DNA from: a virus
Direction: 5' to 3' (one strand)
Length of the DNA: 42,788 nucleotides
Virus record (IMG/VR): IMGVR_UViG_3300028836_000007
Coordinates: 1 to 42,788 of that record
In this document: positions 1 through 42,788 of the stretch, one piece after another
Layout of the letters: each line of letters opens with the position of its first letter
How positions within the stretch are numbered: position 1 is the first letter of the stretch
Program-made: the position numbers and the translations under genes
The notes under the pieces: model-generated
The model's database searches: none
What the model was told of the DNA's origin: nothing
The model's input: the letters and a program-made list of their open reading frames with translations, nothing else

Positions 1-1
1 A

Positions 2-184
2 GTAGAGGAAGATGACTTAGAGTTTTTCTCAAATGGTGTTAAATTAGTGGTGGATAAAAAGTCTCATGCACTAATAGACGGTACTGAGTTAGATTATGTC
101 AAAGAGGGTCTTAATGAAGGGTTTGAATTTTATAACCCTTTATCTAAGGCAAAGTGCGGCTGCGGGGAGTCATTTACGGTATGA
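2..184 (+). CDS. A-type iron-sulfur carrier (IscA/ErpA/HesB family), 3' end only
   Basis: The reading frame is open from base 2 and ends at a TGA, giving the last 60 residues of a protein. The fragment ends in [10 protein letters not shown]. This is the C-terminal Cys-Gly-Cys-Gly signature of A-type Fe-S carriers, preceded by the family's usual strand-rich stretch ([20 protein letters not shown]). These proteins bind a [2Fe-2S] or [4Fe-4S] cluster and pass it to apo-proteins in the cytoplasm. The first ligand cysteine normally lies about 65 residues before the CGC pair, so it is off the left edge. The stop overlaps the next start (ATGA). A tail protein further on (28350-29498) carries the four cysteines of a [4Fe-4S] cluster and is a possible client; that link is inference. 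Family assignment is good, the exact subtype is not. Confidence 0.85.
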
Positions 185-354
185 TGGAACATTGGGATAG
201 CTTACATACAAATGTACAAGCAGAGTATGTAGAATGGGTCTGTTTCTTAGTAGAGACGGAGAGAATTCCTGACGAAGGAGACGAAGAACTTATGCAAAAA
301 GCGATACGCATGCATAAGTGTGACGTGCACCAAGGAGAGTTTTGGGAACTGTAA
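181..354 (+). CDS. Small acidic protein, unknown function
   Basis: A 57-residue protein starting at the first of two adjacent ATG codons, which overlaps the TGA of the Fe-S carrier (ATGA), so the two are probably translationally coupled. A GGGGAG stretch at about 164-169 can serve as ribosome-binding site. The frame is open further upstream, but that would lie inside the Fe-S carrier. The protein is acidic and soluble (motifs [18 protein letters not shown] and [17 protein letters not shown]) with two cysteines, has no signal peptide or membrane segment, and I do not recognise it. It ends just before a terminator, so it is the last gene of the unit that contains the Fe-S carrier. Confidence 0.6.
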
Positions 355-370
355 TACTTAGTTGTAGATT

Positions 371-392
371 AGCCCGCTTAACCGCGGGTTTT
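371..392 (+). terminator. Rho-independent terminator 1 (CCCGC-TTAACC-GCGGG)
   Basis: A stem CCCGC/GCGGG with loop TTAACC is followed by TTTTC. The hairpin core is the same as in the terminators at 903-926 and 1926-1948. It closes the transcription unit of the Fe-S carrier and separates it from hsp20. Confidence 0.75.
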
Positions 393-396
393 CTGG

Positions 397-441
397 TGTA
401 GGATGCTTCGGGTCTTACAAAAGAAAGCGCGCAATTCTGCG
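397..441 (+). promoter_or_regulatory. Structured leader of hsp20
   Basis: Two hairpins lie between terminator 1 and hsp20. The first pairs TGTAGGA (397-403) with TCTTACA (413-419) and has a C-TTCG-G element in its loop. The second is CGCA-ATTC-TGCG (430-441), ending 8 bases before the AGGAG ribosome-binding site. The core GCAATTCTGC also forms a hairpin in the porin leader (1008-1023). I see no good sigma70 promoter here, so hsp20 may depend on read-through or on a phage-specific promoter. A heat-responsive role would fit hsp20 but is speculation. Confidence 0.4.
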
Positions 442-461
442 GCTTACACAGGAGAAAAAAT

Positions 462-893
462 ATGACGCACAGAGAATTATTCTTTGGCTTTGATTCGTTT
501 TTTGACGCAATCAACAACCCACAACAACAACAATCTTACCCACCATATAACGTGATTAAGAAAGATGACAACCACTATTTGATTGAAATTGCAGTAGCTG
601 GATTTAAATCAAAAGAGATTGATATGACTTTACAGAAAGGTATATTGACGGTTTCAGGAGAACGTAAAGAGTATGACAATAATAAGAATGATGAGTATAT
701 CCACAAAGGTATCTCAGCCAGAAACTTTAGTCACAACTTTACGCTTTCAGAAACTATTAAAGTAGTCGGAGCAGACATTGTAGATGGGTTACTAATGATT
801 GGATTAGAAAACGAGATCCCAGAAGTAGACAAACCTAGAACAATTAATCTAGGAAGTCTTAGTGCTAAAGCTAGAGAACTCTTGATGAGTTAA
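462..893 (+). CDS. Hsp20/alpha-crystallin family small heat-shock protein
   Basis: A 143-residue cytoplasmic protein. The start MTHRELFFGFDSFFDAI resembles the IbpA N-terminus. The alpha-crystallin domain spans roughly residues 27-122, with YNVIKKDDNHYLIEIAVAGF, the GILTVSGERKE strand and FSHNFTLSETIKVVGADIVDGLL. This is followed by a short tail. Small heat-shock proteins hold unfolding proteins in an ATP-independent way; Hsp20 genes are common in large marine phages, where they are thought to help virion protein folding or to stabilise the infected cell. AGGAG at 450-454 sits 7 bases before the ATG. Terminators lie on both sides (371-392 and 903-926), so the gene behaves as a self-contained cassette. 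The C-terminal I-x-I motif is not clear; TINLGS is the nearest match. Confidence 0.93.
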   Translation: MTHRELFFGFDSFFDAINNPQQQQSYPPYNVIKKDDNHYLIEIAVAGFKSKEIDMTLQKGILTVSGERKEYDNNKNDEYIHKGISARNFSHNFTLSETIKVVGADIVDGLLMIGLENEIPEVDKPRTINLGSLSAKARELLMS

Positions 894-902
894 AATAGTA
901 AG

Positions 903-926
903 AACCCGCTTAACCGTGGGTTTTTT
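903..926 (+). terminator. Rho-independent terminator 2 (same family)
   Basis: AACCCGC-TTAACC-GTGGGTT is followed by a run of T. It differs from terminator 3 by one base in the stem and ends the hsp20 cassette. Confidence 0.85.
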
Positions 927-947
927 ATTACGTAAGAAAAATGATGG

Positions 948-975
948 TTGACAAATTTGTAATTTATGGTATAAT
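948..975 (+). promoter_or_regulatory. Sigma70-type promoter for the porin-like gene
   Basis: TTGACA (948-953) and TATAAT (970-975) are both consensus hexamers, with a 16-base spacer. A perfect 10-base palindrome ACAAATTTGT begins inside the -35 and could be an operator. The upstream stretch GTAAGAAAAATGATGG closely matches the one upstream of the promoter at 3204 (ATAAGAAAAATAGTAG), which suggests the promoters share an origin. Confidence 0.85.
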
Positions 976-982
976 ATGTTTC

Positions 983-1023
983 AGTATTTAGAAATAATAC
1001 TACATGTGTTGCAATTCTGCAAC
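983..1023 (+). promoter_or_regulatory. Two hairpins in the porin 5' leader
   Basis: AGTATT (983-988) pairs with AATACT (996-1001), and GTTGCA-ATTC-TGCAAC occupies 1008-1023. They lie between the predicted transcript start (about 982) and the ribosome-binding site at about 1030. The second hairpin shares the loop and inner stem GCAATTCTGC with the hsp20 leader. They may stabilise the message or control initiation. Confidence 0.45.
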
Positions 1024-1042
1024 AATTTTAAAAGGATACATT

Positions 1043-1906
1043 ATGAATAAAAATATTATGTTAGCGGCTTTGTTTGCTGCTGGAGCTGCAAATGCAGACA
1101 TCTCAATTAACGGCTCGTACGAAGGTACATTTACAGAAGGCGGAGCAGCTACATATGCTCAAGACCTAGATCTAACTTTAGTTGGTTCAGCTGGTGGAGC
1201 CAAAGTAACTGTAATGATGGAAGATTTAACGGGTGGTTCAACTGTAACTACTAGTCAAGTATTTGTAGAAGCAGGTATAGAAGGTTTAGATTTTAAAGCC
1301 GGTAACTACAAATCACAAAACGGCTCTGGTTTACTACAGGCGGAAAGTGCTGTAACTAATCAATTTGAAGTAGGTACTTCTATTGCTGGTGTTAGTGTAT
1401 CTGCTGGGCAGGTATCAGGTGATGGTAATGCTACTATGGACGCAGGTTTCGAAGTTGCTGGTTTAGATGTTAATGTACAAAACGTATCTGCTACTGACCG
1501 ATTCATTACTGTAGTTGCTAACTTCTTCGGATTCGGTACTACTATCGAAACGCAAGAAACTGCTACTGGTCGTAATACGGGCGTAAGTGCTGGTCTTAAT
1601 GTTGCTATTGCAGAAGGTACTTTTGTTAATGTTACAGGAGTTTATATCGATGTTGGGGATACTGCCGGAGTTACACAGGATGACGGTATCTTAGGTGATA
1701 TATCAGACGCAGCTACGGGTTCTACAGTTACAGCAGGTGTAGCTTCTATAGAAACTGATTTAGGTACTGTAACTGGTAAGTATATTATCAAGAATGATTT
1801 AGATACATATGTTGCGGAACTAGAGCGTGGTGTTATGGAGTACGGATACTCTAAAACCGAAGATGCGGATGGCGTATTTAGTGCTAAGATAACTGTTGCA
1901 TTTTAA
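1043..1906 (+). CDS. Porin-like outer-membrane protein with signal peptide
   Basis: A 287-residue protein. I place the start at the ATG preceded by AAAAGGA. An upstream in-frame extension would run through the leader hairpins. Residues 1-18 form a Sec signal peptide (MNKNIMLAALFAAGAANA) with cleavage before DISINGSYEG. The mature part is an alternation of Gly-rich turns and amphipathic strands, starts like Gram-negative trimeric porins (DISINGSYEGTF), and ends in a C-terminal strand with terminal phenylalanine (GVFSAKITVAF), the BamA recognition pattern for outer-membrane beta-barrels. It would be inserted in the host outer membrane and could admit small solutes. Promoter, leader and terminator are all private, so this is a self-contained cassette next to amtB. 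It is shorter than typical porins (about 300-400 residues). Whether it forms an open pore cannot be read from sequence. Confidence 0.75.
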   Translation: MNKNIMLAALFAAGAANADISINGSYEGTFTEGGAATYAQDLDLTLVGSAGGAKVTVMMEDLTGGSTVTTSQVFVEAGIEGLDFKAGNYKSQNGSGLLQAESAVTNQFEVGTSIAGVSVSAGQVSGDGNATMDAGFEVAGLDVNVQNVSATDRFITVVANFFGFGTTIETQETATGRNTGVSAGLNVAIAEGTFVNVTGVYIDVGDTAGVTQDDGILGDISDAATGSTVTAGVASIETDLGTVTGKYIIKNDLDTYVAELERGVMEYGYSKTEDADGVFSAKITVAF

Positions 1907-1925
1907 ACTATAGCTAGTTGACAAG

Positions 1926-1948
1926 AACCCGCTTAACCGCGGGTTTTT
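1926..1948 (+). terminator. Rho-independent terminator 3 (same family)
   Basis: AACCCGC-TTAACC-GCGGGTT is followed by TTTT. It ends the porin cassette and lies 2 bases before the left inverted repeat that flanks amtB. Confidence 0.88.
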
Positions 1949-1950
1949 AG

Positions 1951-1969
1951 GTATCAGGCAGCCAGCAAT
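1951..1969 (+). repeat. Left inverted repeat flanking amtB
   Basis: GTATCAGGCAGCCAGCAAT. The reverse complement of the right copy (3142-3156) is GTATCAGGCAGCAAT. The two are identical except for an extra CAGC in the left copy. No transposase gene is present between them. Confidence 0.8.
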
Positions 1970-1984
1970 ATAGGAAATATCAAA

Positions 1985-3136
1985 ATGGAAATAGGTTATG
2001 CCTTAAATACATTGTATTTCTTGGTGTCAGCAGTCCTCGTTATGTGGATGGCAGCAGGTTTTACAATGTTGGAAGCAGGGTCCGTTCGTTCTAAGAACGT
2101 AACAGAGATCCTTATTAAAAATGTCGCACTTTATAGTGTGGCGTCACTTACGTTCTTGTTAGTAGGATATGAATTAATGTACGGAGGCTGGAGTGCTCCA
2201 GAAGACCACGCATTAATGTCAGATTTCTTCTTCCAAGTTGTATTCGTAGCTACTGCAATGTCAGTAGTCTCAGGAGCAGTAGCAGAACGTAAAAAACTCT
2301 GGTCATTTTTAGCATTTGCAGTAATCTTTACTGCAGTGATTTACCCCATCCAAGGTTCTTGGTCTTGGGGAGGAGGATGGCTTTCAGAGGTAGGATTCTT
2401 TGACTTTGCAGGTTCAGGAATCGTGCATATGGCGGGAGCAGCCGCAGCTTTGGCAGCTGTACTACTCATTGGTCCAAGGAAAGGAAAGTATGTGGATGGC
2501 GTTGCCCAACCTATTCACGGTTCAAGTTCAACTCAGGTTGCTCTTGGAACACTTATTCTTTGGATGGGTTGGTTTGGTTTTAACGGTGGTTCACAGTTAA
2601 GTATTTTAGGGTTGGATAATGCGAATGCAGTAGCTCAAATCTTTGTAAATACTAATACGGCTGCAGCGGCTGGTTTATTAAGTGCAATGGTGTACTCCAA
2701 ACTTTGGTTAAAGAAGACCATTTTGAATGTCACTCTAAATGGTGCGTTAGCGGGATTAGTTGTTATTACAGCAGATCCTTTAACTCCCTCACCAGAAATC
2801 GCATTATTATATGGTGCTATTGGTGGATTGATCGTTCCTATCTCAATGTCTCTATTAGAGAAGTGGGGTATAGATGATCCAGTTGGGGCTATATCTGTTC
2901 ATGGTATCGCTGGTATTGTAGGTCTAATGTTAGTACCTATTTTAAATACTGGGGCCACCTTCGAAGGGCAGTTAATTGGTACAGGTGCAATCTTAGGATT
3001 CGTATTCGTATCTTCGCTAGCAGTATGGTATCTACTCAAACTAACGATTGGTTTGCGTGTAGGTGAAGAAGAAGAATTAGCAGGGTCGGATATGTGGGAG
3101 ACTGGGTCTTCAGCATACCCAGACTTTATGAAGTAA
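1985..3136 (+). CDS. amtB: AmtB/Amt-family ammonium channel
   Basis: A 383-residue polytopic inner-membrane protein with about 11 hydrophobic helices, the normal count for mature Amt. It conducts ammonium/ammonia into the cell. Key residues are in place: the twin histidines H148 (DFAGSGIVHMAG) and H306 (DPVGAISVHGIAG), the aspartate D140 eight residues before H148, the periplasmic phenylalanine pair F83/F87, the GWFGFNGGS helix, and a tryptophan near the vestibule (GSWSWGGGW). The cytoplasmic tail GLRVGEEEELAGSDM...SAYPD keeps the P-II (GlnK)-responsive region in outline, but the usual D-x-x-x-H-G-E segment reads DMWETGSS, so GlnK control may be altered. Unlike many bacterial homologues it has no obvious cleaved signal sequence. 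A weak AGGAA precedes the ATG. No promoter is visible after terminator 3, so expression may rely on read-through. Inverted repeats flank the gene. Confidence 0.95.
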   Translation: MEIGYALNTLYFLVSAVLVMWMAAGFTMLEAGSVRSKNVTEILIKNVALYSVASLTFLLVGYELMYGGWSAPEDHALMSDFFFQVVFVATAMSVVSGAVAERKKLWSFLAFAVIFTAVIYPIQGSWSWGGGWLSEVGFFDFAGSGIVHMAGAAAALAAVLLIGPRKGKYVDGVAQPIHGSSSTQVALGTLILWMGWFGFNGGSQLSILGLDNANAVAQIFVNTNTAAAAGLLSAMVYSKLWLKKTILNVTLNGALAGLVVITADPLTPSPEIALLYGAIGGLIVPISMSLLEKWGIDDPVGAISVHGIAGIVGLMLVPILNTGATFEGQLIGTGAILGFVFVSSLAVWYLLKLTIGLRVGEEEELAGSDMWETGSSAYPDFMK

Positions 3137-3141
3137 ATTAA

Positions 3142-3156
3142 ATTGCTGCCTGATAC
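3142..3156 (-). repeat. Right inverted repeat flanking amtB
   Basis: ATTGCTGCCTGATAC, the reverse complement of the left copy at 1951-1969 apart from a 4-base difference. It begins 6 bases after the amtB stop and ends 2 bases before the terminator. Confidence 0.8.
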
Positions 3157-3157
3157 T

Positions 3158-3181
3158 AAGCCTCCTTACGGGGGCTTTTTT
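3158..3181 (+). terminator. Rho-independent terminator after amtB
   Basis: AAGCCTCC-TTAC-GGGGGCTT is followed by a run of T. It is a different hairpin from terminators 1-3. Confidence 0.9.
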
Positions 3182-3203
3182 ATGCACATAAGAAAAATAG
3201 TAG

Positions 3204-3232
3204 TTGACATTTTGCTCATATTTTGATATAAT
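3204..3232 (+). promoter_or_regulatory. Strong sigma70 promoter for the terS operon
   Basis: TTGACA (3204-3209), 17-base spacer, TATAAT (3227-3232) and an extended -10 (TGA before the hexamer). The spacer end and downstream bases (ATTTTGATATAATAGCATATA) closely match the promoters at 12360 and 35601. It probably drives the long run of genes from 3256. Confidence 0.92.
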
Positions 3233-3255
3233 AGCATATAAACTTGGAGGTATAC

Positions 3256-3726
3256 ATGAATAATTTAGCAAAAGTGGAAGATGCGCACATAAGTCCGGAA
3301 GGCCTGGAAATAGCAAACACGTACCTAAAAACAACCTCAGTTACAGAAACTGCCTTAGCTTTAGGACTTCCTGAAGATCAAGTATCTCGTTACTTGGGGC
3401 AGCGTGAAGTGAAGAAGTATGTGGACACTGTTTTTCTTGATGTCGGGTATAGAAACCGATTCAAGTTAGCCGGAGCCTTAGATGATATCATTGAACGCAA
3501 ACTGGAAGAACTGGACGAAGCAGATATGACATCTAATAAGGATATCGCAGATTTACTTCAGATGGCTCATAAAATAAGGATGGACGAGATAAAAGCCCAG
3601 ACAGACTCAGCTAAAGCAGAGCAATCTACTATCAAGAATCAAACTAATGTTCAGATCAATGATAATAGTAGCTTTGGTGAAGGCAACTACGGGGAATTAA
3701 TGAAAAAACTATTAAAGGAAGGATAA
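3256..3726 (+). CDS. Probable terminase small subunit (DNA-packaging HTH protein)
   Basis: A 156-residue protein. The ATG is set by GGAGG at 3246-3250, 5 bases upstream. An in-frame TTG at 3244 would sit too close to the promoter. Residues about 20-50 read as a helix-turn-helix of the type found in small terminase subunits (VTETALALGLPEDQVSRYLG), followed by a helical oligomerisation region (residues 55-120) and a short tail ending GNYGELMKKLLKEG. Small subunits recognise the packaging site and stimulate the large subunit. The call rests on the HTH, size and first position behind a strong promoter. The large subunit lies 7.3 kb downstream, an unusual separation. Another DNA-binding regulator remains possible. 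Confidence 0.6.
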   Translation: MNNLAKVEDAHISPEGLEIANTYLKTTSVTETALALGLPEDQVSRYLGQREVKKYVDTVFLDVGYRNRFKLAGALDDIIERKLEELDEADMTSNKDIADLLQMAHKIRMDEIKAQTDSAKAEQSTIKNQTNVQINDNSSFGEGNYGELMKKLLKEG

Positions 3727-3727
3727 A

Positions 3728-3904
3728 ATGCACTATATTGAGCAACGTATGAATAAGCACCCTGATCTAGAAGACGAGGACATTTTAAAGATGTACCCAG
3801 AAGCTAATCAGGAAATGATTGATGGATTTAGAAAGAATAACAAAGGAGAGGCAAATGAGCCAAGCAGAAAGAGCGTATTCAGTTTTACAAAAGCTGACGA
3901 CTAA
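3728..3904 (+). CDS. Small hypothetical protein (58 aa)
   Basis: An ATG one base after the terS stop, preceded by a strong GGAAGGA. The product starts MHYIEQRMNKHPDLEDEDIL and contains MYPEANQEMIDGF, mostly charged and helical, without signal peptide or membrane helix. Its 3' end overlaps the next gene by 50 bases in another frame, which is more overlap than is usual here. The good ribosome-binding site and zero gap argue it is real. Function is unknown. Confidence 0.6.
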   Translation: MHYIEQRMNKHPDLEDEDILKMYPEANQEMIDGFRKNNKGEANEPSRKSVFSFTKADD

Positions 3905-4022
3905 GGATGCACCACAAGGTGAGGACTTTGATTCATGGACACTAAGGTGTATTGAGGCTTTGACAGACAAAGTAGCAGCAATGGATTTAGAACTCGCAAA
4001 ATTAAGGATTAAAAACAAATGA
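3855..4022 (+). CDS. Small hypothetical protein (55 aa)
   Basis: Starts at the ATG preceded by GGAGAGG (3845-3851). An in-frame ATG further upstream lacks a ribosome-binding site. The product (MSQAERAYSVLQKL ... AAMDLELAKLRIKNK) is helical with a short coiled-coil end. The stop overlaps the next ATG (ATGA). It may be a small structural or accessory packaging protein by position only. I do not recognise it. Confidence 0.6.
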   Translation: MSQAERAYSVLQKLTTKDAPQGEDFDSWTLRCIEALTDKVAAMDLELAKLRIKNK

Positions 4023-4207
4023 AACTGGAAAAAGTAAAACGTAAAATTGCAGAGGGCTATAGTGATGGTGAAATTGCTAATATGTCAGGAATGACTATAG
4101 AAGCCGTAGCTAAATTAAGAGCTCCCGCACCTAAGCCTGTATCTAAACCTGTAGCGAAAAAAGCACCTGCAGCTCCTAAACCTGTGGAGAAGCCTACTAA
4201 GAAGTAG
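4019..4207 (+). CDS. Small basic protein: HTH-like head with Pro/Ala/Lys tail
   Basis: 62 residues, starting in ATGA overlap with the previous gene. Residues 1-33 (VKRKIAEGYSDGEIANMSGM then TIEAVAKLR) resemble a short helix-turn-helix of the kind that reads 'step through the sequence, is it my turn' in resolvase or sigma-like proteins. Residues 34-62 are a repetitive linker of Pro, Ala and Lys (APKPVSKPVAKKAPAAPKPV), similar to histone-H1-like or TonB-type flexible tails. It may bind DNA non-specifically. Function is unknown. Confidence 0.6.
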   Translation: MKLEKVKRKIAEGYSDGEIANMSGMTIEAVAKLRAPAPKPVSKPVAKKAPAAPKPVEKPTKK

Positions 4208-4209
4208 TC

Positions 4210-4629
4210 GTGGAAAACAGAGTAAACTCCATTGAAACTGATCTGGAGATTCTTAAAAGAGATATGAGTAGTTGCCAGGCGGCATTACATAAGGACATAG
4301 AGTTCTTAAAATCAAGAGACCCTGAATTACCAAAGTGGGTCAGGAATGCAGCGGGCGCAATAGTTATATCTATATTTGCCCAAACGGTATCAACAGTATG
4401 GTGGGCAAGCGAGCTTAGTGCTAGACAAGAGTCAATGCAGATCCAGACGGATAAAAATACTGCTTTTATTGACGCTTGGCCATCAATGCACCAGGAAGTA
4501 ATGGTAGGTTTAGCTGAAATTAAGGCAGAGAGCAGACATATGAAAGAAATGCTACACTCTTTACAAGAAGAAAATGCTAACACTAAGGCTAAGCAGTTTA
4601 CACATTTTAGGGAATTGAATAACGAATAA
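4210..4629 (+). CDS. Membrane-anchored coiled-coil protein
   Basis: 139 residues starting at a GTG 2 bases after the previous stop. The ribosome-binding site is weak, so a later start is possible. Residues 1-35 form a coiled coil (ENRVNSIETDLEILKRDM). Residues about 44-66 form one membrane helix (WVRNAAGAIVISIFAQTVST), and residues about 70-139 form a second helical, charged region. The layout coil-TM-coil resembles XhlA-type or inner-membrane spanin proteins, so a lysis role is conceivable. No lysis partner is adjacent, so I give no firm function. Confidence 0.65.
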   Translation: MENRVNSIETDLEILKRDMSSCQAALHKDIEFLKSRDPELPKWVRNAAGAIVISIFAQTVSTVWWASELSARQESMQIQTDKNTAFIDAWPSMHQEVMVGLAEIKAESRHMKEMLHSLQEENANTKAKQFTHFRELNNE

Positions 4630-4652
4630 AAAAAGCTTAAGAGGAGAAATGT

Positions 4653-4871
4653 ATGGTAGACTTTGACGATGAATGGGTAACTACAATTTACGAAAATTGT
4701 GCAACTGCAATGGAAGGTCTACAGGCAAAAGAAGCAAAACAAGAATTGAGTCCAGAGGAAGAAGGACTAAGCAACTTATGTGAAGTTGTAGTCTATCTGT
4801 ACAATGAGATTTATGAGGACCCCGCGTATATTAAAAACGATTGCGTTTCTAGTGCACGAGTCCTACACTAA
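4653..4871 (+). CDS. Small acidic protein, unknown function
   Basis: 72 residues. GAGGAG at 4641-4646 fixes the ATG. It is strongly acidic (MVDFDDEWVTTIYENCATAM, then EEEGLSNLCEVVVYLYNEIYEDP) with three cysteines and predicted helical. Not recognised. It is the last gene before the structured 219-base intergenic region. Confidence 0.7.
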   Translation: MVDFDDEWVTTIYENCATAMEGLQAKEAKQELSPEEEGLSNLCEVVVYLYNEIYEDPAYIKNDCVSSARVLH

Positions 4872-4980
4872 TTTGAGACGACCTATACTAAAATAAACTA
4901 GCCGTTGAATCGGCATATGGAACAATTGAGGGTTATCTTAAATACTCAAATATAAGGCTTTCGGGGAGTCTATTATTTTT

Positions 4981-5007
4981 ACCCTTTCTGAAAGGAGAGG
5001 GTTTTCT
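4981..5007 (+). terminator. Probable terminator overlapping a larger hairpin
   Basis: ACCCTTTC-TGAAAG-GAGAGGGT (4981-5002) is followed by TTTCT. The last bases of this hairpin and its T-run are also the start of the long inverted repeat at 4999-5049, so the two structures cannot form together. The rest of 4872-5090 holds no gene and no convincing promoter. TTGAGG (4926) and TATAAG (4951) are 19 bases apart and weak. Confidence 0.6.
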
Positions 5008-5049
5008 ATTATGGACTAAACAATGCTTGTAGTCCATAATAGAAAACCT
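4999..5049 (+). repeat. Long perfect inverted repeat (19 bp arms, 11-base loop)
   Basis: Arm GGTTTTCTATTATGGACTA (5000-5018), loop AACAATGCTTG, complementary arm 5030-5048; a G-T pair extends it at each end. No T-run follows, so it is not a terminator by itself. It could be an RNase III processing site, an antiterminator that competes with the hairpin at 4981-5002, or a protein or recombination site. It lies 40 bases upstream of the lipoprotein gene. Confidence 0.85.
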
Positions 5050-5090
5050 AAAGTAAGCATCTTAATTAACATAGTACAACTGGAGACTAA

Positions 5091-5276
5091 ATGAAGATAC
5101 TATTAATTTTTATATTTTTGTCCGGGTGTACTACGTTTTCAAGCACTAGTAATGAAACTACTACCCACGATGTAACTACTACAGAAAAAGTTATATATGA
5201 GGATATTGGCGTGGAGGAAGTGCCCGATATGGAAAAGATTTTAGAGGGTTTTACGCCCTCCTATTTATCATTCTAG
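5091..5276 (+). CDS. Small lipoprotein (unshifted product)
   Basis: 61 residues. TGGAG about 8 bases before the ATG. The N-terminus MKILLIFIFLSGC is a lipoprotein signal with lipobox L-S-G-C (C13), followed by a Thr/Ser-rich linker (TTFSSTSNETTTHDVTTT) and an acidic segment (VIYEDIGVEEVPDMEKILEG). The zero-frame product ends TPSYLSF 40 bases before phoH. A -1 shift at G GGT TTT would replace the last 7 residues with a membrane helix (see 5091-5317). Proximity to membrane genes would permit an outer-membrane spanin role, but it is Thr-rich rather than Pro-rich and I give no function. Confidence 0.75.
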   Translation: MKILLIFIFLSGCTTFSSTSNETTTHDVTTTEKVIYEDIGVEEVPDMEKILEGFTPSYLSF

Positions 5277-5317
5277 TATCAGCAGCTGTAGCCACTATTA
5301 GTACAAAAAGGGATTAA
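5091..5317 (+). CDS. Probable -1 frameshift product of the lipoprotein, with C-terminal membrane helix
   Basis: The zero frame contains the heptamer G GGT TTT at 5246-5252, which fits X XXY YYZ. A -1 slip continues at 5252 and adds YALLFIILVSAAVATISTKRD, a hydrophobic helix with a positively charged end, stopping at TAA 5315-5317, which overlaps the phoH ATG (TAATG). The -1 frame has no ATG, GTG or TTG between its previous stop (5198) and this end, so it is hard to explain as a separate gene. Translation join is 5091-5252 plus 5252-5317, 75 residues. GAGGG (5244-5248) can pair with CCCTC (5256-5260) around the site. A sequencing indel or a decayed gene is the alternative. Confidence 0.55.
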
Positions 5318-6027
5318 TGTCAAAAAAGAAAAAAATGACGGCGTCTAGCGCCATTTCTAAGTTAAATTTAAGTTTACAACCTATTGAAGCACTGACTAAT
5401 GCACAACAGTCTTTCTTCGACAATTATGATACCGGGAACTCTCAACTATTAATGGGATTCCCAGGTACTGGTAAAACATTCCTTAGCCTATATAAAGCCT
5501 TTCAAGACATTATATATGGGCAAATGGAAGTGCAGCAATTAGTGATAGTACGAAGCGCCGTCCCTACTAGGGATATTGGCTTCTTGCCTGGAAACCTTGA
5601 AGAAAAATCCCAGGTGTATGAATTACCATATAAAAAGATATGTTCGGAACTGTTTGGTAGAGACGATGCATACGAAATTCTAGTAAAACATGGAGTAATC
5701 CGTTTTATGATTACCTCTTATGTCAGAGGATTAACACTAGATAACTGTATTATAGTTATGGATGAGTTCCAAAACTGTACATCACATGAGGCTGACTCAG
5801 TATTAACTAGACTGGGTCAAAATTCTAAAGCACTGTTCTGCGGAGACTTTATGCAGACAGACTTTACTAAACGATCCGACAGAGATATCTGTAAGTTTGT
5901 GGAAGTATTAGAATCTATGCCAAACTGGTTTAGTGTAAATCATTTTGAAACTGAGGACATTGTTCGAAGTGGAATAGTAAAGGCGTACATACAAGCCAAG
6001 TACCTTATTCATAAGGATGGATATTAA
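5317..6027 (+). CDS. phoH: PhoH-like P-loop ATPase
   Basis: 236 residues, cytoplasmic. Walker A G47-FPGTGKT, Walker B CIIVMDEFQN (D149, E150), and the downstream LFCGDFMQTD sensor segment are all present in the usual order for the PhoH family. PhoH-like ATPases are very common in marine phages. The host protein belongs to the phosphate regulon and is linked to RNA metabolism, but the role in phages is not established. The start overlaps the stop of the frameshifted lipoprotein (TAATG). N-terminal residues 1-25 are basic and Ser-rich. The family call is firm, the function is not. Confidence 0.93.
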   Translation: MSKKKKMTASSAISKLNLSLQPIEALTNAQQSFFDNYDTGNSQLLMGFPGTGKTFLSLYKAFQDIIYGQMEVQQLVIVRSAVPTRDIGFLPGNLEEKSQVYELPYKKICSELFGRDDAYEILVKHGVIRFMITSYVRGLTLDNCIIVMDEFQNCTSHEADSVLTRLGQNSKALFCGDFMQTDFTKRSDRDICKFVEVLESMPNWFSVNHFETEDIVRSGIVKAYIQAKYLIHKDGY

Positions 6028-6034
6028 ATTATTT

Positions 6035-6193
6035 ATGTTTAGTAAATTAACAAGGTGTATAGCCGAAAAGAAGTGTTTTCAATCGTGGACTTGGGTAAAG
6101 TGTAAGTGTCTAGCATATGTAGTTAGTTGGATGGTATTAGCTCCACTTACAATCATAGCATTTGCACTATTTATGGATAAGGCGTTTTCATGA
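6035..6193 (+). CDS. Small membrane protein (52 aa)
   Basis: Begins MFSKLTRCIAEKKCF and has a basic, Cys-containing N-terminal part (five cysteines: TRCIAEKKCF, VKCKCL). One membrane helix follows at residues about 28-46 (AYVVSWMVLAPLTIIAFALF). The stop overlaps the next ATG (ATGA). An in-frame ATG at 6017 would add six residues; neither start has a good ribosome-binding site. The gene fills the gap between phoH and the protease. Function unknown. Confidence 0.6.
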   Translation: MFSKLTRCIAEKKCFQSWTWVKCKCLAYVVSWMVLAPLTIIAFALFMDKAFS

Positions 6194-6714
6194 AGACAAT
6201 ACTACAAGGATTAACATTAACACTATTATTATGGGTATCATTAGCACTAGGAGGTAAGTATGCCTACGCTCTAGACGACTTTGACTTAGCTAAATATGGG
6301 CCAACTGAAAAAGTTGACTTTCAGAGGTCTGAATTTATACTTAAGATTGTAACGTATACAAATAGAGACCGACTAAATCAGGCTTTTGAGAAAGCAACTG
6401 GTAAGCCACTACCTGAGGGTGCGGGGGTACGAGGATTCACTAATGTTAGACCCGATGAAGATATATGCTGGGTTCACATTATATTAGCCGATGTTTGGGA
6501 CGACAGAGAAGCGATGGCCATAATGGGCCATGAAGTATATCATTGTACCTTAGCAGATCACAGAGACGTAATGGTAGCTGAGGAGATACCAGAGGCTCCT
6601 AAAGATACTGCTATAAATGAAGTAGATATTGAAGATTTATATGCAGAAGACCGTCGGCTAGAGCTTGAGTGGTTAAAAGAAGATTATAAGAATATGGGAA
6701 TTGAGGTAGACTAA
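6190..6714 (+). CDS. Exported zinc-metalloprotease-like protein
   Basis: 174 residues with a signal peptide (residues 1-28, cleavage after YAYA). The mature domain carries H114-E-V-Y-H118 and a third histidine H124, i.e. HExxHxxxxxH, the spacing of metzincin zinc sites, although Leu121 replaces the usual glycine. The two histidine pairs and the Glu make a zinc site plausible. C55-region strands and C93/C119 may form a disulfide. It would act in the periplasm or outside the cell. Substrate unknown. It opens a run of exported proteins that are coupled by ATGA and TAATG overlaps; maturation of one of those neighbours is a reasonable guess but only inference. Confidence 0.7.
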   Translation: MKTILQGLTLTLLLWVSLALGGKYAYALDDFDLAKYGPTEKVDFQRSEFILKIVTYTNRDRLNQAFEKATGKPLPEGAGVRGFTNVRPDEDICWVHIILADVWDDREAMAIMGHEVYHCTLADHRDVMVAEEIPEAPKDTAINEVDIEDLYAEDRRLELEWLKEDYKNMGIEVD

Positions 6715-7271
6715 TGAATATAGCAGAGAAAGTAGCGATGGGATGGGTAATAGCAGTAGCATTATTGATATCATACGATGCTTATGCTCTAGATCCTATT
6801 GTTACAGACTCAACTACGAGAAGTACAGTACATTCGACAGGTGATGTGAAGACTACAGTTGTCTCCCCACCTCCCTCCGCTATTACACCCACATTTACGG
6901 GCAGTAGTAACTCAGATTCGTGTACTGTTGGTGTTGCGGGAGCAGTACAAACACAAATACTTGGTATTAGTGCTGGTACAACTACTAGAGACTTAAATTG
7001 TGAAAGACTAAAGAACGCTAAGACACTATATGATATGGGTATGAAAGTTGCCGCAGTATCTGTATTGTGTCAAGATGTAAGAGTATTTGATGCGATGCTA
7101 ATGGCAGGTACACCTTGTCCGTACAATGGCATTATTGGTTCAGACGCTAGAATTGCTTGGCAGAATGATAAGGATTCTAAACCTAAGAAGGAAAAGGAGG
7201 AAGGAGTTGACCCACTTAAATTACTTACTGGCATTGGCACTACTGTTCTCGGCCTCTTGTTCTTACTCTAA
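6714..7271 (+). CDS. Exported protein with C-terminal membrane anchor, conserved-type unknown
   Basis: 185 residues, TAATG-coupled to the protease. Signal peptide at residues 1-26 (GWVIAVALLISYDAYA). Then a Thr/Ser/Pro-rich stretch, a core with four cysteines (SDSCTVG, DLNCERL, VLCQDV, TPCPYNG) that could form two disulfides, a Lys/Glu-rich linker (KDSKPKKEKEEG), and a C-terminal hydrophobic helix (LLTGIGTTVLGLLFLL). The core YDMGMKVAAVSVLCQDVRVF looks like proteins I recall from marine T4-like phages without assigned function. The last 65 bases also encode the signal sequence of the next gene in another frame. Confidence 0.7.
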   Translation: MNIAEKVAMGWVIAVALLISYDAYALDPIVTDSTTRSTVHSTGDVKTTVVSPPPSAITPTFTGSSNSDSCTVGVAGAVQTQILGISAGTTTRDLNCERLKNAKTLYDMGMKVAAVSVLCQDVRVFDAMLMAGTPCPYNGIIGSDARIAWQNDKDSKPKKEKEEGVDPLKLLTGIGTTVLGLLFLL

Positions 7272-8082
7272 CTGGAATTACGGTACTACCGGTAATGCTG
7301 CTGAAGGAGGCCTAAGTTGGGGCATGCCTGACCTATTCCCTAAAGCTAATAACTTAATGGTTAATGGGGTGTTCTATCAGTATACTCCTATTAAGAATAC
7401 TGCAGATGATATGAAAGTACACGTGCAGAATGAAGATGCCATTAATGGAGGCTATATCTTTAGAGAAACAGATGATTGGAGTGGTAGACCCGGAGGTACC
7501 CCTATTAATAAAGTAATTGGAGTACCAAATGTACCTCAAGAATTATGGGGGGATGGCTCTATTGCTATAGAAGGAACCGGTACAGTAGAGGATGCTTCAG
7601 TAATATACAGCTATAAATATGACAATACTTGTGTAACCCCATTAGCAGATCCTTCTTGCCCTGGGTACGCCGAAGCACTATTAAATGCAATAAATAGTAT
7701 TCCAACTCCAGTAGTATACGATGCTTTAGAAGATGAGAATGTTCAAGATGCTCTAAATAATAAAACAGAGTTGAAGGAAGAGGATACCGAAGAGAAATCT
7801 GAGGAAGAGGAAGAAATAGATTTAGAGAACTTACTATCAGAGATTGATACAACTGTAATGTCAGCAACAGCACTGGCACAGAATCAATTAATGAGAGCAA
7901 TGACTTTATCCGTGAATGTAGATAGTTACTACAATAAAAAAATTCAAGGTGGTGTCTACAAAGAGACTCAGAGTTTAGTTGATAAACAGCTACCAGACAA
8001 TAATCGTGGGAAGAGAATGGGCCTAGCCCAGCAGGTACTACATACCGAAATGGTAAATATGCAGTACCTCGAAGGAGAGTAA
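7207..8082 (+). CDS. Acidic lipoprotein-like exported protein
   Basis: 291 residues from a TTG start that follows AGGAGGAAGGAG, the best ribosome-binding site nearby. Starting earlier would put basic residues in front of the signal. Residues 1-18 (MTHLNYLLALALLFSASC) make a lipoprotein-type signal, with Cys18 as the possible lipid site; the -3 position is Ser, not the typical Leu, so this is not certain. The middle is aromatic and Gly-rich (SNWNYGTTGN, LSWGMPDLFP), then a highly acidic segment (DTEEKSEEEEEIDLENLL), then a helical C-terminus (LAQNQLMRAMTLSVNVDSYY). Probably membrane-attached in the periplasm or outer membrane. Function not recognised. Confidence 0.7.
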   Translation: MTHLNYLLALALLFSASCSYSNWNYGTTGNAAEGGLSWGMPDLFPKANNLMVNGVFYQYTPIKNTADDMKVHVQNEDAINGGYIFRETDDWSGRPGGTPINKVIGVPNVPQELWGDGSIAIEGTGTVEDASVIYSYKYDNTCVTPLADPSCPGYAEALLNAINSIPTPVVYDALEDENVQDALNNKTELKEEDTEEKSEEEEEIDLENLLSEIDTTVMSATALAQNQLMRAMTLSVNVDSYYNKKIQGGVYKETQSLVDKQLPDNNRGKRMGLAQQVLHTEMVNMQYLEGE

Positions 8083-8083
8083 T

Positions 8084-8575
8084 ATGAAGATTATATTAGC
8101 AGTAATAGCCCTATTGGGTTTAAACACGATAGCGGCGGATGTTCCGGTACAGGGTAATGTACAAATGAGATGTTTAATCACAACAGATATTCCAGGAGTA
8201 TATGGCAACCCTACCCCTCAGAAATTAAGCACAGCAGTCGCTGACGGAGGCGTATTACCAGTGGTAAGGTATGACGTAACATTAGCAGATAATTATAAAG
8301 CAAAGATTACAACTCCTACTAGTTTCTCATCCTCACCTGCTTTGAATGATACAGTTACTTGGACTGGTTCAACTACAGTATCACAAACATCTGATGCAGG
8401 TATGTCTGGGTATGAAGCGGCAAAGGTTACTTATGATGCTACAACAGAGTACGACTTAACAGTTGCTGGATCAACTTGGTTTTCTGCTACTCTATCTGCA
8501 ACAAACGGGTATGATAAAGCATTCCCAGGTGGTGTATACAATGCTATCGTAGTTGCTGAATGTATTGCTAAGTAA
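8084..8575 (+). CDS. Exported beta-sandwich protein, pilin/adhesin-like
   Basis: 163 residues. AAGGAGA precedes the ATG. Signal peptide of about 17-18 residues (KIILAVIALLGLNTIA), mature start near ADVPVQGNVQ. The mature part is all-beta in character, with Thr/Ser-rich strands, and cysteines near both ends (C30 and C160) that could join first and last strands. The end GGVYNAIVVAECIAK resembles the last strand of chaperone-usher pilins and spore-coat-U-type domains. The next gene looks like a PapD-type chaperone, which supports a chaperone-client pair. No usher gene is visible. The pilin comparison is by pattern only. Confidence 0.5.
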   Translation: MKIILAVIALLGLNTIAADVPVQGNVQMRCLITTDIPGVYGNPTPQKLSTAVADGGVLPVVRYDVTLADNYKAKITTPTSFSSSPALNDTVTWTGSTTVSQTSDAGMSGYEAAKVTYDATTEYDLTVAGSTWFSATLSATNGYDKAFPGGVYNAIVVAECIAK

Positions 8576-8577
8576 GC

Positions 8578-8973
8578 GTGTCGTATGTTACTAAGCTGAT
8601 ATTATCTGCCTTTTTACTTGCTGGTTTAATATTGGCATTAGATACTAAAGCGCATGAAATGACTCCTACTTACCCAAAGTTCGAAGCATCGTTTGTCTCA
8701 GGGGTTCTTAAGACTAAAATGAGGCTGTTCAATCGGCGCAGTGACGTATCTTATTATGAGATTGGTGTATTTGATTCTGATTGGGAACCAGTACCCTTTG
8801 TTACTTCGTACAAAGTTATGAAAATGGAATACCTTGATACTGCAGAGTTTGATATTTATATTAAGAAAGGCGATTTATCACGCTCTACGTATATATGCTC
8901 TAAATCTAAATTACTGAAGAAAGACATTAAAGGCAGCGGTATATCCTCTAGGATATGCTCTAAAATAAAATGA
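8578..8973 (+). CDS. Exported PapD-like chaperone candidate (single domain)
   Basis: 131 residues from a GTG 2 bases after the previous stop, with a weak ribosome-binding site. Signal peptide to about residue 25 (LILSAFLLAGLILALDTKA). The mature part (PTYPKFEASFVSGVLKTKMR, LFNRRSDVSYYEIGVFDSDW) has the strand pattern of the PapD N-terminal Ig-like domain, where YYEIGVFD would be the edge strands. It stops where the second PapD domain would begin. Two C-terminal cysteines (YICSKS, RICSKIK) may pair. Role suggested: periplasmic folding helper for the neighbouring exported beta protein. This is a fold guess. Confidence 0.5.
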   Translation: MSYVTKLILSAFLLAGLILALDTKAHEMTPTYPKFEASFVSGVLKTKMRLFNRRSDVSYYEIGVFDSDWEPVPFVTSYKVMKMEYLDTAEFDIYIKKGDLSRSTYICSKSKLLKKDIKGSGISSRICSKIK

Positions 8974-9380
8974 GATATTTCTTTATACTAATGGTACTAA
9001 GTTTAAATGCATCAGCAAATAACGCTCTAAGTTTGCAAATACCAAGCATGACCAATAGTTACGCTTCAGACAAGTTTAGAGCTGGTAACTTAGATTGCTC
9101 TAATGCTATAGGTGGGAGTATGAACCTAGAGTTTGGCATAACAGGTATTATCAATAATGCTACAGCACCTTTTAGTAGTGAAGACCTAGACAACCCAACA
9201 ACAAAAGATATAGGATTATACGCACGTATTGTTGTACCACTAAATGCCCCGAAAGAGAGAATTAACTGTAATACTCTATACCAACTAGAGCTTACAAAGA
9301 AACGTCTAGAGGTGATGAAGTTAGAACAAGAATTAAATGCTCTAAGAAGGCTTCAACTAGAAAATCAATTTGAGAATTAA
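8970..9380 (+). CDS. Exported protein with C-terminal coiled coil
   Basis: 136 residues, ATGA-coupled to the chaperone candidate. Signal peptide of about 16 residues (FFILMVLSLNASA). A beta-rich middle follows (LDCSNAIGGSMNLEFGITGI) and a C-terminal helix with heptad pattern (YQLELTKKRLEVMKLEQEL, continuing to residue 136). Two cysteines (C43-region NLDCSN and INCNTLY) may pair in the periplasm. Similar sequences occur, as I recall, beside the same neighbours in other marine phages. No function assigned. Confidence 0.65.
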   Translation: MRYFFILMVLSLNASANNALSLQIPSMTNSYASDKFRAGNLDCSNAIGGSMNLEFGITGIINNATAPFSSEDLDNPTTKDIGLYARIVVPLNAPKERINCNTLYQLELTKKRLEVMKLEQELNALRRLQLENQFEN

Positions 9381-9382
9381 TT

Positions 9383-9886
9383 ATGGCAGATTTAGGCAAA
9401 GATTTGGGTAAGGTAGATAAACTAAAGGAGAAGTTAGCAAATGCTGATATTAAAATCCTTGGTTATAAACTAACCCCTACACAATTAGGTATGGCGTTTG
9501 CTGTACTGTCTACTGTACTTGGTTCTTTATATGGAGGGTTTACTATGTATCAGAAGATTGAAAGCCTTGCTAATTTAGACTTGGACGCATACCAACAACA
9601 GATGGATATAATGGATGCCAAGATTGAAAGCACTTTAGACTACACACGTGATATTAAGAATGGTCTAAGAGATGATATTAATCGTATTGAAAAGGTATCG
9701 GATAGAACAGAAGATGACGTTAATAAGTTAGAAGATAAAGTTAGAGATATGATCGACGATGCTGAGACTAGATTCGAAACTAAACGGGATCAGCTTAGAA
9801 CCTCTAATCAGGCGGATATTAAAGAATTAGAAGAACGTTTAAATGCTAAAGTACAGAGAGCACTAGATAACCCTTTAGCAAATTAA
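9383..9886 (+). CDS. Membrane protein with long cytoplasmic or periplasmic coiled coil
   Basis: 167 residues. A basic/amphipathic N-terminus (KDLGKVDKLKEKLANADIK) is followed by one membrane helix at about residues 33-55 (LGMAFAVLSTVLGSLYGGF) and then about 110 residues of nearly continuous coiled coil (NRIEKVSDRTEDDVNKLEDK). This layout resembles inner-membrane spanins, which span the periplasm, and the gene sits before two holin-like genes. Orientation is not certain. A lysis role is plausible but unproven. Confidence 0.6.
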   Translation: MADLGKDLGKVDKLKEKLANADIKILGYKLTPTQLGMAFAVLSTVLGSLYGGFTMYQKIESLANLDLDAYQQQMDIMDAKIESTLDYTRDIKNGLRDDINRIEKVSDRTEDDVNKLEDKVRDMIDDAETRFETKRDQLRTSNQADIKELEERLNAKVQRALDNPLAN

Positions 9887-9899
9887 GACAGGTAAAAAA

Positions 9900-10205
9900 A
9901 TGAGCAATATGGAAGAAAAAGAACTAAGTCATAAGATATCGGAAGAAAGCATGAATAATAGTTGGAAAGACGAAGCACTAGTAATAGTCTTCTCCTTGCC
10001 TATTGTTATTAACTTTTTAACACCTATGTTTTCAGAGACTACTATGACACAAGCGTGGGAAAACCTAGCTAAAGCACCAGAGTGGTACACCACTATACTA
10101 GGGGTACTAGTACTAGTAATTTTTGGGCTTAAGGCTATTGTATATAAAGCTGCAGATAAACTATTTGATACCCCTAAAAAATCTGCCTGCAAGTATAAGA
10201 AGTAG
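9900..10205 (+). CDS. Two-helix membrane protein, holin-like
   Basis: 101 residues. Polar N-terminus, membrane helix one at about 25-45 (EALVIVFSLPIVINFLTPMF), a polar loop, membrane helix two at about 65-82 (YTTILGVLVLVIFGLKAIVY), and a basic tail (TPKKSACKYKK). Both ends face the same side. Size and topology fit a class II holin, and it lies directly before a second holin-like gene. The ribosome-binding site is weak (GACAGG). Other membrane roles are possible. Confidence 0.55.
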   Translation: MSNMEEKELSHKISEESMNNSWKDEALVIVFSLPIVINFLTPMFSETTMTQAWENLAKAPEWYTTILGVLVLVIFGLKAIVYKAADKLFDTPKKSACKYKK

Positions 10206-10213
10206 GAGAAAAT

Positions 10214-10648
10214 ATGTTTGGATTACCAATCGAAGCAATAAGTATGTTAGGCTCTACCGCTATGGGCGGTATGATGAAGATGTGGGGGCAAGCACAGGCT
10301 GACAAAGCTGAGCAACACAAAATGTTAATGCAGAGCAATCTACAGGTTGAACAAGGGGTAAATAATGCTAGACAAATGCAAAACCCCAATGCTGCATGGA
10401 TTAGACGATTCATAGTAGTATTCAGCCTTTTAGCGGGGATCGGTATTGTGTTTATGGCCCCAATTATGGGGATATCAACTAATGTACCTATCGAAGTAAC
10501 TGAGGGGTTTAAGTTCTTATTTATTGATACTACTCATACCTTTACAGAGTATATTAAACTAGATGGTTTCGTTACTCCAGAATGGTTGCCTGTAGCTATA
10601 ATGAATATTATTGGCTTCTACTTTGGATCTGCAGCGATGAAAAGGTAG
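10214..10648 (+). CDS. Holin-like protein (3TM holin type)
   Basis: 144 residues, GTAGGAG before the ATG. The N-terminal segment (MFGLPIEAISMLGSTAMGGM) is amphipathic or membrane-active, followed by a helical polar region ending NPNAAWIRRF. Two clear membrane helices follow at about 62-80 (IVVFSLLAGIGIVFMAPIMG) and 125-142 (VAIMNIIGFYFGSAAMKR). The W-x-R-R entry and GFYFGSAA end match the 3TM holin pattern known from gene transfer agents and marine phages. Such holins permeabilise the inner membrane at lysis. No endolysin gene is visible in this window. Confidence 0.6.
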   Translation: MFGLPIEAISMLGSTAMGGMMKMWGQAQADKAEQHKMLMQSNLQVEQGVNNARQMQNPNAAWIRRFIVVFSLLAGIGIVFMAPIMGISTNVPIEVTEGFKFLFIDTTHTFTEYIKLDGFVTPEWLPVAIMNIIGFYFGSAAMKR

Positions 10649-10672
10649 TTTCTTACCACCTAAGGAATTTTA

Positions 10673-10726
10673 GTATTGACAAATTACGAAAATCTGGTAT
10701 AATTTTGTACTTGTCAATACTGACAA
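10673..10726 (+). promoter_or_regulatory. Promoter with flanking inverted repeat (possible operator)
   Basis: TTGACA (10676-10681), 16-base spacer, TATAAT (10698-10703). GTATTGACAA (10673-10682, covering the -35) is repeated in inverted orientation as TTGTCAATAC (10711-10720), just at the expected transcript start, and TGACAA follows again at 10721. The arrangement could let a regulator bind at both sides of the RNA polymerase site; the downstream TTGTCA-ATAC-TGACAA can also form a hairpin in the message. Confidence 0.75.
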
Positions 10727-10747
10727 ATCTTAAATATAGGAGAATAT

Positions 10748-10969
10748 ATGGTAGATAAAATTCTGGGCTGGATTAAAGCCGCAACAGAAGCCGGGGTAGC
10801 ATTAATTGCTCTAGCAATAGTTTTACAAGTGATCTTTGGCGGGAGTGTACCGTTCATTGGTGGAGATGTTATCGGAACTATTACCGGTATCATCACTAAC
10901 CTAGGTAATGCTGGTCTTGTAGGCTTAGCATCACTAGCGGTAGTGTATCACATTTTTACCAAAGACTAA
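10748..10969 (+). CDS. Small two-helix membrane protein, monocistronic
   Basis: 73 residues with TATAGGAG before the ATG. Two hydrophobic helices (AGVALIALAIVLQVIFGG and GNAGLVGLASLAVVYHIF) are joined by a Gly/Ile-rich stretch (FIGGDVIGTITGIITNLGNA). It has a private promoter and terminator, which suggests high or separately timed expression, as for a small structural or holin-type protein. Short hydrophobic proteins like this recur in marine phages without known function. A capsid-vertex or tail role cannot be excluded. Confidence 0.7.
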   Translation: MVDKILGWIKAATEAGVALIALAIVLQVIFGGSVPFIGGDVIGTITGIITNLGNAGLVGLASLAVVYHIFTKD

Positions 10970-10979
10970 ATTTGTGAAT

Positions 10980-11006
10980 AAAGCCTTACGTTAGTAGGGC
11001 TTTTTT
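10980..11006 (+). terminator. Rho-independent terminator
   Basis: AAGCCTTA-CGTTAG-TAGGGCTT stem followed by TTTTTT. It isolates the 10748-10969 gene from the packaging genes. Confidence 0.9.
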
Positions 11007-11031
11007 AATTTTATTTTATGAGGGAATATTA

Positions 11032-12336
11032 ATGCTAGAAATAAGCAGAAGCGACGTACAATCAGATGAATTAGTTGAGTATCCAAAAGATGAGAGGTTT
11101 ATAAAACTTCCAATCCAACAGTATATGGAACTTTTAGGTATAACTCCTATTGCATCTCAAGTTGCACTGATTAACGCACTTAATAATCCTAAATATCGTT
11201 TTGTTGTAGCAGCACTGTCTAGACGACAAGGTAAGACTTATATAGCAAACATAATTGGACAGTTAGTGGCACTTGTACCTGGTACAAATGTTCTAATCAT
11301 GAGTCCGAATTACTCACTGTCACAAATTTCTTTCGACTTACAACGAAATCTAATTAAGCACTTTGACTTAGAGGTAGCCAGGGACAACGCTAAAGACAAA
11401 ATCATAGAGTTAACAAATGGAAGCACTATTCGTATGGGATCAGTCAATCAAGTGGATAGTACCGTTGGTAGGTCTTATGATCTTATTATATTTGATGAAG
11501 CGGCCTTAGGGGATGGAGGAATGGATGCGTTCAACGTAGCCCTAAGACCTACACTAGATAAACCTAATAGTAAGTGTCTATTTATATCCACCCCTCGTGG
11601 AAGAAATAACTGGTTCTCAGACTTCTACCAACGCGGGTTCAATGACGAGTACGACAATTGGGTATCAATGCGAGCCACGTACCACGAAAACCCTAGAATC
11701 TCCCAAAAAGATATTGACGAAGCTAAGAAAGGTATGTCAAAGGCTGAGTTCGAACAAGAGTACTTAGCGTCTTTCAACACCTTCCAAGGACAAGTATGGG
11801 ATTTCAATTACGAAGAATGTGTGGCAAACCTCGAAGAACTTGATACTTCCAAGATGGATGTGTTTGCAGGCCTTGACGTTGGTTATCGTGATCCTACTGC
11901 ATTCTGTGTTATAGGGTATGATTGGGATGCTGAAATATACTATATTTTAGATGAGTATATGGAAGCTGAGAAGACTACTGAGCAGCACGCTGAAGTTATT
12001 CAAGCATTGATTAATAAGTGGGATATAGACTCTATCTATATTGACTCCGCAGCTCAGCAAATGCGTTTCGATTTAGCCCAGAACTACGATATTTCAACTA
12101 TCAATGCAACTAAGAGTGTGCTGGATGGCATTGCGTCAGTTGCCACGATTGTGGATAATAACAAATTGATCGTGGATCAAAAGTGTGAGCACACTCTAAT
12201 GTCACTAGATCAATACCAGTGGAATCCTAACGAGAACCTACTAACTGAAAAACCTGTGCACAATATGGCGTCTCATATGTCAGATGCCCTGCGTTACGCC
12301 TTATACACGTTTGTAGCTTCGGACATAACGTTCTAG
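11032..12336 (+). CDS. terL: Terminase large subunit (packaging ATPase/nuclease)
   Basis: 434 residues, GAGGG before the ATG. The ATPase part has a Walker A-like S63-RRQGKT69, Walker B LIIFDEAA (D155, E156), and the coupling motif FISTPRG (about 185-190). The nuclease part has the RNase H-like acidic triad: D282 (FAGLDVGYRDP), D338 (IYIDSAA) and D418 (HMSDALRYAL). It pumps DNA into the prohead and cuts it. The start of the unit follows a terminator, and no consensus promoter is visible between 11006 and 11032, so some read-through is likely. The partner small subunit is probably 3256-3726. An HNH gene follows directly. Confidence 0.95.
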   Translation: MLEISRSDVQSDELVEYPKDERFIKLPIQQYMELLGITPIASQVALINALNNPKYRFVVAALSRRQGKTYIANIIGQLVALVPGTNVLIMSPNYSLSQISFDLQRNLIKHFDLEVARDNAKDKIIELTNGSTIRMGSVNQVDSTVGRSYDLIIFDEAALGDGGMDAFNVALRPTLDKPNSKCLFISTPRGRNNWFSDFYQRGFNDEYDNWVSMRATYHENPRISQKDIDEAKKGMSKAEFEQEYLASFNTFQGQVWDFNYEECVANLEELDTSKMDVFAGLDVGYRDPTAFCVIGYDWDAEIYYILDEYMEAEKTTEQHAEVIQALINKWDIDSIYIDSAAQQMRFDLAQNYDISTINATKSVLDGIASVATIVDNNKLIVDQKCEHTLMSLDQYQWNPNENLLTEKPVHNMASHMSDALRYALYTFVASDITF

Positions 12337-12359
12337 GTATACCAGGGCAAAAATAGCAC

Positions 12360-12388
12360 TTGACTTTTTTGTTGAAATTTGATATAAT
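12360..12388 (+). promoter_or_regulatory. Sigma70 promoter for HNH and head genes
   Basis: TTGACT (12360-12365), 17-base spacer, TATAAT (12383-12388), extended -10 (TTTGA before it). The -35, spacer start and -10 (CTTGACTTTTTTGTTG...TTTGATATAAT) match the promoter at 35601 almost base for base. It starts inside the 87-base gap after terL. Confidence 0.9.
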
Positions 12389-12423
12389 TGCCCATATACA
12401 GAGAAATTTTAAGAAATCAACCT

Positions 12424-12801
12424 ATGAGTGAACTTAAACGCGACAAGATTAAATACATAAGAGACCGTGCAAAGTCTGCATATGTAAAGGATGAGGAATG
12501 TTACATCTGTGGTGGAGTAGAGTCTTTAGACTTCCATCACTTTTTAAGTGTAACGGAACTTCTTGATAAGTGGATTAAAGTAAAGAAACTAGTTATATTG
12601 ACTGCGGAAGATATGATGGAAATGAGGGATGAGTTTATTGAAGCACACCATAAAGAAATTTATGATGACACAATTACTCTTTGTCACAAACATCATTTAA
12701 AACTGCACTCCATATATGGTAAAAAACCTGCTTTAGTCACTGGCCCCAAGCAACAACGCTGGGTAGAAAAAAGAAGAGTAAAAGAATATGGGAATAATTA
12801 A
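12424..12801 (+). CDS. HNH endonuclease, packaging-associated
   Basis: 125 residues. The frame could start from a TTG at 12388, but that base is the end of the -10 box, so the ATG at 12424 is the realistic start. Zinc ligands appear as C26-x2-C29 (EECYICGG) and C87/H90 (LCHKHH); the HNH core is LDFHHF (H38, H39) with HHLKLH near the end. The HNH protein beside terL and portal is a known component of packaging machines in HK97/lambda-type cos phages, where it works with terminase to cut DNA. That implies cohesive-end packaging here. It overlaps the portal gene by 14 bases. Confidence 0.85.
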   Translation: MSELKRDKIKYIRDRAKSAYVKDEECYICGGVESLDFHHFLSVTELLDKWIKVKKLVILTAEDMMEMRDEFIEAHHKEIYDDTITLCHKHHLKLHSIYGKKPALVTGPKQQRWVEKRRVKEYGNN

Positions 12802-13966
12802 AAATTTGATTCAGAAATTGAATCCGGCGCAACCACAGATAGCAGCGCAGCAAGGTAGCCAAGGGCCCCTTTCACCTTCATTGCCTTATGAAAGAGCATA
12901 TGAAAGATTAGAAGTAGTTAATCGCGGTGTAAATATGATTGTTGACGCAGCATCGCAGATCAATATAGATGTAGGGGACAAAGAAGCATTTCCTGGAGTA
13001 GCAACTATTAGACATAAAAAGCTAGTAACTCTACTTAACAGGAATCCTAACCCGTATCAATCAGCAGATGCTTTTAAGAGAAACATCTTCTTAGATATGA
13101 TTATGGATGGTAATGCTTTTATGTATTATGATGGTGCAAGTTTATACCATCTACCTGCCGCAAATGTTACTATTACTCCCGATAAGAAAACATTTATCAA
13201 AGGGTATGATTATAACGGAACTAAATATAAACCTGATGAGATTATACATATTCAAGATAACTCATCAGATTCAATATATCGAGGTAAGTCAAGATTAAGC
13301 TCAGCTAAACGCTCAATCAACTTGTTATACGATATGAAAGATTTCCAGATGAACTTCTTCAAAAATGGAGCAGTTCCTGGCTTAGTACTAAAGACACCAA
13401 ATACTCTTAGTGCTAAAGTAAAAGACAGACTAATTAATTCTTGGGCCCAGAAGTACAACCCTAAGAGCGGAGGCAGAAGGCCTTTAGTTCTAGATGGCGG
13501 TATAGAGATCGATAGTATCTCTAATGTGGACTTCAAGAAATTAGACTTTGAGGATTCAGTAACAAACTTAGAAAATACTATTCTAAAAGTTATTGGAATC
13601 CCGCCAATTTTAATGGATGGTGGTAATAATGCAAACATTAGACCCAACCAGAAATTAATGTATCAAGAGACCGTTCTACCATTAGTTAGAAAACTGATTA
13701 GTAGTTTAGAGCGATATTTTGGTTATGACCTTGCAGCAGCACTAGAAGACCTCTCGCCCTTACAGGCAGAGTTAGACGAAAAAGCAAGATACTACAGCAC
13801 CTTAGTTAACGGCGGAGTACTTACTCCGAATGAAGCTAGAGTAGCATTAAGATTAGAAAAGATAGAAGGTCATGATGACATACGCATTCCAGCAAATATT
13901 GCTGGTAGCGCAAGCAACCCTTCTGAGGGCGGAAGACCTCAGGGAAACGAGGAAAATGATGAATAA
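12788..13966 (+). CDS. Portal protein (HK97 family)
   Basis: 392 residues, close to the usual HK97 portal length. AAGAAGAG precedes the ATG. Features of the family: the N-terminal SLPYERAYERLEVVNRGVNM, the MDGNAFMYYDG strand, PDEIIHIQDNSSDSIYRGKS, the stem region KNGAVPGLVLKTPNTLS, and the NANIRPNQKLMYQETVLPLV helix. It forms the dodecameric ring at the capsid vertex through which DNA passes. The C-terminal end is a disordered, Gly/Glu/Asn-rich tail. Overlap of 8 bases with the capsid gene. Confidence 0.93.
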   Translation: MGIIKNLIQKLNPAQPQIAAQQGSQGPLSPSLPYERAYERLEVVNRGVNMIVDAASQINIDVGDKEAFPGVATIRHKKLVTLLNRNPNPYQSADAFKRNIFLDMIMDGNAFMYYDGASLYHLPAANVTITPDKKTFIKGYDYNGTKYKPDEIIHIQDNSSDSIYRGKSRLSSAKRSINLLYDMKDFQMNFFKNGAVPGLVLKTPNTLSAKVKDRLINSWAQKYNPKSGGRRPLVLDGGIEIDSISNVDFKKLDFEDSVTNLENTILKVIGIPPILMDGGNNANIRPNQKLMYQETVLPLVRKLISSLERYFGYDLAAALEDLSPLQAELDEKARYYSTLVNGGVLTPNEARVALRLEKIEGHDDIRIPANIAGSASNPSEGGRPQGNEENDE

Positions 13967-15860
13967 AAAGTTTGAAATTAACTCATTGTTTGATGTGGTA
14001 GAGAAAGACTCTAAGTCTGATGTACTGACAATCAAAGGTTACGCAAATACTGTTTCCAAAGACCGAACTGGCGATGTAATCGTTAAGGAAGCTTGGGAAA
14101 AGGGTGGTATGGATGATTATCTAAAAAACCCTATTATCCTTGCTTTCCATGACTATTCACGCCCGGTAGGTACCACTGTTGATTACAATGTAACTGACAA
14201 GGGACTGGAAATTGTTGCAGAAATAAGTAAAGCTGCAGGTGAAGTGTATAACCTAATCAAAGATGGCGTTTTAAAAACATTTAGCGTTGGTTTTAGCATT
14301 AAAGATGCTGACTATGACAAAGAACAAGATACTTTCTTCATTAAGGACTTAAGTCTTTATGAGATAAGTGTTGTTTCTGTGCCCGCTAATCAAGATTCGA
14401 CTTTCTCTTTAGCTAAGTCTTTTACAGATGTAGATGAGTATAACTCATTTAAAGAAGCATTTGGAAAAGAAGTAGAAGAAGTAAAAGAAGATATAACAAA
14501 AGGTGAGAAGGAACCTTCTCAGGATAACATTCTTAAGGAAATTAATATGGATAAGAAAGAACTACAAGACATGATGTCTAAGTCTGCAACAGCAGCATTA
14601 GACTCATATAAGGCTGAAGTCGCTGAGAAGGCTGAGAAGTCTGCAGCTGCAGCCACACTTAAATCAATTGAAATGGGTAAAACCCAAGCAGAGAAAACTG
14701 CAGAGGCTTTAGAAGCTAAAATTAAAGCAGACGGAGATAACTACTCTAAAGCAATTTCTGAAATGTCAGATGAGCTTAAGTCTGCTAAAGACGAGATGGC
14801 TGCTATGCAGGCATCTAAGATGCAATTCTCAGAAGCTGGATCAGATGCTCCTTCTTCAGATGAGTTGAACTCTGCGTTCATCACTGCTAAGATCTTAGGT
14901 AAATCTATTGATCAAACAGAAATTGGTAAGCAATTAATCGAGAAAGCTACGCGTTTCTCTGATACTGATTGGGAAACTACTTGGAACTCTACAATTTTTG
15001 AAGGAATTCAAAACCGTGTTGTAGTTGAGCCACAGTTCCAATCAATTGCTATGAATGCACGAGTTATGAACTTCCCTTTCAATCCAGATACTGGTGCAGA
15101 TGCTACATGGGTAGCAGCTGGTGCATACAATGATGGTGATGCAGTTGGTACAGCATTTAACGATGCTTCTTCAGGTACTACACAAGCGCACGGCTTAACA
15201 GAGGTGTCTATGACAGCTCATAAGTTAGCTACTCGTGAGTACATTGGTTACGAAGAAGAAGAGGATGCATTAATCCCAGTTGCTGGTATCGTTCGTGATG
15301 CTATCATCCGTCGTATGGCTCGTACATCTGACGCTTCTATCTTAGGTACAGGTGTTGCAGCTCCATTTACAGAGCTTGAAGAGTTAGCGGGTGGTCATGC
15401 TGGTAATACAGTAACTACAGGTTCTGCTACAGACTTATGTTCTGTTGCTGAAATCTTAACTGCTCGTAAGAACATGGGTCAATGGGGTATGAATCCTGCA
15501 GACTTAGTTGTATTCTTATCTCAAGCAGCGTACTACGGTTTACTAGATGCAACTGAGGTTGTTACAGTAGATAAGTACGGTGATAATGCTACAATCAAAG
15601 CAGGTGAGTTAGGTAAACTATGGGGAATGTCTTTAGTTGTATCTGATGCTTTCGAAGCAACAGCTACAGGTAAGGCACAAGCAATTATTGTTAACCCTAA
15701 CAATTACTTGATTGGTAACTACCGCAACTTGACAGTTGAGACAGCTACAGATGTAGTTGCACAACAGAAGGCTATGGTTGCAACCCGTCGCTTTGGCTTT
15801 ATAGCTAAAGAGGCTGGAGCAGCTAATAAGGCTTCAATGGGCTTAATTAAGTTCGGCTAA
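13959..15860 (+). CDS. Fused prohead protease, scaffold and major capsid protein
   Basis: 633 residues. Of two adjacent ATGs, the second (13959) has the better distance to GAGGA at 13949. Residues 1-170 are an HK97-type (U35) prohead protease with H64 (LAFHDYSRP), S109 (KTFSVGFSI) and E135 (SLYEISVVSVPAN), a complete His-Ser-Glu set. Residues about 195-310 are charged coiled coil like the HK97 delta (scaffold) domain (SYKAEVAEKAEKSAAAATLK). Residues about 325-633 are the HK97-fold capsid (FEGIQNRVVVEPQFQSIAMN, GYEEEEDALIPVAGIVRDAI). The protease presumably cuts itself and the scaffold away. AAGGAA at 14535 before M197 (14547) could let ribosomes start there and make scaffold-capsid in excess. 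A strong terminator follows. Confidence 0.93.
   Translation: MNKKFEINSLFDVVEKDSKSDVLTIKGYANTVSKDRTGDVIVKEAWEKGGMDDYLKNPIILAFHDYSRPVGTTVDYNVTDKGLEIVAEISKAAGEVYNLIKDGVLKTFSVGFSIKDADYDKEQDTFFIKDLSLYEISVVSVPANQDSTFSLAKSFTDVDEYNSFKEAFGKEVEEVKEDITKGEKEPSQDNILKEINMDKKELQDMMSKSATAALDSYKAEVAEKAEKSAAAATLKSIEMGKTQAEKTAEALEAKIKADGDNYSKAISEMSDELKSAKDEMAAMQASKMQFSEAGSDAPSSDELNSAFITAKILGKSIDQTEIGKQLIEKATRFSDTDWETTWNSTIFEGIQNRVVVEPQFQSIAMNARVMNFPFNPDTGADATWVAAGAYNDGDAVGTAFNDASSGTTQAHGLTEVSMTAHKLATREYIGYEEEEDALIPVAGIVRDAIIRRMARTSDASILGTGVAAPFTELEELAGGHAGNTVTTGSATDLCSVAEILTARKNMGQWGMNPADLVVFLSQAAYYGLLDATEVVTVDKYGDNATIKAGELGKLWGMSLVVSDAFEATATGKAQAIIVNPNNYLIGNYRNLTVETATDVVAQQKAMVATRRFGFIAKEAGAANKASMGLIKFG
14547..15860 (+). 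CDS. Possible internal start: scaffold plus capsid without the protease
   Basis: The ATG at 14547 (in frame with the fusion, M197) is preceded by TTAAGGAA with a 6-base gap, as good as any start in this window. Its product (MDKKELQDMM onward, 437 residues) is exactly scaffold plus capsid. Many more capsid than protease copies are needed per particle, so a second start makes functional sense. Sequence alone cannot show it is used. Confidence 0.5.
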   Translation: MDKKELQDMMSKSATAALDSYKAEVAEKAEKSAAAATLKSIEMGKTQAEKTAEALEAKIKADGDNYSKAISEMSDELKSAKDEMAAMQASKMQFSEAGSDAPSSDELNSAFITAKILGKSIDQTEIGKQLIEKATRFSDTDWETTWNSTIFEGIQNRVVVEPQFQSIAMNARVMNFPFNPDTGADATWVAAGAYNDGDAVGTAFNDASSGTTQAHGLTEVSMTAHKLATREYIGYEEEEDALIPVAGIVRDAIIRRMARTSDASILGTGVAAPFTELEELAGGHAGNTVTTGSATDLCSVAEILTARKNMGQWGMNPADLVVFLSQAAYYGLLDATEVVTVDKYGDNATIKAGELGKLWGMSLVVSDAFEATATGKAQAIIVNPNNYLIGNYRNLTVETATDVVAQQKAMVATRRFGFIAKEAGAANKASMGLIKFG

Positions 15861-15874
15861 TAGTTGTTAATATA

Positions 15875-15906
15875 AAACTGGTTAGGGTAATGCCTAGCCG
15901 GTTTTT
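15875..15906 (+). terminator. Strong rho-independent terminator after capsid
   Basis: AAACTGGTTAGG (15875-15886) pairs with CCTAGCCGGTTT over 12 base pairs (three G-T pairs), loop GTAATG, then a T-run. Confidence 0.93.
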
Positions 15907-15928
15907 ATAAGTGAATTAAGGAATTGAG

Positions 15929-16945
15929 ATGGCAGATTTATATACAGTTAGTGAGTACAAAGCATACGCAGGTATTAGCAGTACTACTCGTGACGCAGAA
16001 ATAAACCTATTAAGATCTCAGATTAGTGCACTTATAAAAACCTACTGTGGGCGTAGTTTCATAGATAACTACAGCACAGCAAAGACAGAATACTTCGACA
16101 CTACCGGTGGCGAAACTTCTGTTTTCCCAACTGAACTACCTATCGTAGAAGTAGTACAGTTACTTGAGCGTAAAAACTCAAAGACGGATAAATCAACCGT
16201 CGAAAACAACCACGCAGATAGTAGCAACTACTATCTCTTAGAATCAGGTACTGCACAATGTACTATTTCTTCTAATACTACCGAAACGACTTGTATTAAT
16301 AATGACGCTTTTACAGGGTCAGGCTTAAATGATCTAACAATCACTGGATACAACGCAAATACGTCGTCAGGTGAAATTGGACGTAGCTATAAAGTACAAA
16401 TTGATGGTACAGGAACTCCGGACACGTTTAAATGGTCTCGTGATGGAGGGAATAACTGGAAAGAAACAGGCGTAGCAATAACAGGTTCTAGTCAAACTTT
16501 AGAGGGCGACATAGCTGTAACTTTTGCAGCCACTACTGGACATACGAGCGGAAATGCATGGGCATTTACGTCTGAGAGATGGACCGGTGAGTGCAGCAAT
16601 ACATCTTATACAACACAAGCAACTTGCGAGTCAGCAGCAGAATTTTGGACTGCAGACAGACAATATGAAATAGATGCTGAAGGACAAGAAATTACTAGAA
16701 ATATTAGTTTCCCTAAAGGTCTTAAAGCTGTAAAGCTTGTGTATAAAGGTGGCTACTCCTCTACTCCAACTGAATTGAAGCTAGCTTGCTACGATTTGAC
16801 TACTTACTATTTAAAGAAAGAGTCAACTCCCGCTAAGTCTATGCCAGGCTCGAATATTAAAAATATATCTCGTAGTCAGTCTTTACATTCAGAATTCCCC
16901 CCACACATAAAACGTATCTTGGAGCATTATAGGCATATTAGCTAA
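15929..16945 (+). CDS. Head-tail connector (gp6-like) with inserted Cys-flanked domain
   Basis: 338 residues. AAGGA-type ribosome site before the ATG. Residues 1-82 (LYTVSEYKAYAGISSTTRDA, ISALIKTYCGRSF, FPTELPIVEVVQLL) and about 245-338 (FPKGLKAVKLVYKGGYSSTP, ACYDLTTYYLKKES) match gp6/head-completion adaptors, which are normally about 100-190 residues. The middle is an insertion: Cys module C111-x10-C122, a beta domain with DTFKWSRDGGNNWKETGV, then Cys module C222-x10-C233 ending EFWT. The insert probably sits on the neck surface. The same Cys module recurs in the tail tip. It is TAATG-coupled to the next gene. Confidence 0.75.
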   Translation: MADLYTVSEYKAYAGISSTTRDAEINLLRSQISALIKTYCGRSFIDNYSTAKTEYFDTTGGETSVFPTELPIVEVVQLLERKNSKTDKSTVENNHADSSNYYLLESGTAQCTISSNTTETTCINNDAFTGSGLNDLTITGYNANTSSGEIGRSYKVQIDGTGTPDTFKWSRDGGNNWKETGVAITGSSQTLEGDIAVTFAATTGHTSGNAWAFTSERWTGECSNTSYTTQATCESAAEFWTADRQYEIDAEGQEITRNISFPKGLKAVKLVYKGGYSSTPTELKLACYDLTTYYLKKESTPAKSMPGSNIKNISRSQSLHSEFPPHIKRILEHYRHIS

Positions 16946-18129
16946 TGAGCTCTGCAAAATTATCAGCAGTTATTCAAAATAGAGTAATAGCTATATTAAA
17001 GAAAGACCTTAGGAAGGAGTTAAATACTCTTATGCCTGAGCTTGAAATAGACAAAAAGTATGTTACAAAATTACTAATGTCACAGTACAGGTTAAGTAAA
17101 TCTGACGCAGATAAAGCTTTTAACTTTATAATAGATGATATTTCCAATAGGAGTATTTTCGTACGTAAAACCGGAGTAGCAGGTAAACCTAACGTATTCT
17201 ACCCCGGTAAATCAAAAGCAAAGAATAAGTTTGCAGCAGTAAAAGATTGGAAGACTAGTATAAGTAATAAGTTAGAAAAAGAATTCGGAACGAAAGATTT
17301 TGGTTCTAAGTTTCATTTAGGGCATGGAGGGGGAGATACTTCAGCTATACCGGCAGTAGGGTATAGAGCCGTTAGAGCAGCTCAGTATTTGGCAGGAAGA
17401 GCAGGAGCTGAATCCGCTATAGCGGTACTAAGGTCTACTCCTTTGATTGAGGGTATTACAGTAGATGCCGTAGCTAAAACGTCTTTAACTAAGTCAGGGT
17501 CTTTTAAGAAAAAGTATACAGTTAGACTACATCTACAATCTGGAGATGAGAACCTAGATCAGGCTATAGTAGAAAAGCTAGCAAATAAGAACCTAATAGA
17601 CGAACTACAAAGAATAGCAATAGAAGAAGATACCAGCCCACCCGCAATAACGGTAGTAAACAAAGCTCTAGATAACGCTATAAGGAAGAAGAAGGGTAAA
17701 AATACTAAATCTACTTCAAAAGCTAACGTAATTTATAAAAACCCTAAAAAAGGTAGAAAAGGCGTAAAGCCTATTTTACCTAGACTTAGAGATCCTAAAG
17801 GTAGATTCACCTCAGCGGCAAGTATTCAACAACTTCTACAAGCTCAGATAACTGAACAAGTAAAAGATAATATGGGAGAAGGTGGTGCACTAGTAAATAG
17901 AACAGGACGATTTGCAGAATCGGTTACTATTACAAATGTTACGCAAACTAGACAAGGGTCATTAACTGCTTTTTATAATTATATGAAGTATCCTTATCAG
18001 ACTTTTGAAAGAGGATTCAAACAAGGGTCAACACGAAGAGACCCTAGATTATTAATTCATAAGTCTATTAGAGAAATAGCGCAAAAATTAGTTCATCGTA
18101 AACTAAATATTAAATCAAGGAGAGTATAA
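16945..18129 (+). CDS. Putative neck/head-tail joining protein
   Basis: 394 residues. Position between connector and tail terminator is where HK97 gp10-like neck proteins lie. N-terminal helices (residues 1-75), a basic Gly-rich middle (FHLGHGGGDTSAIP, YRAVRAAQYLAGRAGAESAI), a long Lys/Arg-rich stretch (KKKGKNTKSTSKANVIYKNP, PKKGRKGVKPILPRLRDPKG), and a C-terminal domain LVNRTGRFAESVTITNVTQT...YNYMKYPYQTFERG that looks like the gp10-type joint domain. It is much larger than gp10 (about 110-150), so the N-terminal half is extra. TAATG coupling on both sides. Confidence 0.5.
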   Translation: MSSAKLSAVIQNRVIAILKKDLRKELNTLMPELEIDKKYVTKLLMSQYRLSKSDADKAFNFIIDDISNRSIFVRKTGVAGKPNVFYPGKSKAKNKFAAVKDWKTSISNKLEKEFGTKDFGSKFHLGHGGGDTSAIPAVGYRAVRAAQYLAGRAGAESAIAVLRSTPLIEGITVDAVAKTSLTKSGSFKKKYTVRLHLQSGDENLDQAIVEKLANKNLIDELQRIAIEEDTSPPAITVVNKALDNAIRKKKGKNTKSTSKANVIYKNPKKGRKGVKPILPRLRDPKGRFTSAASIQQLLQAQITEQVKDNMGEGGALVNRTGRFAESVTITNVTQTRQGSLTAFYNYMKYPYQTFERGFKQGSTRRDPRLLIHKSIREIAQKLVHRKLNIKSRRV

Positions 18130-18563
18130 TGGCAGGTAAAGCACGTTCAGCAATAGTGAATGCACTTATTACTAAGTTAAAGCTTATTGACGGCTCTGGC
18201 CTTATGAATGTTGATTTAGCTAATAATGTTACTAATAAACTTATTTTTTGGGATGAAGTCAATGATTTCCCCTACGTTTCAGTAGTAGCAGGAAACGAAG
18301 TACGAGAATACTTACCCGGCGGATTCAAGTGGGGTATGCTAGGATTAAACATACGAATGTATGTATATGGCGAAGAGCCATTAGATGAACTTGAAAAGGT
18401 TCTATACGATATTGAAACCCAGATCGATGCTAATAATGTATTAACATACGATACTGGTAAACAGACTGAGCAGATGACGATACTAAGTATCGCAACTGAT
18501 GAAGGATTACTTGCACCCTATGGTGTAGGTGAGATTACCTTAGAAGTAAGGTATCAAATATAG
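18129..18563 (+). CDS. Tail terminator protein (gpU-like)
   Basis: 144 residues, AGGAG before the ATG. Alpha/beta pattern of the gpU/tail-terminator family: N-terminal helix (ARSAIVNALITKLKLIDG), strands DFPYVSVVAGNEVREYLPGG and GLNIRMYVYGEE, a helix DELEKVLYDIETQID and a final strand GVGEITLEVRYQI. Located just before the tube protein, as in lambda-like phages. It caps the growing tail and joins it to the head. The 68 bases to the next gene hold no promoter or gene that I can see. Confidence 0.75.
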   Translation: MAGKARSAIVNALITKLKLIDGSGLMNVDLANNVTNKLIFWDEVNDFPYVSVVAGNEVREYLPGGFKWGMLGLNIRMYVYGEEPLDELEKVLYDIETQIDANNVLTYDTGKQTEQMTILSIATDEGLLAPYGVGEITLEVRYQI

Positions 18564-18631
18564 TCTACAACGGTAAATAGACAATAGTCGAATAACCCGT
18601 TAATGACAAGTTAAAATACAGGAGAGCTAAA

Positions 18632-19762
18632 ATGGCTTTATCTTTAAGCAGAAATGCAACGTTCTATGCGTCATACGTGGCAGCAGGAACATCAACTTGG
18701 GACGGTACAGGTACTAACCCATCAGACGCGGATACTTTCGAGATTCCAATTCTAGACGGATTTTCATTCTCACAGGCAACTGGTACACAGAATGTAACTC
18801 TAAGCGAAGCAGGTTCAACACCTAAACGTGGTCAAAAGATTTTTAACACATCTTTAGAGCCAGTTGATTGGAGTTTTACTACTTACATGCGCCCTTTCAC
18901 AGATAGTGCAGATTCAAACAAGCATTCAGCAACAGAGAAGTTACTTTGGAATGCTATGGTATCTAATACTCAGACTAATAACGCCTCTACTGGTGGTATT
19001 GCGTGTGATACAACAGATATGACTATTGATTTTGAAGACTCAGAGCACAGTCAGTTAATTAAGTTTACTGGTTGGTTCGCTTTTTCTGATTCAACATTAA
19101 CATACGAGTTAGCTAAGATGTGTGTTACTTCAGCTTCGGTTGATTTCGACATTGATGGTATTGCACAGATTACTTGGACTGGCTATGCAGCTTCAGTTGA
19201 ACAAGTAGACGCTAACTATCCGAATCAGTCAGGACATGCTACAGACGGATTTGTACCTGCTAATACAGATGCAGACTTCATTCTTAACAGACTTAGTACT
19301 GTTACTTTGACTTCATCTATTTCTGGTGGTTCAAAAGTCTATACATTCCCACTAACTGGCGGTAATGTTACTATTGATAATGGTATTACTTATGTTACAG
19401 CAGAAGAGTTAGGTAAGATTAATACTCCAATTGATCACCAGACAGGTACTAGAGCTATATCAGGTAACTTCACATGTTACTTAGATTCAGCAGCTCTTAG
19501 CTCGAAGGTCATGTACGATGATATCTTAGCAGATATAACTAGTGCCGCACCAGACGTAACAAACTCTTTCAACATTGATCTTAAGATTGGTGGTGCAAGT
19601 GCTCCATTTGTACAGTTCAGTATTCCTACAGCTCACTTAGAGTTGCCGTCTATTGATACTGCAGATGTTATGGGTGTTACAGTTAACTTCACTGCTCTGG
19701 AAACAGACTTCGGTGGAGAAGACGAAATGACAGTTAACTATAAAGGACTAACTAGTACTTAA
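18632..19762 (+). CDS. Major tail tube protein
   Basis: 376 residues with CAGGAGAG before the ATG. Beta-rich with Thr/Ser/Asp, starting LSLSRNATFYASYVAAGTST and including QNVTLSEAGSTPKRGQK and EPVDWSFTTYMRPF, typical of tube subunits. The second half (GNVTIDNGITYVTAEELGKI, TGTRAISGNFTCYLD) is a second beta domain, making it longer than lambda gpV (246). Position after the terminator gene and before the frameshifting chaperones is diagnostic. It polymerises into the tube around the tape measure. A hairpin terminator follows, consistent with a high-level transcript. Confidence 0.85.
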   Translation: MALSLSRNATFYASYVAAGTSTWDGTGTNPSDADTFEIPILDGFSFSQATGTQNVTLSEAGSTPKRGQKIFNTSLEPVDWSFTTYMRPFTDSADSNKHSATEKLLWNAMVSNTQTNNASTGGIACDTTDMTIDFEDSEHSQLIKFTGWFAFSDSTLTYELAKMCVTSASVDFDIDGIAQITWTGYAASVEQVDANYPNQSGHATDGFVPANTDADFILNRLSTVTLTSSISGGSKVYTFPLTGGNVTIDNGITYVTAEELGKINTPIDHQTGTRAISGNFTCYLDSAALSSKVMYDDILADITSAAPDVTNSFNIDLKIGGASAPFVQFSIPTAHLELPSIDTADVMGVTVNFTALETDFGGEDEMTVNYKGLTST

Positions 19763-19776
19763 TATTTAATGTCTTT

Positions 19777-19807
19777 AATGGTGTGCTTCGGTGCACCATT
19801 ATTTTTT
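19777..19807 (+). terminator. Rho-independent terminator with TTCG loop
   Basis: AATGGTGTGC-TTCG-GTGCACCATT, 10 pairs with a stable TTCG tetraloop, then ATTTTTT. Confidence 0.95.
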
Positions 19808-19832
19808 ATTTTAAAACACAGGATATACAAAA

Positions 19833-20279
19833 ATGACAACAGCAACAACAACAGCAACACCAAGTATTCAGAGTTTATCTGACTTACTTACTTCAAGTAA
19901 AACAGCGACAGTCGATTTTCCGGGTTACCCAGATTTCGAAGTACAACTTACTTATTTAGCACGAGATGAAATGCTAAAGCTACGTAAAAAGGCAGTTACT
20001 ACAAAGATTAATCGTAGAACTAGACAGCCAGAAGAAGAATTAAATGAGGAAGTATTCCTTAAAGAGTACATCAAAGCCGTAATTAAAGGCTGGAAAGGTT
20101 TAAAAATGACTTATCTAGTACAACTTATTCCGGTAGATGAGGATAAAATTGCAGATATGAATGCAGAACTTCCTTTTAGTACTGAGAACGCAGAAATACT
20201 AATGCAAAACTCAGGAGACTTTGATTCTTGGCTCACCGAAACAGTAGGTGACCTTGCAAATTTTACGAAGAGCAAATAG
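19833..20279 (+). CDS. Tail assembly chaperone, short form (gpG-like)
   Basis: 148 residues. The N-terminus is Thr/Ala-rich (MTTATTTATPSIQSLSDL), the body is alpha/beta (FPGYPDFEVQLTYLARDEML, KEYIKAVIKGWKGL) as in gpG-type chaperones. It lies between tube and tape measure, the invariant place of these proteins, which coat the tape measure during tail assembly. Near its end the heptamer A AAT TTT (20258-20264) allows a -1 shift into the T domain. The unshifted protein ends TKSK. No strong ribosome site; ACAGGA is 10 bases upstream. Confidence 0.85.
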   Translation: MTTATTTATPSIQSLSDLLTSSKTATVDFPGYPDFEVQLTYLARDEMLKLRKKAVTTKINRRTRQPEEELNEEVFLKEYIKAVIKGWKGLKMTYLVQLIPVDEDKIADMNAELPFSTENAEILMQNSGDFDSWLTETVGDLANFTKSK

Positions 20280-20659
20280 TCTATTGGACTAAACAAATAG
20301 ATAATCATTTTACAGGCGTTGGCGAGAGTTTCGATAAACAAAAACGCGTAGATATGATGATCCAAATGGAAGAGAACGGGATGGAAGTGGATTGGTCCGC
20401 TTTAGATGAGGATGAAGTAGTTTTTCCTTATGAAATCCAAGAGGCCTTTCAAGTTTGGAACTATTTGCCAGATCAGTGGGACGGTATGAGTGGTACATAT
20501 TTCGGTAAACAAATTGCCGGAATAAAAGATGTTATGGAGTTACTTGAAGTAAGTAACAAGAAAGAAATATTCAAGCTGGTAAAGATTATTGATACAAAGT
20601 ATTCAAAACATGTCAATAAGAAGCAAAAGGAACAGCAAACGGGGCCTAAAAAGGCCTAG
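19833..20659 (+). CDS. Tail assembly chaperone, -1 frameshift form (gpGT-like)
   Basis: A -1 slip on A AAT TTT at 20258-20264 joins 19833-20264 with 20264-20659, total 275 residues. The -1 frame is open from 20252 and lacks a start codon before 20354. The T part reads YEEQIVYWTKQIDNHFTG, MEENGMEVDWSALDEDEV, then a helical C-terminus (KDVMELLEVSNKKEIFKLVK) and a basic tail. This matches the gpG/gpGT arrangement of lambda-like phages. A free start at 20354 is possible but has no ribosome-binding site, so I take the downstream part as the T domain. Confidence 0.88.
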
Positions 20660-20674
20660 TGAGAGAATAATAAA

Positions 20675-23600
20675 ATGGCAGGAAAGCACGATAAAAATAT
20701 TAAGATTACGGTAAGTGATAATGGTACTCTGAAACAGAAGACCAAAGACATTAACAAACTTAATAAAGCAGTAGACAGAAATAGTAAGAAATCTGGTAAC
20801 CTTGATAGAAATATGAAGGGTAATGCTAGAATGTCTTCTAACGCCTCTAAAAACTTCTCTAAACAAGCTCAAGGTATGCAGGGTGTTCTAGTTCCTGCCT
20901 ACGCAGAAGTCGCAGCACGTGTATTTGCGTTAACAGCTTTATACACCGCTTTAGAAAGAGCCGCTGACTTTGCAATATTACAAAAAGGTCAAGCCGCCTT
21001 CGCAGCCTCTACAGGTAAGAATATGGCTCAGATCGCCAGAAGCGTTCAAAAAGCTTCTGGATATATGCTTGATTTCCAACAAGCTTCTACTAGTACAGCG
21101 CTAGCTACAACTGCAGGTCTAACTGCAAAACAAATTGAAAAAATGACTAAGGGTGCACGAGCTGCTTCAGTTGCTCTTGGTAGAAATATGGCCGATGCTA
21201 TGGATCGTTTAACCCGTGGTATTGTAAAGGCGGAACCTGAAATCTTAGACGAATTAGGTGTAATCATTAGACTTGATACCGTATATAAAGACTTCGCTAA
21301 AAGTATAGATAAGACTACTACAGAATTAACTGAAATGGAGAAGTTAACTGCACGTAATGTCGCTATTATGGGGCAATTAGAAGGGAAGTTTGGAGATATA
21401 GCTACAACTATACCTGCGAATGCTTTCGCTCAGTTAAGTACCTCTATTATAGATATGGTAAATCAAGGTGGAGCCTTAATCGATAAGGTATTTGGACCTT
21501 TAGTACGTTCTTTAGCAGATAATAAAGAATTGCTACTAGCTATAATGGCTATAGTTGGTAGAAGTCTAATAAGAACAGTATTTCCTGTATTTGACAAAAT
21601 GGGTGAGAAGATAGACGCCTGGACAACGAAGATGTCGTTGTTTAGAGATAAGTTGATACGAACTCAACAGTCAATGAAAAAAGCTGCTAAAATGGCTAAG
21701 TGGGACCTTGTAAAAGGGATGCGAATAGACCGAGCTACGGATGCTCTTACAAAAATGGGTGCGGACTCTGGTAAATTTGGAGGAAAGAAATTTGCAGAAG
21801 AATGGAGAAAGGGTACTAGAGGTAAAGCACTTTTTGACCAAAAAGGTTTAATTAAGGCTCTAAGACAGACGGTACGTATGGGTATGGGTAGTGCTGTGGG
21901 GACTGGTTATGCAACTACTCCAGGAATGGATGGTAAATCTGTTGCAGAGATGCAAAAGCTTGATGCAACATTAGCTCGTTTACAAGGCACTCTTGCTGGA
22001 ATAGCCAAGGCTACCAAAGGTACCATGGCTTCAGATATTATACAAAATATCTCTAGTATGACAAAAAGATTTGCATCTATGGGAATCGGTATAGCAGACG
22101 TCACTGGAAACTTCCTAGCTATGGGTAGAGCGGGTTCTAGTTTAGCACATGAATTAGGGCTATTCAAAACAGTCGGAGCAATTTTCAATAAAACCTTTAG
22201 AAAAGGCCTGATAAAAACTATGACTAAGGAAATGAAGGCATCAGAAGGGGCTGCTAAAAAACACTTACAGGGTACAATAGACCACTTAGAAAGTCTAAGC
22301 CAAGAAGCCAAAATGACTGAGGATGGTACGAAGAAATCTATGAGTGGCATAACCAAAGTTTTTGGTACTATGGGTGCTGCGGTAGGAGCAACTATAACAG
22401 GCTTATCAAAAGGTCTTAATGCTTTAGTAGGTATTATGGGTGCTTGGATGATGGTTAAGTGGATTGCTCAAATGGCCTTCAATATGTCAGACGCATTTGA
22501 AGCTGCCAGTGAGGCGCTATCAGGTTTAACTAATACCTTAAAGGAGTCGATGCTCACTACTGAAAAGTATTTCAAATCAGGTGGAAGACTTGGAAATTTA
22601 GGTTCTGATATAGCTGGATCAATTCGTTCAAGAGAATTCAAGGCCAATATAGCAGAAGGGATAAACGAAGCATTAATAGGAGCCTCAGCGAGTTTGAATT
22701 CTGAACGAATTGCAGATGCTTGGGGCGGCCAAATTATGGATTCAATCGCACACGTATTTGGACAAGGTATAGCAGACGCCTTAGGTGGTGCAACAATTAG
22801 TGCGTTAGCAGGACTAGCTTCGACTATGTCCTCATCTGAATTTGAGAAGTTTATAGAAGATATCAACTTGCAAGGGAACTTACAGAAAAATATTAACACA
22901 GGTGGAGGATGGGAAGCTACAGGGGCAGCTACAGCAGGACTTGCTGCTTTGGGGGTAGGGCTCCATACGGTAACTGTAGGTAGTGCCGCCTTGGAAGTTG
23001 CATATGCAACTTGGGCTGCGGCTGCGGCGGCATCAGTACCAGTAATAGGTTGGGCTGCGGCAGGTCTAACAGCAATAGGTGTTGCTGGGTGGTTAGCTAT
23101 AGATGCTTTCAAAAAATTAGGTACTAGTTCTAAAGAGGCATCAGACGATATAGTAGGTACTTTAAGATCAGTAAATGAAGGCATAATATCCTCCGCAGTA
23201 GCAATAGACAAAATGGAAGAAAGTATGCATTTTGAGAGTAGAGCGGGTGCTATTCAATTTTTTGAAGATTTAAGTGCTGCTACAAAATCATATAATAAAA
23301 TAGCAAAGAAACAAGCAGAAACTTTAAAAAATCTAGCCAACCAATTCAAAAAAGTATCAGAAGGTGTAAAATCTATCTCAGACTCATTACTACTAGGAGG
23401 AAACCTTAAAGATTTCGCTGGTTCTTTCGGGGCAGTAATAAAGGGTCTTGACAATGTTGTAGTAACACAAGCTGAAAAGTATAAACTTTTAAAGCAAGAG
23501 GGGTGGGAATTTACAGGCGATCACGCAGATATGCTAAAGTCTCAATTAAAACTTGAGGAAAAGCATTTTAAAGCTCTTGCAGATATAAGAGCAAGGTCAG

Positions 23601-26600
23601 ATGTAAGAGGGGATGAGAAAAAAGACCTAGTTGCGGCAGGGGTAAAGACCTTAACTGCCACTAGAGCGTATATAGAAGAATTACAAGGGGCGATATATAG
23701 CAAAATATATAGTTCTACATACGGTGAAGTAAATAGACAAGAGAAAAAGGACTTAGGCTCGCTTACTAAGGCAGAGCAGGACTTGCTGAGAGCAAAGACA
23801 GATAGAGCTATAGCTGTCAAACTATTTGGAGGGGATGCCCAAAAGCTGTACCACTTAGAACTAGCTGCGGCTGTTAAACTTGCACAGTATGCTACTGATA
23901 AGGTTCATATGGAGCAATTTGGTAACTCAGCACTTAAAGAGAAAGCTACCATCGAGCTGAAAATACTAGGAATAGAAAAGCAGAGACTACTGAATAAACT
24001 TGTTTTTGCAACTCAGAGTAAAGAGGAAGCACGTAATACACAATTACAAATAGAAAATTTAAATGTAAAGATATTACAAGCAGGTAAAATAGCTCGTAAA
24101 TTATCTGAGCATTTCCACGACATAGCAGGAACTACTCAAACTATTACTCAAAGAATATCTGCTATGAGTCGAGATAACACTTTTAAGGCTGGAGAATTTC
24201 TACAATGGAAGAGCGATGAAATAAATAAAGAATTCAACGCTTTCAGACATTCTTTAGATGAAACCTTTGCTAGCGGTCAGCAAGTTGTCGGCATAATAAG
24301 TACTATTATAGAAAAAAATGGCGAACTAAGCTCTAAAGGATTAACAGAGGCGTTCGCTAAAAGATTTGCTAAAGCCTTCCCAAGTGAGAAAGAATTTAAA
24401 AAGACATATAAATGGATTAAGTTAGCTACAACTGCTGAAGGTAAAGTAATAACTAGTAGGTTTGAACAACTGAATAAGGAAAAAATAGACCGTGATATAG
24501 AGGTAACTCATTGGGCCCAACACGAAGACCTAATAGAACTTAGGAAGACTATTGCTACGTATGAACGCGATATGAGGGAAGAAGGTCTCGAACTAGTAAA
24601 GAAAGAAATAATGTTAAGGGAAATAGCCGCAGAGACGGAGAAGACCCAAGCAGAGCTAATAGCAGCAAGAAGAGATGAATGGACCTCGGATTTTAGAGAG
24701 GCGTTCGAAAAAATAGGGTCTTCATTTGAAAGTGGTATATCAGGTGCAGTATCTGATTTATTAATGGATAAGGAAGTTGATGGAGCGGATTTACATGCTG
24801 AATTAACACAGGGTTTGGCGGATGCTGCAGGTGACATGATAGGTGGAATGGCTAACGACTTAGTGTTTTCAAGATCAGGGCTACTGGGAAGTATAACTGA
24901 AGGCTTGTTTGGTTCAGGTATTGCTGATAAGATATTCCCACCTACTGACGTTGAGAAACTAGTACAGAAATTAGAAGACTTAGGGAAGTTCTCCCAGGTA
25001 ATGGTTGCGCACCTTAAAGACATTAAAGTGAATACTAAGGCTCTTAGTGATACTATTAAAAGCGGTAAGACCCAAGTTAAAACTACCGAGTCAGACACCG
25101 GTGTACAGAAATTAAGTAAAGCTATGGCCGATGCGGTAGGAGGCATAGGAAAAACTATCGCAGATAAGTTTAGTAGTACAATAAAAGATAGTTTAGGACA
25201 TGTAGTTACTCAAGGAGAGCTAGATTTAGCTACTAAAACGTTCGTCACTGAGTCAGAGTTAACTTCTGCTCTAGACGCGTACAATAAGAAGGTTCAGGAA
25301 ACAAAAGATAAGAAGAAGACGTATAAAGACTTAACTTCAAACTCCTTATCAGCAAGTCTAGGTACAGGTACAGGTGGTACAGGTATACCTGCGTTGGATA
25401 AAATATTAAATAATATTGATATTGTTCAAAAAGGTAAGGAATTAGAAACATTTCCTAATATGAATAAGACTAACTACAGCTTCCAAGGTTTTGAAAGTGA
25501 AGAAGCAGGTAGAGCCGAGTTAAATAAGAATATAAAAGAACACCTTAGAATTGCTAAGGATAGTATCTTTGCGCTTAATGCCGATTATTTTTTACAATTA
25601 GCAGGTCAGTATTCATACTTTAAAAAGGGTACTACTGATAGAGGAGCTAACTTAAGTGGGGTACGTAGCAGTGCAGGACAGGGTCTTTTCGCAAAAGGGG
25701 ACAAGGGTGGCTTAGGTGCTATTATCCATGAAGCCGTCCATCCTTTAGTCCAATCGCTAAATAGTCTAATAGATATAGAAAGCTTTGATAGGTATTCAGA
25801 CGTTACACAGACTTCTATGCTTAATCAGTCACAAGCGTACTTAGGCTCTGCGGAGTTCAAAGGTTTGGATACTGAAACTGCTCAACATGTATATCAGTTT
25901 TTAAATGCTATAACTGCAAAATCAAAGAAGGTAATTGAGGAATACCTGGTACGAGGAATATCCCAGAATGCCTTAAGAGGGGAGGGGTCTAAGCCTTCTG
26001 ATTGGGTACCAAGCTTTATTCAAGAAGCTATGCCTGAAGTAGTAAAAGAGATGGATAGACTTTCTACTCCTGATACTCTAAAAGAGTTTAATAGTAGTGT
26101 AGTAGATGCTATTGGTTCTCTTGGAGAATTTTTTAATAAATTAGCAGATTTCCAATCATGGAACAGTCAAGGATTTTGGCAAGGATTTGGAGGAGGTACA
26201 GGTTCTGGACCTTTCCGAGTTCCGACTTCTAAGTCCACCTTTGCTAGAGATAGAAAAAACCAGCCGGGTTCTAAGGATCCGTATGATATGGCAGCCAATA
26301 GCGGAATTATACCTTTTAATGCTAGGTCTAATTCTTTATTAGTACAGAAATTCAGAATTCAGCAACTTGAAGTTAAAGCGTTACAAGAAAGAATTTATAG
26401 AATTGAAAAATTAAATAGTAATAATTTTAAGAACTCTACTGCTAGTGATTTAAGAGCAAGTGCCTTAAAAGGGGGTACCCCGGAGCAACTAGCAAGGTGG
26501 GCGGAACTTCAAGACATAAAAGAAAGACAACAGAGACTAGCTAAACTGCATGGAGAACCCGGTACTTTTAAAAGAAAAATGATGGGGGACATGAGGTTCC

Positions 26601-27805
26601 AGACAAAGGCACAATATCCTCTAAAGGCCAAAGCATTCATGGCGGGGGAGGCTCTAGTAGGGTTACTCAAAAAGTACAAGGTAGCTGCAGGAGTAATTAC
26701 CGGTATAATAGCCCTTTTGACGAAGGGGTGGAATAATGTTCAAGAGGCTAAAAAGTCGGACATGTATAAAGAGCAAGATAAAGAATACCAAGCATATAAA
26801 TCTAGTGTAGAGTACTACGATCCCTATTCAAATTTACAGACTAATAGTCTCACTACTAGTAACTTAACTAAAGATGCTACTAAAGATGTAGGAGATAGTT
26901 TGATATTTGGTTCGGCTACTAAAGATATAGATTCTATTGCAACCTCTGGACTGAACTTCACAGCTCAACTCATTGATACTCAAAGACTACAAATACAGGA
27001 ATTTATGTCTGTGTTAGCAGCATCAGAAATGGGTACTCCACTTAAGGATGCAGTAACAAGTTTAGAGGCATTTATGAGTTTTATCAGCAATAAAATGTCT
27101 CCTATGGTAACAGATCTTACTGCACTGATACAAGCTACTAATAGCCTGTTCGGTATAGTACCTACCCTTCCTACTTTTAATAATTCAACAGAAAATACTC
27201 TTGAACCTCATGTATCTGCAACAGGTGCTATGTTGGTTGAAGAAGTTAACCCTGTAGTGGTAGGATCTGGACAGCCAGTACAAGTTACTTCTACTGGGAC
27301 AGAAAATGCAATGACAGCCGCTGGTAATCAAATAAAATCCTCATTATCTAGTGGATTTGCTAATCTTATAATGAACAATAATAGTAACGCTAGGGCTATG
27401 ATTACTAACACATTAAGCCAGGTGGGTACCAACTTAATGACTGAAGCTATAGGTTCTTTGTTTAAATTTGCAAATGGTGGTGTTCTTTCAGGAGGCTTTA
27501 AAGCCTTCGCAAACGGTGGTACTGTTTCTCAGCCTACACTGGGGTTAGTTGGAGAAGGTAAATACAATGAAGCGGTAGTGCCTCTACCTGATGGAAGATC
27601 AATTCCAGTAACGGGAGCAACAGGTAGTACAGAAAATAACATTACAGTTAATGTTACAATTGATAGTGATGGAAATGCTAAATCTGACACTAATTCTGGA
27701 ATGGATGGAGATACAGCTAAACAACTTGGTTATATGGTTTCACAAGCAGTACAAATGGAACTAGTAGATCAGAAACGACCTGGAGGACTACTTAGTCAAT
27801 ACTAA
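20675..27805 (+). CDS. Tape measure protein with internal HExxH metallopeptidase-like domain
   Basis: 2376 residues. Long helical and coiled-coil stretches, for example residues 1-110 and about 900-1400. Hydrophobic segments lie near residues 285-305, 563-605 (AAVGATITGLSKGLNALVGI), 748-812 (Ala/Gly-rich) and 2005-2022, suited to membrane passage of DNA. Residues about 1620-1810 contain H1685-E-A-V-H1689 and, 65 residues on, E1755/E1756 (IEEYLVRG), the layout of a gluzincin-like zinc site. The C-terminus has FANGG repeats and GEGKYNEAVVPLPDGRSIPV, the usual lambda-type end. At about 0.15 nm per residue it would set a tail near 350 nm, less if inserted domains do not count. GAGAG precedes the ATG. 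Confidence 0.93.
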   Translation: MAGKHDKNIKITVSDNGTLKQKTKDINKLNKAVDRNSKKSGNLDRNMKGNARMSSNASKNFSKQAQGMQGVLVPAYAEVAARVFALTALYTALERAADFAILQKGQAAFAASTGKNMAQIARSVQKASGYMLDFQQASTSTALATTAGLTAKQIEKMTKGARAASVALGRNMADAMDRLTRGIVKAEPEILDELGVIIRLDTVYKDFAKSIDKTTTELTEMEKLTARNVAIMGQLEGKFGDIATTIPANAFAQLSTSIIDMVNQGGALIDKVFGPLVRSLADNKELLLAIMAIVGRSLIRTVFPVFDKMGEKIDAWTTKMSLFRDKLIRTQQSMKKAAKMAKWDLVKGMRIDRATDALTKMGADSGKFGGKKFAEEWRKGTRGKALFDQKGLIKALRQTVRMGMGSAVGTGYATTPGMDGKSVAEMQKLDATLARLQGTLAGIAKATKGTMASDIIQNISSMTKRFASMGIGIADVTGNFLAMGRAGSSLAHELGLFKTVGAIFNKTFRKGLIKTMTKEMKASEGAAKKHLQGTIDHLESLSQEAKMTEDGTKKSMSGITKVFGTMGAAVGATITGLSKGLNALVGIMGAWMMVKWIAQMAFNMSDAFEAASEALSGLTNTLKESMLTTEKYFKSGGRLGNLGSDIAGSIRSREFKANIAEGINEALIGASASLNSERIADAWGGQIMDSIAHVFGQGIADALGGATISALAGLASTMSSSEFEKFIEDINLQGNLQKNINTGGGWEATGAATAGLAALGVGLHTVTVGSAALEVAYATWAAAAAASVPVIGWAAAGLTAIGVAGWLAIDAFKKLGTSSKEASDDIVGTLRSVNEGIISSAVAIDKMEESMHFESRAGAIQFFEDLSAATKSYNKIAKKQAETLKNLANQFKKVSEGVKSISDSLLLGGNLKDFAGSFGAVIKGLDNVVVTQAEKYKLLKQEGWEFTGDHADMLKSQLKLEEKHFKALADIRARSDVRGDEKKDLVAAGVKTLTATRAYIEELQGAIYSKIYSSTYGEVNRQEKKDLGSLTKAEQDLLRAKTDRAIAVKLFGGDAQKLYHLELAAAVKLAQYATDKVHMEQFGNSALKEKATIELKILGIEKQRLLNKLVFATQSKEEARNTQLQIENLNVKILQAGKIARKLSEHFHDIAGTTQTITQRISAMSRDNTFKAGEFLQWKSDEINKEFNAFRHSLDETFASGQQVVGIISTIIEKNGELSSKGLTEAFAKRFAKAFPSEKEFKKTYKWIKLATTAEGKVITSRFEQLNKEKIDRDIEVTHWAQHEDLIELRKTIATYERDMREEGLELVKKEIMLREIAAETEKTQAELIAARRDEWTSDFREAFEKIGSSFESGISGAVSDLLMDKEVDGADLHAELTQGLADAAGDMIGGMANDLVFSRSGLLGSITEGLFGSGIADKIFPPTDVEKLVQKLEDLGKFSQVMVAHLKDIKVNTKALSDTIKSGKTQVKTTESDTGVQKLSKAMADAVGGIGKTIADKFSSTIKDSLGHVVTQGELDLATKTFVTESELTSALDAYNKKVQETKDKKKTYKDLTSNSLSASLGTGTGGTGIPALDKILNNIDIVQKGKELETFPNMNKTNYSFQGFESEEAGRAELNKNIKEHLRIAKDSIFALNADYFLQLAGQYSYFKKGTTDRGANLSGVRSSAGQGLFAKGDKGGLGAIIHEAVHPLVQSLNSLIDIESFDRYSDVTQTSMLNQSQAYLGSAEFKGLDTETAQHVYQFLNAITAKSKKVIEEYLVRGISQNALRGEGSKPSDWVPSFIQEAMPEVVKEMDRLSTPDTLKEFNSSVVDAIGSLGEFFNKLADFQSWNSQGFWQGFGGGTGSGPFRVPTSKSTFARDRKNQPGSKDPYDMAANSGIIPFNARSNSLLVQKFRIQQLEVKALQERIYRIEKLNSNNFKNSTASDLRASALKGGTPEQLARWAELQDIKERQQRLAKLHGEPGTFKRKMMGDMRFQTKAQYPLKAKAFMAGEALVGLLKKYKVAAGVITGIIALLTKGWNNVQEAKKSDMYKEQDKEYQAYKSSVEYYDPYSNLQTNSLTTSNLTKDATKDVGDSLIFGSATKDIDSIATSGLNFTAQLIDTQRLQIQEFMSVLAASEMGTPLKDAVTSLEAFMSFISNKMSPMVTDLTALIQATNSLFGIVPTLPTFNNSTENTLEPHVSATGAMLVEEVNPVVVGSGQPVQVTSTGTENAMTAAGNQIKSSLSSGFANLIMNNNSNARAMITNTLSQVGTNLMTEAIGSLFKFANGGVLSGGFKAFANGGTVSQPTLGLVGEGKYNEAVVPLPDGRSIPVTGATGSTENNITVNVTIDSDGNAKSDTNSGMDGDTAKQLGYMVSQAVQMELVDQKRPGGLLSQY

Positions 27806-27807
27806 TT

Positions 27808-28353
27808 ATGGCAAATTTTAATATAGAAGTAAATATAAATCCAGATAAAGGACTCAAATCCGACCAACAGCCTAGAATTTTGAAAGCTGCTTATGGTGAT
27901 GGGTACGAGCAGCGAGTAGCTGCAGGTATAAATAATATACCTGAATCATGGAATTTAACTTGGAAAAATAGAACTTCGGCAGAAGCTAATAAGATTGTAC
28001 GGTTCTTAGAAGAGCGAGGAGGAGTAACTGCATTTGATTGGTACCCTAAGGGGTATGAGATATCTAGTACTACTGATGCAACCCCAATTACTAAGAAATT
28101 GGTAGATGCTAATCAATATTTTACTGCTAGATATTTAAACACTACTGTTACAGACTCAGGCGGAACTAGTACTACTGTAACAGCAGTAGATAGCGCCACT
28201 ACCCTATCCTTAGCAGCAGATATTATGTCAGGAAGTGAAACGTATACTATTTATCCATATAAAAAATATACCTGTGCAAAATGGAGTTCTCAAGAAACTC
28301 TGTCAGGTATTAGAACTATAACAGCAACATTTACAAAGGTATTTGAACCATGA
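27808..28353 (+). CDS. Minor tail protein, gpM-like
   Basis: 181 residues. The N-terminal [20 protein letters not shown], the middle [11 protein letters not shown] and the end [20 protein letters not shown] match lambda gpM-type distal tail proteins, normally about 110 residues. An extra stretch of about 60 residues (about 88-147, from [14 protein letters not shown] to [10 protein letters not shown]) splits the FDWYPKG and KKYTCAKWS blocks. It has the look of a beta-hairpin decoration. It works in the tail-tip complex between tape measure and gpL. It overlaps gpL by ATGA. Confidence 0.85.
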
Positions 28354-29498
28354 GTGATAAAATTACAGCGGATATTCACGGCTTTGAGCCTGGAGCAGTT
28401 ATTGAGTTATTTGAACTTGATCTATCTTCTGGTGTTGCCCCCGATTCAGAACCTGTCCTTAGGTGGCATTCGGGTCATAATGAGAATATGCAAGAAATCA
28501 TATGGCAAGGCAATAGATATTCAGCTATGCCTATTGAAGCCGAAGGGTTTGAGTTTTCTGGTAAGGGGTCTATACCTAGACCTACACTAACTGTAGCTAA
28601 TATTACTTCTATTTTATCAAGCGTTATTAATAGTTATGAGGATTTAGTTGGTGCAAAGGTTACAAGAAAGAAAACTTTCGCAAAGTATTTAGACTCTTAC
28701 TGTTATACTAATGGTTATCCAACTTCGGGGGTATGTACCGGAGAATCAGGATCGGACCCAAGTCTGAGTAAATCAGACTGTTTAGACTGTAATAAAAACG
28801 GTTCTGTAGGTACTTGGACAGTATACAACCAGACTACTTGTGAAGCGGCAACTGGACCAGGTATATGGTACGCTTCTGCTATAGCAGATGATACTGCACA
28901 TTTTTCAGATGAGATTTGGTATGTAGATAGAAAAGCTGTAGAAACTAGAACCCATATTCAATTTGAATTAACTGCAGCGCACGACATACACGGAGTTAAG
29001 CTACCTTCTAGAACGGTAGTAGCTAACTCATGCCCTTGGGTATATAGAGGAGTAGAATGTGGGTATACGGGTAGCGTTGTAATATACGCAGATGGAGCTG
29101 CTGGAACAGCTACAGTTACCTCGGAAGCAGTTACTTCTATTTCTGTAACTGCAGGAGGGGTTAGGTATACAGAAGCTCCTACAGTACTTATAACTAGTGC
29201 TACTGGTACAGGGGCTACAGCAACTGCTTCTATTAGTGGTGGGGGAGTTTCTGCAATTACAGTAACAGCAGGAGGTTCTGGATATACTAATGTAGATGAT
29301 ATCGACATAGTAATAAGTGGGGGAGGTAGCACTAGTACTATAGGGTGGTGGGATATTAATAATAATGTAGGGGGATCAGCTGTTGACGATGTGTGTTCAA
29401 AAACTTTTACCTCTTGTGAATTGAGATTCCCTGAACAAGGGCCGAGCCCTTTTGGGGGGTTTCCAGGGGCGGGCATTAATATGGGCTCGATACGATGA
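28350..29498 (+). CDS. Tail tip protein gpL-like with [4Fe-4S] ligands
   Basis: 382 residues. The N-terminal domain ([44 protein letters not shown]) and the C-terminal cysteines match lambda gpL. C228-x8-C237 ([16 protein letters not shown]) and C349-x6-C356 ([13 protein letters not shown]) have the same spacings as the lambda [4Fe-4S] ligands. In lambda the pairs lie about 22 residues apart. Here 111 residues intervene, carrying two copies of a VTAGG..YT beta repeat. A second insertion at about 117-190 is Cys-rich ([23 protein letters not shown]). ATGA overlap on both sides. The cluster and an encoded Fe-S carrier fit together. Confidence 0.9.
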
Positions 29499-30208
29499 AT
29501 GAGAAAACCTTAAATGATTTTAGAAAGCATGTAGAAGCGGAGTACCCTATAGAAGCCTGTGGGTTTATTATAGGGGTAGGGAAGAAGGAGAGGTACTTCC
29601 CCGCAAAAAATATAGCAGAACTTGCGGAAGAGTATTTTATAATAGATCCAGTAAGTTATGCAGATGCAGAAGATACAGGAGTTATTATAGGGATTTGTCA
29701 TTCTCATCCTAATGAAGGTTGTGAGCCTTCTGAAGCAGATAAAGTTGCTTGCGAAACTTCTAATAAGCCTTGGCACATTTTAAGTTGGCCAGGTAACAGA
29801 CTCTATAGTTGGGAGCCTTCAGGGTATGAAGCACCGATAGTAGGCAGACAGTTCAGTTATGGAGTTTTAGATTGTTGTACATTACTTAGAGATTATTATA
29901 AAAAAGAGCTAAATATCGATTTTGAATGTTTCAGTGGTCAAGATGGCTGGTGGGATAAAGGTGAGAATCGATATTTAGAAAACTATGAAGAGCAAGGTTT
30001 TGTTAAGATACTTGATGAAAATGATATTAAAAAATATGATGTCTTTTTAATAAAATTAGTTTCACCTGTACCAAACCATGCCGCAGTTTTCATAGGAAAC
30101 GATAGAATTTTACACCACGTATACGGTAGACTATCCAATAGAGAGCTTTACGGAGGATATTGGAGAAAGCATACCACGCACCATTTAAGGCACAAATCAT
30201 TATGTTAA
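29495..30208 (+). CDS. Tail tip peptidase gpK-like: JAMM plus NlpC/P60
   Basis: 237 residues. Domain 1 (about 1-115) is a JAMM/MPN+ metallopeptidase: E20 ([10 protein letters not shown]), then H69-S-H71-x7-S79-x2-D82, an exact HxHx7Sx2D match. Domain 2 (about 118-237) is an NlpC/P60 peptidase: catalytic C127 or C128 ([14 protein letters not shown]), H195 ([10 protein letters not shown]) and H207 (ILHHVYG). Same two-domain order as lambda gpK. JAMM function in tail assembly is not settled; the NlpC/P60 part probably cuts peptidoglycan at entry. Overlap with gpL by ATGA and with gpI by 7 bases. Confidence 0.93.
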
Positions 30209-30855
30209 AGAAAGTAATACTTTACGGAGAATTAGCGGAAAAGTTCGGGAAGGAGTGGTCCTTAGATGTAACCTCGCCCGGCGAAGCTTTTAGAGCACTT
30301 GATGTTAATAATGTAGGATTTAGACAATTCGTAGCTTCTTCAGAAGAACGAGGTGTTGGCTATAAAGTAATAGTAGGAAAGTCTTATATTAATGACTATT
30401 CTGAGCTAGGACACCCTTCAGGGCGTCAAGAAATTAAAATAATACCTGTAATACTTGGAGCAAAAAATAAAGGCCTAGGCATGGTTCTTATGGGGATTGC
30501 TATTATTGCAGGTGTAGGACTTTACTATCAAATGGCTATGAATGCTTCTTTAGCAGCGGGTGGTCTTGGCGCGATACCTATGACTTTTGGACAAGGGTTG
30601 TCGTTGGCTATGGCTAGTCCTGTAGGCGCAATGGCAATAAAGTTCGGAGGAGCCTTATTACTAGGTGGAATAGCTTCTATGCTAGCTCCCACTCCTGAAC
30701 TCCCAGATACAGCTGATAAGCCTACAAACTATGGGTTCGATGGAGCAGCTAATACAGCTAGACAAGGTTATGCTATTCCAGTAGCTTACGGGCAATTATT
30801 AATAGGAGGAGCTGTTATAAGTTCAGGAGTTTCACCGGAGGATTATACACCATGA
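30202..30855 (+). CDS. Tail assembly protein gpI-like
   Basis: 217 residues from the ATG at 30202. An in-frame start at 30160 would overlap gpK by 49 bases without a ribosome site. The N-terminal ubiquitin-like part ([36 protein letters not shown]) and Gly-rich hydrophobic centre (LGMVLMGIAIIAGVGLYYQM, GGALLLGGIASMLAP) match lambda gpI. The C-terminal YGFDGAANTARQGYAIPVAY block is also typical. It helps tail tip assembly and may be cleaved by gpK. ATGA overlap with gpJ. Confidence 0.88.
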   Translation: MLKKVILYGELAEKFGKEWSLDVTSPGEAFRALDVNNVGFRQFVASSEERGVGYKVIVGKSYINDYSELGHPSGRQEIKIIPVILGAKNKGLGMVLMGIAIIAGVGLYYQMAMNASLAAGGLGAIPMTFGQGLSLAMASPVGAMAIKFGGALLLGGIASMLAPTPELPDTADKPTNYGFDGAANTARQGYAIPVAYGQLLIGGAVISSGVSPEDYTP

Positions 30856-33560
30856 GTAATAAAGATTGGATTAGAGGCGCCGGCGGCGGAAAAGGCGGTG
30901 GCGGTGGTGCACCTAAAGAGGATGATGATACGTTATTTTCGGATTCTAAAGCTAGAATTATTGATTTATTATCTGAAGGAGAGATAGTAGGGTTATTAAA
31001 TGCTGAAAAGTCTATTTACATAAATGAGACTCCGTTACAAGACTCTGCAGGTGGGAGTAACTTCGAGAATGTATCTTACATTACTAGAGAGGGCACCAAT
31101 TCTCAGAGTTATATACCAGGGTTTGCAGGAACAGAAACGGGAATAGGTGTTGGTATTATAGTAACTAAAGACGCGCCTGGAGCCCTAATCAAAACATTTT
31201 CGTCTACTACAGTAGATGCAGTAAGAGTTGTAATACATACACCAGCTCTTTTAGATGCGGACAATGATGAGGGAGACTTACATGGATCTACTGTATCCTT
31301 CAAAATTTGGTTAGAAAAGGATAATAATGGAGCCTGGTCTGAAGAAGTCACGGATTCTTTTACAGGAAAGACCTCCTCAAAGTACGAAAGAGCCTATAGA
31401 ATAGATATTCCTTGGACAGATTTTACTACTATAGCTATCAAAGTAGAAAGGACTAGCGATGACGCTACTTCTACAAAAGTATCGAATAAAATCTTTTTTA
31501 GTTCTTATACTAAAATTATAGATAATAAATTAACATACCCTAATAGTGCTCTAGTAGCCACGCAGATAGACGCTAGACAATTTACTTCTATCCCTAGTCG
31601 AGCATACGAGATAAAAGGAATAAAAATAAAAGTTCCTAGTAACTATACTCCTTACGACCCAGGTCATTGTTCATTATCTGGTTATAGACGTAAAGATAGA
31701 TGTTTGGATGCGGGAGGAGAATGGGCTCAAGGAACTTGCTCAAATAGTACTTATACTGATAAAACAGCTTGTGAACTTCCTGCTAATGGTTCTAATACTT
31801 GGACAAGCGCTGGCCTGAGTGGCGTAGATACTTTGTACTCCGGCTCGTGGGATGGTACATTTGATGTTGCATGGACTTGTAATCCTGCTTGGATTTTATA
31901 CGACCTATGTACTGATGACAGATACGGATTAGGTAAGTGGCTGTCTGCTAATCAGATGGATAAGTGGTCTTTATATGAGATTGGAAAGTATTGTGATGCC
32001 GTAGATAATGATGGAAAGTTTGTTGGAGTTGATGATGGATGGGGTAATAAAGAAGCACGATTTGCTTGTAATATGTATTTACAAGGAAGGGAAGAGGCTT
32101 TCAAAGTACTAAATGATATAGCCTCCTGTTTTAGAGGTATGATATACTGGCAACAAGGACAAGTTAGTTCTGTACAAGATGCACCTAAAGATCCAGTTAT
32201 GAATTTTTCAGATGCTAATGTTATTGATGGCAAATTTACTTATGAAGGAACTTCTAGGAAACAAAGACATAATGTAGCCCATGTTACTTGGAATAACCCC
32301 GAGGATTTTTATAGGCAAAATGTTGAGTATGTAGAGGATGCTCCAGGCATAGTTAATGCTAATAACCAGATTTTTTCTACCGATGTAATTGCTGTAGGAT
32401 GTACTTCACAAGGTCAGGCTCGTAGAGTAGGCAAGTGGATTTTATATACTGAAAGATACGAAACTGAAGCTATAACCTTTTCAACAGGTATGGAAGGTGC
32501 AGTAGTTAGGCCCGGAGACATTATTAAGGTAGCCGATTCCCATAAATCTGGTATTCGTTACGGAGGTAGAATTGCGACAGGTAAATGTATTGGAGGTACT
32601 TCTACTGGACTAGAGACTACTTCTGCTGCTTGTAGTGCAGTAAGTGGTACTTGGGATATTTCTACAACTACTACTATTAAATTAGATGCTCCTACCTCTG
32701 TTACTGCCCTTAAAAATTATAAGTTATCTCTGATTAATACAGAAGAGGCTTGTGTACGGTCTGGAGTTAAACAAGCTATTGCTGCTTTATCATGTAGCGA
32801 TGCTTCCTATAGTACAGAAGACACTTGCTTACAATCAGCAGGAACTTGTTCCGGAGGTACTGCTACAGGCTCTGAAAACTATGGTGCATGTATATGTATA
32901 ACAGATGCTATTTGGACTCCTACTAATACTTGGACTAGTCCACAATCTGTATGTTTAAATGCTCACGTAGATAACGAGTGGAAACCGTATGTGTGGGTAG
33001 AAACAAAAGATGTTAACTATGTATCAGTAACAGAAAAAGTAACAGAAATTACAGTGACCTCTGCATTCGCCAATACTCCTACCCCTAATTATATGTGGAT
33101 ACTAGAGGAGATGGGATCTGTAGAGGCTCAAGATTTTAGAGTATTAATGACTAGAGAGTCTGGTGCTAATATAGTTGAAATTTCAGCATTGAAATATCAT
33201 GGGGCGAAGTATGATCTGATAGAAAAGGATATAGCTTTCTCCTCTAAGTCTACCAGTAGCTTGCCTAATCCTAGTGATCCAATACCTTCCCCATCTAATT
33301 TAACTATTAACGAGGAATTGTATGTTGATTCAATGGGTAATGTTAAAAATAGAGCAGAGTTTTCTTGGGACGCCCCAAAAACTGCAGGTACATCAACTAC
33401 TTACCCATATATTGCATCTTACTATGTTGAATGGAGAAGAAAGGCACCTGCTATTACAAACTGGGTTTCTGTAGGGGAAACTTCAGCACAAAGTGTTATT
33501 ATTGATGATGCTCCAGCAGGTACGCTAGAGTTTCGAGTTAAAACAAGGAGAATTTTCTAA
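30852..33560 (+). CDS. Central tail tip protein gpJ-like, N-terminal cistron
   Basis: 902 residues. The start (GAGGGKGGGGGAPKEDDDTL, ARIIDLLSEGEIVGLL) is the hallmark of gpJ. Later FDVAWTCNPAWILYDLCTDD, the EAFKVLNDIASCFRGMIYWQ block and the fibronectin-like VEWRRKAPAITNWVS confirm it. Normal gpJ is about 1130 residues or more. Here a stop at 33558 falls in the fibronectin region (FRVKTRRIF), and the rest continues in the next cistron. Three regions (about 31650-31830, 32580-32670, 32785-32960) carry Cys-rich insertions including C-x10-C modules. gpJ binds the receptor and closes the tail tube. Confidence 0.93.
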   Translation: MSNKDWIRGAGGGKGGGGGAPKEDDDTLFSDSKARIIDLLSEGEIVGLLNAEKSIYINETPLQDSAGGSNFENVSYITREGTNSQSYIPGFAGTETGIGVGIIVTKDAPGALIKTFSSTTVDAVRVVIHTPALLDADNDEGDLHGSTVSFKIWLEKDNNGAWSEEVTDSFTGKTSSKYERAYRIDIPWTDFTTIAIKVERTSDDATSTKVSNKIFFSSYTKIIDNKLTYPNSALVATQIDARQFTSIPSRAYEIKGIKIKVPSNYTPYDPGHCSLSGYRRKDRCLDAGGEWAQGTCSNSTYTDKTACELPANGSNTWTSAGLSGVDTLYSGSWDGTFDVAWTCNPAWILYDLCTDDRYGLGKWLSANQMDKWSLYEIGKYCDAVDNDGKFVGVDDGWGNKEARFACNMYLQGREEAFKVLNDIASCFRGMIYWQQGQVSSVQDAPKDPVMNFSDANVIDGKFTYEGTSRKQRHNVAHVTWNNPEDFYRQNVEYVEDAPGIVNANNQIFSTDVIAVGCTSQGQARRVGKWILYTERYETEAITFSTGMEGAVVRPGDIIKVADSHKSGIRYGGRIATGKCIGGTSTGLETTSAACSAVSGTWDISTTTTIKLDAPTSVTALKNYKLSLINTEEACVRSGVKQAIAALSCSDASYSTEDTCLQSAGTCSGGTATGSENYGACICITDAIWTPTNTWTSPQSVCLNAHVDNEWKPYVWVETKDVNYVSVTEKVTEITVTSAFANTPTPNYMWILEEMGSVEAQDFRVLMTRESGANIVEISALKYHGAKYDLIEKDIAFSSKSTSSLPNPSDPIPSPSNLTINEELYVDSMGNVKNRAEFSWDAPKTAGTSTTYPYIASYYVEWRRKAPAITNWVSVGETSAQSVIIDDAPAGTLEFRVKTRRIF

Positions 33561-34666
33561 TGTTATATTCCCCCTTTGCCAGCTTAACGCAAGAGATATA
33601 CGGTAAATTACACCCACCTGCAGATGTAACTAACTTTACTATGGTAGCGCGTATAGACTTAGCAAATTTAAAGTGGGACCCTGTAACAGACCTAGATGTA
33701 ATTAGGGGAGGTACTTATTGGATACGACACACTAGTAACACAACTGGTGTTACATGGGCAGGATCTTCTGATATTACAAAAAATGTACCGGGCACTCTAG
33801 ATAATTACTCAGCCCCCCTATTATCAGGCACCTACCTCATTAAAGCTTTAGATTCTTCTGGTAATGAGTCGGGTGTAGCTGCTAAAGTGACTTCCAATGT
33901 TGCAGATTTACTAGGATTAAATGCAGTACAGACAAGTACACAACATCCATTATTTGGTAGTGGTACTGCAGATAAAGGTATTAATGATACGAATAATAAT
34001 AATATTACTTTTGACTCAAGTTCTAATACAATAAGACTTACAAACCCTAGTTTAGGAGAAGGGTATTACTATTTTACAGATCAAAAATTAGACTTAGGTA
34101 CCGTATATACTAGTAGAATTACTTGCTCTTATGCGAGTACTGGATACGCGGTAGCTGATTTTTTTGATAGTGCTACAGGTAACTTTGATGCTAGAGCTGG
34201 AGGGTTCGATGGTACTGATATATCAGGAACTAACGCCTCTCTGGAAATAAGAACCACTTCATTAAATCCTACTACTGCAGCAGAGGCTGACTGGTCTGAT
34301 TGGGGGTCTTTCTTTGTAGGAGATTACGCTGCAAGAGGTATACAATTCCGTGCTAAATTAAAAACAGATAATTCTTCTAATAATTTACAAATAAGCAATC
34401 TATCTGTAACAATAGATATGCCGGATACAATTAAGAGAGATACTGGGTTAACTACTGATTCTGGTACTAATAGTGGTACTAAAGTAGTTACTTACGCTGC
34501 TCCTTTTAAGGCTACTCCTAATGTGGCTATAACTCTACAAAATGCAAATACTGGAGATTACTATACTATAAGTAGTGATAGTGCTACAGGGTTTACTATA
34601 ACTTTTTATAACAGTAGCTCTACTGCTACACAAAAATCATTCAATTGGATGAGCTTAGGATACTAA
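33560..34666 (+). CDS. gpJ-like, C-terminal cistron (split tail tip/fibre)
   Basis: 368 residues, coupled to the first cistron by TAATG, with AAGGAG at 33545 nine bases before the ATG. It begins in the middle of what is normally a continuous gpJ chain: YSPFASLTQEIYGKLHPPAD follows directly on FRVKTRRIF in related proteins. It goes on with fibronectin-like strands (LANLKWDPVTDLDVIRGGTY) and a beta-rich receptor region with a C-terminal jelly-roll or Ig-like end (ATPNVAITLQNANTGDYYTI). It may assemble with the first cistron product. An insertion of 2 bases replaces a codon at the join; both re-initiation signals look functional. Confidence 0.85.
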   Translation: MLYSPFASLTQEIYGKLHPPADVTNFTMVARIDLANLKWDPVTDLDVIRGGTYWIRHTSNTTGVTWAGSSDITKNVPGTLDNYSAPLLSGTYLIKALDSSGNESGVAAKVTSNVADLLGLNAVQTSTQHPLFGSGTADKGINDTNNNNITFDSSSNTIRLTNPSLGEGYYYFTDQKLDLGTVYTSRITCSYASTGYAVADFFDSATGNFDARAGGFDGTDISGTNASLEIRTTSLNPTTAAEADWSDWGSFFVGDYAARGIQFRAKLKTDNSSNNLQISNLSVTIDMPDTIKRDTGLTTDSGTNSGTKVVTYAAPFKATPNVAITLQNANTGDYYTISSDSATGFTITFYNSSSTATQKSFNWMSLGY

Positions 34667-34667
34667 T

Positions 34668-35588
34668 ATGGCAATACATGACTACAACATTTCTAATCAA
34701 TCATTTCCGGCAACTAGATCGGATATTAATAGCGCACTAGGAGCAATTTTATCCAGTAATAGTGATCAAAACCCCCCGTCTTTACCTAATTTCGCGCCAG
34801 TGGCAGGAACGCTTTGGTACGATACTAATAATAATATACTTAAAGTATACGATGGCTCAGCATTTGAAGAGATTAAATCAGGTGATATAGTAACCGGGGA
34901 TCTAACCGCTAACGCTGTTACTACAGTTAAAATTATAGATGATGCAGTAACAGCAGGTAAATTAAATGTATCCGGCAATGGTACTGCTACACAATTTTTA
35001 CGCTCTGATGCAGACGGATCTTTTTCTTGGGCCACTCCTCCAGATAATAACACTGTAACTTCTGCGGGCTCAGGACTTGATTTAGTTGGAGCTACACTTT
35101 CTGTACAGCCTGATCTTAGAGACGCTATGACTCATATAGGTAGAGATAATAATAACTATATTATATTTAATCCTGTAAATTTTGGGTTTTTCCTTGATGG
35201 CGCGGAGAGATTCAGAATGGAATCTGATGGAGATATGCACTGTGATGGCAGCGTAGTAGCTTATTCAGCTACAGTGTCTGATATGAACTTAAAGACTGCA
35301 ATTTCCACAGTTGATGGAGCCTTAGATAAAGTTTCACAGCTTAATGGAGTGGAGTTTACACGTAAGGATAGCGGTAAAAGATCTGCAGGAGTAATTGCTC
35401 AGGATGTGGAGAAAGTACTACCTCAGGCAGTAGTTGAAAGAAGTCTACCTTTACACACAGGAACTGAGGAAGTTTTTAAAACTGTAGAATATGATGCTCT
35501 GCATTCACTATACATCGAAGCTATTAAAGAGCTTAAAGATATGGTGGAAAAACAAGCAGTACAGATAAAAGAGTTACAAGGTACATAA
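34668..35588 (+). CDS. Tail fibre with S74 intramolecular chaperone domain
   Basis: 306 residues. N-terminal attachment part with GTLWYDTNNNILKVYDGSAF, a short shaft, and a C-terminal peptidase S74 (chaperone) domain of about 100 residues: SDMNLKTAISTVDGALDKVS with the Ser-x4-Lys pair and GVIAQDVEKVLPQAV, ending in a coiled coil (IEAIKELKDMVEKQAVQIKE). Such domains fold trimeric fibres and often cleave themselves off. Two bases separate it from the previous gene. It precedes a new promoter, so it is the last gene of the tail transcript. Confidence 0.88.
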   Translation: MAIHDYNISNQSFPATRSDINSALGAILSSNSDQNPPSLPNFAPVAGTLWYDTNNNILKVYDGSAFEEIKSGDIVTGDLTANAVTTVKIIDDAVTAGKLNVSGNGTATQFLRSDADGSFSWATPPDNNTVTSAGSGLDLVGATLSVQPDLRDAMTHIGRDNNNYIIFNPVNFGFFLDGAERFRMESDGDMHCDGSVVAYSATVSDMNLKTAISTVDGALDKVSQLNGVEFTRKDSGKRSAGVIAQDVEKVLPQAVVERSLPLHTGTEEVFKTVEYDALHSLYIEAIKELKDMVEKQAVQIKELQGT

Positions 35589-35600
35589 AAAATTTAACCC

Positions 35601-35629
35601 TTGACTTTTTTGTTGGATTTTGATATAAT
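35601..35629 (+). promoter_or_regulatory. Sigma70 promoter for the fibre operon
   Basis: TTGACT (35601-35606), 17-base spacer, TATAAT (35624-35629), extended -10 (TGA). Nearly identical to the promoter at 12360 in both boxes and spacer. Confidence 0.92.
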
Positions 35630-35635
35630 AACATA

Positions 35636-35723
35636 TAAAGGAAGATCATTAAAATAATCTGGTGTATCCTTCCTAATCAGTTTGAAGCGCATGCGGCTAT
35701 GAGCCGTACGTGCAAGGTTTTTT
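35636..35723 (+). ncRNA. Structured leader or small RNA ending in a terminator-like hairpin
   Basis: The predicted transcript starts near 35636. AGGAAG (35639-35644) can pair with CTTCCT (35669-35674), enclosing an AGAT/ATCT hairpin. Then GCGCATGCGGCT (35687-35698) pairs with AGCCGTACGTGC (35702-35713), with one mismatch and two G-T pairs, loop ATG, and AAGG then TTTTTT. The T-run is 4 bases from the stem, so termination could be partial. The RNA could be an attenuated leader for the fibre genes or a small RNA of about 85 bases. Confidence 0.5.
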
Positions 35724-35738
35724 AATAAGGAATTTATT

Positions 35739-36077
35739 ATGGCAGCAGGCACATACAATCTAAGTATTGAGCAAGGTTCTTCTTGGGAACTCTTACTAGC
35801 CGTTGATGCTACTGCAGGTACTGACTTAAATTTAGATGGGTACTCTTTTGCTTCAAAACTAGCAAAGTCTCATTATGATGACTATCCTATCGATATGACA
35901 GTTACTTTAGTTAACTCAGCACAAGGTAAGTTTAAATTGTCCTTAACTTCAATACAAACTTCAGAGCTAGATCCTAGTTTTGAGTATATTTATGATGTAA
36001 ATATTACCTCTAGTACAGGATTAGTAACTCGCCTTATACAAGGAAGAGCTTCTATTAGTGCAGGAGTTACTATATGA
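35739..36077 (+). CDS. Fibre-module structural protein, small beta-rich
   Basis: 112 residues, AAGGA before the ATG. All-beta appearance: YNLSIEQGSSWELLLAVDAT, LDGYSFASKLAKSHYDD, SAQGKFKLSLTSIQ, FEYIYDVNITSSTG. The pattern resembles the small upper-fibre or baseplate-attachment proteins (BppU N-terminal-like) that describe a polar linear segment. First gene of the fibre operon; probably an adaptor that connects following fibres to the tail. ATGA overlap with the next gene. Function by context only. Confidence 0.55.
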   Translation: MAAGTYNLSIEQGSSWELLLAVDATAGTDLNLDGYSFASKLAKSHYDDYPIDMTVTLVNSAQGKFKLSLTSIQTSELDPSFEYIYDVNITSSTGLVTRLIQGRASISAGVTI

Positions 36078-36451
36078 GTGTAGTAGTTTCTATTACAGAG
36101 ACCACTGGCAATAACATTACAGTTACGTCAGATGAGGTTATTGTAACAACAAATTCTGTAGCTATTGGCGGGGCAGAAGATATATCTTTTACCCCCGTAG
36201 GTACTATTACAGCTACAAATATACAAGATGCATTGCATCAAATGGCGGACCAAAAGTTCGTACAATCCGCAGCACCTGCTGCAACCGATACAAATCTCCA
36301 GGAAGGAGATTTGTGGTATAACACAACCGATAATAAACTTATGGTTTATAGAGACACCACCTGGGAATCAATAATCCTAGATGCTCAACTATCGGAAAGT
36401 TCAGATACTTCCGAGTATCCTGATGTAACTTTAAATGGAGGTTACTTTTAA
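36074..36451 (+). CDS. Fibre-associated protein, unknown
   Basis: 125 residues. Thr/Val-rich strands at the N-terminus (VVVSITETTGNNITVTSDEV), then ATNIQDALHQMADQ, typical of phage fibre modules, and a GDLWYNTTDNKLMVYRDTTW block like that in the fibre at 34668 (GTLWYDTNNNILKVYDG). Such blocks occur at the N-terminus or as linkers in phage fibres. ATGA coupling before, direct ATG after the stop. Likely a fibre part or adaptor. Confidence 0.65.
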   Translation: MSVVVSITETTGNNITVTSDEVIVTTNSVAIGGAEDISFTPVGTITATNIQDALHQMADQKFVQSAAPAATDTNLQEGDLWYNTTDNKLMVYRDTTWESIILDAQLSESSDTSEYPDVTLNGGYF

Positions 36452-38074
36452 ATGGCTAATTTACTAAAAATTAAACGCAGTACAACCACCGCCACTCCTA
36501 CCAGTCTTGCTGAAGGAGAATTGGCGTACTCAGAAGTCTCGAAGAATTTATTCATCGGAACAAATGCTGGAGCTGATGTCACCGTAATTGGTGGACAGGA
36601 AGGCATCCAAGACGTAGCAGCAGCTATTCTTACCGGTGGATCACACACAGGTATTAGTACTACTTATACAGATGGAGCAGCAGGAGCAGGAGTACTAGCA
36701 CTTGCATTAACCGCTGACCCTGTAATTACTCTAGGTGGTGACTTAGGAGGTTCAGCAACTTTAACTAATCTTACTAGCGCTACGCTTACTGCTACTATTC
36801 AAAATGAAGCAGTACAGAAGGCAATGGTACATACAGATGTTATCACAGGACAGGTTGCATTAACTGCAAACCCTGACGGGGATAATGACTATGTACTAAT
36901 ATATGATAATGATGCTACTTCATTTAAGAAGATCGCAGCTAAATACTTAGGTGCTAACAGCCTTGCGGAAATGGACAATGTCGGGTCTGATACAGCTACA
37001 GCTGGCAATTTATTAATTGCTGACGGATCTAACTGGCAGACAATTACTATGTCTGGTGACGTTCTTATCACTTCAGCAGGTGTTGCAACTATTCAAGCCA
37101 ATTCTGTAGCCTTAGGCACAGACACTACTGGTAGTTACGTTAAACAAGGTGCTACTTCAGGTACTGGACTTTCTGGTTCAGTAAATGCTGAAAGTGGAAC
37201 ATTTACAGTAACATCAGATGCTACTAACGCCAATACTGCAGGTACTATTGTAGCTAGAGATGCTTCAGGCAACTTTAGCGCTAACACTATAACTGCGGAC
37301 TTGACTGGTAATATCACTGGTAATACTACTTTAGGTGGTACAGTAGGTATTGCGGGTAATGTAGCTGTTAATACGAACAAATTTAACGTTACTGCTTTAA
37401 CTGGCAATACAGCTATCGCGGGAACTTTAGGTGTTGAAGGTGCTGTAGACATTAATGATGTAGCAGATATCTCTGATACACTAACTTGTAGTAAAGCTAC
37501 AGGTACAGGTTTATCAGTAACTGCTGACGCTTCAGTTGGAGGCGACTTAACAGTATCAGGTGATCTACAAGTAGATGGTACTCTTACTTCTATTAACTCT
37601 GCTACAGTAACTGTAGACGATAAAAATATTGAATTAGGCTCAACGGCTACTCCTTCAGATGCAACTGCAAACGGTGGTGGTATTACTCTTAAAGGTACGT
37701 CAGATAAGTCAATTATTTGGGATAGTGCAAACGATAACTGGACCCTAAGTGAGGATACAAACGTTCCTTCAGATAAAGTATTCAGAATTAATAATGCTTC
37801 GGTACTATCAGCAACTACATTAGGTTCTGGAGTTACAACTTCTAGCTTGACTACTGTTGGTACAATTGGTACTGGTGTATGGCAAGGTAGTACAATTGGT
37901 GTAGGCTACGGTGGCACAGGTCTTTCTAGCTTTGCAGCTGGTGATATCATGTACGCTTCTGGTTCTACAGCGATCTCTAAGCTTGCTAAAGGTACTGCTG
38001 GTCAGATGTTACAGATGAACTCTGGAGCTTCAGCTCCTGTTTGGACAAACACAATTGATGGCGGAACATTCTAA
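36452..38074 (+). CDS. Long tail fibre-like protein
   Basis: 540 residues, ATG directly after the previous stop; GGAGG at 36437-36441. N-terminal module LLKIKRSTTTATPTSLAEGE and LAYSEVSKNLFIGTNAGADV is a common phage fibre start. The shaft is beta and Gly/Thr/Ala-rich with repeats of the type ITGNTTLGGTVGIAGNVAVN, then GTLTSINSATVTVDDKNIEL, and a C-terminal GVGYGGTGLSSFAAGDIMYA block that is typical of fibres. No chaperone domain is visible. Probably a trimeric, elongated fibre on the tail tip. Low-complexity codon use gives antisense reading frames that I ignore. Confidence 0.85.
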   Translation: MANLLKIKRSTTTATPTSLAEGELAYSEVSKNLFIGTNAGADVTVIGGQEGIQDVAAAILTGGSHTGISTTYTDGAAGAGVLALALTADPVITLGGDLGGSATLTNLTSATLTATIQNEAVQKAMVHTDVITGQVALTANPDGDNDYVLIYDNDATSFKKIAAKYLGANSLAEMDNVGSDTATAGNLLIADGSNWQTITMSGDVLITSAGVATIQANSVALGTDTTGSYVKQGATSGTGLSGSVNAESGTFTVTSDATNANTAGTIVARDASGNFSANTITADLTGNITGNTTLGGTVGIAGNVAVNTNKFNVTALTGNTAIAGTLGVEGAVDINDVADISDTLTCSKATGTGLSVTADASVGGDLTVSGDLQVDGTLTSINSATVTVDDKNIELGSTATPSDATANGGGITLKGTSDKSIIWDSANDNWTLSEDTNVPSDKVFRINNASVLSATTLGSGVTTSSLTTVGTIGTGVWQGSTIGVGYGGTGLSSFAAGDIMYASGSTAISKLAKGTAGQMLQMNSGASAPVWTNTIDGGTF

Positions 38075-38084
38075 ATCAAACCAC

Positions 38085-38110
38085 AGGGCTCTATATAGAG
38101 CCCTAGTCTT
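38085..38110 (+). terminator. Palindromic hairpin after fibre gene, weak terminator
   Basis: AGGGCTCTATATAGAGCCCT (38085-38104) is a perfect palindrome, an 8-pair stem with loop ATAT. It is followed by AGTCTTT only, so termination may be weak or partial, and the next fibre gene has no promoter of its own that I can find. Confidence 0.6.
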
Positions 38111-38141
38111 TGCTTACATAGCAATTTTATAAGGCGGAACT

Positions 38142-40928
38142 ATGTCAGACCATAAAATTAAACCTAAACGTACCACCACGTCTGGTGCAGCAGGTGTCCC
38201 AACTACTTCTAATCTAGAAGCGGGCGAAATCGCTATTAACTTAGCCGATAAAAAACTATTTGTTAGGGATACCTCTAGCAATATTCTAGAGCTAACAACT
38301 CGAACTATAGACTCACTAGACAATACTACCATTTCTTCCCCAGCTACTGGAGAAGTCTTGACGTATAATGCTGGCTCATCAAAATGGGAAAACAGTGGAT
38401 CAACTGCTGCAGTATGGGAAACTACGGAGCATATAGCTACCGCAGGTCAAACAGCTTTTTCAGCAGACTATACTGTAGGTAGCTTAGATGTATTCCTAAA
38501 TGGTATTCGATTAGATGCTACAGATTACACGGCATCTTCTGGTACTCTTGTAACATTGGACACCGGCGCAGCAGTAGGAGATACGGTCTATATTTCCTCT
38601 TACTCCATATCAGCTGGCGGGCTACCTTCCCAATCCGGGAATACTGGTAAGTACCTTACAACTGATGGTACTACCGCTACCTGGGCTTCTGTAGCAGCAG
38701 ATACTAATAATTATGTGGATTCCTTAGCCTTTAGTACCTCTACGGGGGTACTAACTGTAGGTCGTTCAGGTTCTTTAGGTGACTTAACTGTTGACTTAGA
38801 TGGTAAGTATGCTGAAAGTGGGCACACGCATGACTCAGTAAAAATACGAGATGCTAGAGCTGACGGAGATAAAACTCCAAATGACTACCCAGGCCAGCAG
38901 GCAACTTTTGAGTTTAGCGATGACTTAGTAGGTGGACCTGGGTCATGGGAATCTGCAATCACTATGAAAGGTTGGTCAGATAATTATAGAGTATGGCAAC
39001 TTAGAGCGGATTCAACAACTGGCACTGGAGACCAAAACTTATGGTTCAGAACTGGTAGTGGAACAAGTTGGGAAACCACAGACAAGCTTTGGACATCTGG
39101 TAACTTAACACCATTAGCGATAGGAACTACTAGTACTACTGCGTTAGCAGGTGACACTTCTTACTCTACCTTAGCGATAGGAACTACTAGTACTACTGCG
39201 TTAGCAGGTGACACTTCGCTTTTAGCAATAGGTGCATCATCTACCGATGCAGCAGCAGGTAATCATAATCATGATTCTGATTATTTAGAGCTCATACCAA
39301 ATACTATTGCTATGGGGTCAGATTATAGTACTGGATATACTAATTCTAGAATTACTATGATAGCCAGCCAGAGTAATTCTAGAGGTGCAGGAGTATTTGT
39401 ACATAATACAGCTTCAGATTATGAGTGGTTCTATGGTATGCCTTATTCCGCTAACGGTAACGCGTTTGCTATATGTAGTAAGTACACAACTGCTCACGAT
39501 GATGCTACTGCTGATAAGGCAAATGCTGAGTTTATAATTGACCAAAATGGCAATGTTGGTATTGGGACCACATCGCCTTCGTCTATTCTTGATGTAGATT
39601 CAGGTGCTTCAGGAACGGCTGCTTATTTAAAAATAGGAAATGCCGCTACAACTGGATATATAGGTGTAGCTGGAGATAATAATGTTTATTTAGGTAGTTA
39701 CACAAGTGATCAAGTAAGATTCGCTATTGGTACTTCTACAAAAATGACTTTAAGCACGGCTGGCAATTTAGGTATCGGGACGACTAATCCTTATAATAAA
39801 TTACATGTATACGGCACTGCTAGACTTGGCAATACTATGGTCGGTGATTCAGCTGCATCAAATGTACCATCTGCCCCATTACATATTAAGTCATCTGGCG
39901 TAAATGCTAAGATGAGAATAGAAGATTCAGACAGTTCTAATTTAGCCTTTGACTTCTTAGTTAACCATGGTTCTGGCTTCTCTATTATTGAAACTATAGG
40001 TGGCGATGCTGGTGATGATACTAGATTACATATTGCGGAAACAACTGGCAACGTGGGTATTGGGACGAGTAGTCCTGCACGAAATCTAGTTGTTAAGGGT
40101 AGTACGCCTCACCTTTCTATACTTGCGTCAAGTACAACTGATATTTGTTACTTAAACTTTGGGGATACTGACGATGACAATGTAGGGAGAATCGCATATA
40201 GTAATAATACGAACTCTATGGGTCTTTACACCAATGCCTCTGAACGTATGCATATCGACTCATCTGGCAACGTGGGTATTGGTACGAGTAGTCCTACTAC
40301 TAAATTAGACGTAGCAGGTACGGTTAGGGCCAGTACTATTACATCAACAGGTAATACTAATATCGGGGGTGAGTTAAACTTAACTGCCTCTGGTAATAAC
40401 TATGTAGACTTTGTAGATACTTTAAGAGTTAGAGCATATGGTTCTAGTCCCGCATATGAAGCCTCTATTACAGCATTTAAAGATGGTGCTGTAGATTTAG
40501 CACATAATGGTGTTAAAAGACTAGCCACAACCTCAACAGGTATCAGTGTTACTGGTAATATCACTGCTACTGGTACTATAACTGCGTACTACTCAGATGA
40601 AAGATTAAAGACCAATCTAGGAAATATAAGCTCTCCCTTGGATAAGGTACTAAAACTGAACGGATTTAACTATATAGAGAATAAACTAGCAAACTCTTTT
40701 GGGTATGACAGTACTAGCATACAGGTAGGTGTATCAGCTCAAGACGTGCAAAAGGTGTTACCAGCAGCAGTATCTATAGCTCCTTTTGATAGAGGTGAAA
40801 AGGGTTTATCTAAATCAGGAGAGGATTACTTAACAGTAGACTATGCTAAGATGGTACCTTTATTAATCGAAGCTATTAAAGAACTAAAAGAAGAGGTTGA
40901 CTCTTTAAAAGGAGCAAGAGATGAGTAG
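38142..40928 (+). CDS. Large tail fibre with S74 chaperone domain
   Basis: 928 residues; AAGGCGG 7 bases before the ATG. N-terminal module HKIKPKRTTTSGAAGVPTTS and LEAGEIAINLADKKLFVRD, a middle with VGSLDVFLNGIRLDATDYTA, then a 19-residue tandem repeat (LAIGTTSTTALAGDT, twice). Four blocks of GNVGIGTTSP type (near 39550, 39765, 40050 and 40270) follow. C-terminal S74 domain: YYSDERLKTNLGNISSPLDK with Ser-x4-Lys, VGVSAQDVQKVLPAAV, and a trailing coiled coil (LIEAIKELKEEVDSLKG). A trimeric fibre whose last domain guides folding and probably cleaves. Main receptor-binding candidate. Confidence 0.92.
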   Translation: MSDHKIKPKRTTTSGAAGVPTTSNLEAGEIAINLADKKLFVRDTSSNILELTTRTIDSLDNTTISSPATGEVLTYNAGSSKWENSGSTAAVWETTEHIATAGQTAFSADYTVGSLDVFLNGIRLDATDYTASSGTLVTLDTGAAVGDTVYISSYSISAGGLPSQSGNTGKYLTTDGTTATWASVAADTNNYVDSLAFSTSTGVLTVGRSGSLGDLTVDLDGKYAESGHTHDSVKIRDARADGDKTPNDYPGQQATFEFSDDLVGGPGSWESAITMKGWSDNYRVWQLRADSTTGTGDQNLWFRTGSGTSWETTDKLWTSGNLTPLAIGTTSTTALAGDTSYSTLAIGTTSTTALAGDTSLLAIGASSTDAAAGNHNHDSDYLELIPNTIAMGSDYSTGYTNSRITMIASQSNSRGAGVFVHNTASDYEWFYGMPYSANGNAFAICSKYTTAHDDATADKANAEFIIDQNGNVGIGTTSPSSILDVDSGASGTAAYLKIGNAATTGYIGVAGDNNVYLGSYTSDQVRFAIGTSTKMTLSTAGNLGIGTTNPYNKLHVYGTARLGNTMVGDSAASNVPSAPLHIKSSGVNAKMRIEDSDSSNLAFDFLVNHGSGFSIIETIGGDAGDDTRLHIAETTGNVGIGTSSPARNLVVKGSTPHLSILASSTTDICYLNFGDTDDDNVGRIAYSNNTNSMGLYTNASERMHIDSSGNVGIGTSSPTTKLDVAGTVRASTITSTGNTNIGGELNLTASGNNYVDFVDTLRVRAYGSSPAYEASITAFKDGAVDLAHNGVKRLATTSTGISVTGNITATGTITAYYSDERLKTNLGNISSPLDKVLKLNGFNYIENKLANSFGYDSTSIQVGVSAQDVQKVLPAAVSIAPFDRGEKGLSKSGEDYLTVDYAKMVPLLIEAIKELKEEVDSLKGARDE
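39114..39217 (+). repeat. Two exact 47-bp direct repeats in the fibre gene
   Basis: Copies at 39114-39160 and 39171-39217 are identical, with period 57 bp (19 codons). They encode LAIGTTSTTALAGDTS twice. The identity at every third base shows a recent duplication. A third, diverged unit follows (LAIGASSTDAAAGNHNH). Confidence 0.95.
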
Positions 40929-41415
40929 CAGAGCAAGAAGAATGGCAGACCTACTAGACAGTACGGGAGACGTCAAATTAGAAAATCTAGGGTATAAGTA
41001 TAACAATACAACTGGAGACTACGACGAGGACGAAGAGTCTGAAGGGTACGAAAAGAAAAGGAAAGCAAAAAAGAAGTCAAGAAAAAAGGCTAAGAGAAAT
41101 AAGGATAAAGTATACGTAGGTAACTCTATGGAGCTGGATGTGGACGAGGATCTGAACTTTATTTTAGATTTAACAAAACCGTCCACTACTATTAGTATGG
41201 ATAATTTGGACGAAGCCATAGGCTCTAGCGGTACTATTGTACTACAGCAAGACTCTTCAGGTGGGAGAAACTTTTCTCTAGCTACATATTTCAAAACACC
41301 ATTAGGTGGCGCAAGTATTGTACAGTATACAGCCCCTAATAGTGTGTCAACTTTAAACTATATTATACTGTCGGAAACCGAGGTATTGGTTAATTATATT
41401 GGTAACTTTGCATAA
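40921..41415 (+). CDS. Fibre-module protein with charged linker
   Basis: 164 residues with AAGGAG 8 bases before the ATG; it overlaps the fibre stop by 8 bases. Residues 1-35 are like the attachment part of fibres (ARRMADLLDSTGDVKLENLG). Residues 37-65 are a strongly charged linker: acidic (DYDEDEESEGYEKK) then basic (RKAKKKSRKKAKRNKDK). The rest is beta-rich (NFILDLTKPSTTISMDNLD, IVLQQDSSGGRNFSLATYFK, LNYIILSETEVLVNYIGNFA) and may be a capping or head domain. The stop overlaps the next ATG (TAATG), so it is coupled to the Thr/Ser repeat protein. Function unknown. Confidence 0.7.
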   Translation: MSSRARRMADLLDSTGDVKLENLGYKYNNTTGDYDEDEESEGYEKKRKAKKKSRKKAKRNKDKVYVGNSMELDVDEDLNFILDLTKPSTTISMDNLDEAIGSSGTIVLQQDSSGGRNFSLATYFKTPLGGASIVQYTAPNSVSTLNYIILSETEVLVNYIGNFA

Positions 41416-42788
41416 TGTTTGGATTTTTAGCGGGAATTTTAAGTTGGAATACGTCAGTATCCACTAATAGAAGTACTAATACTAGTCGTTCTACTAGTAA
41501 AAGTACTACTACGTCTTGGAATACCTCTAAAAATACAACAACTACTTGGAATACAAGTAAGGCTACAACTACTACATTTAATACTAGTAGAAGTACTAGT
41601 AAGTCTACTACAACGACTTGGGCTACTAGTAAGGCTACAACAACTACATATAATACTAGTAGGGCTACAACAACTACATTTAATACTAGTAGAAGTACTA
41701 GTCAGTCTACTACAACTACGTGGGCTACTTCAAAGAGTACGACTACTACATATAATACCAGTAGGGCTACCACAACTACATTTAATACTAGTAGAAGTAC
41801 TAGTAAGTCTACTACAACTACGTGGGCTACCTCAAAGAGTACGACTACTACATATAATACCAGTAGGGCTACAACGACTACATTTAATACCAGTAAGTCT
41901 ACTGTAACTACATATACTACCACTTGGTCTACTAGTAAGTCTACTACAACTACTTTTAGTACTAGTAAGTCTACTACAACTACGTGGAATACTAGTAGAG
42001 CTACAACAACTACATTTAATACGAGTAGAAGTACTAGTCAGTCTACTACAACTACGTGGGCTACTTCAAAGAGTACGACTACTACATATAATACTAATAG
42101 AGCTACAACGACTACATTCAATACTAGTAAGTCTACTGTAACTACATATACTACCACTTGGTCTACTAGTAAGTCAACCACAACTACTTTTAGTACTAGT
42201 AAGTCAACCACAACTACATGGAATACTAGTAGAGCTACAACAACTACATTTAATACTAGTAGAAGTACTAGTCAGTCTACTACAACTACGTGGGCTACTT
42301 CAAAGAGTACGACTACTACATATAATACTAATAGAGCTACAACAACTTCCTGGACTACAACATATAGTACTAGTAAGTCTACAACAACGACTTGGAATAC
42401 TAGTAGGTCTACAACTACAAGCTTTAATACTATAACTACTAAGTCTACTACTACTACATATAATACTAGTAGAGCTACAACAACTTCGTGGACTACAACA
42501 TATAGTACTAGTAAGTCTACAATAACGACTTGGAATACTAGTAGGGCCACGACAACGACTTGGAATACTAGCAGGGCTACAACGACTACTTGGAATACAA
42601 GTAGAAGTACTTCTAGGGCTACAACGACTACTTGGACTACTACCTATGCTACTAGTAGAGGTACTTCTAAGTCTACAACGACTAACTATACTACAACATG
42701 GAATACAAGTAAGAGTACTTCTAAGTCTACAACGACTACTTGGACTACTACCTATGCTACTAGTAGAGGTACTTCTAAGTCTACAACG
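41415..42788 (+). CDS. Thr/Ser-rich repetitive protein, partial (open to window end)
   Basis: 458 codons with no stop to the end of the window, starting at the ATG in TAATG overlap with the previous gene. The N-terminus MFGFLAGILSW is hydrophobic. From residue 12 on the chain is a repeat of about 10 residues: an aromatic residue (W, F or Y), N/A/S/T, T-S, K or R, S or A, then T-T-T-T, for example WNTSKATTTT. I see no Asp, Glu or Cys in it; all charges are Lys or Arg, so the protein is very basic. Larger units are present (102 bp, 234 bp). It is probably an extended, fibrous, surface-exposed protein at the end of the fibre operon. Its true length is unknown. Low-complexity antisense frames are shadows. 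Confidence 0.85.
   Translation, partial: MFGFLAGILSWNTSVSTNRSTNTSRSTSKSTTTSWNTSKNTTTTWNTSKATTTTFNTSRSTSKSTTTTWATSKATTTTYNTSRATTTTFNTSRSTSQSTTTTWATSKSTTTTYNTSRATTTTFNTSRSTSKSTTTTWATSKSTTTTYNTSRATTTTFNTSKSTVTTYTTTWSTSKSTTTTFSTSKSTTTTWNTSRATTTTFNTSRSTSQSTTTTWATSKSTTTTYNTNRATTTTFNTSKSTVTTYTTTWSTSKSTTTTFSTSKSTTTTWNTSRATTTTFNTSRSTSQSTTTTWATSKSTTTTYNTNRATTTSWTTTYSTSKSTTTTWNTSRSTTTSFNTITTKSTTTTYNTSRATTTSWTTTYSTSKSTITTWNTSRATTTTWNTSRATTTTWNTSRSTSRATTTTWTTTYATSRGTSKSTTTNYTTTWNTSKSTSKSTTTTWTTTYATSRGTSKSTT
41577..41882 (+). repeat. Three tandem 102-bp units in the Thr/Ser-rich gene
   Basis: Units begin at 41577, 41679 and 41781, each 34 codons from one FNTSRSTS to the next. They read FNTSRSTS-K/Q-STTTTWATSK, then A/S-TTTTYNTSRATTTT, with only a few amino-acid differences and more synonymous ones. 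Confidence 0.9.
41883..42350 (+). repeat. Two tandem 234-bp units in the Thr/Ser-rich gene
   Basis: Units 41883-42116 and 42117-42350 encode 78 residues each, identical except the last (T/S). They start FNTSKSTVTTYTTTWSTSKS. Differences between copies are almost all synonymous. Confidence 0.92.

Follow-up and report, generated by a model that had tools for sequence, protein, structure and literature searches.

In Gram-positive bacteria, serine-rich repeat glycoprotein loci of the GspB/PsrP type encode a very long Ser/Thr-rich adhesin next to its own glycosyltransferase, GtfA/GtfB, which works with UDP-GlcNAc. Mycobacteriophage virions are glycosylated by phage-encoded glycosyltransferases that act on virion proteins. 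In Maravista, glycosylation of the capsid has been suggested from two glycosyltransferase genes (PMC11256854). Sialyltransferases and retaining Kdo transferases share a conserved (K/R)XHP motif, and the Kdo transferase KrkA (GT140) holds the CMP phosphate through His227, Ser271 and Ser272, i.e., with Ser at H+44/45 (PMC12887879); the retaining Kdo transferases of GT99 and GT107 also carry QxxxD, the motif of the nucleophilic Asp (PMC10148158).

The locus described here resembles the serine-rich repeat loci in that a repeat protein has a linked glycosyltransferase-like gene (in 55/55 and 43/45 non-redundant enzyme loci of relatives; the window itself ends earlier), but it belongs to a phage, is built on Thr instead of Ser, places aromatic and basic residues every few positions and is paired, in relatives, with a putative enzyme of the CMP-sugar type. 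The serine-rich repeat model NF033849 is the only NCBIfam entry that the window protein touches (E=5e-4), by composition, scoring 17.6 bits where the cut-off is 650. Relative to the mycobacteriophages, in which the capsid is the suggested target, it has a dedicated repeat fibre protein, and the fold class of its enzyme differs. What stands out most as new is that a hitherto unrecognised phage family of CMP-sugar-type glycosyltransferases is almost always linked to an alternating, Thr-rich protein of the fibre type. We put the probability that a distal tail-fibre protein is O-glycosylated by a dedicated phage-encoded glycosyltransferase at roughly 0.6. An earlier note on this DNA had named the Thr-rich protein a candidate for glycosylation; this is now the hypothesis that we favour most, given that a glycosyltransferase-like gene accompanies the family with hardly an exception.

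The window, i.e., the whole stretch of DNA analysed, is a single linear virus record in IMG/VR, 42,788 bases long. It comes from a marine tailed phage whose T5-like large terminase shares about 50% identity with its counterparts in T5-type phages that infect Vibrio, Serratia and other hosts. A shared gene direction runs from the tape measure through the tail tip, two S74-chaperone fibre proteins and a 164-aa adaptor to the Thr-rich ORF (Table 1). The gene for the 928-aa fibre protein overlaps the start of the adaptor gene, whose stop overlaps the Thr-rich start in a genuine TAATG (...GCATAATGTTT...), and the placement at the end of the fibre operon is borne out: the Thr-rich gene lies directly 3' of the adaptor, with S74 fibre and tail-tip genes further 5'. 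An HMM built from 24 adaptor C-termini of relatives matches window positions 40909-41412 (E=3.3e-32), and the same domain stands 5' of the Thr-rich genes in L018, L020, L029, L040, L066 and other loci, ending in ..LVNYIGDFA in relatives and LVNYIGNFA in the window. The acidic/basic linker of the window adaptor, once proposed as a contact for the Thr-rich protein, is not seen at the C-termini of the other adaptors; what is conserved is the C-terminal domain, on which the N-terminus of the Thr-rich protein would presumably dock. A degenerate scan of viral contigs with the window adaptor alone gave 0 matches; an alignment of 14 adaptors does retrieve viral contigs. The fibre of phage S37C6 (BAQ94345) occupies the same slot behind the adaptor domain (HMM E=3e-14) but is a non-repetitive protein of 1231 aa that is not Thr-rich and has no linked enzyme.

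Table 1. Coordinates of the fibre genes in the window and of accessory genes in cassettes of related loci (numbers preceded by L).
Feature	Position	Strand	Remarks
Tip attachment protein J-like tail protein	30852..33560	+	PF24801 E=1.2e-30, PF13550 E=2.1e-28; marks the tail-tip module 5' of the fibre genes
First S74-chaperone fibre protein	34668-35588		Same direction as its neighbours
Tail fibre protein, 928 aa, with C-terminal Peptidase_S74 (chaperone of endosialidase)	38142..40928	+	PF13884 E=1e-12; PHROG long tail fibre families to 2.7e-27
Adaptor protein, 164 aa, charged linker and conserved C-terminal domain ending LVNYIGNFA	40921..41415	+	
Thr/Ser-rich repeat protein, 458 codons, no stop before the contig end	41415..42788	+	Relatives by tblastn
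108-bp tandem repeat, 1.8 copies, 95% identity, containing the contig end	42591..42788	+	
Methyltransferase	L021:2390-2968		Accessory gene in cassette
Radical SAM protein	L089:1646-2677		Accessory gene in cassette
GT8-like protein	L028:6328-6999		Accessory gene in cassette
Spermidine-synthase/methyltransferase-like protein	L098:3046-3603		Accessory gene in cassette; weak match, E=0.029

The Thr-rich frame is indeed open to the final base of the window. Its product consists of 46% T, 19% S and 7% N, with 46 aromatics, 45 K/R/H and 0 D/E, P or C; the absence of acidic residues emphasised by the earlier note is thus true of this protein and fails as a rule for the family, whose other members contain 0-6% D/E. 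The ten-residue unit is real, 26 clean decamers reading [WYF]-[NSA]-T-[SN]-[KR]-[SA]-T-[TVI]-T-[TS]; positions 3, 7 and 9 are T in all 26. Most aromatics lie 4, 10 or 14 residues apart (distances of 12, 24 and 2 also occur), and 44 of the 45 gaps are even, a figure that 0 of 2000 shuffles matched; all 44 K/R counted share the parity of the aromatics, and N, S and A fall on the other. Since the gaps are even and K/R keep the aromatic parity, a two-residue alternation is the deeper rule and the decamer its commonest form. The protein has two faces, one with aromatic, basic and Thr residues and one with small residues; the charged face claimed before holds only in part, since the basic residues share their side with aromatics and Thr, and the sugar- or LPS-binding role suggested for it is conjectural. 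The same parity recurs in 84 distinct ORFs of relatives, where even spacing holds for 4764 of 5520 aromatic gaps (47% in shuffles). Even-length insertions of any size preserve both faces, a condition for an extended beta strand.

Tandem duplications of recent origin (30, 102 and 234 bp) could be taken for the expansion of low-complexity junk with no selected protein function. The 26 decamers, however, represent 15 peptides from 23 distinct DNA sequences and differ by 938 synonymous and 929 non-synonymous codon changes, position 3 being the most variable (557/904/1278). The repeat is therefore coding and not a product of simple DNA slippage, and because the units vary mainly at codon position 3, the protein pattern is under selection. 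The synonymous excess, the parity across distinct ORFs, the conserved ends and the linkage described below already contradict the junk explanation and leave it a negligible chance.

Both the strictness of the two-residue alternation and the S74 chaperones fused to relatives speak for a beta-type structure. The beta-solenoid suggested earlier gains no support from AlphaFold, which for the 458-aa fragment and 8 relatives gave an all-beta but unusable result (pLDDT 45, pTM 0.40), the monomer model being uninformative. The regular Thr arrays recall beta-helical antifreeze proteins, and Foldseek ranks an RTX antifreeze protein first for the repeat model (E=1.2), so one may envisage, in place of a host-binding fibre, a solenoid with ice or some other regular surface as its ligand. 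This match carries no weight, given the pLDDT of 45 of the model; alternation with gaps of 4 and 14 does not hold to a fixed solenoid turn, and Caulobacter phages also have the cassettes, which makes an ice-binding role very improbable. Under the O-glycosylation reading, the long fibre body would consist of extended beta strands, probably in a homotrimer, one side bearing the aromatic, basic and Thr residues and the other the small ones (N, S, A and T). Searches of Pfam, PHROGs and the PDB matched no family to the window protein or to its close marine relatives.

Near-identical repeats are a typical stopping place for short-read assembly. The contig halts inside a 108-bp repeat at 95% identity, and the gene is therefore probably truncated by assembly: the contig would carry the first half of a long Thr-rich gene, its open end most likely an assembly break. 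A BLAST search of phage records with the Thr-rich protein and DNA found none, a result that the low-complexity filter renders uninformative; relatives were confirmed by tblastn in viral contigs, and more Thr-rich genes were found adjoining them. Complete relatives are about 160-1700 aa long, share an N-terminal style (..GF....W-NTSVSTNRST; MFGFLAGILSWNTSVSTNRST in the window) and often show a ..T-x-FY motif at the C-terminus. The window protein has the N-terminal pattern ..W-NTSVSTNRST in common with the complete relatives L037, L046, L050 and L052.

In these relatives, the adaptor domain is followed by the Thr-rich gene and then by a protein of about 300 aa that belongs to phrog_26179/phrog_30602, families filed under unknown function and present in at least 439 viral contigs; in L018, for example, the Thr-rich gene spans 5172-6893 and the enzyme gene 7001-7897. 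With a Thr-rich stretch defined as T >= 0.30 over 80 aa within 4.5 kb 5' of the gene for this putative enzyme, such a stretch was found upstream in 98/100 non-redundant loci and downstream in 0/104. Among the loci retrieved with enzyme alignment A1 (80 fetched, of which the 55 non-redundant ones with enough upstream DNA were counted), the figures are 55/55 upstream and 0/51 downstream; among the divergent enzymes of set A3, mostly 27-60% identical to the query, they are 43/45 and 0/53. The two A3 misses are L102, where the contig starts before the place in question, and L121, i.e., Caulobacter phage Cr30, in which the enzyme is preceded by a short Tyr/Thr protein; L056 scored positive through a collagen-like GTSGTSG stretch. 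Anchored on the adaptor, with near-duplicate contigs kept, the enzyme comes next in 55/55 complete Thr-rich genes that have at least 1.5 kb behind them, and two Thr-rich/S74 fusions are likewise followed by it. No enzyme was found at adaptors with another distal gene (L228, L229 and phage S37C6). From the adaptor-anchored counts, the enzyme gene is expected just past the contig end, and the phage of the window probably possesses one. In bacterial genomes, the enzyme alignment found a single contig, a phage contig inside a MAG, and no bacterial origin was traced; in the literature, nothing identifiable as a description of the cassette was found.

The AlphaFold model of the enzyme (pTM 0.81, pLDDT 80) has as its nearest PDB neighbours KpsC (Z 10.6), WbbB (9.6) and KrkA (9.3), over 201-223 residues, and a bacterial polysialyltransferase (8.7). 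These top four all use CMP-sugars, with unrelated GT-B proteins next at Z 7-8; the comparison supports a GT-B fold nearest KpsC/WbbB/KrkA, and a Z near 10 speaks for the fold, not for the reaction. In sequences retrieved without use of the motif, (K/R)xHP is present in 48/48 adaptor-anchored enzymes, 45 of which also have an [ST]E pair at H+42 to H+44, comparable to the Ser at H+44/45 of KrkA. The enzyme thus shares fold and (K/R)xHP with KpsC (GT107), WbbB (GT99) and KrkA, but it is only about 300 aa long, is 10-14% identical to them, adjoins a phage Thr-rich gene and not a capsule locus, and lacks QxxxD, which precedes the His in 1/48. Membership in GT99, GT107 or GT140 was rejected for this last reason. 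None of the sequence libraries names it a glycosyltransferase, the best Pfam hint being to a polysialyltransferase at E=0.025.

The absent nucleophile motif would also suit a reading in which the Thr-rich protein is a plain beta fibre stalk and its neighbour a catalytically dead chaperone or assembly factor. Fibres commonly require dedicated chaperones, and some relatives bear S74 domains. A dead enzyme, however, need not keep the (K/R)xHP donor-site motif and the [ST]E step over deep divergence, and the gene is retained at loci that already have an S74 chaperone; we regard loss of catalysis as rather improbable.

Under the O-glycosylation reading, the Thr-rich gene would encode the distal part of the tail fibre, and the GT-B enzyme would transfer a CMP-activated sugar, Kdo or a sialic-acid-like one, to many fibre Thr/Ser before or during assembly. 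Gram-negative hosts generally offer Kdo as a donor. The sugar coat might protect the fibre against proteases, help a protein so rich in Thr to stay in solution, or mimic or grip host surface glycans. Against this reading count the absence of the enzyme gene from the window, the lack of QxxxD and of a glycosyltransferase name in any sequence library, the unusable model of the repeats, the position of the KVP40 pair outside the fibre operon, and the partners in DLP6 and Cr30, which are not typical Thr-rich proteins. A search for virion proteomics or glycan data on cassette phages found none.

The enzyme might alternatively act on the host, modifying LPS or capsule, e.g., to block superinfection, while the Thr-rich protein serves as a fibre stalk, host glycan being the common theme. 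The structural neighbours KpsC and WbbB build capsule and LPS, and other glycosyltransferase-type genes lie near some cassettes (GT8-like, L028). Yet the linkage is to the protein class and not to the fibre module, since adaptors with other distal genes lack the enzyme and the KVP40 group retains the pair outside the fibre operon; the sampled enzymes, moreover, mostly have no strong hydrophobic segment (maximum hydropathy over 19 residues 1.16 on average, 3.05 at the highest). We consider a host-directed enzyme unlikely.

Further domains and genes accompany the cassette. Peptidase_S74, which serves trimeric fibres and spikes of phages as an intramolecular chaperone, forms the C-terminus of the Thr-rich relatives L235 (E=4.8e-13) and L098 (E=7e-6), and a Hint/intein-like C-terminus is found in L060 (TIGR01443, above cut-off) and, weakly, in L012. 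The window copy ends before its C-terminus, and such maturation domains are known from relatives alone. Where two Thr-rich proteins stand in tandem, the first has a Hint/intein-like C-terminus (L012:5947-9297, L009:1521-4970, L013:3004-5955, L060:2580-3731); this domain could possibly mediate self-cleavage or cross-linking of the fibre. In some loci, accessory genes (Table 1) are inserted after the Thr-rich gene and before the enzyme, or separate two Thr-rich genes, as would be expected of a modification cassette.

More broadly, and with slightly less than even confidence, we propose a widespread, undescribed form of phage O-glycosylation in which a small GT-B family would attach CMP-activated acidic sugars (Kdo or nonulosonic acids) to hundreds of Thr/Ser on an alternating beta fibre, at times aided by methyltransferase, radical SAM or GT8-type helpers, so that the fibre bears host-like sugars. 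The linkage offers a testable function for the Thr-rich protein and the enzyme family alike, and it would account for fibres that tolerate 60% Thr+Ser. If true, glycosylation of receptor-binding fibres would change what sequence can tell about the host range, adsorption and fibre stability of marine phages, and two adjoining genes would supply a compact substrate-enzyme pair for glycoengineering.

Cultured phages also have the pair, which makes the proposal testable now. Caulobacter phage Lullwater encodes the fibre, the Thr-rich protein and the enzyme as gp40, gp41 and gp42, and Caulobacter phage DCM has the same trio as gp42-43-44. In Vibrio phage KVP40, the Thr-rich protein is.0254 and the enzyme.0256; in Vibrio phage QD01, they are QD01_260/262. 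Lullwater and KVP40 thus resemble the relatives in having the Thr-rich and phrog_26179/30602 proteins close together (in Lullwater, with the fibre), but their Thr-rich proteins are shorter (215 and 197 aa) and annotated just as hypothetical, and in Lullwater aromatic parity is weak (15/33 gaps even). In Stenotrophomonas phage DLP6, the enzyme is preceded by a Hint-containing protein (Hint assigned by eye) that is not Thr-rich. In the KVP40-type phages examined, the pair (L256:7152-9698 in KVP40) adjoins QueC-like, nicotinamide phosphoribosyltransferase-like and radical SAM genes, outside the fibre operon. A frame scan revealed unannotated Thr-rich ORFs in Vibrio phages F86 (L258:4795-5403), D484 (L261:4204-4758) and D479 (L262:4209-4754); small spurious ORFs are annotated in their place, and the Thr-rich family is therefore hidden from databases.

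The contig also carries host-type genes. At its start lie the end of an IscA/HesB-type Fe-S protein (window 1-182, PF01521 E=8e-8) and an Hsp20 gene (462-893, E=2e-16). A 300-aa protein encoded at 1004-1906 has a signal-peptide-like N-terminus and a porin-like look and ends in ..FSAKITVAF; it had no match in a Pfam search and lies immediately 5' of amt. PhoH is encoded at 5317-6027 (E=2e-40). The most unusual gene of this group is amt itself, which encodes the ammonium transporter AmtB at 1985-3136 (PF00909 E=1e-90).
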